Shown here: positions 1-64,000 of the stretch, in pieces
How the letters are laid out: each line of letters starts with the position of its first letter
How positions within the stretch are numbered: the stretch's first letter is position 1
Virus record (IMG/VR): IMGVR_UViG_3300032770_000001
Coordinates: 375,931-439,930 of that record
Reading direction: 5' to 3' (one strand)
Length of the DNA: 64,000 bases
Source: a virus
Program-made: the position numbers and the translations under genes
The notes under the pieces: generated by a model
Databases searched by the model: none
What the model saw: the letters and a program-made list of their open reading frames with translations, nothing else
Told to the model about the DNA's origin: nothing

Positions 1-14
1 CCGTCGATTTTCAC

Positions 15-158
15 TTAGAGACAGTCGGAATGGAGAATCTTTTTCTTCCCGCCCTTGAAAAAGAAGATGAAGAGATCGCCGAAGCCGAGACGCTGACACT
101 TCTCACACTTCTGCTCAGGGTCAAACACCTTGATGAATCCGAGAATGCTGTTCTTCAT
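15..158 (-). CDS. Small cysteine-containing protein, 47 aa
   Basis: I do not recognise the family. The ATG at 158 opens a 47-residue protein with a CxxC pair (C18, C21), an aromatic core rich in Phe and a basic KKK stretch, ending in HSDCL. The Cys and His residues could bind one zinc. The start is supported by an extended -10 box (TGG-TAGAAT) that ends exactly six bases before the ATG, the same geometry as at four other genes here. There is no Shine-Dalgarno sequence, so the mRNA is probably leaderless. Function unknown. Confidence 0.6.
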   Translation of the reverse strand: MKNSILGFIKVFDPEQKCEKCQRLGFGDLFIFFFKGGKKKILHSDCL

Positions 159-173
159 ACCACTATTCTACCA
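159..173 (-). promoter_or_regulatory. Extended -10 promoter abutting the start codon
   Basis: Minus-strand TGG (173-171), TAGAAT (170-165), then six bases to the ATG at 158. A transcript starting at the usual distance would begin on the A of the ATG. Same core as at 29313, 31716 and 35174. Confidence 0.6.
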
Positions 174-221
174 GCCGTGTGGCTCGATTCGGGTAGGAGG
201 AATTCGTTACTAAAGGGAAAG

Positions 222-250
222 GAAAAGCCCCGGCTGGAGTAACCGGGGCT
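222..250 (-). terminator. Rho-independent terminator
   Basis: Perfect 8-bp stem (226-233 with 243-250), 9-nt loop, followed on the minus strand by TTTTCC. It lies directly after the fibre gene ending at 267. Confidence 0.75.
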
Positions 251-266
251 GTTGAAATGAAAGGAC

Positions 267-1412
267 TTAGTTGCCCATCACGATGTAGTTGAAGGTCACG
301 GTTCCCGAAACACCGGAACTGGTGTTCACTTGGAAACCGTTTGTGGTGATGTTGTCTACCCAGTACGAAACAATCGGCGAAATGTTGCTTGTGGGTACGA
401 TCACCACGACAGGTGCGGAACCATACGGCGTGTTGAAAGTGACCGTGTTCGATGTGCCTACAGTGATTGAGACCGTTCCGGCAATGTCCGTGTTAACCTT
501 GAGATGACCAGCAGGATCGACAGCAAAGCTTGGTGCAACCGCCGAAATGCCCCATGCTTCGAAGGCGTTGTGCGTACCTGCGCCAGCCGTCAGCTTCGCA
601 ACCAAGGCTGGTTGATCTGCTGGCTGCATGATGAGCATTGCAGGTCCGGTAGCGGTTGTTAGAGTCTGGGTCGTGATAGCGCCGTTCGGGTCAATCCAGA
701 AGTAGCCATCACCATTCTGCGTTTGAATAATAGCGTTGCTGTTCGTTCCGTCGCCGTAAACAATCAGAGAGGCTGCAATGCTTTCGCTTGGAGTGAAAGT
801 TCCAATAGCGCCGGACGGCTTGATACGAATTGCTTCACTGTTAGTGTCCGTGCTGTAGACCGGAACAAGGCTGGAGAGCAGTGTGCCGCTGTCCTGAACG
901 TTGCCGTTTGTGTCGTAGGTAAGCACATCGCCGGAGACAATTGTCTGTCCTGTGTTAGTCAACTGAACTGCGTTGCCGTTGCCGACTTTGGAGTTGATCT
1001 GGGAAACCGCCAGCGAACCTGCAAGCTGGTTGAAGTTATAGTCGTTGGTTGCCGCAACGACCACGCCAGAGCGACCGAACACCGACGTAACGCCGGAAGA
1101 GATAGTGCCCGGTGCCCATGCGGTACCGTTCCATTCAATCACTTGATTGATGGTCGCGCCTGACTGAGTGATCTGAGAAAGGTTGATGCTAGAAACAGCA
1201 GCAGCCGGAGTTGACCAGCCGAGGGTGATGATCGAGTTGTTCGGACCGGAAAGGTTCTGAACAGTCATCACTTGACCGACGCCGACCGGAACGGAATTCG
1301 GCAACCAGATTGTGGTGCCGCCGCCGATGGGCTGCGAACCGAGAGAGGTCGTACCGGACGAGAATCCCTGAAATACGACTACACCGTTAACCGGAAGATT
1401 TTGCTGTGCCAT
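267..1412 (-). CDS. Tail fibre / receptor-binding protein
   Basis: A 381-residue beta-rich, Gly/Ser/Thr/Asn-rich protein. The segment around residues 105-125 has the VTSVFGRSG...DYNF pattern common in phage tail fibre and tail-tip proteins. The last 70 residues form an aromatic-containing beta module (APVVVIVP, YWVDNI, GFQVNT) of the kind that ends many fibre tips. A virion surface role in host binding is inferred from composition, these motifs and the neighbouring structural gene. The previous gene's TAA is followed by TAGGGG, which serves as ribosome binding site. A terminator follows the gene. No enzymatic motif seen. Confidence 0.75.
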   Translation of the reverse strand: MAQQNLPVNGVVVFQGFSSGTTSLGSQPIGGGTTIWLPNSVPVGVGQVMTVQNLSGPNNSIITLGWSTPAAAVSSINLSQITQSGATINQVIEWNGTAWAPGTISSGVTSVFGRSGVVVAATNDYNFNQLAGSLAVSQINSKVGNGNAVQLTNTGQTIVSGDVLTYDTNGNVQDSGTLLSSLVPVYSTDTNSEAIRIKPSGAIGTFTPSESIAASLIVYGDGTNSNAIIQTQNGDGYFWIDPNGAITTQTLTTATGPAMLIMQPADQPALVAKLTAGAGTHNAFEAWGISAVAPSFAVDPAGHLKVNTDIAGTVSITVGTSNTVTFNTPYGSAPVVVIVPTSNISPIVSYWVDNITTNGFQVNTSSGVSGTVTFNYIVMGN

Positions 1413-1424
1413 GTGTTTCCCCTA

Positions 1425-2168
1425 TTACAGGCTGCGAACCAGAACGTAAACGAGGTTCGAGCTTGCTTGAAATTGGACTTGACCACTTGCCTGTGTAAAC
1501 ACAGACCCCGGCACCACTTTGAACTCCACATGACCTTCATCCACGATGGGATAGGCCACGATGTCATCTGTACGCTGCGTGCAAGAGTCCGGTGCCGACG
1601 TGACGTTGATGGTCGAGCTATTGGCAACGTATGTCTGCCACAGCGCGGCACCAGCCGTCGAAGTCGGGTGAACGTTCAGATTGCCAAGACCAGCCTTGGC
1701 GATCCATGGAGCCGAAGGAATGCTTGCGGTGCCCGTGTCTGAGGCTGCCGCATAATCGGCATGGGTGTAATTTGCTGAGAACTGCGTGCTCGACAGACCG
1801 GACGACAGGACGGTGACCGTCTGACCGTTCAGGAAGGTTGCCGTTGTCAATCCGCTCAGCGTGACTTGATCGCCAGCCTGAAGCGTATTCACTGACTGGA
1901 TAGTCAGAACGTTCGATGTGACGGCGACGTTCGAGATGCTCGATGCCAGCGAGAAATTGACCACCTGACCCTGCGTGTATGTGACTGCCGCGTTCCATGC
2001 CGCAGCATCCGAAGATGGATGGCAATAGAACGTCACGAGGTCATTGTTGCTTGCCACGAAGTAATTGCCATTGGTCGGGTCGCACGCGATGAACGTGGGC
2101 GTGATCGACCACGGACCGACAGGCTGGAGAGTCGTTACTGGGACGTTGGGTAAAAGTGTGAGTGCCAT
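1425..2168 (-). CDS. Virion structural protein with adhesin-like module
   Basis: 247 residues, beta-rich, no Lys-rich or catalytic segments. Residues about 80-145 carry a module (VLTIQS..LQAGDQVTLSG, FLNGQ, STQF, ASDTGTA) that recurs in the giant tail protein at 43085-47671 and, more loosely, in the protein at 22336-23667. The ends resemble phage baseplate or fibre-accessory proteins. It precedes the fibre gene in the same operon with 12 bp between them. Assignment as a virion protein rests on composition, shared module and context. Confidence 0.6.
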   Translation of the reverse strand: MALTLLPNVPVTTLQPVGPWSITPTFIACDPTNGNYFVASNNDLVTFYCHPSSDAAAWNAAVTYTQGQVVNFSLASSISNVAVTSNVLTIQSVNTLQAGDQVTLSGLTTATFLNGQTVTVLSSGLSSTQFSANYTHADYAAASDTGTASIPSAPWIAKAGLGNLNVHPTSTAGAALWQTYVANSSTINVTSAPDSCTQRTDDIVAYPIVDEGHVEFKVVPGSVFTQASGQVQFQASSNLVYVLVRSL

Positions 2169-2171
2169 TTC

Positions 2172-2396
2172 TTATTCCTTCTTGCGTGAAGCCTTCCACG
2201 CCTCGAATTCTTCGTGTTCCTTGATCGACAACTGAACTTTCTTCACGCCCTTGTTCCAGAGCCGCTTGCCGATCCATTCCACCCCAGCTTTAAGGGTGGA
2301 ACCGACCACAAGAGCGACGGAGCCGATGGTGTAGTGAAGAAGTTTGTCATCCCACGTCACCCTCGCCAAATAGTTATGAATAGGGCCGAGAAACAT
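2172..2396 (-). CDS. Small single-span membrane protein
   Basis: 74 residues. Residues about 22-38 (YTIGSVALVVGSTLKAG) form a probable membrane segment, followed by a charged, Lys/Glu-rich C-terminal helix. It sits between a structural gene and a two-span membrane protein, with gaps of only 2-3 bases on either side. Such pairs can be lysis proteins (holin/antiholin), but no endolysin is visible next to them, so this is only a possibility. Confidence 0.55.
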   Translation of the reverse strand: MFLGPIHNYLARVTWDDKLLHYTIGSVALVVGSTLKAGVEWIGKRLWNKGVKKVQLSIKEHEEFEAWKASRKKE

Positions 2397-2398
2397 AG

Positions 2399-2701
2399 TT
2401 ATTTCGCCAACGGCACAACTGCCGGAGCCGCAGGTGGTTTGTTGGTCTTCACGTACAAGTAACCAGCCAGACCGCCGCTGCCCAAAAACACCAGCAGGAG
2501 CAGATCGAACTCGCTCTTCAGGCCGTTGGTCAGGTTGAACTTGCTATAGTCGAGAACCGACGCACCGACAACCGCCGACAGAGACGACCAGCCGCCGTGG
2601 ATAGCAGCCGAAGTGATAGCTTTCACATACAGAAGCCACGGTTTGGTAGCGTCGTACTCAGCCTTGAGCCAGTTGGTAACAGCAGTGATTGGGTTGAACA
2701 T
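2399..2701 (-). CDS. Two-span membrane protein, possible holin
   Basis: 100 residues with two hydrophobic stretches (about 29-51 and 66-85) and a Pro/Ala-rich tail ending in Lys. Size and topology fit a class II holin or a small membrane chaperone of virion assembly. The neighbour at 2172-2396 is also a membrane protein. No diagnostic holin sequence is visible, so the function is a guess from topology. Confidence 0.55.
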   Translation of the reverse strand: MFNPITAVTNWLKAEYDATKPWLLYVKAITSAAIHGGWSSLSAVVGASVLDYSKFNLTNGLKSEFDLLLLVFLGSGGLAGYLYVKTNKPPAAPAVVPLAK

Positions 2702-2733
2702 GAAGCCCTCCTATGAATAGAGGGCGGTAGGCA

Positions 2734-3039
2734 CTATTCTTCTTCGCTGAAGCCGAGAATCCTAGCGTAAAGTCGTCCAGACCAATGCCATAGACGCATA
2801 ATCCGGGCTGTGGTGGGATAGGAGAGGTTGAAGTGTCCGAAAAGCCAGTATTCCGGCTGAGAAATAAAAACATCTATGACAGCCCAAATTCTGGCAGGAG
2901 CTTTCCTCCAGCGAGACCACTTGGGTTTGCCTTTGAGTTCGCCTCGATAGGCTTTGGAGTCGTGCTCGTAGAAAATGAAGGCACCGTACAGCCGACGCCA
3001 AAATGGAATGTACCAGCAGTAGCGTTTATAGCGTATCAA
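2734..3039 (-). CDS. Aromatic-rich basic protein, unknown
   Basis: 101 residues, very rich in Trp, Tyr and Arg. The reading frame has no early ATG; TTG at 3039 is the likely start, preceded by GGAG nine bases upstream. It overlaps the end of the next gene upstream by 14 bases, which suggests coupled translation. The stop is TAG. I recognise no family. Possible amphipathic or membrane-surface protein. Confidence 0.45.
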   Translation of the reverse strand: MIRYKRYCWYIPFWRRLYGAFIFYEHDSKAYRGELKGKPKWSRWRKAPARIWAVIDVFISQPEYWLFGHFNLSYPTTARIMRLWHWSGRLYARILGFSEEE

Positions 3040-3232
3040 CGTGCGTGACTCCGACGATGCCTTTCCATGCCCGGAGGAGTTGAGCCTTCTGCTTGTCGGT
3101 CACTTCCACCCGGAGATGAACGCAACCGTTGATCGCCAGTACGTAAGGTAGTTGAATCGCACGGCGAGACAACTCGGTCAAGATGCGCATCAACACACCT
3201 TGTTCGTCGCGGTAGTAGATTCGAGCCATCAT
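3026..3232 (-). CDS. Small ACT-like domain protein
   Basis: 68 residues. The pattern ARIYYRDEQGVLMRILTE near the N terminus, then a second helix and HLRVEVTD strand, resembles the beta-alpha-beta start of ACT regulatory domains (usual form: ...D.pGvL..v...). ACT domains bind small ligands such as amino acids; here no partner enzyme is fused or adjacent, so the match is tentative. ATG at 3232 overlaps the upstream TGA (ATGA). Confidence 0.45.
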   Translation of the reverse strand: MMARIYYRDEQGVLMRILTELSRRAIQLPYVLAINGCVHLRVEVTDKQKAQLLRAWKGIVGVTHVDTL

Positions 3233-3414
3233 GCAGAAGCAGCACGGTGCTTGGAGCGGCAGTTGTGTTCGTCCTTGTCAAGGTGACGAGAGCAAAACAG
3301 GAACCCGCAACCGGGGCAGGTTTCCAGATCGTTGCGTGCCTGTTCGCAAGTTTTGCAATATTCGATACAGCAAGTGCCGTAGAAGTCGTCGAACTCTTGT
3401 CGAATGCATCCCAT
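3229..3414 (-). CDS. AN1-type zinc finger protein
   Basis: 61 residues. Cysteines and histidines fall at C20, C23, C33, C36, C41, H44, H50 and C52, which fits the AN1 finger spacing C-x2-C-x9-C-x2-C-x4-C-x2-H-x5-H-x-C exactly. AN1 fingers bind two zincs and usually mediate protein contacts in eukaryotes and archaea; a phage copy is unusual. It overlaps the ACT-like gene by ATGA. Ribosome binding site AGGAG lies about eight bases before the ATG. Target unknown. Confidence 0.6.
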   Translation of the reverse strand: MGCIRQEFDDFYGTCCIEYCKTCEQARNDLETCPGCGFLFCSRHLDKDEHNCRSKHRAASA

Positions 3415-3425
3415 AGTGACTCCTA

Positions 3426-4016
3426 TTACTTCCCAGTGAATTTGTGAACCATTTTGAACAGATCGGCTTCGCTTAGACCAACGTGATAGCCGACATTGAC
3501 GAGTTCCTCAGCCGACAACCCATCGAACCATTGCTTGTACATGGCGATGACGTTGTCTTTGGTCATGCCGAGATCGGTCGCCAATCTTGCAGGCGTGATC
3601 CAGCAGTGTCCCGCATGGTTGCGATCTGCGGAACAACCGGGCTCATGAGGGGCTGTGGATTTGAGTTGGCGGAAGCCGACAATGTCTTTCAGAGGAACCG
3701 TATCAACGACGCCCTCATCCTCATTGTAGCCAGTGCCCCATTTTCCGATGACGAAGAAGGCGTTATCGCGATAGTAGTGTCCGGTGTTGTACTGATTCAT
3801 GATGTCAACCGGGTAGATGTTCCATTCGCGGCTACCTTCTCTCGGCTCATCGCTGGACATCAACCACGGCGTACCATACTGGAGACCGAGACGGTTGGGA
3901 CGATCACAGACATGTTCCTTCCCGTCTGCGGTGAGAATAACGACGTTGCCGTCCGAGATGTTGCCTTCAACTGTAAATTCCGCGCCGTTGCGACGAATTG
4001 CTTTTAATCCGAACAT
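3426..4016 (-). CDS. Conserved-looking hypothetical protein, 196 aa
   Basis: No family recognised. The N-terminal 45 residues look like a small beta-barrel (GLKAIRRNGAEFTVEG..). The middle is rich in Tyr, Asn and Trp. The C-terminal 60 residues contain two helices ending in LSEADLFKMVHKFTG. The gene lies one base after the glycosyltransferase gene and has a GGAGGT ribosome binding site. A role linked to the neighbouring sugar enzymes is possible but unsupported by motifs. Confidence 0.5.
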   Translation of the reverse strand: MFGLKAIRRNGAEFTVEGNISDGNVVILTADGKEHVCDRPNRLGLQYGTPWLMSSDEPREGSREWNIYPVDIMNQYNTGHYYRDNAFFVIGKWGTGYNEDEGVVDTVPLKDIVGFRQLKSTAPHEPGCSADRNHAGHCWITPARLATDLGMTKDNVIAMYKQWFDGLSAEELVNVGYHVGLSEADLFKMVHKFTGK

Positions 4017-4017
4017 A

Positions 4018-4746
4018 CTACCTCCAGTAACCGTGGTCTTTTGTGAATTGGCTCTCGCGATGTGAGAACAGGGCGGTGCCGAGGAAAAGCTTGGCGAGTT
4101 TCCAGTAGCCCATCTTTTGGAATCGCCGATCTGATGTAGTAACGTAGCCGGGAACGACGCGGAAGCGGTTCCATTTCACCTGCTTGGAAAGCATGTAGTC
4201 CTCAGCGAACAACGCTTTCTCATTGAAACCGCCGAGTTGATTAAAAACCTCACGGCTGAAAAACATGCACATCCCTGTGGAGAACGGCGTGCCGAAAAAT
4301 CGCGAGCCACGCTGATAGAAGTTGTTCACCGCATAGGCAAGCTTTGAGCGAAACGCACCATACGGACAGGCAATATTTGTAGTCGCACAATGCAGGCCCT
4401 TCGCACGCATCAGTTGTATCGCACGCTCGATGAGGTATTGATCCGGAATCTCCACATCGGCGTCAAGGAAGAGCAGGTAGCGGGATTCGGCTCGTTTAGC
4501 CCCGGCATTGCGTCCAACAGCCGGAAGTCCGCCTTGGATGATCTCCACGTTCAGCCCATACATATCGGCAGCGGCACGGGCTGCGCTGGTTGTTAGATCG
4601 GTCGAGCCTGCGTCAGCGACGAAGATTTTGGGGTGGTTATCCCGCGTGTAGGTCTGAAAGAAGATCGAACGAAGGACTCGGAAGATGTTCTTCTGCTCGT
4701 TTTTCGTTGGGATGATTATCGTCAACTCGGTGGACATGAATTTCAA
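4018..4746 (-). CDS. Family 2 glycosyltransferase
   Basis: 242 residues with GT-A fold signatures: the N-terminal strand TELTIIIPTKNEQ, DAGSTD at 45-50 for nucleotide binding, the DAD metal site at 95-97, and EDYMLSKQ near 185 supplying the catalytic base region. It should transfer a sugar from a nucleotide donor, to a virion protein, DNA base or host glycan; the acceptor cannot be read. The start may be the first ATG (4746) or the fourth residue (4737). It overlaps the phosphoesterase gene by about 100 bases, which is long for this genome. Confidence 0.8.
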   Translation of the reverse strand: MKFMSTELTIIIPTKNEQKNIFRVLRSIFFQTYTRDNHPKIFVADAGSTDLTTSAARAAADMYGLNVEIIQGGLPAVGRNAGAKRAESRYLLFLDADVEIPDQYLIERAIQLMRAKGLHCATTNIACPYGAFRSKLAYAVNNFYQRGSRFFGTPFSTGMCMFFSREVFNQLGGFNEKALFAEDYMLSKQVKWNRFRVVPGYVTTSDRRFQKMGYWKLAKLFLGTALFSHRESQFTKDHGYWR

Positions 4747-5407
4747 CCCTGTCGGTTAGCGATAGATAGGTGCCATGATCGCCAACCCAGTCTCCCGCAT
4801 TCCAGTATTCTACACCATCTCCCCACTCGTGCATAGCGAGATGGGTGTGCCCGCAGAACACAAAATCAGCACCCACATGAACAGCGTGCTTGAGCGCACC
4901 CTTGGCGACCGCGATGTCCAGCCGCTCCCAATGCGTGTGAAGTTTGTCCAGAAGTCGGGGGAGCCATTTCTTCAGGAAATTGATGTGCTGCATCCACAGG
5001 TAAATTGGTGTGAAGATGCGACCGAGGAACGGTACACCCTTCGCCCAAAGCTTATCGTACTGGTGCCCATGAATGGCAAGGCACTTTTTGCCCCGCCATT
5101 CCCACGTGTACTCTTGGTACACGCGGACTCCGATAAGGTGTTCCATGACTTCCGTGATTCCGGCGTCATGGTTCCCTTCGACCCACACGACCTCGACTCC
5201 ACGCTTCGGGTTAGAGAGCTTGCGGATATACGAGATAAGACGCCAATGGTCTTTGGTGAGCCGGGAGAAGTTTAGGTCCTGAAAGATGTCGCCCAGCAGG
5301 ATCAGGCGTTTGAACTGAGAGTTTTGCAGCAAGTGCAGAAGATCAGCAGCTTTGCTTACCGGGCTGCCGAGATGCACATCGGAGATGATAAGAGTTTCGC
5401 AATTCAT
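4637..5407 (-). CDS. LpxH-like calcineurin-fold metallophosphoesterase
   Basis: 256 residues from the ATG at 5407, preceded by GAAGG. All metal-site motifs of the calcineurin-like family are present: DVH (10-12), GD (39-40), GNHD (78-81), HGH (113-115) and GHTH (186-189). The order and length match the UDP-2,3-diacylglucosamine pyrophosphatase (LpxH) group, which cleaves a lipid A precursor in Gram-negative bacteria, but related enzymes act on other phosphoesters. The last 36 residues overlap the glycosyltransferase start. Together the pair suggests modification of a host envelope glycan or nucleotide sugar; this is inference. Confidence 0.8.
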   Translation of the reverse strand: MNCETLIISDVHLGSPVSKAADLLHLLQNSQFKRLILLGDIFQDLNFSRLTKDHWRLISYIRKLSNPKRGVEVVWVEGNHDAGITEVMEHLIGVRVYQEYTWEWRGKKCLAIHGHQYDKLWAKGVPFLGRIFTPIYLWMQHINFLKKWLPRLLDKLHTHWERLDIAVAKGALKHAVHVGADFVFCGHTHLAMHEWGDGVEYWNAGDWVGDHGTYLSLTDRVEIHVHRVDDNHPNEKRAEEHLPSPSFDLLSDLHAG

Positions 5408-5415
5408 GCCTTCAT

Positions 5416-5423
5416 CTATTAAA
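5416..5423 (-). promoter_or_regulatory. TTTAATAG box, candidate phage promoter element
   Basis: Minus-strand TTTAATAG nine bases before the phosphoesterase ATG. The same octamer precedes the genes starting at 36372, 60682 and 63556. Possible target of the phage sigma-like factor; weak evidence. Confidence 0.3.
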
Positions 5424-5458
5424 CCTGAAGGCATATTACAGTCGTGTGAAAATATTAA

Positions 5459-5504
5459 GGGGCAGCCCTGTTCCGATTCTAACGGCACTGCTCAAGGCTG
5501 CCCC
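5459..5504 (-). terminator. Possible terminator
   Basis: 9-bp perfect stem (5459-5467 with 5496-5504) with a 28-nt loop, followed on the minus strand by TTAATATTTTC. Lies in the gap between the sigma-like gene and the phosphoesterase gene. The long loop lowers confidence. Confidence 0.45.
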
Positions 5505-5564
5505 AATCCATTTGAAACAAGTACGGGGCACATACGTCCCCTCAACACTAATAGAATACCGTAG

Positions 5565-6596
5565 TTAGGCTACGATTTCCACTGTTTCTTTAACTTTTTT
5601 GCGTCCACGGCGGCTCGCCGCTTTGGATCGCACTTTTGGGTCGAGAAATGTACGGCCTAACTCTTTCAAACGCATACGTTGACGGTTGAACACGGTCTCG
5701 CTGACTCCCAGTGAACGGGCGGCTTCACCCTGCGTGGGAGCGTGCGTGATCGCATCAATCACAGCAACCATGTCCGGGTCTTTCTCGGCGACGAAGGCAC
5801 GGAATTCAGAGGCGACCAACGAAGATTCGTATTGACGCTCTCTTTCCTCTGTTTGATGCATGAGCATTTCCGAATGTGCGTGACAGTAGGCATCGTCTAC
5901 GACATCGAAGGCTTCATTGTGGTTGGTGTTGTCAATAGTTGTAACCAGAGACAAATTTCCCGCACGGCAGACCGGGTTCTTCTGCTTCTTGCTGTACACG
6001 GTATTGAATTTGTTGGCAAGGCAGAAATTTACATAAGCACGAAAGCGACGTTCGCTCGCCCCGTACTGCTGAATGGGGTCGAACGTTTCAATAACGTCAG
6101 TGCAACCGTTCTGACGACCATTCGCACCCGGCTTACGGTGCTTGCTTGTCTGAGGCAGATACTTCATGTGGATGATGAGGTCTTGCGTCCAGTCCTGCAC
6201 ATCCTCATCGATGGTAAAACGACCGAGTCTTTTCTTCACCCAATTGCGGATGTAGTTGGGGTAGCGTTCGTAGAACTCGTTGAAGTCACGCGGCACGCGG
6301 AATTGATCGTCACCGCCGATGTAGTGCCCGGTTTTCGGGTCGATGAGAATTTTGTCGCACTTCGGATTCGAAATGACAACCGGAATCGGATCGGTCACAA
6401 CGCCGGGACGGATGTACCACAGCCCGTCACGGCAGTCCGCGATCTGAAGCAGTTCATTGATGACAGGAAGCTGCCAACTCCCGTGGCATTCCTGCGGCAT
6501 ACGTTCTTGTATTAGGGCGTAAAGTTGATCGAGAGTCTTAGGATATTGAATGAGTGAAACGGCCAGAAGATTTCCAAATATCAAGCCAGCTACCAT
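5565..6596 (-). CDS. Phage RNA polymerase sigma-like factor
   Basis: 343 residues. Residues about 126-145 (FTIDEDVQDWTQDLIIHM) resemble the sigma-70 region 2 signature, and residues about 287-310 (TQGEAARSLGVSETVFNRQR) form a region 4-type helix-turn-helix, followed by a strongly basic tail. Together they suggest a divergent sigma factor that directs host RNA polymerase to phage promoters, like T4 gp55. The N-terminal 110 residues are unlike ordinary sigma factors. The gene has a 172-nt leader with two hairpins. Alternative: a DNA-binding regulator with sigma-like helices only. Confidence 0.7.
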   Translation of the reverse strand: MVAGLIFGNLLAVSLIQYPKTLDQLYALIQERMPQECHGSWQLPVINELLQIADCRDGLWYIRPGVVTDPIPVVISNPKCDKILIDPKTGHYIGGDDQFRVPRDFNEFYERYPNYIRNWVKKRLGRFTIDEDVQDWTQDLIIHMKYLPQTSKHRKPGANGRQNGCTDVIETFDPIQQYGASERRFRAYVNFCLANKFNTVYSKKQKNPVCRAGNLSLVTTIDNTNHNEAFDVVDDAYCHAHSEMLMHQTEERERQYESSLVASEFRAFVAEKDPDMVAVIDAITHAPTQGEAARSLGVSETVFNRQRMRLKELGRTFLDPKVRSKAASRRGRKKVKETVEIVA

Positions 6597-6768
6597 ATTT
6601 CTCCAACCATCAAGTTAACGAAAATCCGGGCTCCGAACAATCAGGAGCACGGTACTAACACTTCAGACGAAGTGTTGCCTCTCTAGTAAACTGCGGACCG
6701 TATCTCAACAGTTAACAGCGTGGCATCCTGTTTGTAACACAGGATTTCGGGGAACGCAAGCATCGGAG
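6597..6768 (-). promoter_or_regulatory. Structured leader of the sigma-like gene
   Basis: Gene-free stretch of 172 bases. Holds two perfect hairpins: 6657-6676 (8-bp stem, 4-nt loop) and 6727-6747 (7-bp stem, 7-nt loop). Neither is followed by a T run, so they may control translation or RNA stability rather than terminate. Confidence 0.4.
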
Positions 6769-7023
6769 TTACTTTCGTGGTTTCGCCTTATTTTCGACTG
6801 CGGGGGCCGGGGCGGCGGCAGAGCCGGAGCTAACGTCGGCGGGTGCTGCAAGTCCCTCAAATGAAACGGAAATTTTGTCGAGATTCTTTCTGAGTTTGCG
6901 CTTGATCGTGCGGCAAGGAACAGTTCGACATACCTGCTGAAATTCTTCCAGAGTGCGCTCTAAAGCGATCCGGCTCGCCGCTATCGGTGTGACAGGAATC
7001 AAAGAGTCAATGTTGATTGCCAT
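6769..7023 (-). CDS. Hypothetical protein, 84 aa
   Basis: No family recognised. Residues 14-55 form a probable amphipathic helix pair with two cysteines (C32, C37) and a basic RTIKRKLRK patch. The last 25 residues are Ala/Pro/Ser-rich and look disordered. It lies 22 bases after the membrane/coiled-coil gene and ahead of the sigma-like gene. Confidence 0.5.
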   Translation of the reverse strand: MAINIDSLIPVTPIAASRIALERTLEEFQQVCRTVPCRTIKRKLRKNLDKISVSFEGLAAPADVSSGSAAAPAPAVENKAKPRK

Positions 7024-7045
7024 AAGCTATCTCCTCAGGTCGCTC

Positions 7046-7468
7046 TTACTCCTTCACCGCGTCGATCAGTTGCTCGACAACTCGCTGGAATCCGTTCATG
7101 ATGACCATTTGATTCTGACCGAGCAGTTTTTGTTCCGCCATCATTTCACGAATCAATCCGAGTTGTTCGGCATGTCTGTCAGCTTGCTGGTGAATGGCAT
7201 CAGCCAACTGATGGACGCTTGTAGCCAGTTCTTTTTGAGCATCGACCTGACTTTTCAGCAAATCCTTCAACTCACCGTTACTGGTGACTACCGCTGTTAG
7301 CTGTTCCTCGGCTTTGGTTGTACGAGTTTTCGCATCCGCCAAGAACCCACGAAGCTTCCAAGTTGCTGAAATGATTCCGCCAATGACGGTTGTCCAACCG
7401 ATAGACGGTAGCCACTGAAGAAGTGCCTGCCAAGGGGTCTGGGGCGCTTGGATTGCTTGTATGAACAC
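7046..7468 (-). CDS. Membrane-anchored coiled-coil protein
   Basis: 140 residues. A hydrophobic segment lies at about 15-38 (ALLQWLPSIGWTTVIGGIIS), followed by a long heptad-rich helix (about 45-138) with many Gln and Glu. This layout fits an inner-membrane protein with a cytoplasmic or periplasmic coiled coil, such as a lysis regulator or spanin-like component. It follows TerL by 53 bases. No decisive motif. Confidence 0.55.
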   Translation of the reverse strand: MFIQAIQAPQTPWQALLQWLPSIGWTTVIGGIISATWKLRGFLADAKTRTTKAEEQLTAVVTSNGELKDLLKSQVDAQKELATSVHQLADAIHQQADRHAEQLGLIREMMAEQKLLGQNQMVIMNGFQRVVEQLIDAVKE

Positions 7469-7521
7469 GAGTCCTCCGGGTAGAACCTAGCCCTATAGAA
7501 TGATCGGGTATTTCGGAAATT

Positions 7522-9627
7522 TTACCGCATTCTTTTGCCGCCCATTTTTCGGACCCAACGTGGGTCTGAACGGCGTCCTGCGCCGGGGATTCCCGGCGTT
7601 CCCATACCCGGCACCCCGCCGCCCATGCGCTGCATACGCTCGCGAAGACGGAGTTCCGCCATGCTGACACCCTCAGTGGAAATCAGGCGTCCGGCACCAC
7701 GGGCTGCCTGCTGTTGAACCACGAGCGAACGGCCTGTCGGGTCGAGTCGCAGGTTGCCCTGTTCGATGAGCCATTTCTGAGCGAGCAGAGCCACAAGCTG
7801 AGTCGCGTCCACCATGTCGTCATGGGCTCCCTTTTCAATCGGGGCGTGCACGCGGATGCGATACTTGGATATGACATCGGTTTCCACCATCTTGATTTCA
7901 TCCACGTATTTCTGGATGTCGGGGAAGAAGGCGGTTTTGTCGTTGATGAAACCACGGAGAGCATACGCCATCTCCGAGTTGATCGCCGGGGTCAGGTTCA
8001 CAAGCTCCATGCCGCGAATGTCGTTCTGTTCGAGCAGGGCGATAAGCTGACGACCTGCGTGTTGGTCGCAGACACCTTGGTAGCATGGCAACTGTTTGTT
8101 CATGTAGTTCAGCCATACGAGCACGTCACCCAGCGGCAGAACTTGGAAGTCTACGTATTTCTTCTTACCTTCCGGATCAGGTTTGACGCCCGGACCTATG
8201 AATTCTTCGCCGCAGATCATGCGGTCGATGTAGTCATAAACGAGCACGATACCGTGGTTGACGCCTTGAACTTCAGGACGCTGACGGAACTCAAGGTGAC
8301 CGATAGCCAGAGCGGTAGCGTCAGACGCGGTCGAATTCGGATCGGTGACGTTGATGCCGCCAAGGTCAAGACCCCAGAAGTATTGGCGTCCCAACTGCTC
8401 AAGGCTGAATCGGGTAAGATTCTTACGACCGGGATCGATACATGCACGCACGTCCACTTCGCGGACATACGATTCGGACGATTCCAAGAATTGTCCGCCG
8501 TATTCGGCCTTGAAAGTCAATGGGTTCTTACGGTGCTTGTCACGCAAGAAGCCCGGTTTGAGGGCTGGGTTCATTTCCGCTGATGAACAGGCAAGCACGA
8601 ACGTGGGGTTGTCGTCGTTGACGCCATCTTGCAATGCCATCTTGTAAAGGTCGTACATCATACCGACCTTCTTGAGAGGCGAGGAGATCGACAGAATCAT
8701 CGAGTCCTGATATTGAACTTTCTGGGTGACTCGCTTACCGTTCTCATCGAGAACCGGATTCCCATTCTCATCTTCAGCATCGACAGTTTCGTAGTGATGG
8801 AAATCACCAGCAGCCGGGGTTGCGGCGACGTACATGTCTTCTGACGTTGAACCTTTTTCGGAACGGAAGTGAGCGAACTCGTCCAATGCTAGGAAGACCG
8901 ATGAAGGGCCGCGCACGGCGTTGGTGGTGCAAGGCAGTGACCACACAACGACCGATGGCTTAGCGTCTTTGCGATCTTGATCGGCACGCGAACGGAACGT
9001 CAGGCTCTTTGAGTTGTTGTCTTTCAGGTAACCATTGAACCACTGCGCACGGTTGACGGCAGCCGAGAGTTTCTTGAACAAACGTCCGGCTCCGGTTTCG
9101 TCCTGAGCAAGGAAAGTGAAATCAATCTGTGAGCCATCTGCCATGCCGAAGTGCTGCTGCGGCGAGTAGATATTGAGAAGCAGGTAGAGGCGGTACGCGG
9201 CGATGGCGGCGACAAGTTCAGATTTACCACCACGGCGACCGCAGAATATGACGCCTTCGTTGAAGCCACGAGCCGGGATGTCCCGCCAGTCGTCGATGTT
9301 GCAGCGACCCTCTTCGTAGCAGATATGCAGGTATTCTTCTTCCGTGACTGTGCGAATGAGTTGGTCACGGAAAGTGTTCCACATGGGCACCATGCCCCAT
9401 GGGGTGCCGTCCGGTTGCTTGATAGTGTCCGCCCAGTACGGCTTATAGTCGAAGGGAACCGCACACAGAGCCTTGAGGATCACTCGCTGAACGGGGCGCA
9501 GAATAATGCCCGTGCCGCCCGGTCCTTCGACGAAGTCGATGGCGTTCAGCTTATGTGTTGGGTCATCGATATGGTCGAGCGTCAGATCGGCTACGACCGA
9601 CTTATTCTTACCACGTTGAATCGGCAT
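7522..9627 (-). CDS. terL: Terminase large subunit
   Basis: 701-residue DNA-packaging motor. Walker A GRRGGKS at about 128-134 and Walker B VFLALDE at about 246-252 define the ATPase domain. The RNase H-fold nuclease starts at FWGLDLGG (about 416-423) with the first catalytic Asp and ends with DDMVDA (about 603-608). It cuts concatemeric DNA and pumps it through the portal into the prohead. The C terminus is a Gly/Pro/Arg/Met-rich tail. No obvious small terminase subunit lies beside it. A 53-residue mini-ORF upstream (9880-10041) repeats the YFWGLDLG nuclease motif. Confidence 0.95.
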   Translation of the reverse strand: MPIQRGKNKSVVADLTLDHIDDPTHKLNAIDFVEGPGGTGIILRPVQRVILKALCAVPFDYKPYWADTIKQPDGTPWGMVPMWNTFRDQLIRTVTEEEYLHICYEEGRCNIDDWRDIPARGFNEGVIFCGRRGGKSELVAAIAAYRLYLLLNIYSPQQHFGMADGSQIDFTFLAQDETGAGRLFKKLSAAVNRAQWFNGYLKDNNSKSLTFRSRADQDRKDAKPSVVVWSLPCTTNAVRGPSSVFLALDEFAHFRSEKGSTSEDMYVAATPAAGDFHHYETVDAEDENGNPVLDENGKRVTQKVQYQDSMILSISSPLKKVGMMYDLYKMALQDGVNDDNPTFVLACSSAEMNPALKPGFLRDKHRKNPLTFKAEYGGQFLESSESYVREVDVRACIDPGRKNLTRFSLEQLGRQYFWGLDLGGINVTDPNSTASDATALAIGHLEFRQRPEVQGVNHGIVLVYDYIDRMICGEEFIGPGVKPDPEGKKKYVDFQVLPLGDVLVWLNYMNKQLPCYQGVCDQHAGRQLIALLEQNDIRGMELVNLTPAINSEMAYALRGFINDKTAFFPDIQKYVDEIKMVETDVISKYRIRVHAPIEKGAHDDMVDATQLVALLAQKWLIEQGNLRLDPTGRSLVVQQQAARGAGRLISTEGVSMAELRLRERMQRMGGGVPGMGTPGIPGAGRRSDPRWVRKMGGKRMR

Positions 9628-9680
9628 CTACTTAAAGGATTCGGTATTGGGAGGATTTAATTTGGTAGGAGCAAAAGCTG

Positions 9681-9709
9681 GGGGCGACAGATGCGTAGTC
9701 TGTCGCCCC
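9681..9709 (-). terminator. Rho-independent terminator
   Basis: Perfect 10-bp stem (9681-9690 with 9700-9709) and 9-nt loop, followed on the minus strand by CAGCTTTTGC. Placed between the tRNA and terL, so it ends transcripts coming through the tRNA. Confidence 0.65.
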
Positions 9710-9767
9710 TGAGAACTCCTCCCACACATGGTGGGTGAGCTACTAATGCATTGGAAAGTTCAAAATT

Positions 9768-9873
9768 TGGAGACCCGGACGGGAGTTGAACCCGCAACCA
9801 CCCGGTTAACACCGGGTGCTCTGTTGAGGTCTGGGTTAGGGCCAGCCGCTCTGCCTGATTGAGCTACCGGGTC
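9768..9873 (-). tRNA. Aberrant tRNA: two anticodon-like hairpins (CUA or GUU)
   Basis: 106 nt with a perfect 7-bp acceptor stem (9867-9873 with 9772-9778), encoded CCA end (9770-9768), normal 4-bp D stem, and T arm with loop UUCAACU. Between them lie two hairpins. The first has a 7-nt loop CCCUAAC with anticodon CUA (amber suppressor) but C instead of U33. The second, a 7-bp stem with loop UGUUAA, looks like an Asn (GUU) anticodon arm. CAGAGC occurs twice, 30 nt apart, bounding the extra segment. Either a type II suppressor tRNA with an oversized variable arm or a tRNA-Asn carrying a 30-nt insertion or fusion. Confidence 0.7.
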
Positions 9874-9879
9874 GTTTTC

Positions 9880-10041
9880 CTAATCACCCTCAGTATCTCG
9901 CGTGTACTCGATTGAGTCAATAATGAGCACGCCTTCGGTATCGCGATGACAGCGAGCGGTAACACCGTAATCGCCTTTCGGATCGCCGAGGTCAAGTCCC
10001 CAGAAATACGTTGTCGCGAGACCTTGATTCTGAGTGTCCAT
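9880..10041 (-). CDS. Terminase nuclease-motif mini-protein, 53 aa
   Basis: ATG at 10041 with GGAG about seven bases upstream; stop TAG. Residues about 8-24 (LATTYFWGLDLGDPKGDYG) closely match the start of the TerL nuclease domain (YFWGLDLGG), including the first catalytic Asp, and the following strand (VLIIDSIEYTR) resembles TerL VLVYDYIDR. The rest of the nuclease is missing. It could be a relic of terL duplication or a small protein that competes with or regulates TerL. A 13-codon reading frame (MGGGEEVVG...) ends on its ATG. The DNA is not repeated exactly, so it is not a recent copy. Confidence 0.6.
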   Translation of the reverse strand: MDTQNQGLATTYFWGLDLGDPKGDYGVTARCHRDTEGVLIIDSIEYTRDTEGD

Positions 10042-10100
10042 CACAGCCACTCCGTGCCCACGACTTCTTCACCACCGCCCATGTTGACCCCCCTGATTAG

Positions 10101-10298
10101 CTAATACTGTGGTAGGCGTCTGATGCCAGCCCGAACTATTGTGACGCGCCCCTGACCCTCACCTTCTTGAGTCCCCGGAGCTTCCAGCCATTCGTCCCAC
10201 TCGTCGCCCTCGTAGTCGATCTGATCGAGCATACCCTTCCAATCCTCGCGGATCAGGACACGGGTTTGTGCCTTCGATTTGATCTTGATCTTTGCCAA
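10101..10298 (-). CDS. Small acidic/basic hypothetical protein, 65 aa
   Basis: No family recognised. The N-terminal 15 residues are Lys-rich (AKIKIKSKAQTRVLI), residues 20-45 are acidic and Trp-containing (DYEGDEWDEWLEAPG), and the end is Arg-rich. It begins three bases after the giant protein's stop, so it is the last gene of that operon. Stop is TAG. Confidence 0.5.
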   Translation of the reverse strand: MAKIKIKSKAQTRVLIREDWKGMLDQIDYEGDEWDEWLEAPGTQEGEGQGRVTIVRAGIRRLPQY

Positions 10299-10301
10299 GG
10301 A

Positions 10302-13300
10302 TTATTCCTTGGTGCCGCAGACGAACTTGTACTTCGCGATCATGCTGTCCGTATCGATATTCTCAATGCGAACGAACACTTCATACACGAAGCCGCCGCC
10401 GTCTCCCTCATGCCAGACTGCTGCCTGTGCGAACGCGGTATTGATGGCGTCCTGCACTTCGCTATCTGTCAGCTTGTCGAGCAGATACTTCACGCGACTC
10501 TGGGTGTTGACCAAGTTGAAGCTGGACAGACCTTGCGGCTGCTCGATGTTGGCAAGCTGGATTTCACCAGTGCCCGGAACCTTGTCTAGGATCGGACGGT
10601 TGGTGACTTTGAATGCCGCCACGAACGTCGCTGCGATCTCACCGCAGACTTTCTGGAGGAAGAGAGCAAATTGTTTTGCCTCATCAGCACCAGCGATCTT
10701 ACCTGCGATTGCTTTCAGCGCCGGGCCGCCCGTGTAGTTGGCGTGATACTCTTCCATGAACATCTGTCCAGCCCCACGGTTGTTGACCTTGCTGTGACCA
10801 TCGGCTGCCGGATCGGTAGCCTTCTTCGAGGCAATCGAATTGATCGCCTTGCCGGGAACCGTGCTCTGGTTCATGAAGAACTCATCATAGAACATCGGCC
10901 CGCGAATTTCATCTTCCTTGCGGAACGGTGCGCCTTCGAGAACCTGCGGCTTGCCGTCGCGACCGATGCCCATAGCACCAGCCGGATCAGTTGAAACATA
11001 CGCCACGATGGTTGGATCGAGGCTGGCTTCGACCGCCGCTTCGATTGCCTGCTCGGACGGAAGTTCATGCGCATCGCCGGAGATGTCCGGGTAGAGCATT
11101 GGTGAATTGGTCGCGTTTGGATAGTCCACGATCTCGTGCTGGAGATCGGGATAGAACTCTTTCACGACCTGACCGGGGAAGAACAGGTTAAAGCCTGCTT
11201 CCTTCTCGATATCCTCCGGCGACTTGGCTGCGCCTTCGCCAGCCTTCTTGCCTTCAGTTTCGGTGTGCGGCTTCTCCTGCCATTCCTTGCAGTTCGTTCC
11301 CTTCTCGTGCATGTTCCAGTGACCCTGCGTCTTGCAGTAGCCGACCGTCTTACCGTTGGTGTCCTTGGCGGAAGTTTTGAGTGGGGAGCCCTCATACTTC
11401 GCCGGATCGATACCATATTCGGCAAGAATCGAACGAGACGTAGCTTTATCCGGCCCGCCCATCACGCCGACCATCGCATCGGGCATCTGAAGCGTCTTGA
11501 TGGCAATCTTCAACTGGTGCCACTCTGGTGAGCCCTTAGCGGGCATCGGCTTTGCTGCTGTTTTGAGTGAATTCATTTTGATCCCCATATCTTTCAACAT
11601 CTTGTCATCAGCCTTGCTGGTCTGCGGATACGCATCCGGATTCTGGAGGCGCTCTTCATCCATAGCCGACGTTGCAATCTCTTCCCAATCCAAATCGCCC
11701 AGTTCTTCTTCCCACGAACTGGTGCCGCCGATGTCATAGAAGAGACCTTTGAACTGGTCGCCGTAGTATTTCACTTTCTGCTCACGGCTCATGCTCTGAA
11801 GCTGTTCCTGCGTCGGTTTCGGAGCCCCGCCTTCCAACTGCTCACGCTCATACTGACCACGTTCGCTACGGGCATCCTCAGCGTTTGCAGCGGCGAAATC
11901 GCGGGTCTCTTTCTCCTGTTTCTTAAAGAAACGGGCAAACTGGTTGCCCAGTTCCGCAGGTGTCATGCCCTTCTTCAAAGCATTGCGAGTCAGATTGATC
12001 TTCGTGTTGTACGAGGCTTCCGTGTTGTCAATCAACAGAGCCACGTGCCACGTCAACCAATTCGACCAACCGTTGTAATCTGCCTTCTTACAGAGGGCGA
12101 TTTTGCTACCGAACTTGGCTTTCGCTTTCTTCTCGAAATCCGCCGCCGCCTTCTTGGTCGAAAAGTGCGCGATGCGAACCTTGCCTTGCAGGGTGAAAGC
12201 GATGTGAGCCGATCCACGCTTGAAGGTGAAGACTGTATCCTTGCCGTCATCCTTACCTTCCACTTCACTGTAGATGTTGATGCCGCGCTCCTGAAACCAC
12301 TGCGCTGCCTCAGCCGTCGTATTCACGTGTCCGGCTTCTTCAACCGTTCCCATCTCATCGCGAATTACGCAAGTCAATGGGCGAGTCGGTGAGACTTCGC
12401 TGTGCTTCTCGAAGTTCGGTGGGTGACCATTCAGGTCTACGCCGCCGAACGGCCCTCCTGCTGGTTGCAGGGTATTTTTGTCGCCATGTTCTCCCCCAAT
12501 CGGTGCGGTGTCGATGTGGCGAGTGTCATTCGGATTCTCGGCATCAGTCGCCCCATGCTTATGGGACTCCATGTTCTTCAAGCCTTCTTTGGCCGCGCCT
12601 TCAGACTTGAAGGATTCCAGAATCTTATCGGTGTCGTGCTGCTTGATGCACCATTCCGCCAATTCACCCTTTGAATTGCGGTGACCGGGGCACTTGCTCA
12701 CATACGCCACTTTGTTCTTAGCGGTGACGTTGATGTTGATCGTCACGCCCTTACCTGCCGGGATCGAGACGGACGAGCCGCCTGCTTCCGCTTTATCCTT
12801 GGCAGCTTCAACCTCTTCCTGCTTCTGATCGATGGGTTTGCCAATCTCCATCTCAGCCTGACCTTCGATGGCATCCTTGATCGCCGTTACATTTGGACGT
12901 TCAGTGTGCTTGATGTCACCGTCAGTGACCGGAACACCTGCCTCTTCGTGTGTGTTCTCGGTGAACTCCTGTTTCTCCTGCACACCACCGGGTTGGTCGG
13001 CGATCTGCTCTTGCTTCTGAGCGATGTTGTCCATCACGGCTTCCATCTTCTCACCCAGATCGTTATCGCTCTGGATGATGGCGGCTGCCGATTTCTTAGC
13101 GCCCTGTTTCGGCTGATTCTTCATGTCCTCGAACAATTCCTCTTCGCTCGCATACTGCTTGGCGTCTGGAGGAACGAGGAATACGTCGTAGGTCTTGTGA
13201 CGAGTTTCCACGATGAACACCTGCTGACCTTCCGGCGTCAAATACAGCAGATGATCCGGACTGTAAGCATACGGGCTGGGAATTTCTGGAATGCGCTTAA

Positions 13301-13457
13301 TGCGCTTGCCCGTATCCTGCAAGGTATCCATGTAGCGGCTCAAGCCAACGTGTGACGTGATGCGCTTGATGCGCTTCGCCGGGAGTTCGCCTTCAGCTTT
13401 CTTCTCGTACTCCCCGACCTTTGCGTATTCTTTCAGAGCTTCGATGTTAATTGGCAT
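10302..13457 (-). CDS. Giant virion-type protein, 1051 aa
   Basis: Mosaic protein with long charged linkers. Folded-looking parts include an N-terminal domain (about 1-120), a short Cys/His cluster near 255 (CPGHRNSKG...WC), a WSNWLTWHVALLIDN segment near 465 like a small domain seen in many phage and plasmid proteins, and a second CKTQGHW...C cluster near 708. Near residue 625 it has a LKDMGIKMNSLKTAAKP cassette shared with two other giant proteins. The last 300 residues look like one large globular domain. Likely packaged in the virion or part of the tail; no enzyme motif seen. Confidence 0.55.
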   Translation of the reverse strand: MPINIEALKEYAKVGEYEKKAEGELPAKRIKRITSHVGLSRYMDTLQDTGKRIKRIPEIPSPYAYSPDHLLYLTPEGQQVFIVETRHKTYDVFLVPPDAKQYASEEELFEDMKNQPKQGAKKSAAAIIQSDNDLGEKMEAVMDNIAQKQEQIADQPGGVQEKQEFTENTHEEAGVPVTDGDIKHTERPNVTAIKDAIEGQAEMEIGKPIDQKQEEVEAAKDKAEAGGSSVSIPAGKGVTININVTAKNKVAYVSKCPGHRNSKGELAEWCIKQHDTDKILESFKSEGAAKEGLKNMESHKHGATDAENPNDTRHIDTAPIGGEHGDKNTLQPAGGPFGGVDLNGHPPNFEKHSEVSPTRPLTCVIRDEMGTVEEAGHVNTTAEAAQWFQERGINIYSEVEGKDDGKDTVFTFKRGSAHIAFTLQGKVRIAHFSTKKAAADFEKKAKAKFGSKIALCKKADYNGWSNWLTWHVALLIDNTEASYNTKINLTRNALKKGMTPAELGNQFARFFKKQEKETRDFAAANAEDARSERGQYEREQLEGGAPKPTQEQLQSMSREQKVKYYGDQFKGLFYDIGGTSSWEEELGDLDWEEIATSAMDEERLQNPDAYPQTSKADDKMLKDMGIKMNSLKTAAKPMPAKGSPEWHQLKIAIKTLQMPDAMVGVMGGPDKATSRSILAEYGIDPAKYEGSPLKTSAKDTNGKTVGYCKTQGHWNMHEKGTNCKEWQEKPHTETEGKKAGEGAAKSPEDIEKEAGFNLFFPGQVVKEFYPDLQHEIVDYPNATNSPMLYPDISGDAHELPSEQAIEAAVEASLDPTIVAYVSTDPAGAMGIGRDGKPQVLEGAPFRKEDEIRGPMFYDEFFMNQSTVPGKAINSIASKKATDPAADGHSKVNNRGAGQMFMEEYHANYTGGPALKAIAGKIAGADEAKQFALFLQKVCGEIAATFVAAFKVTNRPILDKVPGTGEIQLANIEQPQGLSSFNLVNTQSRVKYLLDKLTDSEVQDAINTAFAQAAVWHEGDGGGFVYEVFVRIENIDTDSMIAKYKFVCGTKE

Positions 13458-16400
13458 CGCCTTCCGTTTCCTTCTCCACTACGAAATCTGCAAGATCACC
13501 AATCCCAAGATCGATTGGACGTTCTTCATCCTCTTCGTCACCGTAAGCAGCACAGCCTTGCTTTTCAGCCAGAGTCCACGTGCTTGCGAGTTCCAACTGA
13601 TTCACAAGTTCATCAGTGCTGGTGCCGGAATCAACCAGTTCACCATCCGCGTAAATTTCCCAGCCGTTGGGAGACGTATGGACAACCACGCGATTACCAG
13701 TTTCCGGACCCATGAACGTACCGGGATCGCCTTCATCAGACCAACCCATGCCGCTCAGGGCTTCAACATACGGGAACTCCCCAGTTTCAGTCTGCGGAGC
13801 CGCTTTGACTGATGCCGCGAAATGAGCCGGGTTGACAGTGTCGGTTGAGGCCGAATCACTCGTCAAGTCCTTCTTGTCCGCGTCCACAGCTTTGCGTGCC
13901 TGAGCGAGGTCACCATCGATTGCTTCCGCCGTCTTAGACTTCTCGACGTTGGTTTTCGGAACCATCGGATCAGCCCCACCTTTTTCATTGGATGGGTTAT
14001 CGACCGTGTCCGCGACCTTCGCCGCTTCCGGAACCGACTTAGTTGGCTGCGAGATGTCCTTGTCAACCGTGTCCGGGCTGACCGTCTTGGACTTCGCTTC
14101 GGAGATGTCGCCGCTCACGTCGTCGGCAGTCTTCGCCTTCTCGTGGTCGGTCTTCACTTCCATTGCACCTGCCCCACCCGCTTCGTTTGCCGGATTGTCG
14201 GCGGTGTCAGCCTGCTTTGCATTGTACTGTTCGTGACGCTGCACGGTCGGGGACAAGTTATCGCCCTCGCCTGCACCGCCGTCACCGGAGTCTGACCCCT
14301 CAGAAACTTCGTTGTCAGCCACGTCCGCTGTTTTCTCGCTGCCCATCATCGGTTTGGTCATGTGATGAAGGGACAGATCACGCACGTCAGACTGGTCAAT
14401 CGGCTTCTCGCCCGTGGTGTATCCGGACGGCCAACGGTTGTAATCATCGCGGCAGTCACCGTAGAAGTCAGGCGGGTGTGTCCCACCGCAGCTTCCACAA
14501 TCGACCCAGTCATCCGGTGGATTTTCGGCATCAATTGGCGGCGGATTCGTCGCGCTGTAAGGCGCACCTGCCGTCTTTTCCTCGGAGGCGAAGTAGTTCA
14601 TCTCTTCGTCGCCAAGCTCCGGCTCTTCATCTTCTGCGTAGGTGAACACGCCAGACGCCATAGCGTCTTCAGCGCAACCGTCGCAGAACGCGGTTCCAGT
14701 CACGTCATCCATGTCAACACGACGGAGAATACAGCTTGCTGGAACAAGGCACTGTGCTACGCCTTCGTGCTGTGGGCAGCCGGGATCGGTGCATTCACAG
14801 TCGCCTTCGACTTGGTAAAACCCGTCCGGAGCAGCCGTCTTTTCCTCGGATGCCATCAGGGTATCCATCTCATCGAGTGAGGATTCGATATCGAAATCGT
14901 TCTCACGCGGGTCGCGGTGAGTGTAGACCTCAGCCGTCAACGGGCTGTCAGCCGGAGTCCACGATGTGCGGCACTTACCGCATTCCCATTCGAAGCTGGA
15001 TGCAGCACCGATGTGGTAAATGCGATCTTCTTCGGGCAGATCGGTACCGAACGGTTCAGAGCAATTGTCGCAGTAGTTCACGTCGTCCCACGAATAGGCG
15101 GACACGGCACCGCACTTCGGACACTCTTCAGCCGAACCGTCAGCCAGCAGCGATTCCTTAAGGCCCTGAGCATCAACTTCATAACCTTCGGAATCGACCG
15201 CAGCTTGCTTAGATTCAGCGTCGTCACTCTTCTCTTCGGAGCCGGACTCTTCCTTTTTCTCGGACTTGCCCTTCTCGCGATTCTTCGACCATTCGGACTT
15301 GGCACCACCGCCGCCCTTGTCTTCGTCTTCCTTGGTCTTCTCATTTTCGAAGTCAGATTCCTGATTCCCAGCTTCCGAGTCAGAGACCGACTTGTCGTCT
15401 TCCGGGGTATCGGATTCCCACGGCTTCTCCCACTCAGGCTTTTCGCTGCCTTCGGGAGCATCTTCACCGGGGAGAGGAACAACCGGAGCCGGACCGAACT
15501 CTTCCATGTTGTCGAAGATGTCGTCCTCGGTCATCGGGATGTCGGCGAACTTGGCACGCTGAGAGCCGTACTTGCGCTGCATCTCTTCTTCGCGCTTCTG
15601 TGCCGCCGTCTTGGATTTCTGCGAACGCGCATCGTAAGACTCGCGGGTTGGGCCGCCAGCAATCAAACCCGCGACGATTTCAGACGCCGCGCTTTTCTTG
15701 ATCGAAGCGAACTTGCCGCCCTGCTTGTTGTAGTGCTCGTATTCGGAGTGGATCAGGTTGTCGTCGCCGACATACAGATCATCCTCACCGAACGACTTGG
15801 CGACTTCAGTGAGCTTGTCACCCAAACCGCCCCCATCCAACGCCTGACGATCCCAGAATCCTGCACCGTGACCGTTGCGGGTCAGCCAGAAATCGTGTCC
15901 AGCTTGCTCTTCTGACGACCACTCACCGTGTCCGTCGTAGCCGGGACGCTGGTAAGCCTCGTTGAGCAGGGCTTCAGCTTTCTGTTGGAACGCCTGACAA
16001 TCCTGAGACATCTTGTTGAGCGTCTCTGGAGCGATGTCGCGGATATCGTAATTGCGATCCAAAGGCTCACCGCCACTCGGATCGGAGTTGTCATTCGAAG
16101 ACCACAGGGCGGCTGTAACATAAGCCGTCGTGAAGTCATCAAGCTGCTGAGCAAGCTTCTTCATAGAGCCAGCCCACCATGCTGCTTTCTTCGACTTCTG
16201 TTTCTTGAGCGAAGATGACATCGACATCGGATTCGGCCCCCACTTGCCAGCGTCGATCTCAGCCTGATGATCGAACGTTGCGTGATGTGCCTGATTGTCC
16301 TGACTCATGCTGGCAGCGTATTCCATCATGTGGTCTTTGTGTTTTTCGAGACCCTTCTTGTCGCCAACACGGGCAGCTTCCCAAGCGGCACTTGCGGATG

Positions 16401-17883
16401 CGCTCAGGCTGTCTGTTTCTTGAGCGTGTAGACGCCCAACGTCTGCCTTCGGAGTAAACTCCATGCGCTTTGCTTGCTTGCGCTCTTCTTCCGGACGGCG
16501 AGGAACACCAGTCTCATCCAGAGCGATACCAATCGGTGCGCTCGTGAGTTCGACCACAGGCATGTCTTTTTCGGATGTGTAGCCTTCCTTCTCCTGATTG
16601 CCCTTTTCGGCGGCTTCGGTGCCCGGCCCAACGTTTGTGAACGGGGTCTCGTGCACTGCGGCACCGCTCTTGTTCTTCTCGCGAATCTTGGCGAAGTCGA
16701 TACGCATACCAGTACCCTCGCACTGAGGGCAGTTGTCGCGCTGGACACCGGGCTTGCAAGAACAAGGCTGTCCGGTCTTCGGCTGGTATTCAGCCGTTGT
16801 AGGCATCGGCTTCACTGGGGTGCCCGGACGCGGGACGGAAGTCACCGCCTGCGGACGTGAAGATGGATCGGCGAACAGACTCATGTCCTTTGGATTGCCG
16901 GAGATTTCGTCGGTTTTATCAGCCGGACCAGCCTTCTTGACAACGTAACCCTTGTCATCGCAATAGCGGCAGCCGTCGCCCTCACACTTCGGGCACTCTT
17001 CCTGAGCCGTCTTCTGCTCGGAGGAGATACGTGGAACCTGCACGTTCTTGGTTGGAGCCTTGCCTTCCGACGCATCCTCAACGCCCTCAGTTTCCGGCAA
17101 CATGGAGTTGCGGAGTGCCTGATCGAGCGACTCGAATACGTTCATTTCCTGAGGATCGAGTTCCTGTTTGGTGACCTCGTCGGCAGTCTTGCGGGTCAGC
17201 AGAATGGTCTTCTTGAGCGAACTTTGCTTGGTCAACAGCGGGTATTCCTTCAGCGGATTCTCAGCAATCGCCGGGAAGTTCAGCTTCGGAGTGATGTTGT
17301 CCACGCTCCACTGAGTCGTATCCACATCGGTCATGATGGCGTCGAACGCCGAAGAGAGACGCGGATCGAAATATGCGGAGAAGATCAGGTGACGAACCAA
17401 ATTGGCGAGTTGGTTGTCGTCCTTGGTAAAGTGGAAGCCGATGTACTCACGCTGGTTAACCCAGTGTGGGGCGAAGATGATGAGGGCGGCGAATTTGCCG
17501 TCGCCGACACCGAACAACTCTTCCTTGATGGAATCGTAATCTGCCTGCGAATACTCGTCGAACTCGCTATCGCCGATCTTGTGCGAGATCAGGTCGGACA
17601 TTTCCTCACCGCCGTAGGTACGCACGAGGCAACCGTAAAGCAGAGAGGTCGGGAATTCAGCACCGCTCTTGCCCGTTACAGACGGAGGAATGACGTAGAT
17701 GCGACCGATGGAAATGTTCTGACGGAAGCCCTTGTAGAAGGCTTCGAAGGACTGAATCGTGCCCGAATTGCGAGCTTCCTTTTCGCCAGCCTTAATTGCC
17801 TCGACAACTTTGGCGAGGAGTCCATCGTTCACCATGTAGCCTTGGAACGACTTCAATGCGATGCTGTTTCCACTGACGCCCAT
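13447..17883 (-). CDS. Giant multi-zinc-motif virion-type protein, 1478 aa
   Basis: The N-terminal 240 residues look globular and end in LLTRKTADEV. Then come acidic linkers separated by zinc clusters: CxxCxGDGC near 299 (DnaJ-like), CSCKPG/CPQCEGTG near 380, a CPKCG ribbon near 920, C/H clusters near 1027 and 1128. At least eight KTA tripeptides mark linker/domain borders. Residues about 1220-1320 hold two diverged copies of a roughly 45-residue Ala/Asp/Lys repeat. Strongly acidic (Glu, Asp, Ser). It overlaps the next gene by 11 bases. Probable packaged or injected polyprotein; function unknown. Confidence 0.55.
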   Translation of the reverse strand: MGVSGNSIALKSFQGYMVNDGLLAKVVEAIKAGEKEARNSGTIQSFEAFYKGFRQNISIGRIYVIPPSVTGKSGAEFPTSLLYGCLVRTYGGEEMSDLISHKIGDSEFDEYSQADYDSIKEELFGVGDGKFAALIIFAPHWVNQREYIGFHFTKDDNQLANLVRHLIFSAYFDPRLSSAFDAIMTDVDTTQWSVDNITPKLNFPAIAENPLKEYPLLTKQSSLKKTILLTRKTADEVTKQELDPQEMNVFESLDQALRNSMLPETEGVEDASEGKAPTKNVQVPRISSEQKTAQEECPKCEGDGCRYCDDKGYVVKKAGPADKTDEISGNPKDMSLFADPSSRPQAVTSVPRPGTPVKPMPTTAEYQPKTGQPCSCKPGVQRDNCPQCEGTGMRIDFAKIREKNKSGAAVHETPFTNVGPGTEAAEKGNQEKEGYTSEKDMPVVELTSAPIGIALDETGVPRRPEEERKQAKRMEFTPKADVGRLHAQETDSLSASASAAWEAARVGDKKGLEKHKDHMMEYAASMSQDNQAHHATFDHQAEIDAGKWGPNPMSMSSSLKKQKSKKAAWWAGSMKKLAQQLDDFTTAYVTAALWSSNDNSDPSGGEPLDRNYDIRDIAPETLNKMSQDCQAFQQKAEALLNEAYQRPGYDGHGEWSSEEQAGHDFWLTRNGHGAGFWDRQALDGGGLGDKLTEVAKSFGEDDLYVGDDNLIHSEYEHYNKQGGKFASIKKSAASEIVAGLIAGGPTRESYDARSQKSKTAAQKREEEMQRKYGSQRAKFADIPMTEDDIFDNMEEFGPAPVVPLPGEDAPEGSEKPEWEKPWESDTPEDDKSVSDSEAGNQESDFENEKTKEDEDKGGGGAKSEWSKNREKGKSEKKEESGSEEKSDDAESKQAAVDSEGYEVDAQGLKESLLADGSAEECPKCGAVSAYSWDDVNYCDNCSEPFGTDLPEEDRIYHIGAASSFEWECGKCRTSWTPADSPLTAEVYTHRDPRENDFDIESSLDEMDTLMASEEKTAAPDGFYQVEGDCECTDPGCPQHEGVAQCLVPASCILRRVDMDDVTGTAFCDGCAEDAMASGVFTYAEDEEPELGDEEMNYFASEEKTAGAPYSATNPPPIDAENPPDDWVDCGSCGGTHPPDFYGDCRDDYNRWPSGYTTGEKPIDQSDVRDLSLHHMTKPMMGSEKTADVADNEVSEGSDSGDGGAGEGDNLSPTVQRHEQYNAKQADTADNPANEAGGAGAMEVKTDHEKAKTADDVSGDISEAKSKTVSPDTVDKDISQPTKSVPEAAKVADTVDNPSNEKGGADPMVPKTNVEKSKTAEAIDGDLAQARKAVDADKKDLTSDSASTDTVNPAHFAASVKAAPQTETGEFPYVEALSGMGWSDEGDPGTFMGPETGNRVVVHTSPNGWEIYADGELVDSGTSTDELVNQLELASTWTLAEKQGCAAYGDEEDEERPIDLGIGDLADFVVEKETEGDAN

Positions 17884-17894
17884 GTCTATTCCCC

Positions 17895-18545
17895 TTACTT
17901 AGTCTGTGCGATATCACGCCGCACTTGATCTTCTTCAGTCTTCCAGAGTTCACGCCACGCCATCAAGAAGTTGCTGATGGTGTGGTCACTGACCTGAACC
18001 GAGTGCAGAGCACGTTTGTTCATTTCAATGATGTAGTGCATGAGCTTCGCGAATTTCACGCCTTCAAAGTTGATGTTGTCAACTTTGGCATCGTTCGCTT
18101 CGAGAAGCTGCTTACCTAACTCGCGTGCGCCCTTGAGTTGTTCCAAGGACGTTTTCATTCCCTCTTTGTCGTTAGAGCCGGATACCTTCAGTTCCTCAAT
18201 GTAGCGGAGCAATGAAGCCATCTCCAGTGCAATCGTTTTGGAAATCTCTTCGTTGGTTGCGGACGGATCGGCAATCAACTTCTCGATCTCCTGAATTTTC
18301 GACACACGTGTCGGCTTTTTCTTGTCTGCCTCGCTCTGACCTTCGACCGCAGCATCGGCAGCCTTTAGCAGCCCTGCGGCATCGACCTTCGCCGGGGCCG
18401 GGGTTTCCGGTGCTACCGGGAGGTTGCCTACCGCTGTGCTCGCTAAACGTTCAGCGACGGTTGTAGTTTCGGTTGCTGTTGATGTCACTTCTGCACCCTC
18501 TTCCTTAAAATCAACGCTCATACGTTGGGATGTTGACTCGTGCAT
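17895..18545 (-). CDS. Helical hypothetical protein, 216 aa
   Basis: The first 85 residues are Ala/Thr/Glu/Pro-rich and look disordered. The rest is helical, with a Lys/Glu-rich coiled-coil character and a conserved-looking end FLMAWRELWKTEEDQV. The ATG at 18545 overlaps the previous stop by one base (TAATG); a second Met at residue 9 is possible. It sits between two giant proteins and starts the run towards terL. A small terminase subunit or head-completion role is conceivable but not shown. Confidence 0.5.
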   Translation of the reverse strand: MHESTSQRMSVDFKEEGAEVTSTATETTTVAERLASTAVGNLPVAPETPAPAKVDAAGLLKAADAAVEGQSEADKKKPTRVSKIQEIEKLIADPSATNEEISKTIALEMASLLRYIEELKVSGSNDKEGMKTSLEQLKGARELGKQLLEANDAKVDNINFEGVKFAKLMHYIIEMNKRALHSVQVSDHTISNFLMAWRELWKTEEDQVRRDIAQTK

Positions 18546-20491
18546 TAAAAGTCTCCCAACTTCGATGAGTTCGGCATCTGCACATCGCCGAAATCACCGC
18601 TGTATTCGATGTCCGCCATCTTGGTGTCGCCCGGACGACCGCTGCTCGCAGTCAGTTCGAACTCAGCGAGAATTGAACGTCCATCTTCCGGCACCGATCC
18701 GGTCTTGTGACCTTCAGATACCGTAGCGACCTTCTTGGTGCTGCCCTGCTTGTCCATACCGGGGAACGTTAACAACGTCCCACCAGTCAGACCGCAATGC
18801 ATACCCTGACGGTACACGCATGTGCCGCACTTCGCAGCGCCCACAATCGGGTTGTGCACGGCGAGCTTGTTCTTGAGGAACGTGCAATCAATCTGCGACA
18901 ACGCAACCTTGATCGGCTTATTCTTCAGGCTGGCAATGAAATCCTTCACTGCCTTGCTCGCCTTGGCAGACCCGACTTTGGCTGCCGCTGACTTGTAAAT
19001 CTTCTCCAGTGAGTGACCCTTCTTGTGGTAGTGCTCGATCACGCTGGCATCGATTTCCGGACTTGCAGCCAGACGCTCACGGCGCAACTGATCCGGGTTG
19101 GACTCGACGTAGTTCTGTGGAACGCGAGACAACGGGCTGGCTTTCATTGATTTCTCAAAGCCAGCAGTTTTCTCGATCTTCTTGCAGCACGCACATTTGG
19201 CAGCCCCAACCAGATTCATGGCGTGAACGCCACGCTCTTTCAGGAACTTCACATCGGCGGCAGCGAGAACAACCTGCCCGTTCACATTCGGACGCAGAGT
19301 CGCGACAAAACCAGACAACGCTTTGGCTGCCGGGTAGGTGCCGAACTTCTTCTCAGCGGCGGCTGTGATCGCTTTCAAGCTGTGACCCTTCTGGTGCAAC
19401 TTCGCAACATGCGAAGAGTCCCACGAAAGCGGAGCCACGCGGTTAGCACGCTTCGCCTGCGCATCGACGTGACCGACGACTGGAGCCGAAATGCCGGATG
19501 ACGCCGTCTTCGGGCTCTTCGGCATAACCGGAGATTTGGTGCCATCGTTTCCATTGGCGATGTTCACCAAAGCAGCACGCTTCATCTTTTCCGGCACACC
19601 CGCCGTCAGCTTGTTGACAATCGGAGTCAGTTCCTTGGTGTTTGCCACGATGGGAAGCTTGTACAGACCGCAAGTCTTCTGGGAACCGTTCTTCTGGAAG
19701 AACTGGCAACCCTGACATGCACTGATTTGCTTCACCGACGCCGCCTTCGGCTTAATGCCTGCGGCTTTCCACTGCTTTGCTTGGCGCAGGCAGTCGTTCG
19801 AATCCGAACCCTGCTTCTTGCGCTCATAGGTCGGCGAATTCTTGTCCATGTAAGTATTGGGCTCAAGATACGCCATACCGAGCAGTCCCGCGTTGTCCTG
19901 CAAGTAGCGGGTGCCGATCTGGTGATTCATCAATTCCAATTCAGCCAGCTTGCGAGCGATCTTCGCCGGGGACACACCCTGATTGAGCAGATCGTGAATG
20001 TATTTCTTGACTTCGGCATCCGAGATGGCTTTCTTCTCGGCGCTGTTCTCAGCAAGATTGTTGTCCTTGCCAGCCTGTTCGAGACTCTGAGTCACTTCGG
20101 CGAACAGAGATTCGTCATCACCAAAACTGTTCTTGTAGTCCTGAGGGCTGCTGGCTTCGTGGTTGCGCCAGTTCTCAGCCGAGCCGCCGACGCCGGAGAA
20201 TGCCTGATCCTTGTGCGCCATGCGATCAAGATGTGTCGAGCGGGCCTCAGCGAGGCGCTGCTTCTTCAAATCATTGAGGTTCGAGCTTTTGCCAGTCGGC
20301 CAGACCGGAGTGTGGCGGGAGGCGGACTCGGCGATGTCGTCCGTAAAATCCTCGTCCACGTACTGGTGCGTGCGGTCAAGCTGCTCTTCGCCAGATTCCT
20401 TAGCTTCGTCGAGACCGAGGTCCTTCCAAGCGGGTTCGCGATCTTCCAAAAGCTGGTCGATGAGCGGGGTGTACTTTTCTTTATCTGCCAT
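18545..20491 (-). CDS. Cysteine-cluster protein with duplicated 90-residue module
   Basis: 648 residues. After an acidic N-terminal 150, a segment contains GLLGMAYLEPNTYMD. A Cys cluster follows (CQGCQFF...CGLY, near 260). Two tandem copies of a module of about 90-95 residues come next; each opens with HxKGHSL, continues through a helical region and ends in (N/H)xxVGAAKCxxC. The second copy continues into a CVYRQGMHCGLTGG cluster. KTA occurs at PKTASS and EKTAGF. Zinc or iron-sulphur binding is possible. Ribosome binding site GGTAGGAG precedes the ATG. Likely virion-associated by analogy with its giant neighbours. Confidence 0.55.
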   Translation of the reverse strand: MADKEKYTPLIDQLLEDREPAWKDLGLDEAKESGEEQLDRTHQYVDEDFTDDIAESASRHTPVWPTGKSSNLNDLKKQRLAEARSTHLDRMAHKDQAFSGVGGSAENWRNHEASSPQDYKNSFGDDESLFAEVTQSLEQAGKDNNLAENSAEKKAISDAEVKKYIHDLLNQGVSPAKIARKLAELELMNHQIGTRYLQDNAGLLGMAYLEPNTYMDKNSPTYERKKQGSDSNDCLRQAKQWKAAGIKPKAASVKQISACQGCQFFQKNGSQKTCGLYKLPIVANTKELTPIVNKLTAGVPEKMKRAALVNIANGNDGTKSPVMPKSPKTASSGISAPVVGHVDAQAKRANRVAPLSWDSSHVAKLHQKGHSLKAITAAAEKKFGTYPAAKALSGFVATLRPNVNGQVVLAAADVKFLKERGVHAMNLVGAAKCACCKKIEKTAGFEKSMKASPLSRVPQNYVESNPDQLRRERLAASPEIDASVIEHYHKKGHSLEKIYKSAAAKVGSAKASKAVKDFIASLKNKPIKVALSQIDCTFLKNKLAVHNPIVGAAKCGTCVYRQGMHCGLTGGTLLTFPGMDKQGSTKKVATVSEGHKTGSVPEDGRSILAEFELTASSGRPGDTKMADIEYSGDFGDVQMPNSSKLGDF

Positions 20492-20502
20492 GGTCTCCTA
20501 CC

Positions 20503-20826
20503 TTAAAACTCGATGTCGTCCATCACGCTGGACATAAAGCCAGTCGGGTTGCGACGGGGTGCCGCCACAATGGACTCGCCGTTGTCAACCTCGTCAGCGC
20601 CAACGAGTTTGATGATCTTGTTGCCCTTCACCTGCCAGAAGTCGCGGGTGCTGGGACACTCGTAAATGTTGCCTGCCACGCGCTCTAAGCCGAGGGAGGC
20701 GATCTTCTGCTTGACCTCCGGATCGAGGGGAACGCTGGAAATAAAAGTGTTCAATGTGAATCTGCCGGAGACCTTTTCTTTGGATTGCCCCAGCCCAAAC
20801 GATGCTACGTGACGAAGTTTGCCCAT
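20503..20826 (-). CDS. Hypothetical protein, 107 aa
   Basis: No family recognised. It contains a compact middle (LGLERVAGNIYECPSTRDFW, then VKGNKIIKLVG) that looks like a small alpha/beta domain. It is the first gene of the minus-strand giant-protein operon and is divergent from the gene at 20929, with a 102-bp gap carrying an inverted repeat. The next gene starts 12 bases after its stop. Confidence 0.5.
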   Translation of the reverse strand: MGKLRHVASFGLGQSKEKVSGRFTLNTFISSVPLDPEVKQKIASLGLERVAGNIYECPSTRDFWQVKGNKIIKLVGADEVDNGESIVAAPRRNPTGFMSSVMDDIEF

Positions 20827-20858
20827 GTCGCTGACCTCTGATTAGAAGTTCGATAGTT

Positions 20859-20891
20859 GATTTTCGGGTAAATTTCCCCAAAACCGAAATC
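20859..20891. promoter_or_regulatory. Inverted repeat between divergent genes
   Basis: GATTTTCGG (20859-20867) faces CCGAAATC (20884-20891), pairing with one bulge. Central in the divergent intergenic region, so a candidate operator or leader hairpin for one of the two genes. Confidence 0.35.
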
Positions 20892-20928
20892 TCGCGACTT
20901 CGGAGTTCCTTAATAGCGAGGCTTTCTC

Positions 20929-21714
20929 ATGCAGATTAAGAACATCAAAATCTTCGACTCCACCAACGCCGCCGATGGTTCGTGGATCGATATCAGCAAT
21001 TGCGTAGCACTCTCGGTCGGTCTTTCCGGCGTCGAAAGCAAAACGTGGATCGAGGTCTCGAACGACCCGAATATCATGATCGACGGCACTTCTGTCGTCA
21101 GTCCGCCTGCGACTCCCGTCCTGAGCCAAGCCCCCGCGCCGAACGGCGGCGGATTGACATCGCAAGGCACCTACTTCGTGAAGCTGACCTATATCACCAA
21201 GTACGGGCAGACTCTACCTTCTTCGGAAGCAAGCCTCGCAGTCAGCGACGGCAACGTTCTGAGCATCGCGGCTCCCGGTCCTGATCCAGCAGGTCTGGCA
21301 ATCGGCTATTTGATCTATGCCAGCAAGACCACTGGCACCGAAAGACTTCAGAACGGTCCGCAATTCGTGAATTCAATTACGGTCGATTCCACACCCGGCT
21401 ACCACTACACTTCCAATACCGCGTTGCCTGTCAATCAGCCTGCGGCTTTGCCGTATCTGTTCAGCACGAGCGGTCCGACCGTTCCGGTCTCGAACACGTC
21501 CGGCGGACCGGGCATCGGCATCAACATCACCGGAGACTTGGGGACGTTTACGCCCCCGTCCGGGCTTGATGAGATTGCGATTTTCTATGACAACGTCAAC
21601 AAATTGGCGATGGTCAATCCATCATGTCTGTGCTGGAAGTTCCTGCGCGTGCGCAAGGACAATACTGCGCAGACGCTTGAAACCATTGCGTGGTTGATGG
21701 GTCAGAACGGATAA
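20929..21714 (+). CDS. Virion protein with fibronectin type III-like domain
   Basis: 261 residues, beta-rich. After an N-terminal domain (about 1-55), a Pro-rich hinge leads to a fibronectin III-like sandwich at about 60-155 (GTYFVKLTYITKYG, SSEASL, GYLIYAS). The C-terminal part contains a second beta region and ends in a short helix. Such domains decorate phage tails and capsids. GAGG lies seven bases before the ATG. It is one of the few plus-strand genes and ends convergent with the endonuclease-like gene. Confidence 0.6.
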   Translation: MQIKNIKIFDSTNAADGSWIDISNCVALSVGLSGVESKTWIEVSNDPNIMIDGTSVVSPPATPVLSQAPAPNGGGLTSQGTYFVKLTYITKYGQTLPSSEASLAVSDGNVLSIAAPGPDPAGLAIGYLIYASKTTGTERLQNGPQFVNSITVDSTPGYHYTSNTALPVNQPAALPYLFSTSGPTVPVSNTSGGPGIGINITGDLGTFTPPSGLDEIAIFYDNVNKLAMVNPSCLCWKFLRVRKDNTAQTLETIAWLMGQNG

Positions 21715-21788
21715 AGCTTCCCCGCCTTCGATCAAGAGGGGCTCGTGCTCCTCTGAGGCACATACTAGCCTCTTTACGGGGGTTGCGG

Positions 21789-22232
21789 CTAGGCGGGGTT
21801 AACAGTCGCAGCCTCAACCTTCGGTGCCAAGTAGATCGAGGCACGAAGCAGGGTCTTTGAATCCTGAAAGACCTGAAGACCCTTCTGGCAGTCCGAGCAA
21901 ATCAACCCATGGACGTGACCATCGCGGTAATCGACCACCGTCTTGCGGTTGTAGAGCACCAACGGGCGTTCGCAGATCGGGCATTGCTGATTCTGAGTAC
22001 GCCACATGTTGAGATACTCTCCCGGCTGCATGTTGAACTGAGCGAGAAGGTAGGCGTCCTGAACCTTGACCTTCGTCCAGAAGGTGCCGCAATAGGCATT
22101 GTGGCAGGTTTTGCAGTAGTGGGACTTGCCGGAGGCGGTGCGTTTGTTCTCACCGAAGGCACCTAAAGGCAACCATTTCTTGCACTTGTTGCACCACTTC
22201 TCTTTTTCGTTGAACAGCCGTTTACGTCCCAT
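21789..22232 (-). CDS. Endonuclease VII-like protein with altered active site
   Basis: 147 residues. Zinc cysteines occur at C14/C17, C40/C43, C84/C87 and CSDC near 111, and the ending GLQVFQDSKTLLRASIYL is typical of recombination endonuclease VII. The usual catalytic DHDH box is replaced by VDYRDGHVHG, so the first His of the box is lost. It may be inactive, bind DNA without cutting, or use the later His. Probably a free-standing homing-type gene sitting between structural genes; compare 51438-51935 and 52834-53271, which keep the box. Confidence 0.65.
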   Translation of the reverse strand: MGRKRLFNEKEKWCNKCKKWLPLGAFGENKRTASGKSHYCKTCHNAYCGTFWTKVKVQDAYLLAQFNMQPGEYLNMWRTQNQQCPICERPLVLYNRKTVVDYRDGHVHGLICSDCQKGLQVFQDSKTLLRASIYLAPKVEAATVNPA

Positions 22233-22265
22233 GCAATCCTCCTATTTCCTCTCTAAAAATAGGGA

Positions 22266-22297
22266 TTTGATAGTCGGCGAATTCGCCCAATATCAAA
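22266..22297. promoter_or_regulatory. 32-bp palindrome between divergent genes
   Basis: A perfect 12-bp palindrome (GGCGAATTCGCC, 22276-22287) is flanked by TTTGATA (22266-22272) and TATCAAA (22291-22297), with 3-bp unpaired gaps. Symmetry this long between divergent starts suggests a dimeric operator, or a strong leader hairpin for the plus-strand gene. Confidence 0.55.
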
Positions 22298-22335
22298 CCG
22301 TAGTTAGAGGAAACTTTCCTTAGAGGCACACATCA

Positions 22336-23667
22336 ATGGCAACTCCAACACTGGTTTCAGCGGGTTACGGCAACCCGGTAGTCTACGGTGGGCACATTCA
22401 GAACGCTTGGTCAAACAACCAAGGCGACAACATTGTGGTCAGCCCGACCGCTGGCAACACGCTTGTCGTGTTCGTCTTCGGTTTCCGCACCTACGATCCG
22501 TTCAACTTGTTCCACAACACAACTCCGGTTGTCCCGACTGGCTGGTCCGTCGGTATCAACGACATGACTCTGACCCCGACGATCACGGACAACTCCGGTG
22601 ACTCTGTTGCCGTCACGTCCGTCACTGAGACCACAACGGCACTGACCCTGACTGATGTCAACACGGCGGTGGGTGGTTCGGCAGTCTACGATGGCACCAT
22701 CACTGGTGGTGCTGCGAACGCTCTGGCTGGCTACAAGTTCCAAGTAGCAGGCTTTACGACCGCAGCCAACAACGGCACATTCCTTTGCACGGCGTCTACC
22801 GCGACGAGCTTGACTCTGTCGAACGCAGCCGCAGTTGCCGAGACGCACGCCGCAACCGCGACGTACTCGTCTGTGGCACTGACGACCGCGAGCAACAACT
22901 TCGGCGTCGGCGACGTAGTCGTTCTGGCTGGCTTTACCACGCAGACGTGGTTGAACGGTCAGTCGCAGGCTGTTGTGTCTTCCGGCTCGACCTTCAAGGT
23001 CAATGACAGCACGTTCCACGCAACCTCCGGTCCGACTGCACAGGCAGCCGCAACCGCAGCCCGTAACTCCGGCAACGACTGGGTCACGGTCACTGGCAAG
23101 GTTCAGAACGGCGACGTGGATTACACCCCGTCCGGTGTGACCGACTTTACCGTCTCGTCCAAGTGGGACTTGAACGGCAAGTACCCGTCCGTTATCGCCT
23201 ACTACGCGACAAACGTTTCGGGCGGCACCTACAACCTGAACGTCAACTCCTGCTATCAGGATGGCACGATCCGCCCCGGCGATCTCGCGGCTGGCAAGCC
23301 GTACTTCGATGGCGGCGTGGACATCCACGTTCTGGAATTCTCCGGTCTGTTGACTTCCGGCATCGGCGATCAGTCCGCAGGTGCAATGACGGCGTCCAAC
23401 CCGGCGACGGTTTCTTACACCACGGCGGCGAGCGGCGACCTGATCCTCACGGGCGGTCTCATGAAGAACGGCAACGCCTTCTCGACCTATGCTCCAGTTG
23501 GCACCACGGGCACTTTGATGCTCGCGACTGGCAAGGGCGTAAGCTCGCAGGCTCACTGGGGCATCCAGATGCAGCTTCAGACTGCGAACGGCGCAATCAC
23601 CCCCGGCTTTACGAACCCACTGGGTTACGAAATGGCCGTGGTTTCACTCGCACTCAAGCACGCTTAA
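22336..23667 (+). CDS. Tail/adhesin-type virion protein, 443 aa
   Basis: Highly enriched in Thr, Ser, Gly, Ala and Val, all-beta. Residues about 90-240 carry repeat-like strands (AGYKFQVAGFTT..NGTF, GVGDVVVLAGFTTQTWLNGQ) of the module also seen at 1425-2168 and 43085-47671. The C-terminal part (about 330-443) looks like a separate lectin-like or jelly-roll domain. GAGG lies about nine bases before the ATG. A strong terminator follows. Probable surface fibre or capsid decoration protein. Confidence 0.6.
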   Translation: MATPTLVSAGYGNPVVYGGHIQNAWSNNQGDNIVVSPTAGNTLVVFVFGFRTYDPFNLFHNTTPVVPTGWSVGINDMTLTPTITDNSGDSVAVTSVTETTTALTLTDVNTAVGGSAVYDGTITGGAANALAGYKFQVAGFTTAANNGTFLCTASTATSLTLSNAAAVAETHAATATYSSVALTTASNNFGVGDVVVLAGFTTQTWLNGQSQAVVSSGSTFKVNDSTFHATSGPTAQAAATAARNSGNDWVTVTGKVQNGDVDYTPSGVTDFTVSSKWDLNGKYPSVIAYYATNVSGGTYNLNVNSCYQDGTIRPGDLAAGKPYFDGGVDIHVLEFSGLLTSGIGDQSAGAMTASNPATVSYTTAASGDLILTGGLMKNGNAFSTYAPVGTTGTLMLATGKGVSSQAHWGIQMQLQTANGAITPGFTNPLGYEMAVVSLALKHA

Positions 23668-23687
23668 TCCTTCACGGATTAGCGCGA

Positions 23688-23718
23688 GGGGCGGCTGATT
23701 TGCCGCCCCTTCTTTTTT
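23688..23718 (+). terminator. Rho-independent terminator
   Basis: GGGGCGGC (23688-23695), 6-nt loop, GCCGCCCC (23702-23709), then TTCTTTTTT. Strong plus-strand terminator of the 22336-23667 gene. Confidence 0.9.
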
Positions 23719-23730
23719 CCCATAAAAATG

Positions 23731-23788
23731 GTCGAAAACCTCTCTTGGAAGTCGAAAAAAGTTCGTATTATATCATAGAGGTCGAATT
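23731..23788 (+). promoter_or_regulatory. Sigma70-type promoter with GTCGAAAA repeats
   Basis: TTGGAA (23745-23750), 17-bp spacer, TTATAT (23768-23773). Direct repeats GTCGAAAA (23731-23738 and 23751-23758) and GTCGAATT (23781-23788) surround it, which could bind a regulator, perhaps the helix-turn-helix protein encoded downstream. Confidence 0.55.
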
Positions 23789-23796
23789 TTAGTCAA

Positions 23797-24555
23797 ATGA
23801 GTGAGAATACACCGTACTTCGACAGCATCACATCCGCCCGTGCAATGCTCCTCGATGAGGATGAAGCCCTTCATGGCGCAACCCTGCTTTCGATGGAGTC
23901 CGATCCGGAGTTTGCCCGTGAGCAGAAAACCCTTGCCTACATCCAAGACAACTTCCCATCGTTCCTGAAGTACCTGCGGGAACTGAAAAAGGAAGATCAG
24001 GAATTGCTCCTGAGCTACTACATTCTCGCCAAGACCCAGAACACGCTCGCGGTGATCCACCGCAGCACTCAAACAGTGTGCAGCTTCCGCATCCGCATGG
24101 CCCGCAAGGTGCTGGGAGCCATGATGCTCTGGAACGGCGTGCCGGACGAAACCATCATGAGTCCGATCCTTGCCAAAGCAGGACTGGAAGACGGTTTGGC
24201 TCAGGAGGATGGCACTCCGGTCGCCCTGTCCACCGTGATCGCCATGTACGCCAAGACCCGCAGCTTCCAGAAGATCGCCGAGGTCTTCAAGCTCCACCGC
24301 CCGGACATCCGCCGCGCCATGAGCCGTTCATCCAAGACCTTGATGGAGACCAAGGACCCGGAGCAGCACGCACTGGGAGCCTACATCCACAGCTTGATCG
24401 ACAAGGCAAATCCCAGCGGCACCGGATTTTCCAAAAGAAAAGTCTCGAAACTCGGTAATATATATCGTACAGACCCGGATATTCTGGGTGAGTTCCGCAT
24501 CAAAGTGGATGACCCTGAGTTCGAACACATGTTTGTTTCGAGAGCTAACCGATGA
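23797..24555 (+). CDS. Helix-turn-helix regulator, sigma region 4-like
   Basis: 252 residues, mainly helical. Residues about 65-105 (LKKEDQELLLSYY..., then TQNTLAVIHRSTQTVCSFR) resemble a sigma region 4 or LuxR-type helix-turn-helix. Residues about 145-180 (VIAMYAKTRSFQKIAEVFKL) look like a second one. The C-terminal 60 residues are basic then acidic. A DNA-binding transcription regulator is likely. It has its own promoter and is followed by a gene overlapping by 4 bases (ATGA). Start at 23797 has only a distant GAGG. Confidence 0.55.
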   Translation: MSENTPYFDSITSARAMLLDEDEALHGATLLSMESDPEFAREQKTLAYIQDNFPSFLKYLRELKKEDQELLLSYYILAKTQNTLAVIHRSTQTVCSFRIRMARKVLGAMMLWNGVPDETIMSPILAKAGLEDGLAQEDGTPVALSTVIAMYAKTRSFQKIAEVFKLHRPDIRRAMSRSSKTLMETKDPEQHALGAYIHSLIDKANPSGTGFSKRKVSKLGNIYRTDPDILGEFRIKVDDPEFEHMFVSRANR

Positions 24556-24824
24556 ACGATCAAGAGCTTCAGCAACATAGATTAGAGCAAGAACGCGAGG
24601 ATTCGCGCAGACGGTATCGACTCGTATGCATCAAACAACTGTTGGAAAGCGAGGGCGGTCGCGACAAGTTCGCAACCTCGTTGGCGGAAGTTCTTCGTCG
24701 GAAGCCGGAGGCAACTCGCTTCGCAATAACCGAGACTAGGATTGAGGAAACGGTCGAGGCTCTCGGTAGGGAGTATGAGCAGCGTTTGCGGGATGTTTTT
24801 GAAGTTGCAAAAACGAGAATTTAG
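24552..24824 (+). CDS. Small helical protein, 90 aa
   Basis: No family recognised. Strongly charged, helical, with many Glu/Arg pairs; likely coiled coil. It is translationally coupled to the regulator upstream and followed eight bases later by another helix-turn-helix gene, so it probably serves the same regulatory unit. Confidence 0.5.
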   Translation: MNDQELQQHRLEQEREDSRRRYRLVCIKQLLESEGGRDKFATSLAEVLRRKPEATRFAITETRIEETVEALGREYEQRLRDVFEVAKTRI

Positions 24825-24832
24825 GAGAGAGT

Positions 24833-25015
24833 ATGACACTCGATATGGTCAAAGCAGTGATTGAACGCGCCAGCGTGGGGCGCACACCCCAAACGATCAA
24901 GTCTTCAGTCGGCTTGTCGTTCCCGGAAGTGAACTACATCATCGAACAGTTCCGCCGTGGTCAAAACGCGAAGCAGATCACTGAGACGATGAACAAAAAA
25001 GGCTTCAAGCTGTAA
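24833..25015 (+). CDS. Small helix-turn-helix protein, 60 aa
   Basis: 60 residues folding as three or four helices. The segment RTPQTIKSSVGLSFPEVNYI is a plausible helix-turn-helix with the recognition helix starting at SFPEV; a second turn lies at AKQITETMNKKG. Ribosome binding site GGAGAG precedes the ATG. Likely a phage DNA-binding regulator acting on nearby plus-strand promoters. Confidence 0.5.
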   Translation: MTLDMVKAVIERASVGRTPQTIKSSVGLSFPEVNYIIEQFRRGQNAKQITETMNKKGFKL

Positions 25016-25020
25016 GGAAA

Positions 25021-25080
25021 TCCTCAGTATTGAATAGTGTGTCCCTAACGGGCATGTACCAATTTTCAAGATACTGAGGA
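25021..25080 (+). promoter_or_regulatory. Inverted repeat covering a ribosome binding site
   Basis: Perfect 10-bp arms TCCTCAGTAT (25021-25030) and ATACTGAGGA (25071-25080), 40 nt apart. The downstream arm contains GAGGA, the ribosome binding site seven bases before the ATG at 25088. In RNA the hairpin would mask it. Confidence 0.6.
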
Positions 25081-25087
25081 TAGTTCC

Positions 25088-25585
25088 ATGCGTACTTTTT
25101 CTGTTGAACCGCAGTTCAACGACACCGTTGACATGCTTGCCCTAGCCATTGGCTATCTTTCCGAACCAACCCCCAACAACTCCATCGGACAAGCGGCGAC
25201 CGACGCCGAGGCCGAAGCTCTAATCAAAGAGGCTGAGAAAGGCGGTCAGGTCGCTCAATACGTCATCTTCAACCCGCAAGATTATCACCTATTTCGCTAC
25301 CGCAATCCGCGTCTCATCCATCACTTCGATTACGAGACACAGCAGCGCCTCGTCCGCCGTGGCATCGTTGGCTACCTGTGGGGAACCACGGTCGTGCTCG
25401 ACAAGAATGTCACACGCGGCTATATCGTAGTCAGTGCGGACAGCCGCGAGAATGCGTTGAAGAGCGACAAATCCCTTATTGTCGAGATCAGCAAGTTGGA
25501 AATTCCGAATCTTTCGATCACTGTGTCGAAAGCGAGTACGGACTGGTCGAACGGGCCATGCCCGGTATCGCAAGATCAAGACTAG
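25088..25585 (+). CDS. Stand-alone relative of the major capsid protein C-terminal half
   Basis: 165 residues. Residues about 58-125 align by eye with residues about 200-260 of the capsid protein at 54674-55633: FNPxDY, then a helix, DxETQxxLxxxGxxGYLWG, then VxxGxIxxxAD. The capsid N-terminal arm and E-loop region are absent. It might interfere with or regulate capsid assembly, cap a vertex, or be a relic. Being beside regulatory genes and behind a hairpin over its ribosome binding site, it seems expressed under control. Its TAG stop shares the palindrome CTAG with the convergent gene. Confidence 0.65.
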   Translation: MRTFSVEPQFNDTVDMLALAIGYLSEPTPNNSIGQAATDAEAEALIKEAEKGGQVAQYVIFNPQDYHLFRYRNPRLIHHFDYETQQRLVRRGIVGYLWGTTVVLDKNVTRGYIVVSADSRENALKSDKSLIVEISKLEIPNLSITVSKASTDWSNGPCPVSQDQD

Positions 25586-26589
25586 GACTTTGGGAGACCC
25601 AACACGCTCATGATCCGGGCGACTTCGGCTGGATCATTCTTGATGGGTGCTGTCGCAAAGGGATCGGTCGGATTAAAGCAGGAGCGAACCATCTCGCTCC
25701 ATGTCCGGTCGGATTCCCATCGACAGTTTTCCTCACTCCAATGGATGGATGAGAGTCTGGTTTTGAACACTGTGCGCTTGCCGAACTTGATGAGCACGTA
25801 TGGCGTGCCGAAATCGGTGATTATCTGCCAGACCACGCCTGTACCCTTGCCGACGACCGTGATCTGCGTCCCCGGCTGGATTCCCCTGCCGTAACCACGC
25901 AACGTTTCATGTCGCCACGCTTCATCTTGAAAGTACCGCAGTCCATCATCCTTCCAGCCGTAATCCTTCACCCAGAGGGGCACACGCAGGCTGCTCTCGC
26001 CGTTGTCGAAACGAGACTCGGTAAGAAACATATCGACGTTGAAAGCTGACAGGTTCTTCAACCATTCTTCGGCGACACGCACCTTCGGCGGCAGTACGTC
26101 CATCGGGATCACGAAATTCTTTGGATACCCGTACTGCGCCCTGTAGCCGACCTCGCATTCAATGATCGAGCCCCACAGTGCGACCTGTCCGTGGATGCCC
26201 TTCTCCGCGTATTTGATCCGCACCAGATGGGCGAAGTCCTTGGCGGCATAGATACCGCAGCGGCAGTCATCGACTGGAGATTCGTGTTTCACGACGTTCA
26301 AGAAAAACCATCGGGCTTCCGCCTCGGTCATTGGTTCCCTCGCACCGAGGTCGATGAACTGACCATCGGCGGTGAGCGAGGGACTGGCTCCGCGAACGCG
26401 AGTGTTCACCCAACTGGTAAAGTTGTGAACCTTCGGCTTCATGTAATGCTTGGTGATGGCTTTGTTGCAGGTCGCAACCATTGCCTGTCCGGGAACCCAC
26501 GGCTCATGGTTGAGCGACGTGAGCCCCCTAGCGTCCCAATCCCACGTGCGGTACGCGATGAGAGGATCGATGTAATCAGGGATTATCAT
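25582..26589 (-). CDS. Phage/actinobacterial-type conserved hypothetical, 335 aa
   Basis: ATG at 26589 overlaps the upstream TGA (ATGA). The N-terminal 180 residues show IAYRTWDW...SL, then DCRCGIYAAKD and a later GYRAQYGYP, a pattern I recall from uncharacterised phage and actinobacterial proteins. The C-terminal part (about 265-300) contains a small beta-barrel (GTQITVVGKGTGVVWQI), perhaps SH3-like. No catalytic role known. Last gene of the early-type accessory block, convergent with the capsid-relative gene. Confidence 0.5.
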   Translation of the reverse strand: MIIPDYIDPLIAYRTWDWDARGLTSLNHEPWVPGQAMVATCNKAITKHYMKPKVHNFTSWVNTRVRGASPSLTADGQFIDLGAREPMTEAEARWFFLNVVKHESPVDDCRCGIYAAKDFAHLVRIKYAEKGIHGQVALWGSIIECEVGYRAQYGYPKNFVIPMDVLPPKVRVAEEWLKNLSAFNVDMFLTESRFDNGESSLRVPLWVKDYGWKDDGLRYFQDEAWRHETLRGYGRGIQPGTQITVVGKGTGVVWQIITDFGTPYVLIKFGKRTVFKTRLSSIHWSEENCRWESDRTWSEMVRSCFNPTDPFATAPIKNDPAEVARIMSVLGLPKS

Positions 26590-26771
26590 TCTTGTCCGAG
26601 GAATGGGTGAAACTCTTCCCACGGCCCGTCGCCGAAGTTGTAGACCGAGACCACGCCGTCATCCCAATGGATTTCGAACTTGATCCAACTGAGCACCTTG
26701 ACGGTGCCCTTGACGCCGGAGTCGTTCAGAATGACGCGGCGTCCTGTCACAATTTCCTGTGCGAATGTCAT
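26586..26771 (-). CDS. Small beta-barrel-like protein, 61 aa
   Basis: 61 residues with alternating strands (GRRVILNDSGVKGTVKVLSW, IKFEIHWDDGVVSVYNFG). This looks like a small KOW/SH3-type barrel. ATG at 26771 overlaps the previous TAA by one base and its own stop overlaps the next ATG. Function unknown. Confidence 0.5.
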   Translation of the reverse strand: MTFAQEIVTGRRVILNDSGVKGTVKVLSWIKFEIHWDDGVVSVYNFGDGPWEEFHPFLGQE

Positions 26772-26914
26772 TAGGGCACCAGTACAGGTTCCCGTTCGGG
26801 AACATTCGGCTCAGGTTCAGGGGTGACAGGGGGTAAATGTTCCCGGTCGGGAACATGCGCCGGGGCTTCCAGCGGCTCGATCACGAAGCGGCGAACTGGC
26901 TCTCCGATGTTCAT
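26771..26914 (-). CDS. Pro/Glu-rich mini-protein, 47 aa
   Basis: Opens with MNIGEPVRRFVIEPLEAP and then becomes Pro/Glu/Val-rich with two near-copies of VPxREP/VPDREH. The ATG sits six bases after a TATAAT box, so the mRNA is probably leaderless. The stop overlaps the next start (TAATG). No function assigned. Confidence 0.5.
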   Translation of the reverse strand: MNIGEPVRRFVIEPLEAPAHVPDREHLPPVTPEPEPNVPEREPVLVP

Positions 26915-26949
26915 GCCCCGATTATATCAGTCTCCTCGCGTTCCGACAA
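26915..26949 (-). promoter_or_regulatory. Sigma70 promoter abutting a start codon
   Basis: TTGTCG (26949-26944), 17-bp spacer ending in TGA, TATAAT (26926-26921), then six bases to the ATG at 26914. Predicted +1 is the A of the ATG. The -10 region begins inside the stop of the upstream gene. Confidence 0.7.
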
Positions 26950-27094
26950 TGAATGTCAGATCGCCGTCCCGGTGCCTGTTGATGTGGCCGAAACGCCGCT
27001 GGCATTTCACCCGGCGTGGCGATGTATCCAGATAGGCGGGGCAGCGTTTGCCGAGTAATCCGAGCACCCAACCCCAGAACGTCCAGTCTCTCAT
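26927..27094 (-). CDS. Small basic protein, 55 aa
   Basis: ATG at 27094 overlaps the upstream TGA (ATGA). The N terminus (MRDWTFWGWVLGLLGKR) is aromatic and could touch the membrane; the middle, RRVKCQRRFGHINRHRDG, has Cys/His/Arg and may be a small metal-binding or RNA-binding element. No family recognised. Confidence 0.5.
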   Translation of the reverse strand: MRDWTFWGWVLGLLGKRCPAYLDTSPRRVKCQRRFGHINRHRDGDLTFIVGTRGD

Positions 27095-27309
27095 GCGTAT
27101 TCCTTCTGAACTCGTTCTTCGATGTGCTTGTACTGATGCCGCATCTGCATGATCGCCGATTGCGGCAGGTATTCTTTCCCGCACTCCTCGCACTTCACCG
27201 CAGAGGCGATACCGAGACAGAACTTGGACTCAATCGCGACAAAGCCACGTGCCTTCCAGACATCTTTCCACCCGGCGATGCGATAGCGATTCGGGTCTTT
27301 GGCTCTCAT
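27091..27309 (-). CDS. Small zinc-ribbon-like protein, 72 aa
   Basis: ATG at 27309 overlaps the upstream TGA. Contains CEECGKEYLP followed by MQMRHQYKHIEERV, giving a C-x2-C ... H-x3-H arrangement like a C2H2 finger. Probably a small DNA- or protein-binding factor of the early-type block. Confidence 0.5.
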   Translation of the reverse strand: MRAKDPNRYRIAGWKDVWKARGFVAIESKFCLGIASAVKCEECGKEYLPQSAIMQMRHQYKHIEERVQKEYA

Positions 27310-27821
27310 TCTGCCCACCCCAACTCAGCCAGAATCGCCTTACCCTTCTTGGTGCTCGGATTGACGATGCACTTGGTCAGGCCATCGACGATTTTCCACG
27401 TCTCAGTCGGGGTCAACATGATCGCCTTGAACTCGCGACCCTCGCGATGCGCACGCACCGCCCGGTGGTTGCCGTCGATCAGGATCGCGGACATCTTCGG
27501 ACCGCCATCCGGCTTCGCCCATAACACGGTCGCCAGAATGCCGGGGCGCTCCGGGTCTTGCAGGTGCGCCAGATGCGGCTCGTTGATATAGACCATGCTC
27601 ATGTGGTGCGACTTCTTGCCGCAGGAGCACTGCGAGATCACGACGCCGCAGTTCAGGCACTTCTCCTCTTCCAGAGGCAGCCCGATACCCTCCAAGAAAG
27701 CCTTCGGCACCGTGCGCAACGGGCGCTCCGGCGTCACCAGCTTGTTGGCGGCGGCGACATCAAACTCCAATGCCAGCATCCGAAACCGTTCGTTCTCGTA
27801 ATTTCCGCAGTTATCGCACAT
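27306..27821 (-). CDS. ParB/sulfiredoxin-fold-like protein with zinc ribbon
   Basis: 171 residues. The segment near 113-128 (ILIDGNHRAVRAHREG) matches the DGxHR signature of the ParB/sulfiredoxin superfamily, whose members bind or hydrolyse nucleotides. Ahead of it lies a cysteine cluster (CLNCGVVISQCSCG, about 55-70), and CDNC stands at the N terminus. It may be a small nuclease, NTPase or DNA-binding regulator. Twelve bases separate it from the upstream gene. Confidence 0.55.
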   Translation of the reverse strand: MCDNCGNYENERFRMLALEFDVAAANKLVTPERPLRTVPKAFLEGIGLPLEEEKCLNCGVVISQCSCGKKSHHMSMVYINEPHLAHLQDPERPGILATVLWAKPDGGPKMSAILIDGNHRAVRAHREGREFKAIMLTPTETWKIVDGLTKCIVNPSTKKGKAILAELGWAE

Positions 27822-27833
27822 AAGTCGTCTCCG

Positions 27834-29312
27834 TTAGAACCGTGGCGGCATGTACTCGTTACGACGCTGCCGCATTTCGCAAATCAAGGCATCCGCCAGA
27901 ATCCATTCCTCGCGTTCCTTCTGCTCAGCCGCACGCTGCGCCTTACGCGCCTTGGCAGCGGCTTTCTTTTCTTCCTTGGTCTGGTAAGCCTTGGCGCGGC
28001 TGATGGTGGTCTGCTTCACGGCTTCCCTCTGCTCACCCGTGCGCTGATCGGTTCCGGCGTATTCCTCATGCTTCTTCACAGTCGCCGTCAGGCTAACCAC
28101 GTCGCCGACGTTGATGTCCTGCTCAGTCGCCGGGTTGTAGTACACGTTCGAGGAGAACCACACGATCACGTTGCCAGCCGCATCCTTGAACTTGTACAGG
28201 TGCGATACGCCCCAATCGCTCTCAAGATCGCGGGTGAACACCAGCGTCAGGTTCAGGAAGTCGCTACGCTTACCAACTTCGCCGACGTACTGACTGTTCT
28301 TGTCCGACTCGAACTGCTTGCGGCGGTTGATCTCGCGTTCCATCTCACGCATGTAAGTCGGGATCGCGGAGCAAGCGATGCCGAAATTCTTGCTGGTGAA
28401 CGTCGCACCCTTGCCGAGAACCGACAGGTTGTACATGTAGTCGTTCAGGTTCTCGCGTTCCGACAGGGACGCCAGCCACTCGGCAACTTCGTGCGCCGTC
28501 GCCTTGTCCTCATCGGTCGGCTTCAACGGCTTTTCCCACTGCTTGCGCTCGTGCGCCCGTGCGAAAACCCAATTGGAAACTTCGTTGGAAGTCGAGAGCG
28601 TACCGTACTCACGGGCCGTCTTGTTCGAGCGCCAACCATTCAGGCGAATCTGGCACGCGGCGAGGGCAAGAATCTCTTCCGCCATGAACCGCTCGACGTA
28701 GCGTCCACCCGCCCCACCGAAGAAGTCGTCATCTTCGGAGCCCATGCACAAATCTTCGGCGGACATCAGGTACTCGGCGTAACGGCAGAAAACCTCAGGC
28801 GATGTGTGACCCAAAAAATCGCGGAGGCAGTTGCGACCGACCTGCTTGTAGGTATCGTCCTCGTGACGCAGGACGAAGGTCTCGTTGCGGCGGCGGATCG
28901 TATTGCAATGATCGCAGTGATTTTCAGCGGAGCGATAGGCAACCGGAACTTCGTGCGAGGCTCCGGGGACGTTGCGCAGCATGTTGCCGAGGCTCTTGCC
29001 TTCCTCGTCGGTGACAGGCTGGATGACGGCGATGAATTCCCAACCGTTCAGCTTGGGGGCTTCGCCGGAGACGGTGATGTCGAACACCTTGCGGAAGCAG
29101 CGAATCTTGTTGGTCGGGAACCCGGTGTATTCATCGTTCTCGTAAACCGGGACTTCCTTGGAGCCGAGGACGTTGATGATGATCGTGCCGCAATTCAGCT
29201 TCGCAGCACGCTTGTTCAGCTTGGCGATCTGCTCTTCCAGCTTGGGAAGGTTGAATTCAGGAACTTCGAAGATTTTCGGCTCGGCGGCGACGTTGTTCAT
29301 AACCTGTTCCAT
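27834..29312 (-). CDS. Zinc/OB-fold phage-plasmid protein, 492 aa
   Basis: Residues about 130-165 hold CDHCNTIRRRNETFVLR followed by QVGRNCLRDFLG, a cysteine signature I know from uncharacterised plasmid and phage proteins. Residues about 350-440 (LTLVFTRD, SHLYKFKDAAGNVIVWFSS, GDVVSLTATVKKH) look like an OB fold, so single-stranded nucleic acid binding is likely. The C terminus is a Lys/Ala helix. ATG at 29312 follows the TAGAAT box by six bases, so the mRNA is probably leaderless. First gene of its operon. Confidence 0.6.
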   Translation of the reverse strand: MEQVMNNVAAEPKIFEVPEFNLPKLEEQIAKLNKRAAKLNCGTIIINVLGSKEVPVYENDEYTGFPTNKIRCFRKVFDITVSGEAPKLNGWEFIAVIQPVTDEEGKSLGNMLRNVPGASHEVPVAYRSAENHCDHCNTIRRRNETFVLRHEDDTYKQVGRNCLRDFLGHTSPEVFCRYAEYLMSAEDLCMGSEDDDFFGGAGGRYVERFMAEEILALAACQIRLNGWRSNKTAREYGTLSTSNEVSNWVFARAHERKQWEKPLKPTDEDKATAHEVAEWLASLSERENLNDYMYNLSVLGKGATFTSKNFGIACSAIPTYMREMEREINRRKQFESDKNSQYVGEVGKRSDFLNLTLVFTRDLESDWGVSHLYKFKDAAGNVIVWFSSNVYYNPATEQDINVGDVVSLTATVKKHEEYAGTDQRTGEQREAVKQTTISRAKAYQTKEEKKAAAKARKAQRAAEQKEREEWILADALICEMRQRRNEYMPPRF

Positions 29313-29360
29313 GCCTATATTCTACCAGTGGAAGGCGCGAAAAAGGTAGTATTTTATGGC
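29313..29360 (-). promoter_or_regulatory. Early-type promoter abutting a start codon
   Basis: TGG-TAGAAT (29327-29319) then ATAGGC and the ATG at 29312. Upstream it shares CTACCTTTTTC and an A/T-rich AAATATA box with the copy at 35174. Predicted leaderless. Confidence 0.7.
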
Positions 29361-29370
29361 TATATTTGCC

Positions 29371-29802
29371 CTATTTTGAGGCACTTACGGATAGTTTTAG
29401 CTGATGACCCACGTGCCAGCCCTCACAAAACGGGCAGTGGTAGACATCGTAGGGGACGCCCTCCCGATCCTGCACGGCGCGTCGGTGCGACTCGGCGAAC
29501 GACTGGAACTTATGCCGCTGCTTGCCCCGGCACATGCGTGACCACTGGTCGTAGTTCTCGGCAGTGATGAACCGGGGACGCTTCACCCGCGTACAGGCTC
29601 CGGCGTGCGGCAGGCGCTCCAGCTTGGCGTTGTAGTAGTACGGGCCGAAGTTGTTTGTAGGACGGCTCCCGGTGGTGTCTTTGCCAACCCTGCGCAGGAC
29701 GCCGCAGACACAACGGGAAACGTAGATGAGACCGCCGTGGTTGTTGTCCCATACGCCGGGGTTCTCTTTCATGCCGCCATGGGGCTTGAATTCGTGGTTC
29801 AT
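29371..29802 (-). CDS. Cys/His-rich hypothetical protein, 143 aa
   Basis: Starts at ATG 29802, just after the upstream stop. Contains CVCG, a His-rich N terminus, a conserved-looking basic centre (KRPRFITAENYDQWSR) and CPFCEGWHVGH near the C terminus, resembling a degenerate zinc ribbon. The C-terminal half (HKFQSFAESHRRAV...YHCPFC..WHVGH) resembles short phage proteins of unknown role. Confidence 0.5.
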   Translation of the reverse strand: MNHEFKPHGGMKENPGVWDNNHGGLIYVSRCVCGVLRRVGKDTTGSRPTNNFGPYYYNAKLERLPHAGACTRVKRPRFITAENYDQWSRMCRGKQRHKFQSFAESHRRAVQDREGVPYDVYHCPFCEGWHVGHQLKLSVSASK

Positions 29803-29803
29803 G

Positions 29804-30052
29804 TCAGTTTCCCATTTGAATGCCGGACATACTGATGCCTGCATCCTGCGGTTGTTCGGCACGTTTGCGCCGGGGCGTATCGAGACTTTCACTAGCTGTG
29901 AGTTCTTCCAGACTTGCGGCTGCCCGGAGATCAACGCCCAAAGTTCTAAACTGCCCGTATCCCCGACGATTCGGAGCATACCAGCGCGTTCGTCTCTTTG
30001 TCCAGCCGATCTCTTTCAGCTTGTTCACGATCTGCAATCGAGTGTATCTCAT
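29804..30052 (-). CDS. Small helix-turn-helix-like protein, 82 aa
   Basis: ATG at 30052 overlaps the upstream TGA. Opens MRYTRLQIVNKLKEIGWTKRR, then YAPNRRGYGQ, like a short winged-helix or recombination-directionality fold; the last 30 residues look disordered. DNA binding is plausible, not shown. Confidence 0.45.
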   Translation of the reverse strand: MRYTRLQIVNKLKEIGWTKRRTRWYAPNRRGYGQFRTLGVDLRAAASLEELTASESLDTPRRKRAEQPQDAGISMSGIQMGN

Positions 30053-30444
30053 GATTGCTCCTCTTCCCACTCGTTTAGACGAGCCATCATATCACGGGGA
30101 TTATCGGAAAGGCGACCCCACCTTGTGGCTATTCGCGAGGAGCCGACATCGTGGAAATGGTTGTGCATCTTCTCCACCAGTTCGGACAAGCGGAGCACCA
30201 GCGCCATGTCCTTCGCCTTGTTGGAATTCAGGATGTGCCAGTCGGCGATGATCTCGTCTGCCTTGTCGCGTAGATGCTCAGGGAACTCGTAGTCCGATGT
30301 GATCGCTCGGATGTCCTCGATCATTTCCTTCTCGATCTCAGCGACAGCCCGGAGGAATGCGTCGTCAGTGTAGAACGTGATGCGGGGGTGCTGCTTGGAA
30401 GCTTCCCCCACACGTCGCGACAGGTTGTCGAAATAGCTGCTCAT
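30049..30444 (-). CDS. Helical hypothetical protein, 131 aa
   Basis: ATG at 30444 overlaps the upstream TGA (ATGA). Mostly helical and acidic; contains YTDDAFLRAVAEIEKEM and several His residues near 100 (KMHNHFHDVG). No family recognised. Confidence 0.5.
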   Translation of the reverse strand: MSSYFDNLSRRVGEASKQHPRITFYTDDAFLRAVAEIEKEMIEDIRAITSDYEFPEHLRDKADEIIADWHILNSNKAKDMALVLRLSELVEKMHNHFHDVGSSRIATRWGRLSDNPRDMMARLNEWEEEQS

Positions 30445-30875
30445 AATTCCACTTTGGCAACCGGGTACGTGACTTCCCACGCCTCGTACACGCAACGGTC
30501 GGTCGAGTCCCAACTATCGTACACGCTGCCGTTGACAACAGCAACTACGTGATGTGCCTGATGCAGGATGAACCGCCCTTTGCTGTACAGCTTCACGAAC
30601 TTCTTGGCGGTCATGCGCTTCTCGCCGCGCTTCGCCGGGAAGGGGATGCGCTGCTTGACGCCGAGTTCGTAGCGATCCAGATAGAGACAGATGTTGAACC
30701 CGTTTGTGCGGTACTTGCCCTGCAAAGCGTACAGCTTGTCCCACGCTTCGCCGTAGGTTGTCCCGGCTGCGACCGTCAAGGCTCGAACCTGACAATCCCC
30801 GTTGTCGTCCTCATCGCGGACGTGTTTGCCGGGGTCATACTTCACGAGAATTGGATTGATGCGCTCTAGGCTCAC
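30441..30875 (-). CDS. Papain-like cysteine protease fold candidate
   Basis: 144 residues from a GTG start at 30875 with GGAGG six bases upstream; the GTG overlaps the previous TGA. Cys28 in NGDCQVRAL, His108/His109 in ILHQAHHVVAVV and Asp120 in SVYDSWD give the Cys-His-Asp order and spacing of papain-like or NlpC-like folds. It could cleave or deamidate a host protein early in infection, or be an inactive relative. An upstream TTG would extend it by 15 residues but lacks a ribosome binding site. Confidence 0.55.
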   Translation of the reverse strand: MSLERINPILVKYDPGKHVRDEDDNGDCQVRALTVAAGTTYGEAWDKLYALQGKYRTNGFNICLYLDRYELGVKQRIPFPAKRGEKRMTAKKFVKLYSKGRFILHQAHHVVAVVNGSVYDSWDSTDRCVYEAWEVTYPVAKVEL

Positions 30876-31054
30876 TGACCCTCCAGAATCTTTGCGCTTG
30901 CGTTGTAATAGGCTGAACAAATCAGATACAACCGGGCGACAGCTTCCGCTCTGCCCGATTCGTTTTCAATCGACATCAGGCGTTCGGTCTGGAACTCGAA
31001 CCAGCCCATCGAGCCGACTTGAAATCCACCATTCTCCAGTTTAGGCAATGCCAT
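30872..31054 (-). CDS. Small hypothetical protein, 60 aa
   Basis: No family recognised. Contains an aromatic GSMGWFEFQTERL segment then a helix (AVARLYLICSAYY). ATG at 31054 overlaps the upstream gene end by 14 bases, and its stop overlaps the GTG of the protease-like gene. Confidence 0.45.
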   Translation of the reverse strand: MALPKLENGGFQVGSMGWFEFQTERLMSIENESGRAEAVARLYLICSAYYNASAKILEGQ

Positions 31055-31262
31055 GACGTTTGTCCCTCGCCTTTTCCCATTTCCGCATCTGCTGGCTGCT
31101 CAGCGTTGCCGACGCCAGTGCTTGATCTTCCGGGTGCGCCTCGACCACATGTTTCAGGTGGTCTCCCATCCTCGGCGACCGGGTGCCGCACTCGCAAACG
31201 TAACCGCCGTTCACGATGTCATACGCCGGGTGTGTCGATGCCCACAGTGCGCTTCTGCTCAT
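31041..31262 (-). CDS. Small C2H2-like zinc finger protein, 73 aa
   Basis: ATG at 31262 overlaps the upstream TGA. C23 and C25 (YVCECG) with H35, H38 and H43 (DHLKHVVEAH) suggest one zinc finger, followed by a helical, basic tail. Likely nucleic-acid or protein binding. Part of a run of tiny zinc proteins. Confidence 0.5.
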   Translation of the reverse strand: MSRSALWASTHPAYDIVNGGYVCECGTRSPRMGDHLKHVVEAHPEDQALASATLSSQQMRKWEKARDKRHGIA

Positions 31263-31465
31263 TCTGGGACCGCCTTGATCTTCGGCTGCCGGACGTTGGG
31301 CAGCTTCACTTCGTGCCCGTTCTGGCATTTGTGCACCGACCCCGGCGTCATTTCGTTCACGCTCCAGTAGAGCGATCCAGTAGTCGTCTCCGGGACGCAC
31401 TCGCCGCACGTCGGGCAGATGACATCCACGGTCGTGATCTGGTAGGACGCGGTCTTAGCTGACAT
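31259..31465 (-). CDS. Small zinc-ribbon protein, 68 aa
   Basis: ATG at 31465, overlapping the previous gene end by 11 bases. CPTCGECV followed by CQNGHEV gives a four-ligand ribbon. Basic Pro-rich tail. Function unknown. Confidence 0.5.
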   Translation of the reverse strand: MSAKTASYQITTVDVICPTCGECVPETTTGSLYWSVNEMTPGSVHKCQNGHEVKLPNVRQPKIKAVPE

Positions 31466-31715
31466 AGGCGTTGACCTCGTAGTTACCAGAGTTGTCCATC
31501 TTGTGCCACGTGAAGAGAATCCAAGTGCGCTCACCAACCTGCTCGTGGACGCGGCCATCGCGACCGCAGTAGATGCCTTCCTCCAGCGACTTGAAGCCGT
31601 TGGAGGTCAGGATGGCGTCGATGTCAGCGAGGGGGAGGGTTTCCGAGTAAATGGGGAGGGCGTGCAGGGCGTCATTGACCGCGTTGCGTGCGCTGCGCTC
31701 TTGAGAAGCCGTCAT
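31455..31715 (-). CDS. Hypothetical protein, 86 aa
   Basis: Two-part protein: an N-terminal helical stretch, then a beta-containing end (GRVHEQVGERTWILFTWHKM). The ATG at 31715 follows the TAGAAT box by six bases and there is no Shine-Dalgarno sequence, so leaderless translation is inferred. First gene of its operon. Confidence 0.5.
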   Translation of the reverse strand: MTASQERSARNAVNDALHALPIYSETLPLADIDAILTSNGFKSLEEGIYCGRDGRVHEQVGERTWILFTWHKMDNSGNYEVNAYVS

Positions 31716-31760
31716 GCCTATATTCTACCAGCCAGACGCGACTTTTGGTTAGGATTTACG
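31716..31760 (-). promoter_or_regulatory. Early-type promoter abutting a start codon
   Basis: TGG-TAGAAT (31730-31722), ATAGGC, then ATG at 31715. Identical core to the promoters at 29313 and 35174; upstream AAATCCTA box is related. Lies in a 62-bp gap. Confidence 0.7.
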
Positions 31761-31777
31761 CCTTTAATTACAACAGT

Positions 31778-32011
31778 TTACGTGGCGTCCGAGTACAGAT
31801 AGCGCGTGACGTAACGCTCCGCTTCTGACTTGAGAAGCAAGTTGCCGTTCTCCAGACTCCACAGAAGATTGAAAACTTCTTCCGGCGTACCGCCAACCTC
31901 AAATTGAACGGCAACGAATGCGTCGAAATATCTATCGAGATCGCTGGCACCGCCGTGTACGAAATCGGCACCCTCGTCTTGCAGCTTGAGTTGCTGTAGC
32001 GTTGATGGCAT
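31778..32011 (-). CDS. Small acidic protein, 77 aa
   Basis: No family recognised. Acidic, helical, with a conserved-looking GGTPEEVFNLLWSLENG core. GGGG precedes the ATG at about the right distance. It is the last gene of the operon starting near 35.2 kb. Confidence 0.45.
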   Translation of the reverse strand: MPSTLQQLKLQDEGADFVHGGASDLDRYFDAFVAVQFEVGGTPEEVFNLLWSLENGNLLLKSEAERYVTRYLYSDAT

Positions 32012-32023
32012 ACTGTCCCCCCT

Positions 32024-32215
32024 TTACCAGAGTTCAAGAACGTAGAACGGTTCGTTTCCGATCTTCCGAATTTCCACCACCCGAACTTTGTCCCACTTGC
32101 CCCGGCTCAATACGAACGGGCGAATCTCAATGATGTCGCCAGCCTTGACGACCCGTTTGTATAGGACGTTGTAGTATCCTGCCGGACCAGTTCCGAGTTT
32201 GGCATGAATCATCAT
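32024..32215 (-). CDS. Small beta-rich protein, 63 aa
   Basis: Start at the first of two adjacent ATGs (32215), overlapping the upstream stop as ATGA. Contains VVKAGDIIEIRPFVLSRGKW and VRVVEIRKIG, a small barrel pattern. Function unknown. Confidence 0.45.
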   Translation of the reverse strand: MMIHAKLGTGPAGYYNVLYKRVVKAGDIIEIRPFVLSRGKWDKVRVVEIRKIGNEPFYVLELW

Positions 32216-32526
32216 TGCTTTTTCGAGCAGGACTTGAGTTCGTAAAGAACGCCATGATCTACGCCGCCCGGTCGCGTGATTTTGTACAGGCAACCATCGG
32301 CACCGTAGGTGTCCAGTTCCTTCCCATCTGCACTGACCGGGCATTTGCCGGACGTAACGATGAAAGTGTTGTCAGCCGACACCGTGTACTGGCAGGCGTC
32401 CACCGTAATCCCGTGATCGACGTATTCGACGGTGCGCACAGGTTGCGTCTGAGCATCGAATTTGGTGCTCGGCATTGTACAGGCCGTCAACAGCAAAGGC
32501 AGCAGAATTGTAATGGACGATTTCAT
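32212..32526 (-). CDS. Phage lipoprotein
   Basis: 104 residues from ATG 32526, preceded by GGGGGAG. The N terminus is a clear lipoprotein signal: MKSS, hydrophobic ITILLPLLL, then lipobox LTAC with Cys16 as the lipidation site. The mature part has four more cysteines and an acidic middle. Membrane-anchored small phage lipoproteins often block superinfection or act in lysis (Rz1-like), but this one lacks the Pro-rich Rz1 character. Superinfection exclusion is a reasonable guess. Confidence 0.6.
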   Translation of the reverse strand: MKSSITILLPLLLTACTMPSTKFDAQTQPVRTVEYVDHGITVDACQYTVSADNTFIVTSGKCPVSADGKELDTYGADGCLYKITRPGGVDHGVLYELKSCSKKQ

Positions 32527-32705
32527 TAGCTCCCCCATCCGCTATCGTCGCGGGTCGTCAGCGATTTCAACATCTTCGCGGCTTCACAACTATCCACTTT
32601 CTCGGACGCCACGAGCAGGATCGCATTGCGTTCATGCTCCGACCGGGTGAAGATCGTGTTCAGAAGTCGTGCCAGTTCATCAGCTTTGTCTACGATGTTG
32701 CTCAT
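32526..32705 (-). CDS. Small helical protein, 59 aa
   Basis: ATG at 32705 overlaps the upstream stop (ATGA); TAA overlaps the lipoprotein ATG by one base. Sequence begins MSNIVDKADELARLLNTIF and continues helical with a CEAAKMLKSL segment. Function unknown; coupling suggests real translation. Confidence 0.5.
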   Translation of the reverse strand: MSNIVDKADELARLLNTIFTRSEHERNAILLVASEKVDSCEAAKMLKSLTTRDDSGWGS

Positions 32706-32941
32706 GGCTTTCCCCCCATCCCGAAGAGATACTCAAACGCCGCGATCACGGCTGGCTCATTGCCCATCGTTCGACGAAGATCAGTCATCAGACGGTATCG
32801 CTTGGCGAAGTCCATCAATTGTGACATCGAACCCAATCCGGCTTCGTAATGTGCACGAGCCCATGCCTGCGGGTCTTCGAGAATGTTGATGTGGTCGATC
32901 TTGCACGTCAACGGTCGGCAATGTGGACAAGTCCAGTTCAT
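32702..32941 (-). CDS. Small Cys-containing protein, 79 aa
   Basis: ATG at 32941 overlaps the upstream TGA by one base. N-terminal MNWTCPHCRPLTCKIDH gives a possible CxxC/C/H zinc knuckle, followed by helices. No family recognised. Confidence 0.45.
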   Translation of the reverse strand: MNWTCPHCRPLTCKIDHINILEDPQAWARAHYEAGLGSMSQLMDFAKRYRLMTDLRRTMGNEPAVIAAFEYLFGMGGKP

Positions 32942-33363
32942 CAGTCTACTGTCTCCTCGTCGCTGGTATCCTGCCACTCAGCGATACGATCCTCTTCGAC
33001 GTACCAACCCACAACCTGCCGGACGACTGTGACGGCACCGAAAGCTGTCTTGCCAGAGTCTATCACCTTCCGACCGTAAGCCAAAGCCTTCTCTTTCGCT
33101 CCCTCACCCCGGAAAACCCTCATCAGGTGATCCAGATCGGCGTCGATGTCGATGTCCAGTTCGTACCGCTTGAGCCGACACGCTTCGATCTCGCACTTGT
33201 CGAAATCCCCGGCGTGCCCTAGCTGCGCGTGCTTGCGCTTGGCGTTCATTTCGACCATGCGGATACGCCGCTGTGCCGAAACTTTCACCTGCTCCCACGA
33301 GCACTTCCACCGCTCGGCACCGAACTCCTCGTGCGTCCTGTCTGGATAGAGCCAAACCTGCAT
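32941..33363 (-). CDS. Hypothetical protein, 140 aa
   Basis: Helical, basic-acidic mix, with RRIRMVEMNAKRKHAQLGHAG in the middle and a C-terminal alpha/beta segment (TAFGAVTVVRQVVGWYVEED). I do not recognise the family. Twelve bases separate it from the upstream gene. Confidence 0.45.
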   Translation of the reverse strand: MQVWLYPDRTHEEFGAERWKCSWEQVKVSAQRRIRMVEMNAKRKHAQLGHAGDFDKCEIEACRLKRYELDIDIDADLDHLMRVFRGEGAKEKALAYGRKVIDSGKTAFGAVTVVRQVVGWYVEEDRIAEWQDTSDEETVD

Positions 33364-33375
33364 ACCAGCCTCCGG

Positions 33376-33645
33376 TTACGCTACGGCGGTTTTACGGATG
33401 TGGTACATCACGAAACTCATGTCCTCGGTGCGGACATAGTTCGAGTTCTCGCGAACCCACACGATTGGACGACCGTTCTTTCCTGCCTGCTTGCGATAGT
33501 CCTTCTCGGCATACTGCTTCGCCGTGGCGAGATCGCTGAACGGCTTGGTGAAGTTGGTTGTCGTGTACTCGGAACCCATCTGACCGCCAAGGTGCGTCAG
33601 GTTCTCGGATGTGAGTTGAAAGACCACTACTTTCTTTTTCGCCAT
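33376..33645 (-). CDS. Hypothetical protein, 89 aa
   Basis: ATG at 33645. Alternating pattern (KKKVVVFQLTSENLTH, ATAKQYAEKDYRKQ, GRPIVWVRENSNYV) resembles small phage proteins with a beta-alpha-beta fold that replace or modify host enzymes; no specific family. The ATG is two bases after the upstream stop. Confidence 0.45.
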   Translation of the reverse strand: MAKKKVVVFQLTSENLTHLGGQMGSEYTTTNFTKPFSDLATAKQYAEKDYRKQAGKNGRPIVWVRENSNYVRTEDMSFVMYHIRKTAVA

Positions 33646-33647
33646 AG

Positions 33648-33782
33648 TTATGCTCCCAAGTGAATTTTGAGATAAACGTAGAACAGCGTACCGACGATCA
33701 GATAGCTCCACATGCGAATGTTGCGCTTCTGCTTTGCGGGGCTCTCCTGCTCGATGTTTCCTTGATCCCAAGCTGCGCTCAT
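33648..33782 (-). CDS. Small membrane protein, 44 aa
   Basis: ATG at 33782 overlaps the upstream stop (ATGA). The N-terminal half is polar, then a basic KQKRNIRMW segment and a single hydrophobic span (YLIVGTLFYVYL). Type II membrane topology likely. Function unknown. Confidence 0.45.
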   Translation of the reverse strand: MSAAWDQGNIEQESPAKQKRNIRMWSYLIVGTLFYVYLKIHLGA

Positions 33783-34480
33783 TTCCATCCCCTTCCGATA
33801 TCGTATTCGACTCCATCGATCCTGATGACCTTCGGCTTGCCGCCAGAAGTCACCGCCGTGCGGTCGTATTTAGGCAACAGTCCAAGCCAAACCATGGCGT
33901 AGCACCACTCCCACCAAATCTCGATCATGCCGTCCGCGCTCTCGATGACCATCATTTCATCGTTCACGACCTGCAATTCGTTCGCGTCCGGCTTGACCCG
34001 GTCTTTCATCTTCCGAATGGCTGAACGCAGGTACGCCACATCGATGCGTTCCGAGGCGTCGATGGGAAGTTCGTCCTGTTCGCAGACATCCTCCAGAACG
34101 TCCGCCCGGTGCTCCAGTTCCTCGATGATCGTTTCGGAGACATACGCGGTCGAGAGTCGCCGTGGCTTGCGGGGACAGTCGTCCTTGTGCGCCCGGTTGA
34201 ACTCGCAGATTTCAATGTTGCAGATGCACGACTCCGTCGCACTGATCTTAGGCTGAAACCAGACACCCGGCTCCGGCGTAATACCGTTCATGTCCTTACC
34301 CCAACAGCCTTCGTTGTAGTAAGTGTTGAGTTCGTGCAGGTTCATCCTGCCGCTGCTATACCCGGCTTGATTGATGAGCTTGACCGCTTGCGTCTTGGTC
34401 TCGGCGCACACGAAGATGTGTCCGTCCAGCTTCCAGAAGTCGCCGCGACCGTTCCAGATTTTGAGCGCCCTCTTACCCAT
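33779..34480 (-). CDS. Hypothetical protein, 233 aa
   Basis: Start at ATG 34480, overlapping the upstream gene by 8 bases. The N-terminal 80 residues show FWKLDGHIFVCAETKTQAVKL, then LNTYYNEGCWG and PEPGVW, a pattern I associate with uncharacterised phage proteins. Later a Cys pair (CICN) and an acidic helical C terminus. The last 30 residues form a short beta segment. No enzymatic motif visible. Confidence 0.5.
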   Translation of the reverse strand: MGKRALKIWNGRGDFWKLDGHIFVCAETKTQAVKLINQAGYSSGRMNLHELNTYYNEGCWGKDMNGITPEPGVWFQPKISATESCICNIEICEFNRAHKDDCPRKPRRLSTAYVSETIIEELEHRADVLEDVCEQDELPIDASERIDVAYLRSAIRKMKDRVKPDANELQVVNDEMMVIESADGMIEIWWEWCYAMVWLGLLPKYDRTAVTSGGKPKVIRIDGVEYDIGRGWK

Positions 34481-34934
34481 TGAGCACCACCTTGAGTTCC
34501 GCACGCTTCGCGGCAAGCTGCTTCTCCAGCTTCTCGATATCTTCCTCGATCCGCTGCGCCTTGTTGTTGCGGTCGGCAGTCTTGCCAGCCTCCCGGAGTT
34601 CCGGGTGCTCACTCATGAACTTGTTCACTGCTGGAACCCACGCGGCGAGAACCGCCTTACGCTGCGCGTCGGTCGCGGAGTTGCCGAAGGAACCCTCTTT
34701 GTTGATGTAGAGCGAGTTCCACGTCATGCCGCTGGAGTCCTTCGAGGGCTCGAAGCCGTTGCCGTAGTCGTTGACATGGAGAGAGCCGCTGATCTGCTTG
34801 CCCCGGACGATGCACTTCTCGCCGTCCGGCGTGCTGATGTAGATGTGGTTGAAGTCGGTGATCGCGAGAACCACCGCACCGATGGCGGTCTCAACTCGAA
34901 CCTTGTCGGGATACTGCTTCCATTCTCTGCTCAT
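34473..34934 (-). CDS. Hypothetical protein with C-terminal coiled coil, 153 aa
   Basis: ATG at 34934 overlaps the upstream TGA. The N-terminal 100 residues look like a compact beta domain; the C-terminal 35 residues (RIEEDIEKLEKQLAAKRAE) form a coiled coil, suggesting a dimer. Function unknown. Contains a GKTADRNN stretch. Confidence 0.5.
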   Translation of the reverse strand: MSREWKQYPDKVRVETAIGAVVLAITDFNHIYISTPDGEKCIVRGKQISGSLHVNDYGNGFEPSKDSSGMTWNSLYINKEGSFGNSATDAQRKAVLAAWVPAVNKFMSEHPELREAGKTADRNNKAQRIEEDIEKLEKQLAAKRAELKVVLNG

Positions 34935-35173
34935 TTGGACTCCAGTGATTCTTCGGAGATCACGTTCTCGGCGGCGAAGCGGCAGTGCCAGCACGACATC
35001 TTGCTGCCCATTTCGTAGTGGAAAATCTGGTTGAAGGTGCCCGTGTGACCGCAGGGCGAGAAGGTGATGTAGGTGCCGTCCGTCTGCTCGTTGATCGCGA
35101 CGACCTCGCGCTCCGGGCCGGACGAGTTCCTCAGGTTGACCCGCATGTTCCGGTCATAATCGATAACGATCAT
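34931..35173 (-). CDS. Small zinc-type protein, 80 aa
   Basis: N-terminal beta strands with a charged MIVIDYDRNMRVNL opening; cysteines at SPCGH and CWHC near the end give a likely zinc site. The ATG at 35173 follows the TAGAAT box by six bases with no Shine-Dalgarno sequence, so leaderless translation is inferred. First gene of the accessory block. Confidence 0.5.
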   Translation of the reverse strand: MIVIDYDRNMRVNLRNSSGPEREVVAINEQTDGTYITFSPCGHTGTFNQIFHYEMGSKMSCWHCRFAAENVISEESLESK

Positions 35174-35245
35174 GCCTATATTCTACCAGCTAAGGGTCTG
35201 AAAAAGGTAGGATTTTAGAGGTATATTTGTATTATAATCAACAGT
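35174..35245 (-). promoter_or_regulatory. Early-type promoter abutting a start codon
   Basis: TGG-TAGAAT (35188-35180), ATAGGC, then ATG at 35173; upstream CTACCTTTTTC and A/T-rich box as at 29313. A plus-strand TATAAT (35233-35238) also lies here. Heads the accessory block. Confidence 0.7.
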
Positions 35246-35261
35246 TTGGGGATGAAATAAA

Positions 35262-35282
35262 GGCGGGGCTATCAACCCCGCC
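35262..35282. terminator. Possible bidirectional terminator
   Basis: GGCGGGG (35262-35268) with CCCCGCC (35276-35282), 7-nt loop. Minus-strand tail is TTTATTTC; plus-strand tail CCCTGTTTT. Separates the accessory block from the upstream genes. Confidence 0.65.
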
Positions 35283-35326
35283 CCCTGTTTTGCTGCATTT
35301 CACATGCAGTCCTCCGATAGCTCAAG

Positions 35327-35351
35327 AAAAGGGAGGCGATGAACGCCTCCC
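35327..35351 (-). terminator. Rho-independent terminator
   Basis: GGGAGGCG (35331-35338), 5-nt loop, CGCCTCCC (35344-35351); minus-strand tail TTTTCTTG. Ends the operon containing 35379-35576, and with 35262-35282 makes a double terminator. Confidence 0.8.
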
Positions 35352-35378
35352 CAGTTCCTCGTACACGTGGTACGTGAA

Positions 35379-35576
35379 TTACGCGACTGGATCAGTCGGT
35401 GCGCGGCGAGCGCCTTGACGCTTCGGACGCGGACCGCCTTTGCCGAGAACGTAGTTGACAAAGGTGTTGATGTCGAAACGCGGATTCTCCGCACTCAACG
35501 GTTGTGCAATGCGACGTGCAAATTGTTCCATCTGCTCAGGCGAGAGACCCGATTCCTTGATCGCATCTGCGATCAT
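35379..35576 (-). CDS. Small basic protein, 65 aa
   Basis: ATG at 35576 with AAGGA upstream. Helical N terminus (ESGLSPEQMEQFARRI) and a basic Arg/Pro/Gly C-terminal tail (KGGPRPKRQGARRAP). Follows the acidic protein gene by 31 bases. Function unknown. Confidence 0.5.
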   Translation of the reverse strand: MIADAIKESGLSPEQMEQFARRIAQPLSAENPRFDINTFVNYVLGKGGPRPKRQGARRAPTDPVA

Positions 35577-35607
35577 GATGTAGTCCTTACGGCTCAGGGC
35601 AACTTTG

Positions 35608-36372
35608 CTAAAGACTCCCGGAGGCTGATTTCGCGCCTGCGGGGGTAACCTTTGCAGAAGATTTGTTCACTTCACTAACACCCTCAGCACGCGGAATTTC
35701 GAGCTTACTCGGAGCCTTCGGTTGTCCGGCTGCGTCACGATCAGTGACGTATGCGTCGGAGCCAACGGCGGCTTCTTTTTCTTCAGGTTTCTCTTCCTTG
35801 TCTTCGGATTCGGACTTGTCCTCGGACTCGGATTTTTCTTCCTTCCCCTTCTCGAACGAGGGCTTTTCGTCAATCGGAGATTCCTGCGACTCTTCGCCCT
35901 TTTCCTCACCAAGCTCAAGCTCAGCCTTGCCTTCGTCAGTGAATGCTTGTTCGGCTGGGGTTGCGCCCAGATCGACACCGAGAACCTCGGCTGCCATCTC
36001 GATAGCGGCTGCCTGCTCATCCAGTGCCTTGTAGGACTGACGGAGGGCGTCTGCCAGCATGTCCGGCTTTTCGTCGGCAGTCTGACGGAATCCCTTGGCG
36101 TAGTTACGGGCGGCGGCGACACGAACCTTTGCCGGAGCATCGGCGGCGGCACGGACGAGACCGAGATTGGTCTGGAGACCTTCCATCCAGTCAGCCTGAC
36201 GTGCGGACTTCTCTACCAGAGAAGCCAGAATCTTCTCAAATTTCTGCGGGTTCTTGGCAGCGGCACGCATCTTCTCGTACTTCGCCGCCTCTTCCGCTTT
36301 ACGGGCTTCCTTACGGGCTACGATAGCCTCACGGAGCGCCTTGCGGTCGATTGCTTTCTTTTCCTTTGCCAT
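35608..36372 (-). CDS. Acidic scaffold-like protein, 254 aa
   Basis: N-terminal 70 residues are Lys/Ala/Glu-rich and helical, the middle is a helical bundle, and from about 150 on there is a low-complexity Glu/Lys/Ser-rich stretch (SESEDKSESEDKEEK). Contains RQTADEK, close to the KTA linker motif of the giant proteins. The layout resembles phage scaffold or internal core proteins. GGAGGAAA precedes the ATG; a TTTAATAG box lies just upstream. Function is inferred from composition only. Confidence 0.5.
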   Translation of the reverse strand: MAKEKKAIDRKALREAIVARKEARKAEEAAKYEKMRAAAKNPQKFEKILASLVEKSARQADWMEGLQTNLGLVRAAADAPAKVRVAAARNYAKGFRQTADEKPDMLADALRQSYKALDEQAAAIEMAAEVLGVDLGATPAEQAFTDEGKAELELGEEKGEESQESPIDEKPSFEKGKEEKSESEDKSESEDKEEKPEEKEAAVGSDAYVTDRDAAGQPKAPSKLEIPRAEGVSEVNKSSAKVTPAGAKSASGSL

Positions 36373-36384
36373 GTTTCCTCCACC

Positions 36385-36392
36385 CTATTAAA
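36385..36392 (-). promoter_or_regulatory. TTTAATAG box, candidate phage promoter element
   Basis: In the 40-base gap before the gene starting at 36372; flanked by CCC/GGG so it forms a short inverted repeat. Same octamer as near 5416, 60690 and 63558. Confidence 0.35.
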
Positions 36393-36412
36393 GGGGTCAA
36401 AAAGTTCAGTTG

Positions 36413-39400
36413 TTAGGCGACTTTCAGCCCGTCGCCCTGAATACCTGCAACAATATCTTGAATATAGCGGTGCTCGACAACCACAGAGTCGCCCCAGTAT
36501 GTTACCCCGCTTTCAGGGTTAGGCTCGCCGCTGCTGTAGCTTGAGTCGAGGTTTTCGATGATCCAGTCCTCAGCCGCCGCCGTCATTGGGGTCAACAGGA
36601 AGATGCCGCCCTCGTTGCGAACTTCAAAATCCGGCCCCTCGTAGGGAGCACCTTGTGGGGTGTACTGCGGCTTATCCGCCTTTTTCTTACGACCACGTGC
36701 GCCGGGGTGACCGCTTGACTTCTTGCTGCTGGTCAGCGGAAGTGCCTGCTGATTCGGATCGGGAGCAGGTGCTTCCGGTTGCTCTTCCTCGTACAGGTTG
36801 CCGCCGTACTGCATGAAAACCTCGTGCCCCTGCTTGAGTTCCTCGACCATATCTTCGATCTGGTAACGCTCGTGCCAGTACAGATTGCCGTTCGGATCAG
36901 CGAAGATTTCACCGGAGGTCAGAGCCCCGATGTCGGCGGGATTGACATTCTCCCAGCCGTTGGTGAAGAAGTCTTCCATGAGTTCCCAGATGCTCTGGTA
37001 CGTCTGCGCATCTTGCGGTCCACCCTGAGCAACTTCCTGAAGCAACTGTGCAGTCGGCTTCAGTTTGATGCCGCCCTTACCGTAGAGGACATCGACGTAG
37101 GTGCCTTTGTCTTCGCCCTTGGTCGGCGTGCGTGCTTCCTGCGCATCCACTTTGTTCTGCTCGTCCTGCTGTTTCAACTCATCAAGCGTCACAGCCGTTT
37201 TCTTTGATGCGACAGCGGAGTTCGGAACGTAACCGACTTCCGGCTGTTTTGGCTTCAGACCGAGTTGGTCTGGAGTCTTCGGATTGCCACGCTGCTTCAT
37301 GTTGAGAATTGCTGGATTTGCCGCTTCCTTGTCAGATGCGATCACTTCACCTTCCTCGTCATCATCATCGAACGGGACGTAGCCATCATAATCGGAACGC
37401 TCCGGATAGAATGCTGCCCATTCCGCCAATGCTTCAGCGTTGCCGCGACCGGATTCCTTGAAGCGAGCGATCATCTCGTTCAGATACTCATAGCCATGCG
37501 TGGTCAGCGGGTTCTTTAGGAACTCACCGCAGCCTGCGCAGTTCTGCGGACTGTCGGACTCTTGATCGAAGAACGGACCTTTCGGATAGTTGTCGGAGTC
37601 ATAGCTTGACTCGTCTTCCGGGTTCTCCGGGCCTTCGCCGTTCGCGTCGATTCTCTGCGCGATTTTTATAGCGCAGTCTTCGCACCACACGTCAGCGGCG
37701 TAGATGTATTCACCGTCGTTAGAACCACGGATACCACTGTCGGCACCGGGCTCGAATGCTTCTTTTTCCATTGTGCCCTCTTTCACTTGCTCGTTCTTAA
37801 ATGTCACGAAACGGTGACGCCCACCGTGCAGAGAAGTTCCGCAGCAATCGCAAGGACGTTTCGAAAACTCATCGATGCCTTCGCCCGTCTCGCTGTCGAA
37901 GTCAGGAACCAGCCAACCCAATCTCTGGATGCCTGCCTGAATCTGCTCCATGCGCTTGTTAGCCTCTTCGCCCTGATAGTAATAATCAAGGCCGGAGTAG
38001 TCATCGTTCACTGCCGCTTGCAGACAGTCGTCGCACAACCACAAATTGTCCTGCTCAATTTCAGCGGCAGTTTTGTTTGCCTGAATGCCCATGTCTTTCA
38101 ACATCTGCTTCTCTTCGTCCGTGGGGTTGTATTCCTTCTCGTGCCCGTGGAACTCTTCGATACCCGCAGGCTCTTCCAATTCTACGTCACCGGGGGTGAT
38201 GTAGTCCGCGAGGCTCTGCAACTCAGCCAGTTCCGCATAGCTAATGCGCTCGGCACGAAGTTGGCTACGGAGATATTCCAGACGCTCCTGAATTTCCTCT
38301 GGCTCCAACTCGTCCTCGTCCTCATCAATCCATGCCTTCTTGCTCGATGCTTCCTTGGAGCAAGTGCCGCAGTACCACTTGTTGCCGATCTCGTGGCTGC
38401 CTTCGTCTACGTCAGATGAATCGAACACCTTACCGCAGCCAGCACATTCAACTTCGCGTGAAGAGGTCTTGTCGCTGCTTTCGACCGCATCCAGTCCCTC
38501 ATCCACATGACGATCCATGCAGGATTCGTCGCCAGACTCAATCTCTTCGAGGTCGAGACCTTCGATGCTTTGCCCACCCTCGGCATCGACCACCGACCAA
38601 ATCGCACCACACGGTCCGCACGTAACCCACCACTGTCCGTGCTCGAACGCAGGCACGCAACCTTCGTGAATCTCAGTGAGAGGGTGAGACGCGATTAGAC
38701 GCTCTACTTCCATCTCCATTTCCGGAGTGTTCTGCTCCGTTTTCAACGCTGCTTTCTTCATGGTGCCCTCTTCTGACGACATGTGGAATTTCTTGTTGGG
38801 AAGCTCCGGTGGGACGGTCTTCCGCTTCAGCCCTTCGTTTTCTTTCTCCTGTGGCAGCACAGCCATCGGTGCCCCCGGCTGTCCGGGGATCGGCTGCACT
38901 ACCGGATTTGGTTCCGCTGTGGGTGCTTGCGGTTGCGCTGCTGGTGCCTGAACCGGAGCCGGAGCCGCCGCCACAGTCATGGAAACAACCTTCTCACCCG
39001 GCTTGAGCTTCTTGGTAACGGCTTTCTCCGCTCCCTGATAATCGTTGCCGCCTACGGTTTCTTCACGCTGATTGCCTTTGGTGTCACGCAGGGTGACCTT
39101 CCACTTGGCTTCCTTCAACATCTTGATACCGTGATTGCGATTGACACTGTGCTCATTCGCGGTGTCTTCAGTCGTGCCCCATACCGGACAATTGCGGCAC
39201 TGCCACATCTTCTCCGGAACGGTGACGCCCTTGAGAGCGTCCGGGTTGCGAGCTAACAACTTGTCCAAACGTCCAGCCGTCTTGCTTGCACCCTTCATTT
39301 TCTTATAAGCTTCGAATTTCTGATCCTGCGGTACACCCGGCATGTGTTCTCCACCACCACGACAAGGGCGTAAATTGCAGGTTACACATTCCAGACAACG

Positions 39401-41461
39401 AGGGCAATACAGATGCGTGCGCTCTTGCTCATCATAGTCCGGTTCCTCAGGCATGTCGGCAGGCAAGAGGTTCTCCGCAAATTCTGCGGTCTTTGACGCT
39501 TGCTTGAGCTTCGAATAACGTTCCCGCATCTGTGCTAATGTCTTTTCGTCGAAACGGATGATGTCGGCATTGCGCTTCAGACCCTCTTCAGAGCCAAATC
39601 CGCCAGTCACCAACTTCTCCTCATCGTTCACGAAATGGTAGGAACCGTCGTTGAGCTTCTCAACTTTCCACTTGGGGTCATCGAGTTTGATGCCAACGGT
39701 CTTCGGCCCGGCGGGTTTCTTGCCGCCATGAATGTATTGCTCGTAATAAGCATCGTGCTCTTCAGCACTGATTTTGCCAGCATAGCGCAATGCGTCAATC
39801 ACGCCAGCGATGTAGTTGTAGGCGTTTGAATTCTTTGCTGAGTCATCCCAGATTTTCGTCAGGAAGGTGCCGACATCCAAACCACGGAGGCTATCCTTCA
39901 ACTCGGCGACTTTAACTGCTCCGGCATGATAACTGCCTTGCGTGCGTCCATGCGGTGGACGCCCGGTGTCGCCTTCAGTGATCTGTGGCTGAATGCCATC
40001 ATAGAATTGATCGCCGCCCTCAGCGCCGTCTTTCTTCTTAGGTTCGGTCTTCTTCATCAACTCCACGGTTTTGTCGAAGTTTTCGCTGTAGACCGGGCAA
40101 TCGATGCGGTGCCGTCCATGATAGCCGCCGCAGCACTTTGAAGTGTCAATCGTCGGAACCGAAGTATCGGCAGCTTCTTTGCAAATGCAATTTTCCTTCA
40201 CCCGGTCACACGCATCACAGTACGGCACACCAGCAGGCGGGTGAATATCCCGCTCAGTCTGAACCGCAGCCGCTTTCGGATCATTGATGCCGGGGACGAT
40301 ACCGTGTTCCCAATTCTTGCCACAGTCATTGCACTTGGCAGTCTCGAAGTCGGTCGGCATGAGCCCGTAGTCTGAGGAGCCGCAGTGTGGGCACTTCGGT
40401 TTAGCCGATGCCGTGGCGTGTACTTTCGCCTGCGGTTCTTTCATCTGAGTGATGAGATTGATAAGTTGGTATCCAGTCTCTTCGCCACGAGGCAACTGTC
40501 CTTCGGTCGCAAACTCTTCAAGTAGACCGGGCAGTTCCGAGTAGTAACGCTTCAATGAGTCCTGACCGAGGTTGGTGACTTTCAGCCAGTCCTGTACCAG
40601 ATCGCTCACCGTAATCTTGGCTTCCCCAGTGCTCTCCTGTGCGTGCTTCCAGAACAGTAAGAGAACGATCATGTTGTACTTGGCAGCCGTGCGGGATACC
40701 TTGGTTGGGAGCCATGCGGCGAATCGCTTCGCTACGTTCTTGAATTCCTGCTCGGATTCAAACTCAGTGTGCGGCGATGGAGCATTCAACTGCTGACTGT
40801 CGATCAAACTATAAGTTTCGTCCTCCTCGTGCTTGCCGCCAGCAGGCTGCTCGCCGGAGACTTCCTCCGGATGCTGCACCTGACGGATATAGCTCTTGGC
40901 ACGCTCGATGCGGAAGGTAAACTGCTTCTTCAGGAATTCCGTAATCTGTTCGGCCACTGGGAGCTTCTTGACGCCAGCGGGAAAGTTCTTGATGGCTCGC
41001 GGAAAGTCCTGCATCGCCTTGCCGTGCTGGAGCACGTAAAGGATGACGTGATAGATCGCCTCATCCTTCAGTTCGAAGTCGAGGGTTGTGGATGTGAGTG
41101 AGGGAACGAAGACTGTCTGAAACCACTTCGACCAATCCATCTTGGGATCGACCGGATATCCCGCCTGCTCAATGTAGGACTTGACGAACTTGTCGAAATC
41201 CTTGTTGTAGGCGAAGACGTAGCGGATTCGTGACGCAATACGCGCCTGACCCGGTGAGATCGGGTGGAAATTGGCTGGGGTCTGAACAGGCTTCCCGGTG
41301 TACGGGTCGGCCAACCTGAAGGCGTAGCCGTCCGGTCCGGCGACTTTAGACACCACCCGGTAGGCGGAACCATCGAGAGTATCGACAATTTGCCCCGGCG
41401 CGATAAGGCGGGAAAACTTGGTCAGGTTCGCCGCTGGTACTCGTACAGCGTCCTGAGGCAT
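36413..41461 (-). CDS. Giant multi-zinc-motif virion-type protein, 1682 aa
   Basis: Largest gene here. The N-terminal 330 residues look globular. Then come linker-separated zinc clusters: CPHCGSSDYG ribbon near 356, YCDACDR...CIC near 415, CPRCLECVTCNLRPCRGGG near 689, CAGCGKVF ribbon near 1007, CDDCLQAA near 1144 and later CxxC pairs. It has four or more KTA sites in the linkers and a HEKEYNPTDEEKQMLKD cassette near 1112, closely matched in the 948-residue protein at 60710-63556. Strongly acidic. Possibly a packaged polyprotein cut by the maturation protease; enzymatic parts not recognised. Confidence 0.55.
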   Translation of the reverse strand: MPQDAVRVPAANLTKFSRLIAPGQIVDTLDGSAYRVVSKVAGPDGYAFRLADPYTGKPVQTPANFHPISPGQARIASRIRYVFAYNKDFDKFVKSYIEQAGYPVDPKMDWSKWFQTVFVPSLTSTTLDFELKDEAIYHVILYVLQHGKAMQDFPRAIKNFPAGVKKLPVAEQITEFLKKQFTFRIERAKSYIRQVQHPEEVSGEQPAGGKHEEDETYSLIDSQQLNAPSPHTEFESEQEFKNVAKRFAAWLPTKVSRTAAKYNMIVLLLFWKHAQESTGEAKITVSDLVQDWLKVTNLGQDSLKRYYSELPGLLEEFATEGQLPRGEETGYQLINLITQMKEPQAKVHATASAKPKCPHCGSSDYGLMPTDFETAKCNDCGKNWEHGIVPGINDPKAAAVQTERDIHPPAGVPYCDACDRVKENCICKEAADTSVPTIDTSKCCGGYHGRHRIDCPVYSENFDKTVELMKKTEPKKKDGAEGGDQFYDGIQPQITEGDTGRPPHGRTQGSYHAGAVKVAELKDSLRGLDVGTFLTKIWDDSAKNSNAYNYIAGVIDALRYAGKISAEEHDAYYEQYIHGGKKPAGPKTVGIKLDDPKWKVEKLNDGSYHFVNDEEKLVTGGFGSEEGLKRNADIIRFDEKTLAQMRERYSKLKQASKTAEFAENLLPADMPEEPDYDEQERTHLYCPRCLECVTCNLRPCRGGGEHMPGVPQDQKFEAYKKMKGASKTAGRLDKLLARNPDALKGVTVPEKMWQCRNCPVWGTTEDTANEHSVNRNHGIKMLKEAKWKVTLRDTKGNQREETVGGNDYQGAEKAVTKKLKPGEKVVSMTVAAAPAPVQAPAAQPQAPTAEPNPVVQPIPGQPGAPMAVLPQEKENEGLKRKTVPPELPNKKFHMSSEEGTMKKAALKTEQNTPEMEMEVERLIASHPLTEIHEGCVPAFEHGQWWVTCGPCGAIWSVVDAEGGQSIEGLDLEEIESGDESCMDRHVDEGLDAVESSDKTSSREVECAGCGKVFDSSDVDEGSHEIGNKWYCGTCSKEASSKKAWIDEDEDELEPEEIQERLEYLRSQLRAERISYAELAELQSLADYITPGDVELEEPAGIEEFHGHEKEYNPTDEEKQMLKDMGIQANKTAAEIEQDNLWLCDDCLQAAVNDDYSGLDYYYQGEEANKRMEQIQAGIQRLGWLVPDFDSETGEGIDEFSKRPCDCCGTSLHGGRHRFVTFKNEQVKEGTMEKEAFEPGADSGIRGSNDGEYIYAADVWCEDCAIKIAQRIDANGEGPENPEDESSYDSDNYPKGPFFDQESDSPQNCAGCGEFLKNPLTTHGYEYLNEMIARFKESGRGNAEALAEWAAFYPERSDYDGYVPFDDDDEEGEVIASDKEAANPAILNMKQRGNPKTPDQLGLKPKQPEVGYVPNSAVASKKTAVTLDELKQQDEQNKVDAQEARTPTKGEDKGTYVDVLYGKGGIKLKPTAQLLQEVAQGGPQDAQTYQSIWELMEDFFTNGWENVNPADIGALTSGEIFADPNGNLYWHERYQIEDMVEELKQGHEVFMQYGGNLYEEEQPEAPAPDPNQQALPLTSSKKSSGHPGARGRKKKADKPQYTPQGAPYEGPDFEVRNEGGIFLLTPMTAAAEDWIIENLDSSYSSGEPNPESGVTYWGDSVVVEHRYIQDIVAGIQGDGLKVA

Positions 41462-41473
41462 GTTCTTCCGTCC

Positions 41474-41704
41474 TTAGTCGATGTGGATGTCGTTCGGGTC
41501 GCCTTCGGTCTTCTCGTCTTCCTTCATGATCTGCTCAAGGGTCTTGAGGTACTCTTCGTGATCCTCAAAAGCCTGCGGGTCATGCGGAGCGCCCTTTTCG
41601 TCCTTGATCGTGGACTGAGCTTTCTTCAGTCCAAGGCGGTCAAGCTCGCCTGCGTACAGGCGGTTCATTGCGGATGACTCTGCTGCTGCGAATTTCTTTG
41701 CCAT
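41474..41704 (-). CDS. Small acidic helical protein, 76 aa
   Basis: No family recognised. Helical, with a Lys-rich start (MAKKFAAAESS) and an acidic end (EGDPNDIHID). GGAG lies about eight bases before the ATG. It ends 12 bases before the giant gene's ATG, so probably cotranscribed. The 78 bases upstream hold only a short hairpin and no gene. Confidence 0.5.
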   Translation of the reverse strand: MAKKFAAAESSAMNRLYAGELDRLGLKKAQSTIKDEKGAPHDPQAFEDHEEYLKTLEQIMKEDEKTEGDPNDIHID

Positions 41705-41782
41705 TTGTTATCTCCTAGCTAGGGAAAGCGGAAAACCGCTCTATACTTGAATACCGTAGTAAGGATTTGTGTTCACAACCGT

Positions 41783-42454
41783 TTAGGTGATCGTCACCGT
41801 TGCGCTCGCGGTCAGCCCCAGAGGGTGCCCCGTCGCGTCGTAGCACGTCATGGTCAGCAGGATAGTGTGAGTCCACCCCGTGCCCTTGATGTAAATACCT
41901 GATCCAGCAGTAGTTATGCGACCGGAATCGAACGGCGGATCGATGCCGTTGTTTCCCGTAATCTCAATCTGAGCCACGTTGATGGTGTCCCAGATCAGGG
42001 TGACGGAATGTCCTGCCGTCGTGTTGCTGGGATTGGCTGCCAGAGCCGCCTGTGGCGGCAGGCTGCTGTCCCCGGTGGACTGATAGCTCGCGATCAAAGC
42101 GAAACCGGGCACAATCGGTGCCGCCGAGACGACGGCGATGACCTGCTGTACAAATGGGTCCGGGGTTGCCGTGCAACCAATGTAGTTGGCATCACCGACG
42201 TAAATAGCCGACAGGTTGTGGAAGCCGACTGTCAGGATGGTGAGATCGAGTTCTGCCGTGGAAATTGTGCTGGTCGGCGAGAGCGGCGTCAGGTTTACGG
42301 TCCCGAGCAGGTTGACGCCATCGAAGAAATTGACCGCGCCTGATGGCGGGGCAACGTTAAACGAAGACGCCGTGACCGTGACCGTCATCGCGATCTGTTG
42401 TTCGAACTGCGACGGCGACGGCGAAACGACGAGAGTGGCGGTTGTGGATACCAT
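41783..42454 (-). CDS. Ig-like domain virion protein, 223 aa
   Basis: The first 100 residues match bacterial Ig-like domains of the Big_3 type (TATLVVSPSPSQFEQQ, GAVNFFDGVNLLGTVNL, GFHNLSAIYVGDANY). The rest is another beta sandwich ending in LGLTASATVTIT. Such domains decorate phage tails or capsids and bind cell surface glycans. The style is frequent in soil bacteria such as Acidobacteriota. Follows the next gene upstream without a gap; last gene of the tail operon. Confidence 0.7.
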   Translation of the reverse strand: MVSTTATLVVSPSPSQFEQQIAMTVTVTASSFNVAPPSGAVNFFDGVNLLGTVNLTPLSPTSTISTAELDLTILTVGFHNLSAIYVGDANYIGCTATPDPFVQQVIAVVSAAPIVPGFALIASYQSTGDSSLPPQAALAANPSNTTAGHSVTLIWDTINVAQIEITGNNGIDPPFDSGRITTAGSGIYIKGTGWTHTILLTMTCYDATGHPLGLTASATVTIT

Positions 42455-43075
42455 TTACTGTAACCCCGGCACTTTCACGACGTACCAACCAACATTCGAC
42501 GCGGCACCGACGAGTTCCTGCGTGTGCACCGTGAGGTTCTGAGTGTCAGCCGGATGCATGGCGATCACTGGACGAATCACGTACTTGCTCAAATCAAAGC
42601 CGTTGTTGTAGGTCTGTAAAGTCGAAATTGACGATTGAAACAAAGGGTCAATTGCAGCGTACAGGTTGTGGTGTAATCCGTCATCCACCATGAGCAGATA
42701 CGCCGGAGGGATGCTCTGTGGAACATACGTGACCGAAAACGTCACGATACTGGAGACGTTAATGTTATCGATAACCACCTGCCCACCGAGCAGCGTGTAC
42801 GAGATGTGGTGCAGCGAGCCATTCATGTCCGCGTAATACACGTGAACGATACCGGGACGGGAGATAGTGCCAACCCACGCAACATTTTGAGCCAGAGAGA
42901 AAGCCGTGTTGCCGGGAACTGCCGATCCTCCGGTACTAATCATGTTGACCACGCGAAGCGATCCCGTCTCTGTGATGTAGAAAAACAGATCGGTACCGTT
43001 CAAGGTCGCATACGACTTGGAGATGAACTCCGACCCCGGCGTTACGATGAAGTATGTGTCAACAGGAATGCCCAC
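42455..43075 (-). CDS. Tail structural protein, 206 aa
   Basis: All-beta, with repeated short strands (TYFIVTPGSEF, LFFYITETGSLRVV, VHVYYADMNGSLHHISY) like a beta-propeller or sandwich. No diagnostic domain. Set within the tail/adhesin operon, ten bases after the giant tail protein. Confidence 0.55.
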   Translation of the reverse strand: MGIPVDTYFIVTPGSEFISKSYATLNGTDLFFYITETGSLRVVNMISTGGSAVPGNTAFSLAQNVAWVGTISRPGIVHVYYADMNGSLHHISYTLLGGQVVIDNINVSSIVTFSVTYVPQSIPPAYLLMVDDGLHHNLYAAIDPLFQSSISTLQTYNNGFDLSKYVIRPVIAMHPADTQNLTVHTQELVGAASNVGWYVVKVPGLQ

Positions 43076-43084
43076 GGAGCCCCC

Positions 43085-46000
43085 TTAGATTCGGCGACCC
43101 CACTGGTAGTTGATCGAAACGTTGGTTCCAGTGATAGTCTGCACGCCGCCGTCCTGACCACCGTTCTGGAACTGTGTGAAGCCGAAGAACGGGTGCACTT
43201 TGTAGCAACCCAGCGAAGCCCCAGCCGGAGCGTTCGTCGGGTTCTGCACGGCGTACCAGTCCCACCAGCCATGAACCGCAGCACTCTCAAGGCTGCTGTA
43301 CGGAGCCAGCAAGTTCGGACTCTGACTGTCTATGCTGATGTTCGCCACGTCGGTCGCGATACCAAGGCAGTTGGGATCGAACGAAGCTGCCGGAGCCGTG
43401 CCAACAGCGGCGAGGCTGTTACCCAGACGAGCCGCATCTATTGCTACCTGTGAGGCGTTGTAGTCAACCAGATAGAACGGGCCGAACTCAGTGATTGTGT
43501 TGCTGGTCGCGGAATTGCGCCCATGCTGCACAGTCACACGAAGATTCGTGATACCAGTTTGACGGGCAAACGAGTACGCATAACCGTTATGGGCACGCCA
43601 CAGCGGAGTGATTTGCGTGTAGCTAGTTCCGCCGTTGGTTGAAACTTCAAACTTCAAACCACGGCACAAATTGCGATTCTGCAAGAATTTGTAAGTTGAA
43701 CCCTCAGCAGGGTTGACTTGCGAACCGTAGCTGTAAAACACCAGATCAACGAAGTTGCAGGTTGTCTGCAATACTGAAGTGCTGAGACGGAACGTGCTGA
43801 CCGATGGCAAGCTGGAGTTCGTTGCCGTGATGTTCAAGCGGTAGTAACGGTACGAACCCGGTGTCGTCACATTATAGGCGTAGCCGCGTGACGCCGATAC
43901 ACCAGTGCGTGTATCCAGCGTAGTCCACGAGGAGTTATCATTCGAACCCTGCAACTGGAAATTCGTCGGCAGACCGCTGCTTGGGTTATCCGAAGTGTCA
44001 TAAACGGTGCGGAAACCATAAGACAGAACTGTCTGAGCATTGCCGAGACCGAGATCGATTTCGAGCCATTGTGTCGGAGAGCCACTAGCCTGCCAGAACT
44101 CTTGCGGGTTATTCATGAAGGCTTTCCAGCTTGCGGTAGTCGTACCGCTTTGTGAACTGCTGGAAGCCGTGTAAGTGTTGGAGCCCACCGTCCATGAGTA
44201 CGGGTTGCTGCCTGTGACGATGTTAACGTTCGCCGGAGCATAAGCATAGCTTCCGGTAGCGAATCCGTTCGGCGTCCATACCAGAACCAGCGGTGAGGCG
44301 TCGAAGCCTACGTTAGAGCCGTCCAATTTGTTCCACGAAGCCGACGTTGTCCAGCCCTTATAAGCTGTAGTCAACGACGCAGTGTTCGGCGTTGTGCTGG
44401 TCGGAGCAGTCCAAGTCGCACCACCCGGATCGGTGTCGATAAAGTACGGAGTGATGGCTTCTTCTTGAGCAATGGTGCGGCTATCAGTGTTGGTGAACGT
44501 CTGACCCGCGAATTGTGCCCACGAAGAGCGCAACTTACGAGCAAACTTGGTGTTGCCATAGCACATGTTCCACGTGTGGAACTCGCCGTTAGTCCATGAA
44601 GTCGAAGACAACGGGCCGAACTGTACAGCCAAACCATACGGCAGGTTGATCGTGCTGGTGTAGCCGCCAGCATACGCACCCACAGTGTAGGGGTTGCTCG
44701 AAGCGTCGGAGAAACTGTCCGCCATTACCCAATTGCCGCCCGAATATTTCCAGTAAGTTGGCAGGAATGCCATGCCCTGCCCAGCCGCACGACCATAGGT
44801 CGCGTTTGAGGGCAAACCATCCTGTCCACCACCAGCGCAGCGCAAGAACACCATGTAATTGTCGGTCAACGAAACTGGGAACATCCACGCCCCACGGTCG
44901 AGGAACTGTCCGGAAACCGGAGTCAAATCCATCCAAGACCAATAATCTTGCTGAACGCTTTGAATCGATGGAGGATTGCTGCTGTAGCTGTTGCGTTGAA
45001 TCAACGACAAGCTGGTCGGCGAACTCCAGTTAAACCCCGGAGGAGCCAAGTAAATTGGGCACGTAGCGTTGTTCGAGTGAATCGGCTGATGCGGGAAGAA
45101 CGTGGTGCGGTCGGCGTTCGTCGCATAGTCACGTGCGTGCGTAATCGAGATCGGCTGCGTGGCCGGGTTGAACTGGCTCGGATTGAAGCTATCGTTCGCG
45201 AACAATGTGCTTGACGCGACAGCGGTCAACTGCGTATTGCTCAGCGAAGCCGTAGAGCCGGATACGTTGAGTGTAAAGACCGATGCGCAATGCCAGCTAC
45301 CCTGAACCAACAGGATGTTTGGAGCCACGTCATGCATGAATGCGTTGATGTCGTAGAACCAAAAATCTGGGTTCTGGCTTGGTGAAGTCGCATTGGCACC
45401 GAAGTTCGTACCGTACTGAATCGGTGAAGAACCGTTGATCTTGGACGTGTTCCATGTCGCAGCGACCGGATCGTATGCCTGCACTTGCCAGTTGACATTA
45501 GTGACTGCACCGAAAGCGTTCGATACAGTGTACGGGCCGCCGCCCGAAACGCTAACGTCCTCGCACAGAATGTAGAGCTTGCCATCGCGAGGGGAAATCA
45601 TCTCGCTCAATGAACGACCGTTATGACGCCCGGTGTTTCCACTGAAGGTGATCGAACCCCATGCGCCCGTACCGATGAAGTAATTGACGACACCAATGCG
45701 AGCCGTAGCGACCAAGCCCGTCTGTGTAGTGCGCGGATCGGCTGTCATGGTGCCGTAAAGCGCCCACAGTTCGTAACAAGTCGCCGTACCTGTGTCGGAG
45801 GCGTTGGTGTAGTTGCCGACCGTTGTCGGGACTTGGAAGCTGCTTGTGGATAATCCGGTTGCCGACACCACATAGGTGATGTTGTTAATTCCGGACTCCT
45901 GCGTGCCTGTGATGTTCACCACATCGCCAGCTTGGAAATTATTTGCTGCCGTCACAGTCAGAACGCCGCCAGTTGCGGAAGTCGCCGTGATCGGCCCGGT

Positions 46001-47671
46001 GATTGTGCGCGTCTTCAATGCGCCGTAAGCCTCGCCCACGTGCGCAACTGCTGGAGCATTGGTCGCGAAACTGAATGAACCGGAGCCAGCCAGTTCGAGA
46101 ACACCGTTGGTCTGCGTGAAATCGTAACGAGCCAGTTTGCCATCCTCAGAGAGGAAGAAGACCTGATATCCCAATACCTGCGTAGAGTTGCTGGTATAGT
46201 AAGTCGGCACAGTCGCAACACCTGCAATACGCATCGCGGTGGAGCCTGTCCACGTATCCGCAAGATCAAAGAACAAGAGCGGCACCATCGAAGACTTATT
46301 GCTCCAGATCGAGCATTTGGTGTCCATCACCAAGCCGTAATATTCTTCGTTGATGTTGAATGTCGCCGCCTGACGAACGCGGAAGTCCGGGTTATAAACT
46401 GCAATACCACCCGAAGTTTCTCCCTGTGCGGAGTAAACACTGTGCACCGTGTTGATGGTGAATTGGGTGCTGGTTGCAGTAGCCACAGTCCAAAGCTGAC
46501 CATTGAGCCACGTGTTGTTGCCGTTGGTCAAACCCTGAATGAAGACAATCTGGTTTGTCGAGAACGTATTTTTCGCAGTGACCGTAACTACGGTGCCGGA
46601 TGAGGCCACAGAAGTGATTGCCGCACCCACATCACGCCCACCTGCCCAAACATATTCCTGTTGATCGTTGACGTAGGTATACGGGTTCTGAATATTCTGA
46701 CTTGAAACTACGACGCCCGTGCCGAGTGTCTGACCATCTTCCTCATACGGATAAGCGAATGAGTTGAAGCCGTTGTCAAATACTTTTGCCAAATGGAACG
46801 ATAGACCACGACTGTTCAGCTTGCGCACACCTGTGATCTGGAACAGTTCGCGGTAGTTGTCGCTCGCGGCTGAGTTAAGACCGCCGCTCTGACGCAGAGG
46901 ATCGCTAGTCGCCGGGTATGTCTGGCCTAAAGTATTTGGAGTTTCCGCACCCGACCACGCTGGCAACTGACCTGACACGCTGTTGTTGTCATTAAATCCC
47001 GTCATGCGGAGCGAAGGGCGATTCTCCATGAAAAACTTCAGGCTGCCGGAGCCAGTTGACTGTGAGCCCGTGCTTGCAATGTGGAAAATCATGTAGCTCG
47101 CAGGCATGTAGATCGAGCGTGTCAACGCCGAGGACATGTTAATGATCGAGTCTGTACCATCGGAGGGCGAAGAGTTCGAGTCTAGCCACTGATGAGCAAT
47201 GTCCGCCGTCATCGGCCATGACGCTACACCATGCCCGTATACGGGTTCATAATCCGCAGATTCTCCATTTGGATCGTGGCTATAATCGGCATAGACAAGA
47301 CCACCGACAAGACTCCCAATGTAGCCGTCACGAAAACCGCTCACAGCAGGCGGAACAGCGGTTCCCACGAATGCCATTGTGCGAACGAAATATCCACCGT
47401 TCGGACGCCATGCCTGACCACTGGACGTACCATCACCGGAGCCCGTTGTCTGCATGTAGCAATCGCTGCTCGGCGAGGCTGGGTTTGTTGAAGCCTGAGG
47501 ATTGATGCTTCCCCATGTACTCAGAAGATGGAAGTAACGTGCGGTCTGTCCGTTTACGTTGTCCGGAATGATACCGAATTCTGAAGCGAATGCACTGGCA
47601 TTGCGTGTGACCGGAGAAGTAGCAAGAAACTGCCAGTTTAGATCGGCGATTTGATATGGGTGAATTGCCAT
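43085..47671 (-). CDS. Giant tail/adhesin protein with F5/8C (discoidin) domain
   Basis: 1528 residues, nearly all beta. Two copies of the module found at 1425-2168 lie near 350-420 (ITSVASSGTVVTVTA) and near 565-640 (TATSATGGVLTVTA, NFQAGDVVNITG). Residues about 1140-1285 match an F5/8 type C (discoidin) domain: TQWLEIDLG, PTNFQLQGSNDNSSW, YRYYRLNITA. These domains bind sugars or lipids, so it probably binds the host surface. Residues about 1290-1528 look like a distal tip domain. Its ATG overlaps the upstream stop (TAATG). Likely a tail fibre or spike. Confidence 0.75.
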   Translation of the reverse strand: MAIHPYQIADLNWQFLATSPVTRNASAFASEFGIIPDNVNGQTARYFHLLSTWGSINPQASTNPASPSSDCYMQTTGSGDGTSSGQAWRPNGGYFVRTMAFVGTAVPPAVSGFRDGYIGSLVGGLVYADYSHDPNGESADYEPVYGHGVASWPMTADIAHQWLDSNSSPSDGTDSIINMSSALTRSIYMPASYMIFHIASTGSQSTGSGSLKFFMENRPSLRMTGFNDNNSVSGQLPAWSGAETPNTLGQTYPATSDPLRQSGGLNSAASDNYRELFQITGVRKLNSRGLSFHLAKVFDNGFNSFAYPYEEDGQTLGTGVVVSSQNIQNPYTYVNDQQEYVWAGGRDVGAAITSVASSGTVVTVTAKNTFSTNQIVFIQGLTNGNNTWLNGQLWTVATATSTQFTINTVHSVYSAQGETSGGIAVYNPDFRVRQAATFNINEEYYGLVMDTKCSIWSNKSSMVPLLFFDLADTWTGSTAMRIAGVATVPTYYTSNSTQVLGYQVFFLSEDGKLARYDFTQTNGVLELAGSGSFSFATNAPAVAHVGEAYGALKTRTITGPITATSATGGVLTVTAANNFQAGDVVNITGTQESGINNITYVVSATGLSTSSFQVPTTVGNYTNASDTGTATCYELWALYGTMTADPRTTQTGLVATARIGVVNYFIGTGAWGSITFSGNTGRHNGRSLSEMISPRDGKLYILCEDVSVSGGGPYTVSNAFGAVTNVNWQVQAYDPVAATWNTSKINGSSPIQYGTNFGANATSPSQNPDFWFYDINAFMHDVAPNILLVQGSWHCASVFTLNVSGSTASLSNTQLTAVASSTLFANDSFNPSQFNPATQPISITHARDYATNADRTTFFPHQPIHSNNATCPIYLAPPGFNWSSPTSLSLIQRNSYSSNPPSIQSVQQDYWSWMDLTPVSGQFLDRGAWMFPVSLTDNYMVFLRCAGGGQDGLPSNATYGRAAGQGMAFLPTYWKYSGGNWVMADSFSDASSNPYTVGAYAGGYTSTINLPYGLAVQFGPLSSTSWTNGEFHTWNMCYGNTKFARKLRSSWAQFAGQTFTNTDSRTIAQEEAITPYFIDTDPGGATWTAPTSTTPNTASLTTAYKGWTTSASWNKLDGSNVGFDASPLVLVWTPNGFATGSYAYAPANVNIVTGSNPYSWTVGSNTYTASSSSQSGTTTASWKAFMNNPQEFWQASGSPTQWLEIDLGLGNAQTVLSYGFRTVYDTSDNPSSGLPTNFQLQGSNDNSSWTTLDTRTGVSASRGYAYNVTTPGSYRYYRLNITATNSSLPSVSTFRLSTSVLQTTCNFVDLVFYSYGSQVNPAEGSTYKFLQNRNLCRGLKFEVSTNGGTSYTQITPLWRAHNGYAYSFARQTGITNLRVTVQHGRNSATSNTITEFGPFYLVDYNASQVAIDAARLGNSLAAVGTAPAASFDPNCLGIATDVANISIDSQSPNLLAPYSSLESAAVHGWWDWYAVQNPTNAPAGASLGCYKVHPFFGFTQFQNGGQDGGVQTITGTNVSINYQWGRRI

Positions 47672-48282
47672 TATGCTACCCCAACGATGGACAGGAAGTA
47701 GGAGACCTGAAGAATGTCAGGTGTTCCCGAACCGCCGTTACGTCCATGAATTAAAATCGATGACGGCAGAACCACGAGGGTCTGCGGAATAAAAATTGTC
47801 GGCTGTTGGTTAACCGCACCGAACTGTGCGTCCGGAATGTCTCCACCTGCGGACGATGACTGCCAACCTGTCAGACCGAGAGCTTTCAACTGAAAATCCA
47901 GCGGCAACTTTGTCCACTCGAAGAACAATTTGTGGCGTCCACCGACCGGAGTCAACGGTGCCGTGTAGGTCTGACGGGTCTGCCATTGCGGGTCGGCCCC
48001 AGTATCTACCGAGTTGTTTGCGGTTGCACAATACGGGGCATACGGATTGGTGCGATCAAATGTGAAGCCTGTCCAGTTCGTATAGCCTATAGGATCATCG
48101 GGAAGCAGGAAGCACCACGGCGCTCCACCGCCCTGCATCTGAGTGATGAAGATGTGCCCGTAAGCGCAGAGAACGTCATCCGAGATGGCGTTATCCTTAG
48201 ACCACTCGGCGACCGTCTCACCTGTCTTGCCGGAGATGACCTTAAGCTGGACTTCGTTTTCGAATTTCAATCCTTGATACAT
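47671..48282 (-). CDS. Tail structural protein, 203 aa
   Basis: Begins MYQGLKFENEVQLKVIS and contains aromatic, beta-rich strands and LPLDFQLKALGLTGW. The opening resembles phage baseplate or tail accessory proteins. It is tightly coupled to the giant tail protein and to the previous gene (TAA directly followed by ATG). Confidence 0.55.
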   Translation of the reverse strand: MYQGLKFENEVQLKVISGKTGETVAEWSKDNAISDDVLCAYGHIFITQMQGGGAPWCFLLPDDPIGYTNWTGFTFDRTNPYAPYCATANNSVDTGADPQWQTRQTYTAPLTPVGGRHKLFFEWTKLPLDFQLKALGLTGWQSSSAGGDIPDAQFGAVNQQPTIFIPQTLVVLPSSILIHGRNGGSGTPDILQVSYFLSIVGVA

Positions 48283-49317
48283 TTAGTTCCCCATCCATGC
48301 TGGCAGAGCATTGCCGCCTGTCGCTAACTCTTGCGAGAGACTCAAAGTGATCTCATCCGCACCCGCTTCATTTACAAAGGCTTGACGAACATCGAAGAAA
48401 CTGAACGTGTTACCGTTGCCTGCTTCTAAAGAAGACTTCGAAAGTTGAATTGCATCATCTGGCCCCTCATTCAGGAATGCCTCACGAGTATCGAAACCAG
48501 CGAATGCCACGCTGCTCGCATATTTCAGCGTAAGTGACTCATCCAAAAAGAGTTGAGTATTGGCGTGCTGCGTGTTTGAATCCACGGTAACGGTCGTCTG
48601 ACCGGGGATTCCCTCGTTGTGGAGGACTGGATTCCATGGGTGCTGCGCGTTGACACCATCTCCCCACGTGACAGAAAACTGGTAGCGCAGGCTGCCGACA
48701 TTGCTGAACGGGAAGCTGAAGTACGGACGAACCGGAGAGCCGAGGAATGTGTTAATCGGAGTCCAGTCCTGAACAAGCACCCATGATCCGGTGTATGGGA
48801 ACGGACGTGCATAGAAACGGAAGAGAACTGAAGCGGCATTCGGCGTCGGCTGCCACGGTTCCCACGTACTAAGCTCAGACACGGTGACCGAATAGGTGTT
48901 CGTGAATGCATCGAGGAAAAGACTTGGCTGCGGAAGCAATGGCGGATTGAAATAGTCGTCAACCACAGCGGTTGAAGATTGGCCTTCCTGTTTCGCCGTC
49001 AGTGAGTCCTGAAGCAACTGGAAATTGTAAGTGAATGGCGTCGGTGGATTCGGACCGCCGGAAACCTGCACCGGGTTGACCTGTGTAGGAGGCCACGTTG
49101 CGGTATCAACCACGCGGCAAAACAAATGCGATAGATATTCGAACGTTAAAATGTACTGCGTGCCGCTGTAAACCTGAATTGATGGGCGTGCGCCCGGCCC
49201 GACAAAGTGCCAGACATCTGGGACACCCGGCTGCGTGCTGCTGACAGTCTGCGGCATCCGCGTGACGTACACGCTTCCGTTGATCTCTTTGCAAGCGAGA
49301 ATGTAGGCGGCTGGCAT
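48283..49317 (-). CDS. Tail structural protein, 344 aa
   Basis: Beta-rich, with many Phe, Tyr, Pro and Trp. Residues about 250-335 hold two related segments (GFDTREAFLNEGPDDAIQLS and FFDVRQAFVNEAGADEITLS), a short internal repeat. No known domain named. Starts one base into the preceding gene's stop codon (TAATG). Confidence 0.55.
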   Translation of the reverse strand: MPAAYILACKEINGSVYVTRMPQTVSSTQPGVPDVWHFVGPGARPSIQVYSGTQYILTFEYLSHLFCRVVDTATWPPTQVNPVQVSGGPNPPTPFTYNFQLLQDSLTAKQEGQSSTAVVDDYFNPPLLPQPSLFLDAFTNTYSVTVSELSTWEPWQPTPNAASVLFRFYARPFPYTGSWVLVQDWTPINTFLGSPVRPYFSFPFSNVGSLRYQFSVTWGDGVNAQHPWNPVLHNEGIPGQTTVTVDSNTQHANTQLFLDESLTLKYASSVAFAGFDTREAFLNEGPDDAIQLSKSSLEAGNGNTFSFFDVRQAFVNEAGADEITLSLSQELATGGNALPAWMGN

Positions 49318-49643
49318 TAGGTGTCCTCACCCGGCTCGATACCCGGCGTCAAGTCATACAACGGCGGATTGACGAGAGCAGTAAATGGCGGTTGTGGCAT
49401 GTGATGCACCACTTGAATCACACCCTGAAGATTGAACGATTGCTGCATGAAAATCAGATAGCGATTGTTCACTGAGTCGAATGACCACGACTGCACAACC
49501 TGTAAAGAACCATCGACGTAAATTTCCAGATCGCGCTGCGGATTGAAAACACCCAGCGGACCGTCCTGCACGAACGGGCCGATGTACGGTGCCAGCGTGA
49601 TCTGAAGTCGATTTGGATACGGGCCGTTGGTGATCGCCTGCAT
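49317..49643 (-). CDS. Tail structural protein, 108 aa
   Basis: 108 residues. LQITLAPYIGPFVQDG, RDLEIYVDGSLQVV and YLIFMQQSFN suggest a small beta-sandwich head-tail connector or tail component. ATG overlaps the upstream stop and its own stop overlaps the next ATG. Confidence 0.5.
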   Translation of the reverse strand: MQAITNGPYPNRLQITLAPYIGPFVQDGPLGVFNPQRDLEIYVDGSLQVVQSWSFDSVNNRYLIFMQQSFNLQGVIQVVHHMPQPPFTALVNPPLYDLTPGIEPGEDT

Positions 49644-50611
49644 TATTCTTCTTCCTCTTCTTCTGGTTCCTGCTTGTACGGCAGACCTTTGTGAAGATGC
49701 GGTTTGTGTTTCTTGTGCGCATCCTCGATCCGTTTCTGCTCACCCTCAAATAGATCGCCGATAGATTCTTCTTCCGTTTTCTGCGGAGCCTTCGGCTTGT
49801 ACGCTTCGGGAAGCTCCATCCACGCTGGCTGCTTCTTCTCTTGAGGCGCAGTAGCGGGGGCTTCACGCTGCACCAGCGGCTCAGCCTGCTCTTCCAAATC
49901 TTTCTCATGGAGCATACGAGCTTCTTCTTTTTTGCGCAGAGCTTCGAGCAGCTTGTCCTGAATTTCCTTATCCTTGACCTTCCGGATTTTCTCGATCTCC
50001 TGTTTCTTCTTCATCCGGTCTTGCTTCTTCTTCAACTCCTCCGGCGTCATGTCGCGCTCTTCCTTGTGACGCTCAACCTCACGCTCGCGAAGAATCTTCA
50101 CGATGTTGTGTTGCACTGAAGGCAGGATGCGTTCGAACACCGCGTGAATGTGTTTGCAGATGACGTAGTTGCCACGCAAATCGAGACGCTCGGTCGGCGG
50201 CGACAACTCCGGTCGTGGCGTACCCAGCAGCCCGTCACGCTGGTGGAGATTCCATTGGGCTCCCCAGTACAGAAACGCGGGGCACGAGCAACTCACCTGC
50301 ACATCGAGGTCTTTCGCCTGAGCCGACTCCTGCACCTTCGTAACATCGAATTGCACTCTAACATCGTGACCGTTAGGGTCGCTGTCTTCCTTGCTGCACT
50401 TCACGTTATAGTGGAGGAAGAGAGCTTTGGGGTTCGAGTCGAGCAACTTCGGCTGGCAGCCGCCACGATACTTTTTCGAGAAAGCGTTGGTCTGCCGGAC
50501 GATGTCAGGCAGTGAAACTGCGGTCTTGACGGCCCGGTTCCCCACGCCATCGACCACGTCCACGGCGGCGGACAGTGGAATTGTCATTGTGACTGGGAGA
50601 TTTCCGCTCAT
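49643..50611 (-). CDS. SWIM zinc finger protein, 322 aa
   Basis: Residues about 106-152 contain CSCPAF and later CKHIHAVF, the C-x-C ... C-x-H signature of SWIM zinc fingers. A Lys/Glu-rich coiled coil (about 160-230) follows, then a Pro-rich and an acidic tail (PEEEEEE). SWIM domains bind DNA or proteins. Lying at the head of the tail operon, it could join head and tail or bind DNA; I cannot choose. A GAG-type ribosome binding site lies upstream of ATG 50611. Confidence 0.65.
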   Translation of the reverse strand: MSGNLPVTMTIPLSAAVDVVDGVGNRAVKTAVSLPDIVRQTNAFSKKYRGGCQPKLLDSNPKALFLHYNVKCSKEDSDPNGHDVRVQFDVTKVQESAQAKDLDVQVSCSCPAFLYWGAQWNLHQRDGLLGTPRPELSPPTERLDLRGNYVICKHIHAVFERILPSVQHNIVKILREREVERHKEERDMTPEELKKKQDRMKKKQEIEKIRKVKDKEIQDKLLEALRKKEEARMLHEKDLEEQAEPLVQREAPATAPQEKKQPAWMELPEAYKPKAPQKTEEESIGDLFEGEQKRIEDAHKKHKPHLHKGLPYKQEPEEEEEE

Positions 50612-50645
50612 GAACGCAATAAACCCTCACTGAAGAATCAGAAAG

Positions 50646-50981
50646 TCACCATCTCAGAGGACTGGGATTTCCTTCCCCGTAAAACACTATGCGGAAAGAC
50701 TTTAGGCTGACAACCACGCCCAGTTCCCACAGTTGACGGGCAACCAGATGCTTCAGGTAGCGGCGGAATTGGCTGATCGTCATGCTGTCCTTCATCTGGT
50801 TGCAGTACAGGCAGGCAGGGAGCAGATTGGACATGGCATTGGTTCCGCCCCGGCTTTCAGGCAGGGAGTGATCGACGGTCAAGTCCATCAGGTCTTGTGG
50901 TTTCCAGCCACAATACCAACAACGACCGCCGCATTTGCGAACGGTTTTCCACCACTGGGTCTTACGGGTTGTGCGCGGCAC
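50646..50981 (-). CDS. HNH endonuclease
   Basis: 111 residues. C21/C24 and C57/C60 zinc pairs flank the catalytic VDH (36-38), and the order CxxC...DHSLPESRGG...N...CxxCN is the usual HNH fold. Probably a free-standing homing endonuclease that cuts a related phage allele. It ends 35 bases upstream of the SWIM gene's ATG. Confidence 0.8.
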   Translation of the reverse strand: MPRTTRKTQWWKTVRKCGGRCWYCGWKPQDLMDLTVDHSLPESRGGTNAMSNLLPACLYCNQMKDSMTISQFRRYLKHLVARQLWELGVVVSLKSFRIVFYGEGNPSPLRW

Positions 50982-50983
50982 GA

Positions 50984-51460
50984 TTAGACTGTCTTATCAA
51001 CGATGGGCTCAGGGATTTCTACTTTGAGCGGCGGACGCTTGGACTCTTGGTCTTTCAGAGCGAGAGCCTCTTTAAGGCGCGGAGGGAAGTTCTCCTCCCC
51101 CTCGATAACGGTAGGTACGGCCTTCTTGCGTTTCTGTTCAAGTTCCTCTTTAGTCGGCTTGATCGCTTCCTTCTTCGGCTCCGGCTTAAGATCGGGCTTG
51201 AGCTTCGGCAATGAACGCTTCAACATATCAATTACGGCAGGTGCCGGAGGAGCCGGGATCGTCTGCTCGTAGATGAAACCGTTCTTGATGAGGGCAGCCA
51301 TGCCCAAAGAAGTCTGCTGGAGGGTTTTAACGATCTCGCCAGCCCGATATACCGTCAAACGGTGACTCGCGAGTTCATGGACCAGAACGTCCCCGGAATT
51401 GACCCGGAAATTGAACTCGACGAAGTTGATCGGCGATTTAGCTATGTAGCTCTTTTGCAT
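50984..51460 (-). CDS. Hypothetical protein, 158 aa
   Basis: N-terminal 75 residues look like a compact beta domain (INFVEFNFRVNSGDVLVHEL). The C-terminal half is Lys/Pro/Glu-rich and probably disordered. Its start overlaps the end of the endonuclease VII gene by 23 bases. Function unknown; could be a tail or head connector. Confidence 0.5.
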   Translation of the reverse strand: MQKSYIAKSPINFVEFNFRVNSGDVLVHELASHRLTVYRAGEIVKTLQQTSLGMAALIKNGFIYEQTIPAPPAPAVIDMLKRSLPKLKPDLKPEPKKEAIKPTKEELEQKRKKAVPTVIEGEENFPPRLKEALALKDQESKRPPLKVEIPEPIVDKTV

Positions 51461-51935
51461 CTACAAGGCTCCCTTCTATGTAATACTCTGGATTTTCCGC
51501 ATGAAATTGCAAATATTGCACCAACCCCAGTAACTTGGAGACACTGTCATTTACATGCCCTAAAGCTATGTTGCACCCTCCACATAAAACCCCTCGCTTT
51601 TTACCCGTTTTGTGATTGTGATCGGAGTGACCCCCACCGCTGGGAAGTTCCTTACCGCAGCCGGGATTCGCGCAACGGTAGTCCTGCGCCTTTAATTGTT
51701 TCTCACGGTCCGCCTGCTTTCTTTTCGTTTGTTGCCGCGATACTTCTCGTTGCTTCCCTAATATCACTTCTTTATTGGCTTCATAGTAATTGCGTGCCGC
51801 TTCTGAATCATGAACACGAGGTTGTCCCTGACCGCAGAGACGACAGCGAGAATACACTTTACCGTGGTCTCGAACCTCAACCATGTTTTCAGGGGTTAAA
51901 GGATGAAGTCTGTTAGAGCACAATTCAACGGACAT
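51438..51935 (-). CDS. Recombination endonuclease VII homologue
   Basis: 165 residues. The centre carries CANPGCGK, then SDHNHKTGKKRGVLCGGC, which keeps the DHxH catalytic box of the endonuclease VII family and two zinc pairs. It ends with the expected helical part (SKLLGLVQYLQFH). Likely a homing-type nuclease. The start codon lies inside a hairpin arm (51933-51970), and the AGGAG site is 18 bases upstream, so expression may be restrained. Confidence 0.8.
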   Translation of the reverse strand: MSVELCSNRLHPLTPENMVEVRDHGKVYSRCRLCGQGQPRVHDSEAARNYYEANKEVILGKQREVSRQQTKRKQADREKQLKAQDYRCANPGCGKELPSGGGHSDHNHKTGKKRGVLCGGCNIALGHVNDSVSKLLGLVQYLQFHAENPEYYIEGSLVDAKELHS

Positions 51936-51970
51936 TTTCTTTTACGGGAAGGCTCCTATAAAAGAAAATG
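51933..51970 (-). promoter_or_regulatory. Hairpin over the start of the endonuclease VII gene
   Basis: Perfect 12-bp arms, CATTTTCTTTTA (51933-51944) and TAAAAGAAAATG (51959-51970), with a 14-nt loop. The minus-strand ATG at 51935 lies in the stem and AGGAG in the loop. May control translation. Confidence 0.5.
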
Positions 51971-51982
51971 ATATTGGGAGAA

Positions 51983-52489
51983 TTACTGAGAAACTTCCTC
52001 TTCGTAATGCACGTGCCAAGGCTCCCAGTAGATGAGAGCCGCCAATTCGTACAGGAACTTGCGCTGTCCGGGCAGAATGTAGTCGTAGGCTTCTTCTTTT
52101 AGCTTGAACCAGCTAGCCCGGTCGATTTCCGGGATCGTAAGCATCTTGCCGGAGCCCGCTGGATATTCGATCTCACACGTGTTGCTCTTGAGCCTAGATA
52201 CCTCCCATTCGCCTTCAAAGGCGAATACAGAGACCTTTTTAGTCTTGGACTGCTGGTGGGTACCCAGAAACTTCGGAGCCACTACAGACGGCGTAAAGCC
52301 CAATTCTTCCTCGAACTCGCGCATGGCGGCACCGAGGATTTCTTCCCCGTCCTCGACTTTGCCTTTGGGGATCGACCACCAGCCTTTGTCGCGGTGCTGC
52401 CAGTACGGTCCGCCGGGGTGCACGAGGAGCACCTGCGTGCTATAAGCAGGACGCCAGCGATACATCAACAAACCTGCGGAGTGATCCAT
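51983..52489 (-). CDS. Nudix hydrolase
   Basis: 168 residues. A full Nudix box spans 43-65 (GKVEDGEE, then REFEEELGF) fitting Gx5Ex7REUxEExGU exactly. Nudix enzymes hydrolyse nucleoside diphosphates linked to another moiety (ADP-ribose, dinucleotides, capped RNA, oxidised dNTPs). Here it could remove ADP-ribose or NAD products, which may be relevant to the ADP-ribosyltransferase-like domain at 60710-63556. The C terminus is aromatic. Its ATG overlaps the upstream gene end. Confidence 0.9.
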   Translation of the reverse strand: MDHSAGLLMYRWRPAYSTQVLLVHPGGPYWQHRDKGWWSIPKGKVEDGEEILGAAMREFEEELGFTPSVVAPKFLGTHQQSKTKKVSVFAFEGEWEVSRLKSNTCEIEYPAGSGKMLTIPEIDRASWFKLKEEAYDYILPGQRKFLYELAALIYWEPWHVHYEEEVSQ

Positions 52490-52815
52490 TATGGCTCCAG
52501 TTGATCGGATTTGTCGCTTGCGTAAGCGAAGGCATCCCGCCGCCCTTCGTTCGTCGCCGGAAACCGGGCGAGCAGGTGGTTGCTCTCAGTGAAGTGCGGG
52601 TCGAGTTCATCGATACCCTTGAAATGCTTGGGATCGCCCCGGAAGACCATGACTTTTTTACCCTCGAATGTCGTGCAGCCGGGATAGAAAGCTTCGACGA
52701 TCACGATGCATGATTTGTGCTCAACCGCCGTGATGCCGAGGATTTTGAATTTCTTCGGGTCGGGGTTCGGTGGTGTCGGGTTGTTGTCGCTAGCTCTGAA
52801 AAGGCTCAGTCCCAT
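52489..52815 (-). CDS. Hypothetical protein, 108 aa
   Basis: No family recognised. Contains a beta-alpha-beta core (FKILGITAVEHKSCIVIVEAFYPG, then KKVMVFRG) and a helical end. It lies directly before the Nudix gene and overlaps its ATG, so a linked function is possible. Confidence 0.5.
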   Translation of the reverse strand: MGLSLFRASDNNPTPPNPDPKKFKILGITAVEHKSCIVIVEAFYPGCTTFEGKKVMVFRGDPKHFKGIDELDPHFTESNHLLARFPATNEGRRDAFAYASDKSDQLEP

Positions 52816-52833
52816 AAGAAAATTGTATACTTG

Positions 52834-53271
52834 CTATTGTAGAGCAGGGGGATGCTTGATGTAAAGAGCGGCTCTTTCCAGAAGCTCCGGAGAATCATAG
52901 AAACTACCGAGACCCCAGTTACATGTCCCGCACAGCAATCCGCGAAACTTTCCTGTTTGATGATCGTGATCTGGTTTCGCCGCTTCAGCGCGAGTCTTAC
53001 CGAATGGTTTTCGACAAATCCAACACTTGTGCTCTTGACGTTCTGACTGGTCAAAATATTCAGTCAGCGTGATGCCGCACAGCGCCTCCAACCGCTCTCC
53101 GAATCTACGTCTAGCTCTTGCGTTGGCAGCCGCTATTTTTCTTGCTCGATGTTGGGGGTTGGAATGGTATTTCTCTCGTTCAGCATCTCGACGGCACTTC
53201 TTACAGTACCCCTGTTTTGATGTGATAAGAGATTTCGGGTCTTCGCATTTCGGGCAAATTCTTGTCTCCAT
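52834..53271 (-). CDS. Recombination endonuclease VII homologue
   Basis: 145 residues. CPKCEDPKSLI and CKKC at the start, CWICRKPF, then PDHDHQTGKFRGLLCGTC (about 97-115) with the intact DHDH box, and GLGSFYDSPELLERAALYI at the end. All key residues of the family are present. Probably a homing-type nuclease inserted between the Nudix region and the small gene at 53337. Confidence 0.85.
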   Translation of the reverse strand: METRICPKCEDPKSLITSKQGYCKKCRRDAEREKYHSNPQHRARKIAAANARARRRFGERLEALCGITLTEYFDQSERQEHKCWICRKPFGKTRAEAAKPDHDHQTGKFRGLLCGTCNWGLGSFYDSPELLERAALYIKHPPALQ

Positions 53272-53336
53272 ACTCAGGAGCCCGAAAGTCGTTTCTTACA
53301 ATTCTGACAATGCAAGTTCCTTACAAAATTGAGGGC

Positions 53337-53492
53337 TTAACGACTCAAAGCGATGCGAAAAAGTTCTTTCTCACGCACTTTGTATTCAGGCGTGCCTTCT
53401 GTCATCTTAAGCCACTCAATGTAAAGAGACTCGAATTGCTGCTTCGAGATCGAAGAAGTTGTCTGAGTAGCGGTTGCTGTGGTCTGTGCCAT
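53337..53492 (-). CDS. Small Thr/Gln-rich protein, 51 aa
   Basis: ATG at 53492 with GAGGGG upstream. Thr/Ala/Gln-rich start, then a helix (EYKVREKELFRIALSR). An upstream in-frame Met would add 13 residues but lacks a ribosome binding site. Function unknown. Confidence 0.45.
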   Translation of the reverse strand: MAQTTATATQTTSSISKQQFESLYIEWLKMTEGTPEYKVREKELFRIALSR

Positions 53493-53527
53493 GTTCACAA
53501 AAATCCCCTCTAAATAGAGTTCCAAAA

Positions 53528-53932
53528 TCACTTTTTAGCCGCCAGTGCCGTGATTGCCACGGTCTGTCGCCATGCATCCAAGTTCACACCGTGTGGGTTA
53601 AACCCCCTCGGTAACACCGAATGAATCCATTCCGCGTAACCTACTACGATAACGTGGTGTTCTTTCAATAGTTTATACCATCCCCCATAACCTGTCTCAC
53701 CCGGCGTTTGAGCATTGCCATGTTCAGCCATCCAAATCAATGCCTCTTCGGTTGTGGGAGCAAATGGCTTTGGGTTTTGAGAAGTACGCCATTCACCTAA
53801 GGCCCACAGAGCATCCATTCCCTCCATCCCAGCGCGACGAGCCCCGCTCATGATATGCTCTAGCAGAGTTTCTCGACGGTCAAAAGGCCGCTGGTCGTAC
53901 ATCTCCCAGTCGAAGTTGATGTAAACAGGCAT
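53528..53932 (-). CDS. Hypothetical protein, 134 aa
   Basis: Starts MPVYINFDWEMYDQRPFDRR; aromatic and Trp-rich, helical in the middle. No family recognised. It ends 36 bases before the small Thr-rich gene's ATG. Confidence 0.45.
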   Translation of the reverse strand: MPVYINFDWEMYDQRPFDRRETLLEHIMSGARRAGMEGMDALWALGEWRTSQNPKPFAPTTEEALIWMAEHGNAQTPGETGYGGWYKLLKEHHVIVVGYAEWIHSVLPRGFNPHGVNLDAWRQTVAITALAAKK

Positions 53933-53974
53933 TATTACTTAATACGCTGGCCGCTAGTGACTTCTTACAAATTT

Positions 53975-54580
53975 TCAAAGGAACCGGGCGTGCACTTCAC
54001 GCATGTACGCGGGGTCGCACTTGTGGGTCGTAATCATGTCGTTCCCCGGCGTCGGGAACCGCCAGTGCAGGTTGCTGTGCACATAACGTTGGTCGTCGAA
54101 CAGCGGTGCTTTCTGGTTCATTACCAGATAGTAGCCGACCGAGGAATCTTCGAGCTTACGATTCTTCCATTCTTGCTCCGGCTCGGCGACGAGAATCTTC
54201 ATCGCACGCCGCGACAGCCAGTACCCGCAGCCGCCTGCCGCATAGAACAGTTGCCGTGCGCTTCCGCAATAGTCATGGTACTGATAGCCGGAGGCGAGCA
54301 GACGGGGGATGTGCACATAGGTGTCATCATCCGCTTTGAACAGGTTGGTGTAGTCGCGCTCCAGCGTCCACTTCATCGTGTAAAACAGCTTCAGCGGCAG
54401 ACTCTCGTAATTGTCGGGAACGGGTAGGTAGACTTCATCCTTCTTGGCCCGTTTCTTCGGATCACCGATGAAGAATCGGTAGTCGATCTCTTTGCCCCAT
54501 GTTTTCAACCACGTGTCACGGCAGGCGTCCTGCTGTTCTTTGAAGGCGTGACAGGTGAGGATGGCGAGGAGAGGTTTCAC
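53975..54580 (-). CDS. GT31-like (galactosyltransferase-type) glycosyltransferase
   Basis: 201 residues from a GTG at 54580; a longer TTG start (54616) would lie in the tail of the capsid terminator. Features of the beta-1,3-galactosyltransferase group: RDTWLKTWG, FFIGD, the KADDDTYV metal motif (about 80-87), GGCGYWLSRRA, and EDSSVG. These enzymes use UDP-sugars and are typical of eukaryotes; phage copies are uncommon. It lies after the capsid gene, suggesting glycosylation of a virion protein, but the acceptor is unknown. Confidence 0.7.
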   Translation of the reverse strand: MKPLLAILTCHAFKEQQDACRDTWLKTWGKEIDYRFFIGDPKKRAKKDEVYLPVPDNYESLPLKLFYTMKWTLERDYTNLFKADDDTYVHIPRLLASGYQYHDYCGSARQLFYAAGGCGYWLSRRAMKILVAEPEQEWKNRKLEDSSVGYYLVMNQKAPLFDDQRYVHSNLHWRFPTPGNDMITTHKCDPAYMREVHARFL

Positions 54581-54612
54581 ACTAAATAAATACCGCGTCC
54601 TATGTCCAATCC

Positions 54613-54645
54613 ACAAAAGAAAAGGGCTCGCATCGCTGCGAGCCC
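54613..54645 (-). terminator. Rho-independent terminator
   Basis: 9-bp stem (54624-54632 with 54637-54645), 4-nt loop, tail TTTTCTTTTG on the minus strand. Directly after the capsid gene. Confidence 0.85.
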
Positions 54646-54673
54646 AATCTGATTATCCAACCAGAGAGAACGA

Positions 54674-55633
54674 TTAGTTCTCGCCGTAGTTGGCGGTCGA
54701 GTTGAAGCGACCATTGACCGTAAGACGCTGCACGCCGGACGGGTTGAACACGAGGAAGCCGAGGTTCTCGAAGATCGAGAAGCCGATCTGACGGAGGTCA
54801 GGACGGTCGGCGCTCATGACCGTGAGCGGAATACGCTCTGGGATAACGCCGAGGAACTCTGCGTCCGCCAGAATGTAGATCGAGCCGTAGCCGACCTTAC
54901 GCGACTGGAGGAGCGTTGCGCCCCAGAGATAGCCCATCACGCCCGTTTTCAACAGCTTGCGCTGTGTTTCGCGGTCGATGTTCTGTTGGGTCCACTTCAA
55001 CAGGTCCGTGTAGTCACGGGGGTTGAAGAAGACGAACGCGACTGAGAGGTCATGACGCTGCACCTGACCAAAGCCGTCTGCCATCGAGTTGATGTCAATC
55101 GGAGCGTTGATCGGAATGTCAGGGTTGTAGACCGGATCATTCGAGTTCTTACCCGCTGCGCTGTTCGCGACACCGTCAAACAGAACGAACACGTATCCGT
55201 CTTCGGCTGCGCCCACTTCGGCTTTCGCCAAGTTCAGTGAACGAGCAACCAAGTCGAAACGGCGCTCTTTGATCTGCGTGATCGGGATCATCGGATTGGA
55301 CACGATTTCGAACGTCGGAACCGTGACGCGCTTCGGTTTTGTAACGCGGACGATGTCACCACCTTCTTCGCCGACGATGAATGCTTCGACGAAGGACGAA
55401 CCCGGAGTCGAGCCAACGGTCATCGCGTTGACATCGAATTCCTTGTCGTAGATGGGCAGTGCGCCATCCGGAAGAGTTTCGACCATGAGAGCCTTGCGAG
55501 CAATGCTCATATAGTCACGGCGACGACGCAGGGACGGACCGAGCGAAGCCGCAAGCTTCTGACGCCCACCCGCCGTCTTCAAAAGTTGGCCGAGCATTTG
55601 CGTCTGCTGTTGTGTGCGAGAAAGTTGTGCCAT
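54674..55633 (-). CDS. Major capsid protein (HK97-fold type)
   Basis: 319 residues. The N-terminal arm is basic and helical (RTQQQTQMLGQLL, then KTAGGRQ at 19-25). The central part has EEGGDIVRV and VTVPTF strands typical of the E-loop/P-domain region, and the C-terminal half carries FNPRDY (about 203-208), ETQRKL, GYLWG (about 234) and GSIYILAD, common in HK97-fold and encapsulin-type shells. The N-terminal KTA may be a maturation cut site. Strong terminator after the gene. A partial relative lies at 25088-25585. Confidence 0.85.
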   Translation of the reverse strand: MAQLSRTQQQTQMLGQLLKTAGGRQKLAASLGPSLRRRRDYMSIARKALMVETLPDGALPIYDKEFDVNAMTVGSTPGSSFVEAFIVGEEGGDIVRVTKPKRVTVPTFEIVSNPMIPITQIKERRFDLVARSLNLAKAEVGAAEDGYVFVLFDGVANSAAGKNSNDPVYNPDIPINAPIDINSMADGFGQVQRHDLSVAFVFFNPRDYTDLLKWTQQNIDRETQRKLLKTGVMGYLWGATLLQSRKVGYGSIYILADAEFLGVIPERIPLTVMSADRPDLRQIGFSIFENLGFLVFNPSGVQRLTVNGRFNSTANYGEN

Positions 55634-55648
55634 TGTGAATTCTCCTCG

Positions 55649-56215
55649 TTAGATCAGTGACGCTACGCCGAGCCATGCTTCCGAAGCGGAAGGAACGTGA
55701 GTGCAAATGCCAATTGCAATTGGAGCGGAACCGCCCGAATTGCCAGCACGAGCCGCGCTCGTGTACTGTCCGACATTGTTGTGCGTGGTCGTATGCCCGC
55801 AGTAGACGTATCCACCGAGAGTAAACGTCGCATTCGTGTCGTAAATTGAAACCGTTGCACCCGAAGTGAAGCTAGTGTTGCCAACGTTGCCCTGCCACAT
55901 CGCACGAACTACAGGGGCACGCTTGGAGCCAGAAGCGCCAATTGCACCGGAGAATTCGTTTGCAGAGTCGTTGAGCAAGGTTGCGAATGGGATTTGACTA
56001 TCTGTGTCGCACGGCGCGATAGCACCGATTGCACCAAAAGCAGGCTGATTGGTGTATACGCCAGCGGAAGGCGTGGTCAAAGCCACGATCTTTCCACCGT
56101 AGTACCCAGCGTTATCCAGTGTGAACTGGTCAGTACCGGGATCACCAGTCAAAACTACGTTCGGTGTGCAGTTGACAGAGTCGTTCTGCCCCATGTAGGT
56201 CAGCTTAAGGGACAT
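55649..56215 (-). CDS. Capsid-associated structural protein, 188 aa
   Basis: Beta-rich, Gly/Ser/Thr/Asn-rich; opens MSLKLTYMGQNDSVNCTPN and contains GATVSIYDTNATFTLGG. Lies 15 bases before the capsid gene's ATG in the same operon, so a decoration or head-stabilising protein is likely. No domain named. Confidence 0.6.
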   Translation of the reverse strand: MSLKLTYMGQNDSVNCTPNVVLTGDPGTDQFTLDNAGYYGGKIVALTTPSAGVYTNQPAFGAIGAIAPCDTDSQIPFATLLNDSANEFSGAIGASGSKRAPVVRAMWQGNVGNTSFTSGATVSIYDTNATFTLGGYVYCGHTTTHNNVGQYTSAARAGNSGGSAPIAIGICTHVPSASEAWLGVASLI

Positions 56216-56385
56216 GCTGATTCCTCCACCTTGAGTTTTGGTTCAGTTGAGCAGTTTGAATTTGCCGTTCCCAATCCGGCCTGTGTTCGCAGGCTAAAGG
56301 ACTATAGGACAGCGTGCTCAATAAAGAGGCAGGTAGTGAAAAAACCCAATTACTTGCGAAAAAATTATTTCGATGGGATTTCTGC

Positions 56386-56391
56386 TATAAT
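56386..56391 (+). promoter_or_regulatory. Extended -10 promoter of the plus-strand HNH gene
   Basis: TGC-TATAAT immediately upstream; no good -35. The HNH ATG lies 18 bases further. The rest of the gap 56216-56409 shows nothing else. Confidence 0.5.
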
Positions 56392-56409
56392 TTTCAGGTA
56401 TTTACCGAT

Positions 56410-56871
56410 ATGAGTGTCTCCACAAACAGACGCCGTCTGAGAGAGCAAATCTTCACTCTGCTCGGCAATCGCTGTGTCGGGCCGGATTGCGGGTGGATTA
56501 ACGAAGACGGGACTCGTGGGTGTACCGATATCCGATGCCTTCAAATTGACCATAAAAACGGCGGCGGACATCAAGCAGTTCTCAAAGCCGGAAACAACTA
56601 CGAGCATTTGAAAGAAATCTTACGAGACCCAGAAATTCACGAACACTATCAGCTTCTCTGCGCCAACTGCAACTGGATCAAACGACATCTGAACAACGAA
56701 TTCAATCGCAAAGGAACTCGACAATCGACCGAGCGTCAACTTCGTATTCGAGACATGATTTTAGAACGACCTGATCTCACTCAAGCGGCTATCGGAGAGA
56801 TTTTCGGCATCAGCCGGGTATCGGTGTACCACATATCCAAAAAGTTTGGAATCCAACCCACCAAGCAATGA
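56410..56871 (+). CDS. HNH endonuclease with C-terminal helix-turn-helix
   Basis: 153 residues. N-terminal CVGPDCG and CTDIRC zinc pairs, then LQIDHKNGGGHQ, LLCANCNWIKR, giving the HNH order. The C-terminal 60 residues contain a helix-turn-helix (DLTQAAIGEIFGISRVSVYH), as in homing endonucleases that recognise DNA through a second domain. On the plus strand inside a minus-strand head operon, with its own promoter, which marks it as an intruder. Confidence 0.8.
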   Translation: MSVSTNRRRLREQIFTLLGNRCVGPDCGWINEDGTRGCTDIRCLQIDHKNGGGHQAVLKAGNNYEHLKEILRDPEIHEHYQLLCANCNWIKRHLNNEFNRKGTRQSTERQLRIRDMILERPDLTQAAIGEIFGISRVSVYHISKKFGIQPTKQ

Positions 56872-56878
56872 TCTTTTA

Positions 56879-57451
56879 CTATTTCTTCAAACAACCACAG
56901 GGGTAGCCCGGAGGATGCACATGGTTCTTGTTGGGGGTAATCATCTTTCCGCTGTAGAACGGCCCGTCACGATGCACGGCTTCTGTGTTAGCCCAGCCTT
57001 GGAAAATCGGGCTGGTCAGCCAGAAGTTCCCCGCGAACTCCAACCACATACCGATCTGCGGATCGCTCCCGGCGTCGAGAAGAGTCATAGTGCCCTGAGA
57101 GACTGGACGCTGATTGATGGCGTCCATCGTAGCCAGTGTTTGAAGGTTGGTCGCATTCTGAAGCGGAACATGCGTCAACTGCACATACGTCATCGGCACG
57201 TTGAACCAGCCCGACAAAGCCATGTGGAAGATGTAGTCCGTGTCGAGTGATCCCTGCCAGCGTCCACCGGGCACGACAAGTTGATTGCCGAAGAAGATAG
57301 TGGTCTGCACCTTGCCGAAGATTTGCGTCACTGACAGCAGCGGTCGCCACGATGGTGTGAATGTCAACTGCCCCGCTTGGTTGGCTTGCGGTGCTTTGGG
57401 CTGTTGAAGCTGAATCGCGAGGACGCGAGAATCGAGAGGACTGAGTGCCAT
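56879..57451 (-). CDS. Head/tail structural protein, 190 aa
   Basis: Hydrophobic, beta-rich. Contains FGKVQTTIFFGNQLVV, FHMALSGWFNVPMTYVQL and LEFAGNFWLTSP; ends in a short Cys-containing tail (PCGCLKK). Position between the scaffold-like gene and the capsid genes suggests a head or head-tail connector protein. No family recognised. Confidence 0.55.
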   Translation of the reverse strand: MALSPLDSRVLAIQLQQPKAPQANQAGQLTFTPSWRPLLSVTQIFGKVQTTIFFGNQLVVPGGRWQGSLDTDYIFHMALSGWFNVPMTYVQLTHVPLQNATNLQTLATMDAINQRPVSQGTMTLLDAGSDPQIGMWLEFAGNFWLTSPIFQGWANTEAVHRDGPFYSGKMITPNKNHVHPPGYPCGCLKK

Positions 57452-57473
57452 AAATGATCTCTATCTATGGTTC

Positions 57474-57503
57474 CAAAAGTGAAGGGCTGGCTTTCGCCAG
57501 CCC
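57474..57503 (-). terminator. Rho-independent terminator
   Basis: GGGCTGGC (57484-57491), 4-nt loop, GCCAGCCC (57496-57503); minus-strand tail TTCACTTTTGG. Follows the 57531-59786 gene. Confidence 0.7.
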
Positions 57504-57530
57504 CTCGGTTAACTACCGTGTAACGGTGGA

Positions 57531-59786
57531 TTAGAACTCTTCGCTGCCGAACAGCGCGGTTGCAATGTCCACAGGCTTCGGCGAAGCGACGACCGGGCGA
57601 ACACGCTTAATGCTGCCCTTCTTCTCGTCCTTCTTCTCTGATGCCGCCTTTGCTGACTGTTTCGGAGCCTGCAATTCCGGACGTGCATCTTGAGGAGTGC
57701 GCTTTGCGCCCTGCTCTTCAGGCTTGATGTCCTTCATTGCTTCCGCGAACAAGTCCTCATCGTGATCGGTGTCGTTGTCGCGTGCTTCCGAACCGTCCTG
57801 CTTGAAGTGGTTCGCCGCGTCAACAAACGCCTCGACCACGTCTTCGCCTTCAACGCTGGTTGCCGTTTTGTTGTCAACCGACGCCATCAGGCTGGCAAGC
57901 GGATCATTTTCCGAGCCCTGAACTGTGAAGTAGTCCTCGATTGAAGCGACTTGCATACCGCTGTCTTCGAGTGCTGCTTCCATCTGTGCCGCCGAGGTCG
58001 GTGCGAAAAAGTCTTCCGCAGCCATGTGCTCGACGCTACCGTCGCCTTCGTTTGCAAGAGCCGAAACTTTATCGTCCATTGCACCCTCATCAAATACGGA
58101 CGAAAGGTCAAGCTCGCCCTCTGCCGGGCCTTCAGTCTCTTCGAGCGAAATTTCTTCCTCGCCTTCCAACGGAAGAGCAGGCTCTTCCTCGGACTCTTCG
58201 AGAATTTCCTGTTCGAGTGCCTTGATCGCTTCCTCGGCTTCCTCGATCTTTTCCTGCACGACCATCTTCTTCTCGTCGGTCAGGATTGCACCAGCGGCTT
58301 CCTCAGGCGGTGCGCCTGCATCGCCAGCCGGAGCTTCTGCCAACGGATCGCCCGGTGCTTCAGGAGCAGGCGGTGCGTCTGGAGCCGGAGCATCGACCGG
58401 AGCTTCCGCTGCCGGATCGTCTGCGACTTTCTGATCTGCGCCCTTTACTGGAGGAGCAGGGAGATCGGCCTTCTTTTCGGCAGCAGCTTTCTTCTCTGCG
58501 GCAGCCTTGCACTCAGGGCAATCACCAGCACACTTGCCGTCCTTGCCATGAGCAGTCTTCGCGGCAGCCTTCTTGCTGTCGCCTTCGGAGAGGTTCACGG
58601 TCTGACCCGGCTTCTCACCAGCGTCCGGACGCTCGGCGGCTTTACCCGCTTCGAGTTCCTTCGGCTCAGTGTGCTCACCGCCGCCGCAACCGCGACCATC
58701 GTTGTACGTGCCTGTCTGTGGACCTGCATCCTTGCGGTCGTCGGCAGTCTTCGCGGCTGCTTCTTTCGCAGAACCATGAAGTTCCTTTTCGACGGCGGCA
58801 CGCTCAGACTTGAGCACGGACGGGTCTTCAAGATACTGATTGAGTTCGGTCTTGTGGACTTCTTTGAACTGTTCAGCAAGGTGGGTGGAGTGAGCGTTCT
58901 TTGCGGTCTGACGGAGGGCGGCGACGAGAGTCTTCGTGTCATTGCCATCCAGCAGCGATGTCGCGAATGCTTGACGACGCTCGACGGAGGCTGTCGGCAA
59001 CATCGTGTTAGCGATGGTATACGCCGCAGCCGTGCGAATCTGTGCTTCTTTCTTGATAGACTCGCGCTGTTTCTTTGCCTCAGCGAGCTTCTCTTTCAGA
59101 TTCGCGGGCTTGGTAGCAGTCTGATTTGCCATGGTAGAGCCTTCCTTTTTCATGTCAGAACGGGCAGAAACGCCCTTCTTTAGAGGTACTTGATAGTTAT
59201 TTTTCTTGCTAATTGGAGCTTTTGCACTAGCAAGGGGTGCTTCCAGAGGGGCTGCTTCCGCAGCCGCATCATCTGTGGGAAGTGGTTCTGCCGCCCCAGC
59301 CGCGCCGTCAACCGGGGGCTCAGGGGTAGCTGCCGGAACAGCAGCTTCAGGGGCAGGAGGGGGTTCCGGTGCCGGGGGTGCTGCCGGAGCGGAAATGCCA
59401 AGATCGGGTGCCGGGGGTGCCAGCGGTGCTGCCGGAGCAGCCAAGGGATCGATAGCGGGTTCACCGCCAGATGCGTCGGCGATCTGCGAATCCAGACCAT
59501 CCAAAACGGACTTGATCTCTTCCGACCACGGTCCGCCCTTGAACTTTTCCCACTCACCAATCAATTGCACGCCTTCGCGCATGTGACGAATTTCTTCTTC
59601 GAGTTCTTCGCGCTTCTGGGAGAGGAGGTCGAATTCCGGCGATGGGCCGAGATCAGTGGGTGCGTCGGGAGCCATCTCAGGCATACCCATAAGCTGGTCG
59701 TCCATGCCGTCCAGCAGGGCTTGTTTACGAGCGATTTCCGCCGCTACGTGTGATTTGATCTGTGCAACTGTCTTCGGTTTTGCCAT
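57531..59786 (-). CDS. Scaffold/core-like protein, 751 aa
   Basis: The N-terminal 95 residues form a coiled coil; residues about 105-185 are Ala/Pro-rich; a basic, helical part covers 220-340; the rest is acidic with KKAAAKTAHGK, a CAGDCPEC cluster near 415, another Ala/Pro/Glu stretch and a basic C terminus (KKGSIKRVRPVV...IATALFGSEEF). Three KTA sites. The position directly after the protease and before the capsid gene, and the low-complexity helical nature, fit a prohead scaffold or internal core that is cut by the protease. Its ATG overlaps the protease stop by one base. Confidence 0.6.
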   Translation of the reverse strand: MAKPKTVAQIKSHVAAEIARKQALLDGMDDQLMGMPEMAPDAPTDLGPSPEFDLLSQKREELEEEIRHMREGVQLIGEWEKFKGGPWSEEIKSVLDGLDSQIADASGGEPAIDPLAAPAAPLAPPAPDLGISAPAAPPAPEPPPAPEAAVPAATPEPPVDGAAGAAEPLPTDDAAAEAAPLEAPLASAKAPISKKNNYQVPLKKGVSARSDMKKEGSTMANQTATKPANLKEKLAEAKKQRESIKKEAQIRTAAAYTIANTMLPTASVERRQAFATSLLDGNDTKTLVAALRQTAKNAHSTHLAEQFKEVHKTELNQYLEDPSVLKSERAAVEKELHGSAKEAAAKTADDRKDAGPQTGTYNDGRGCGGGEHTEPKELEAGKAAERPDAGEKPGQTVNLSEGDSKKAAAKTAHGKDGKCAGDCPECKAAAEKKAAAEKKADLPAPPVKGADQKVADDPAAEAPVDAPAPDAPPAPEAPGDPLAEAPAGDAGAPPEEAAGAILTDEKKMVVQEKIEEAEEAIKALEQEILEESEEEPALPLEGEEEISLEETEGPAEGELDLSSVFDEGAMDDKVSALANEGDGSVEHMAAEDFFAPTSAAQMEAALEDSGMQVASIEDYFTVQGSENDPLASLMASVDNKTATSVEGEDVVEAFVDAANHFKQDGSEARDNDTDHDEDLFAEAMKDIKPEEQGAKRTPQDARPELQAPKQSAKAASEKKDEKKGSIKRVRPVVASPKPVDIATALFGSEEF

Positions 59787-60682
59787 TAGCGTATTAGCCT
59801 CCCGCGTAAATCGGCGTTGAGTAAAGCTTCCCCCAAATCAAGGGTCTCGAAATCATTATTTTTACTGGCAATTTTTGTAAGCTTTGCGATCTTGCCAGCC
59901 CCAGCCGCTTTGGTGTATGGAGATTTGGGACCGATCCATACCTCGCCGCCCTCGATAATGTTGCGTTTCGAGGCTCCGGGGAACGCTGGGGTCGCAACCC
60001 AAGAAGCTTCCACGAACTTCACACCGCCGTTCGGCAACGTCTTGTGACCGCAGAGTTCAGCGATGCGACGGGCGATGCCGTCTTCGTCCGGAAGGAAAGT
60101 GCCCTTCTGGTACGACAGATGATTGCAATAGGTGCTTTGATCGGTGACATGGGTGCCGCAATAAGAGCAGATCACCAGATCGGTGACGCAACCCATCGAC
60201 AGATAGCGAACTTCCTCGTTCTTGATGTCCTCAATCAGTTTCTCGTGTCCGAGATCGGTAGCGACGAGGATATCGACGAAGTACACCCAAACTTCGTTGC
60301 CGACAACGTGCACCTTACGAAGCTGGGAATCCAGAATGTGCCCTTTGGCGTACTTGCTGTTCTGGTAGTGCTCAACGAAGTTGAAGGCACCAGTGAAACT
60401 CTTGTGCGAAAGCTTTATGACCTCGTTCGTCCATGCGTCATCGTTGTTGTTGACAAGATGCGCAGTCTCCGGCTTGATGAGGTAGTCGTAAGGATCGTGC
60501 TCAGTCATCACGCTCGCCATGATGGTGCAATGCGAAAGCATGTACCGGGAATTGTCGGCGGCGATTTTGATTTCCGACGCTTGCTTGTGACCGAAGGCAC
60601 GATTGCCATACATCAACTGCCAGTCGTTGGCAGAGACAATGGGGTCTTCGATAAGCGCGTTGGCAAACTTCTTGAAAGGCAT
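59786..60682 (-). CDS. Prohead maturation protease
   Basis: 298 residues. Contains GAFNFVEHYQ...KGHILD with the likely catalytic His (about 100-110), then YFVDILVATDLGHEKLIEDI and EEVRYLSMGC with the probable nucleophile Ser, followed by a CSYCG...YCNHL zinc segment. This arrangement is typical of jumbo-phage-type prohead proteases, which cut scaffold and capsid proteins during maturation. Possible targets are KTA-type sites in the neighbouring proteins. The C terminus is basic with TKAAGAGKI. Confidence 0.8.
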   Translation of the reverse strand: MPFKKFANALIEDPIVSANDWQLMYGNRAFGHKQASEIKIAADNSRYMLSHCTIMASVMTEHDPYDYLIKPETAHLVNNNDDAWTNEVIKLSHKSFTGAFNFVEHYQNSKYAKGHILDSQLRKVHVVGNEVWVYFVDILVATDLGHEKLIEDIKNEEVRYLSMGCVTDLVICSYCGTHVTDQSTYCNHLSYQKGTFLPDEDGIARRIAELCGHKTLPNGGVKFVEASWVATPAFPGASKRNIIEGGEVWIGPKSPYTKAAGAGKIAKLTKIASKNNDFETLDLGEALLNADLRGRLIR

Positions 60683-60689
60683 AGGTCTT

Positions 60690-60697
60690 CTATTAAA
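60690..60697 (-). promoter_or_regulatory. TTTAATAG box before the protease gene
   Basis: Octamer within CTATTTTAATAG, a short palindrome, eight bases before the ATG. Same as near 5416, 36385 and 63558. Confidence 0.3.
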
Positions 60698-60709
60698 ATA
60701 GGGCTAAAG

Positions 60710-63556
60710 TCAGAAAAAGCTCCCACAACGAGTACACTCTAACATCCCGGCGACTGCCGCGACCTTTTTCCCCTGTGTATTGTTGCAGTTACCGCATTTT
60801 GATCCAACACGGTGCTGAGTGCCTTCAAACCACTCATTGGTGTACTCTTCACCCAGTTCATCCCACAACTGCTCCATACCGATTCCGGCATCCTGAGCCT
60901 GTTGCAGCATAAATTTGTCTTCCATGAACGCAGCTTTGGCTTCTTTCTGAACGTCGCGGACCTGATCCATGAAATGTTCGTCTTGCTCATCCATGCGCAT
61001 CTCTTCGCCGAGGTCGGCGGTCTTGCCAGCGACCGAAGTCATCGTGAGAAGACTCGATTCCAATGAATCCGCTTCTCCTGACGGATTGAGATTCGGATCA
61101 ATCTGACCGTTCGAAGGTTTCTGCTGCGGTTGAGCAGGCTGCGCAGGGTTGACACCTTCCATCACTTCGTCCTGAACGTTCTGGTCGATGTGACGACGCA
61201 TGTCATCGCGTTGTGGCAGGAACTTCGGAGTTTCATGGAACTCAATCGACTCAGCCGGAGGAACAACGGCTCTTTTATCGAGCGTGTCTGCGGTGCGCAG
61301 GGCTCTCAGCAGCGAACCGAGATGGCTACTGGCAGTCGTTCCCTCTTCATCCTCTTCTCCCTGAAGTATGTCGATGGCGTTGATATCGCCGCCAATCGGC
61401 ACACCCGTACCATACGTCTTGGTGATGGCTGATTCTTTCTCATGCGGTGGATCAGAAATCTTTTTGAATTTGCCTTCGCAGTTTGCGCAGGAGTCAACTT
61501 CTACCGTGGTTTTTGGTGCTGAGCAACGGCAGGTCTGCACGCTATGGCAGTTCTTGCACACGATGCGTTCATGATGATGTTCCGCATGTTTGACACCCAG
61601 ATAACCTTCACTCCCGTCATCCTGACCCAATGCTTTCTTGAGTTCACGGTGGAAAGTTTTGGCGTATGTTGCCATCGACGATTCTTTCGGTTCTGCCTTT
61701 TCGGGCTCACCCTTTAGGGCTTCAACCGGGACATCGATATTGCCCCCAGCCTCAGTAAACATGGTGTCATCATCACCCTCGTTCTCTGCGCAGCACGCAT
61801 TCGGAACCACGTGCATACCCCAGAACGAACACCACGACTTGCGCCCTTCCGGGTCTTCACCCTGAGCTTCGCTACCGTATTCGCAGCGGTGACAACCGAA
61901 ACCTTTCACGTGCGGACGCTCAGTATACTTGGCGTCTTCCTTCGTGAATTTGTGCTTCATCGGTGCGTCAGTTTCGGGGTCGCCCAGATGATAGAGACGG
62001 CAGGAGCCCGTCGTGAAACTGATCGGGCCATTTACACGGGCGCACTCATCGGTGCCCCGGCGCATATCGCAGGTACCGCACAAGTAGTTGCCGCTCGGAT
62101 CGAACGGCTTAATCGTGTCAGTGTTGTCGCTCTCTTCCGCATACTGAGCCCAGTCTTTTGCCTCTTGGCGAACGTGCGCTTCGTGCTCGAAATCGTATTC
62201 ACCCGTGTCTGGAACGTTGCCTTCCTCTTCTTCAGAAGCATCAGCCTGTTTCTCAACATCCTCATCGGGACGAAGAACCTGCCCTTCCGTGTCGGGACGC
62301 ACAATACCAGTAGCTTGATCGACTTTATCTCTAAAAAGGTCGGACGGAGATGGACGGATCGCACCGGACTTGGTGACGGTCACATCACTCTGACTGCTGT
62401 AACGCTGGGAATACAACTTACGCTGCTCCTCGGTCGGTGTGGCTTCCTTGGCTTTGATGGCGTTGCTCAGCACGAACCACTCGGCTTGCATACCACAGTA
62501 ATTGCTCTCTTTCGGACGGAGGCGGTTGCGTGCCGTGCAAATGTCGGCGAGAGCCACGCCTTTGATCTTGCCTACGGTCTGCCAAACGAACCCACGGTTT
62601 TCGGCGAAGTATTTGGCGGTGTCCCAGTTCGAAGACCACGATGTGACTTCACGATGGCTCCCAGTCCACGTCGGGATTCCCTCGTTGTGATACTTCTCGT
62701 TATACTCCCCGTAGTACCCCGGCTCGCCGCGATACAAGCACTTGCCTTGCGTCCACTGATTCGGTACGAACGCAGGAATAGTCTTGATGATCGGAGCCAG
62801 CTTTTCGATGGGAGCATCAGGGACAGAAACATAGTCGGCGACCATGTTCCAAAGCTCATCGTCATCGGCAATCAGATAGCAGGCACGTTCGTACTTGCTA
62901 TTTGGGTCGTCAGCCAGTTCCTTGAACCGTTTGTCGAAATCGCCGCCGACCGCAGCCTTTTTCTTGAGGCTGGCTTTGATGCCAATGTCCTTCAACCACT
63001 TTTTCTCATCATCAGTCGGATTGTAAGTTTTCTCGTGAACGACGGGCTCAGATGTCGGGTTCGGGTCGTCCATGATCTGCAACATGTCGGCGAGGTCTTC
63101 AGTGTTGCGGCTCCAAACCTCGATTTCGCCCTCGTCGAGCATCATCCAGAACGGCCCGGCTTCGTCGGCATGAACCACGATCTGCGTGTCCGGCCACTCC
63201 GGGTACGTCCATGATTCCATGCCGCTCAATGAACTCGGAGTATAGCCGTGCGACTGGAGGATGTCCCGCCACACGTCGTCCTGATATTGTTTGTTCGGAT
63301 CGCCCTCTTTGAAGAACGTGCCCTTTTCGATAGTCGGCATCTCCTCGACAAGATTGTCTCCGGTGTCGGGATCGGTGACTTCCTGCGCGGTAACATTCAG
63401 CGCACCTTCCTCAACCTCGGTGCCCTTGCCCATCAATTTACCGTTCTGGGTGGTATAGTCGGGATCGGAATGCCACATGCCTGACTGCGCACGATCAGGA
63501 TCGTTGTACATCTGATTGAGTGCTTCGAGTGCCCGTTTTTGGAAGAGAGGATTCAT
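60710..63556 (-). CDS. Giant virion-type protein with ADP-ribosyltransferase-like domain
   Basis: 948 residues. Residues about 273-365 carry LYRGEPG (catalytic Arg), EVTSWSSNWDTAKYF (the S-x-S segment) and GMQAEWFVL (Q-x-E), the order found in R-S-E ADP-ribosyltransferases such as T4 Alt and ModA. This would modify host proteins from NAD; position in the head operon suggests injection with the DNA. Other parts: a HEKTYNPTDDEKKWLKD cassette near 177, zinc clusters near 492, 553, 667 and 919-943, a KTA site (GKTADLG) and acidic linkers. No catalytic proof; an inactive or differently acting fold is possible. Confidence 0.65.
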   Translation of the reverse strand: MNPLFQKRALEALNQMYNDPDRAQSGMWHSDPDYTTQNGKLMGKGTEVEEGALNVTAQEVTDPDTGDNLVEEMPTIEKGTFFKEGDPNKQYQDDVWRDILQSHGYTPSSLSGMESWTYPEWPDTQIVVHADEAGPFWMMLDEGEIEVWSRNTEDLADMLQIMDDPNPTSEPVVHEKTYNPTDDEKKWLKDIGIKASLKKKAAVGGDFDKRFKELADDPNSKYERACYLIADDDELWNMVADYVSVPDAPIEKLAPIIKTIPAFVPNQWTQGKCLYRGEPGYYGEYNEKYHNEGIPTWTGSHREVTSWSSNWDTAKYFAENRGFVWQTVGKIKGVALADICTARNRLRPKESNYCGMQAEWFVLSNAIKAKEATPTEEQRKLYSQRYSSQSDVTVTKSGAIRPSPSDLFRDKVDQATGIVRPDTEGQVLRPDEDVEKQADASEEEEGNVPDTGEYDFEHEAHVRQEAKDWAQYAEESDNTDTIKPFDPSGNYLCGTCDMRRGTDECARVNGPISFTTGSCRLYHLGDPETDAPMKHKFTKEDAKYTERPHVKGFGCHRCEYGSEAQGEDPEGRKSWCSFWGMHVVPNACCAENEGDDDTMFTEAGGNIDVPVEALKGEPEKAEPKESSMATYAKTFHRELKKALGQDDGSEGYLGVKHAEHHHERIVCKNCHSVQTCRCSAPKTTVEVDSCANCEGKFKKISDPPHEKESAITKTYGTGVPIGGDINAIDILQGEEDEEGTTASSHLGSLLRALRTADTLDKRAVVPPAESIEFHETPKFLPQRDDMRRHIDQNVQDEVMEGVNPAQPAQPQQKPSNGQIDPNLNPSGEADSLESSLLTMTSVAGKTADLGEEMRMDEQDEHFMDQVRDVQKEAKAAFMEDKFMLQQAQDAGIGMEQLWDELGEEYTNEWFEGTQHRVGSKCGNCNNTQGKKVAAVAGMLECTRCGSFF

Positions 63557-63557
63557 C

Positions 63558-63565
63558 CTATTAAA
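63558..63565 (-). promoter_or_regulatory. TTTAATAG box adjoining the start of a giant gene
   Basis: Octamer flanked as ATCC..GGAT, one base before the ATG at 63556. No separate Shine-Dalgarno sequence is visible. Candidate phage promoter element. Confidence 0.35.
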
Positions 63566-63576
63566 GGATTGAAAAG

Positions 63577-63605
63577 CAAAATAAAAGGGCGGTTTTAAGC
63601 CGCCC
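63577..63605 (-). terminator. Rho-independent terminator
   Basis: GGGCGG (63587-63592), 7-nt loop, CCGCCC (63600-63605); minus-strand tail TTTTATTTT. Ends the upstream structural gene. Confidence 0.8.
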
Positions 63606-63629
63606 CCTCATTCCGTGCGAAGATCATGG

Positions 63630-64000
63630 TTATGTGCTGTAGAGGAGTGAACGGCCCGTCGAATCGCCGGAGTTCATACCAGCGTCGAGGAACTCGCCGT
63701 ACACCGAGCCAGCCACGTCGAAAATGTCGGTGACGATGACCGTGCAGTCTTCCTGCACTGCGGCGGTATCAGTCGTGAAGCCCGTGTTATAAGTCTCCAT
63801 CCAGCAACCTTCGTAAACTGTTGCAATGGCGAAGAGTCCGGGGTTACCGAGGTTGTTCAGACCGCCCTCGTTCGGGATGTCTGCCAGAGTCGCCTGACCC
63901 ACGTTCGGGTCTTCCGATGCAAGCTGCGAGAAGACGATCTCCTGCTTAATGTCGAACGGCCAACGGTGATGCTTGAGCGAACGCACAGCGCCCGACACGC
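63630..64000 (-). CDS. Structural protein, C-terminal part only
   Basis: Cut by the window edge; the start lies beyond position 64000, and the GTG at 63998 is probably internal. The visible 122 residues contain FDIKQEIVFSQLA, NLGNPGLFAIATVYEGCW and a beta-rich end. Lacks recognised motifs. The tight terminator after it suggests the end of a structural operon, probably of a head or tail component. Confidence 0.5.
   Translation of the reverse strand, partial: VSGAVRSLKHHRWPFDIKQEIVFSQLASEDPNVGQATLADIPNEGGLNNLGNPGLFAIATVYEGCWMETYNTGFTTDTAAVQEDCTVIVTDIFDVAGSVYGEFLDAGMNSGDSTGRSLLYST

What the first reader, a model, noticed from the sequence alone, without database searches (positions are those of the whole stretch)
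25088..25585. Stand-alone relative of the capsid protein's C-terminal half
This 165-residue protein shares FNPxDY, DxETQ..L...G..GYLWG and V..G.I...AD, in order and spacing, with the major capsid protein at 54674-55633, but lacks the N-terminal arm and E-loop. It sits 29 kb away, on the other strand, next to small regulators. It could poison or tune capsid assembly, including that of competing phages.
Basis: partly seen in the sequence, partly recalled or inferred. Interest (0 to 1): 0.75.

Follow-up and report, generated by a model that had tools for sequence, protein, structure and literature searches.

The report
Stand-alone capsid-protein A-domain in megaphages
A giant soil virus of bacteria carries a small separate gene that copies one domain of its own shell protein, kept under a predicted RNA off-switch; its relatives scatter similar shell-protein pieces, several of them tagged for export from the cell, and nobody knows yet what they do.

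Summary
The 165-aa protein at 25088-25585(+) is homologous to the window's HK97-fold major capsid protein (MCP, 54674-55633, -). Pairwise E is 4e-13. An MCP profile gives E about 6e-11, with controls no better than 0.6, and profile-profile comparison gives 98%. The shared part is about 60-75 residues of the axial (A) domain, not the whole C-terminal half. The arm, E-loop, spine helix and C-terminal P-domain strands are missing.

It is a real gene. A homologue in another megaphage (46% identical) is under purifying selection, shares its own N-terminal motif, and has the same roughly 62-nt leader (83% identical). That leader's stem buries the Shine-Dalgarno.

It is not alone. The genome also holds a second, nearly full-length MCP paralogue. 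Relatives carry small MCP-derived proteins, mostly in tRNA arrays, several behind twin-arginine (TAT)-like leaders and two with segments in permuted order. I found no description of such proteins in the paper library I could search.

AlphaFold failed for this protein and also for a certain MCP, so the fold is untested. 'Poisons or tunes assembly' is possible but undemonstrated. Decoying MCP-sensing immunity fits the context almost as well.

The parts
25088..25585 (+). Gene for the 165-aa stand-alone MCP A-domain protein; its stop overlaps tail-to-tail with the stop of the gene on the other strand
   Evidence: ORF and translation; homologue in record G008 with purifying selection (core pN 0.29, pS 0.73)
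25259..25441 (+). Residues 58-118, homologous to the MCP A-domain core (about MCP residues 199-257)
25124..25186 (+). Residues 13-33 (LALAIGYLSEPTPNNSI region), an N-terminal motif shared with the G008 homologue and not found in MCP
   Evidence: a DNA pattern for it found only the G008-type loci in IMG/VR
25021..25087 (+). Conserved leader: stem 25021-25030 pairs with 25071-25080, inner hairpin GUCCCUAACGGGC, conserved CAAUUUUCAAGA; the Shine-Dalgarno GAGGA (25076-25080) lies inside the stem, 7 nt before the ATG
   Evidence: 83% identical to the G008 leader; folds with z = -3.5 in the window; SD unpaired probability 0.00-0.01 in the window and 0.25-0.32 for its first four bases in G008; no Rfam match; single copy in the genome
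24833..25015 (+). 60-aa protein, helix-turn-helix-like to the eye; homologues directly follow the Q-like gene in G009 and G010; its stop lies about 6 nt before the leader stem
24552..24824 (+). 90-aa helical protein with a stretch resembling the MCP N-terminal arm (QLLESEGGRDKFATSLAEVLRR)
   Evidence: N-arm profile E 5e-5, controls no better than 0.18; also a weak Cas11e hit, so homology is likely but not certain
23797..24555 (+). 252-aa antitermination-Q-like protein, conserved in many relatives
   Evidence: Pfam Phage_antitermQ E 1e-5, 0.1 bit under its cut-off; DNA 66-68% in relatives
25582..26622 (-). 346-aa convergent gene; in G008 its homologue follows the Q-like gene after 6 bp, so the 24552-25585 block is extra here
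54674..55633 (-). Major capsid protein, HK97 fold (phage G gp27 type)
   Evidence: phrog_2522 E 7e-42; the profile of this MCP group hits PDB 6wkk, phage G Gp27, at E 6e-118

Best explanation
The gene encodes an accessory paralogue of the phage's own major capsid protein, reduced to the axial (A) domain plus a short family-specific N-terminus. Shown by sequence: homology to MCP, coding constraint, a conserved structured leader, and absence of all lattice-forming parts. Inferred: the leader keeps translation off by pairing away the Shine-Dalgarno until a signal, an upstream translating ribosome or a bound protein opens it. Once made, the protein works by mimicry: it presents an MCP A-domain surface and occupies partners of the MCP. 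The partner I think most likely is the MCP itself (axial contacts inside capsomers), so that it caps or competes with free subunits and slows, sizes or spoils assembly of its own or a related co-infecting phage's capsid.
For: Homology. Only the A-domain core is retained. Purifying selection and a shared N-terminus with the G008 protein, which pair with 96% support in a tree. The leader is conserved more strongly (83%) than the coding sequence and sequesters the SD. Accessory placement: it sits between a core Q-like gene and a gene that directly adjoins that Q gene in G008, while G008 keeps its copy in a tRNA array about 68 kb from its own Q gene. The same phage group makes other MCP-derived small proteins, so use of MCP parts outside the capsid is recurrent here.
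Against: No direct evidence of binding to MCP or of any effect on assembly. The fold was not confirmed. Sibling proteins with TAT-like leaders would act at or across the membrane, where they would not meet assembling capsids. The family is rare: in the collections scanned it was found only in the window phage and two identical G008-type contigs. The leader fold is weaker in G008 (z = -0.9). The host is unknown, so no MCP-sensing defence could be looked for.
Confidence: 0.4

Rival explanations
1. Immune decoy: the protein mimics MCP surfaces recognised by host MCP-sensing abortive-infection proteins (CapRel, Lit and PifA types) and occupies the sensor without triggering it. The MCP-derived proteins sit in tRNA arrays because several such defences attack tRNA or translation.
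For: MCP is a known direct trigger: CapRel binds the MCP P-domain and is predicted to touch A-domain loops, then pyrophosphorylates tRNAs; Gol/Lit and PifA also read MCP (PMC9712102). MCP-derived proteins lie inside or beside tRNA arrays in G008, G028/G029/G032 and G034, and the second MCP paralogue of this genome lies 2-3 kb from tRNA-Ser/Leu genes. Fast, piecewise evolution fits an arms race.
Against: The window copy itself is not in a tRNA array. No sensor has been identified. TAT-leader siblings do not fit a cytoplasmic decoy. The CapRel escape sites are in the P-domain, which this protein lacks.
Confidence: 0.25
2. Minor virion or prohead component: a specialised paralogue, as T4 gp24 is of gp23, that sits at particular capsid positions.
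For: The genome also has a nearly full-length second MCP paralogue, 48-51% identical, so capsid paralogues exist in this lineage.
Against: The arm, E-loop, spine helix and P-domain strands are missing. It is not in the structural gene block and is absent from most relatives that have the same MCP.
Confidence: 0.12
3. Decaying remnant of the second MCP paralogue, with no current function.
For: The loop before DxET resembles the second paralogue (HHFDYET, NHFDRET) rather than the MCP (QNIDRET). Relatives contain short MCP scraps.
Against: Conserved reading frame, N-terminal motif and leader in two divergent phages at different genomic positions; purifying selection.
Confidence: 0.1
4. RNA- or DNA-binding regulator that borrowed the A-domain scaffold and binds its own leader (autoregulation).
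For: The leader is found only in front of this gene, and nucleotide conservation extends into the first 33 codons.
Against: No nucleic-acid-binding signature was found by family searches; the A-domain is not known to bind RNA.
Confidence: 0.08

Closest known systems
Phage G gp27 major capsid protein (PDB 6wkk) and the MCP families phrog_2522 / NF042927
   Same: A-domain core sequence; the G008+window profile finds 6wkk as its only PDB match (E 0.12), and the MCP group profile finds it at E 6e-118
   Different: No arm, E-loop, spine helix or C-terminal P-domain; cannot build a lattice on its own
T4 gp24-type capsid paralogues (from general knowledge)
   Same: A paralogue of the MCP kept in the same genome
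   Different: gp24 is a full-length HK97-fold vertex protein; this is one domain, accessory, outside the head gene block
Satellite capsid remodellers: CpmB, Rcm, Sid, TcaP (PMC12409344; PMC10945586)
   Same: Would work like them if it binds MCP and changes or blocks assembly
   Different: They are not described as MCP homologues (Rcm and CpmB compete with scaffold) and are encoded by satellites; this is encoded by the phage itself and derives from MCP
Capsid-derived restriction factors such as mouse Fv1 (from general knowledge)
   Same: A co-opted capsid-related gene that could interfere with capsids
   Different: Different virus realm and host-encoded; only an analogy
MCP as trigger of CapRel, Lit (Gol) and PifA immunity (PMC9712102)
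   Same: Offers a reason to make inert MCP pieces
   Different: No sensor or protection tested here

Membership tests
HK97-fold major capsid protein family | Significant sequence similarity to an MCP profile | tested here: met
   E 5.7e-11, A-domain only; control sequences no better than 0.58; hhalign 98.2%
HK97-fold major capsid protein family | Complete MCP architecture (N-arm, E-loop, P-domain with spine helix, A-domain) | tested here: not met
   Only about MCP residues 183-258 are matched. It is therefore an MCP-derived paralogue, not an MCP
HK97-fold major capsid protein family | HK97-like three-dimensional fold | tested here: inconclusive
   AF2 pLDDT 41.8 and no Foldseek hit; the same pipeline also failed on a certain MCP paralogue
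HK97-fold major capsid protein family | Presence in the virion | not testable with these tools
   Needs virion mass spectrometry
Capsid assembly modulators (CpmB/Rcm/Sid type) | Binds MCP or scaffold and changes capsid size or yield | not testable with these tools
   No binding or assembly assay available
Capsid assembly modulators (CpmB/Rcm/Sid type) | Encoded by a satellite element | tested here: not met
   Lies in a 455,708-base virus record together with the MCP gene
TAT-leader MCP-derived proteins of related megaphages | Twin-arginine signal at the N-terminus | tested here: not met
   The window protein starts MRTFSVEPQ. Siblings have it: TIGR01409 over its cut-off for L187:326 and L187:6158, PF10518 E down to 2e-5, under its cut-off
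Known anti-phage or counter-defence families | Match in PADLOC | tested here: not met
   No hit for the protein or its G008 homologue

The most novel reading that the evidence does not exclude
Phage-G-like soil megaphages maintain a rapidly diversifying repertoire of proteins made from pieces of their own major capsid protein. Some stay cytoplasmic and sit behind an SD-sequestering RNA switch, as in the window; others are exported or membrane-tethered by twin-arginine leaders, and two have the capsid segments in permuted order. Most are carried in tRNA arrays, and they are used as molecular mimics in conflict with rival phages or host immunity.
Probability: 0.35. Interest if true: 0.9.

Novelty: new variant of a known kind. 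Interest (0 to 1): 0.7.

Why it matters
Capsid paralogues normally keep the whole fold and serve in the virion. Here a single capsid domain has become a separate, apparently regulated, accessory gene, and relatives carry further pieces of the same protein, several with leaders for the TAT pathway. If these are mimics, they open a direct route to asking what recognises the major capsid protein in soil bacteria and in mixed infections. A cultured relative, Tunturiibacter phage Tunturi_5, has the same MCP type and a divergent candidate (gp219), so part of this can be tested with an isolate.

Tried and rejected
Structure prediction of the protein (A4) and of the second MCP paralogue (A5): pLDDT 42 and 35. 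Both alignments were too shallow, so the fold question stays open and the Foldseek list is meaningless. Pfam found nothing for the protein. Single-protein scan of IMG/VR: no relative. Scan of GTDB genomes with the two-member alignment: none. The second DNA pattern was one codon out of register and is worthless. Rfam: no match for the leader. Considered and rejected: chance motif sharing (controls), and a split MCP gene with the 90-aa ORF as its arm. The N-arm similarity of that ORF is probably real (E 5e-5), but a related N-arm protein exists in G002 (E 8e-8) with no A-domain partner in the 7 kb fetched around it, so a simple split gene is not needed. Paper searches for TAT leaders on phage capsid proteins or for A-domain-only capsid paralogues found nothing relevant.

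Full report
What was claimed and whether it is there. Both ORFs exist as described. BLASTP aligns residues 58-119 with MCP 200-258 at 38% identity, E 4e-13 for the single comparison. A profile of 14 MCPs (alignment A3) scores the protein 39.4 bits, E 5.7e-11 among 3,791 ORFs; reversed and shuffled ORFs give at best E 0.58 and 1.1. Profile-profile comparison gives 98.2%, E 4e-14. PHROGs names major-head families at E 0.0065 and 0.013. The similarity is not chance.

What part of the MCP it is. The MCP belongs to the phage G gp27 type (profile hit on PDB 6wkk, E 6e-118). The matched stretch is the core of the axial (A) domain. The N-arm, E-loop, spine helix and the C-terminal P-domain strands are not matched, so 'C-terminal half' is too generous. 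Structure prediction could not test the fold: AlphaFold2 gave mean pLDDT 41.8 for this protein, and only 35.1 for a full-length MCP paralogue whose fold is not in doubt. The Foldseek list from the poor model carries no weight.

It is a maintained gene. Record G008 (223,506 bases, IMG/VR) has a 192-aa homologue (L122:9624-10202; 46% identical); a second contig carries an identical copy. The two share an N-terminal motif (LALAxGYLxEPxxNNSI) that the MCP lacks, and the core is under purifying selection (pN 0.29, pS 0.73, codon third positions 44% identical). They group with 96% support in a short A-domain tree whose other deep branches are unresolved. Directly in front of both genes lies a roughly 62-nt leader, 83% identical between the two phages. 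In the window it folds with z = -3.5; in G008 the fold is weaker (z = -0.9). The outer stem (25021-25030 with 25071-25080) contains the Shine-Dalgarno GAGGA, 7 nt from the ATG; its unpaired probability is 0.00-0.01 in the window and 0.25-0.32 for its first four bases in G008. Rfam has no match, and the core sequence of the leader was found nowhere else in this genome or in IMG/VR except at the homologous genes. That this is a translational off-switch is an inference from sequence and energy; with two distinct sequences covariation cannot be tested.

Context. The upstream Q-like gene (23797-24555) is conserved in many relatives. In G008 it is followed after 6 bp by a homologue of the 346-aa convergent gene; in G009 and G010 the 60-aa neighbour follows without the MCP-like gene; in the window the block 24552-25585 (90-aa, 60-aa and the MCP-like gene) lies in between. 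G008's copy sits in a tRNA/tmRNA array about 68 kb from its Q gene. The gene is therefore accessory and its position, with its leader, differs between phages.

It is one of many. The same virus genome (G000, 455,708 bases) has a second MCP paralogue at 273.7 kb, 48-51% identical, with part of the E-loop missing and a TAT-like N-terminus (MQRRNFLRGLLLAPLAG, TTG start after a GGAGGA). A profile search of 36 related records found further small MCP-derived ORFs: an N-arm protein in G002 (E 8e-8), a strand segment behind a TAT-like leader in G032 (E 1.5e-9), an A-domain protein (E 1.5e-6) and an arm-containing protein (E 2.5e-6) in G034, and a 105-aa protein in G028/G029/G032 (E 1.6e-5). In the last, GVMGYLW precedes the segment that normally comes before it; the G034 arm protein is likewise permuted. 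In both, the displaced segment is individually weak. Two more G028 proteins (202 and 203 aa) are A-domain-like by an alignment that includes them but weak with the MCP-only profile (E 0.07 and 0.38 at Z = 10,000), so their homology is probable rather than proven. The 194-aa G034 protein has only one short resemblance and is not significant.

TAT-like leaders. A genome-wide scan of 22 related virus records with the Pfam TAT model gave hits at E < 0.01 only on ORFs of this set (G000/G051, G028/G029/G032 with three each, and the 194-aa G034 protein). All were below Pfam's cut-off; NCBIfam TIGR01409 is over its cut-off for two of them. Most of these genes lie in or beside tRNA arrays. Export has not been shown. 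In the cultured Tunturiibacter phage Tunturi_5, whose MCP is 70% identical to the window's, gp219 is a divergent candidate (E 2.3e-4; pairwise 5e-4 with the window protein).

How it may work. The anatomy says mimicry: a free A-domain can present MCP surfaces but cannot build a shell, and its synthesis appears restrained. I rank binding to MCP, and so modulation or poisoning of assembly, first (0.4), because axial contacts inside capsomers are what an A-domain normally makes. A decoy for MCP-sensing immunity comes next (0.25): CapRel binds MCP directly, is predicted to touch A-domain loops, and then modifies tRNAs (PMC9712102), and MCP-derived genes cluster with tRNA genes here. Neither reading explains the TAT-like siblings.

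Known or new. MCP paralogues and capsid remodellers are known kinds, but a single-domain, accessory MCP derivative with its own RNA leader, within a wider set of permuted and TAT-leader capsid pieces, was not found in the papers searched. That library lacks most subscription journals and all bioRxiv preprints. I file the window gene as a new variant of a known kind, and the wider set as the novel case.

Noticed in passing
L083:895-1992 (this virus genome, C1:273,651-274,748, outside the window): Second, nearly full-length MCP paralogue with a TAT-like leader, TTG start behind a good Shine-Dalgarno, and a shortened E-loop; a copy identical in the matched stretch lies in IMGVR_UViG_3300032954_000001.
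   Followed up: partly
L187:326-934, 5314-5925, 6158-6475 (G028; same in G029 and G032): Three TAT-like-leader ORFs with MCP A-domain-like cargo beside a tRNA array; the 105-aa one has MCP segments in swapped order.
   Followed up: partly
L123:1240-1824, 1814-2239, 9062-9553 (G034): Three TAT-like-leader proteins in or at a tRNA array; the last carries an MCP A-domain, the second an MCP arm with a permuted strand, the first only a short resemblance.
   Followed up: partly
L166:2923-3180 (G032), L167:3378-3872 (G002), L170:2768-2998 (G014): Short MCP pieces in small ORFs: a strand segment behind a TAT-like leader, an N-arm protein, and a C-terminal P-domain scrap fused to a zinc-ribbon-like tail.
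   Followed up: partly
PP885688.1 158431-158778 (Tunturi_5 gp219): Divergent A-domain-like hypothetical protein a few genes from the portal gene in a cultured phage.
   Followed up: partly
L122:9386-9544 (G008): A tRNA with anticodon CTA (called Pyl; possible amber suppressor) followed by a tRNA with a four-base anticodon (ctag); a phage tmRNA lies upstream at 3105-3447.
   Followed up: no
window 9771-9873 (-): Rfam tRNA match 103 nt long that ARAGORN does not call; possibly an interrupted or unusual tRNA.
   Followed up: no
L135:8952-9191 and L167:3378-3872: Two small proteins sharing LLxTxxGRxxLTDA...LQEAAxRxG; the motif resembles the MCP N-arm, and one lies just upstream of the second MCP paralogue.
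   Followed up: no
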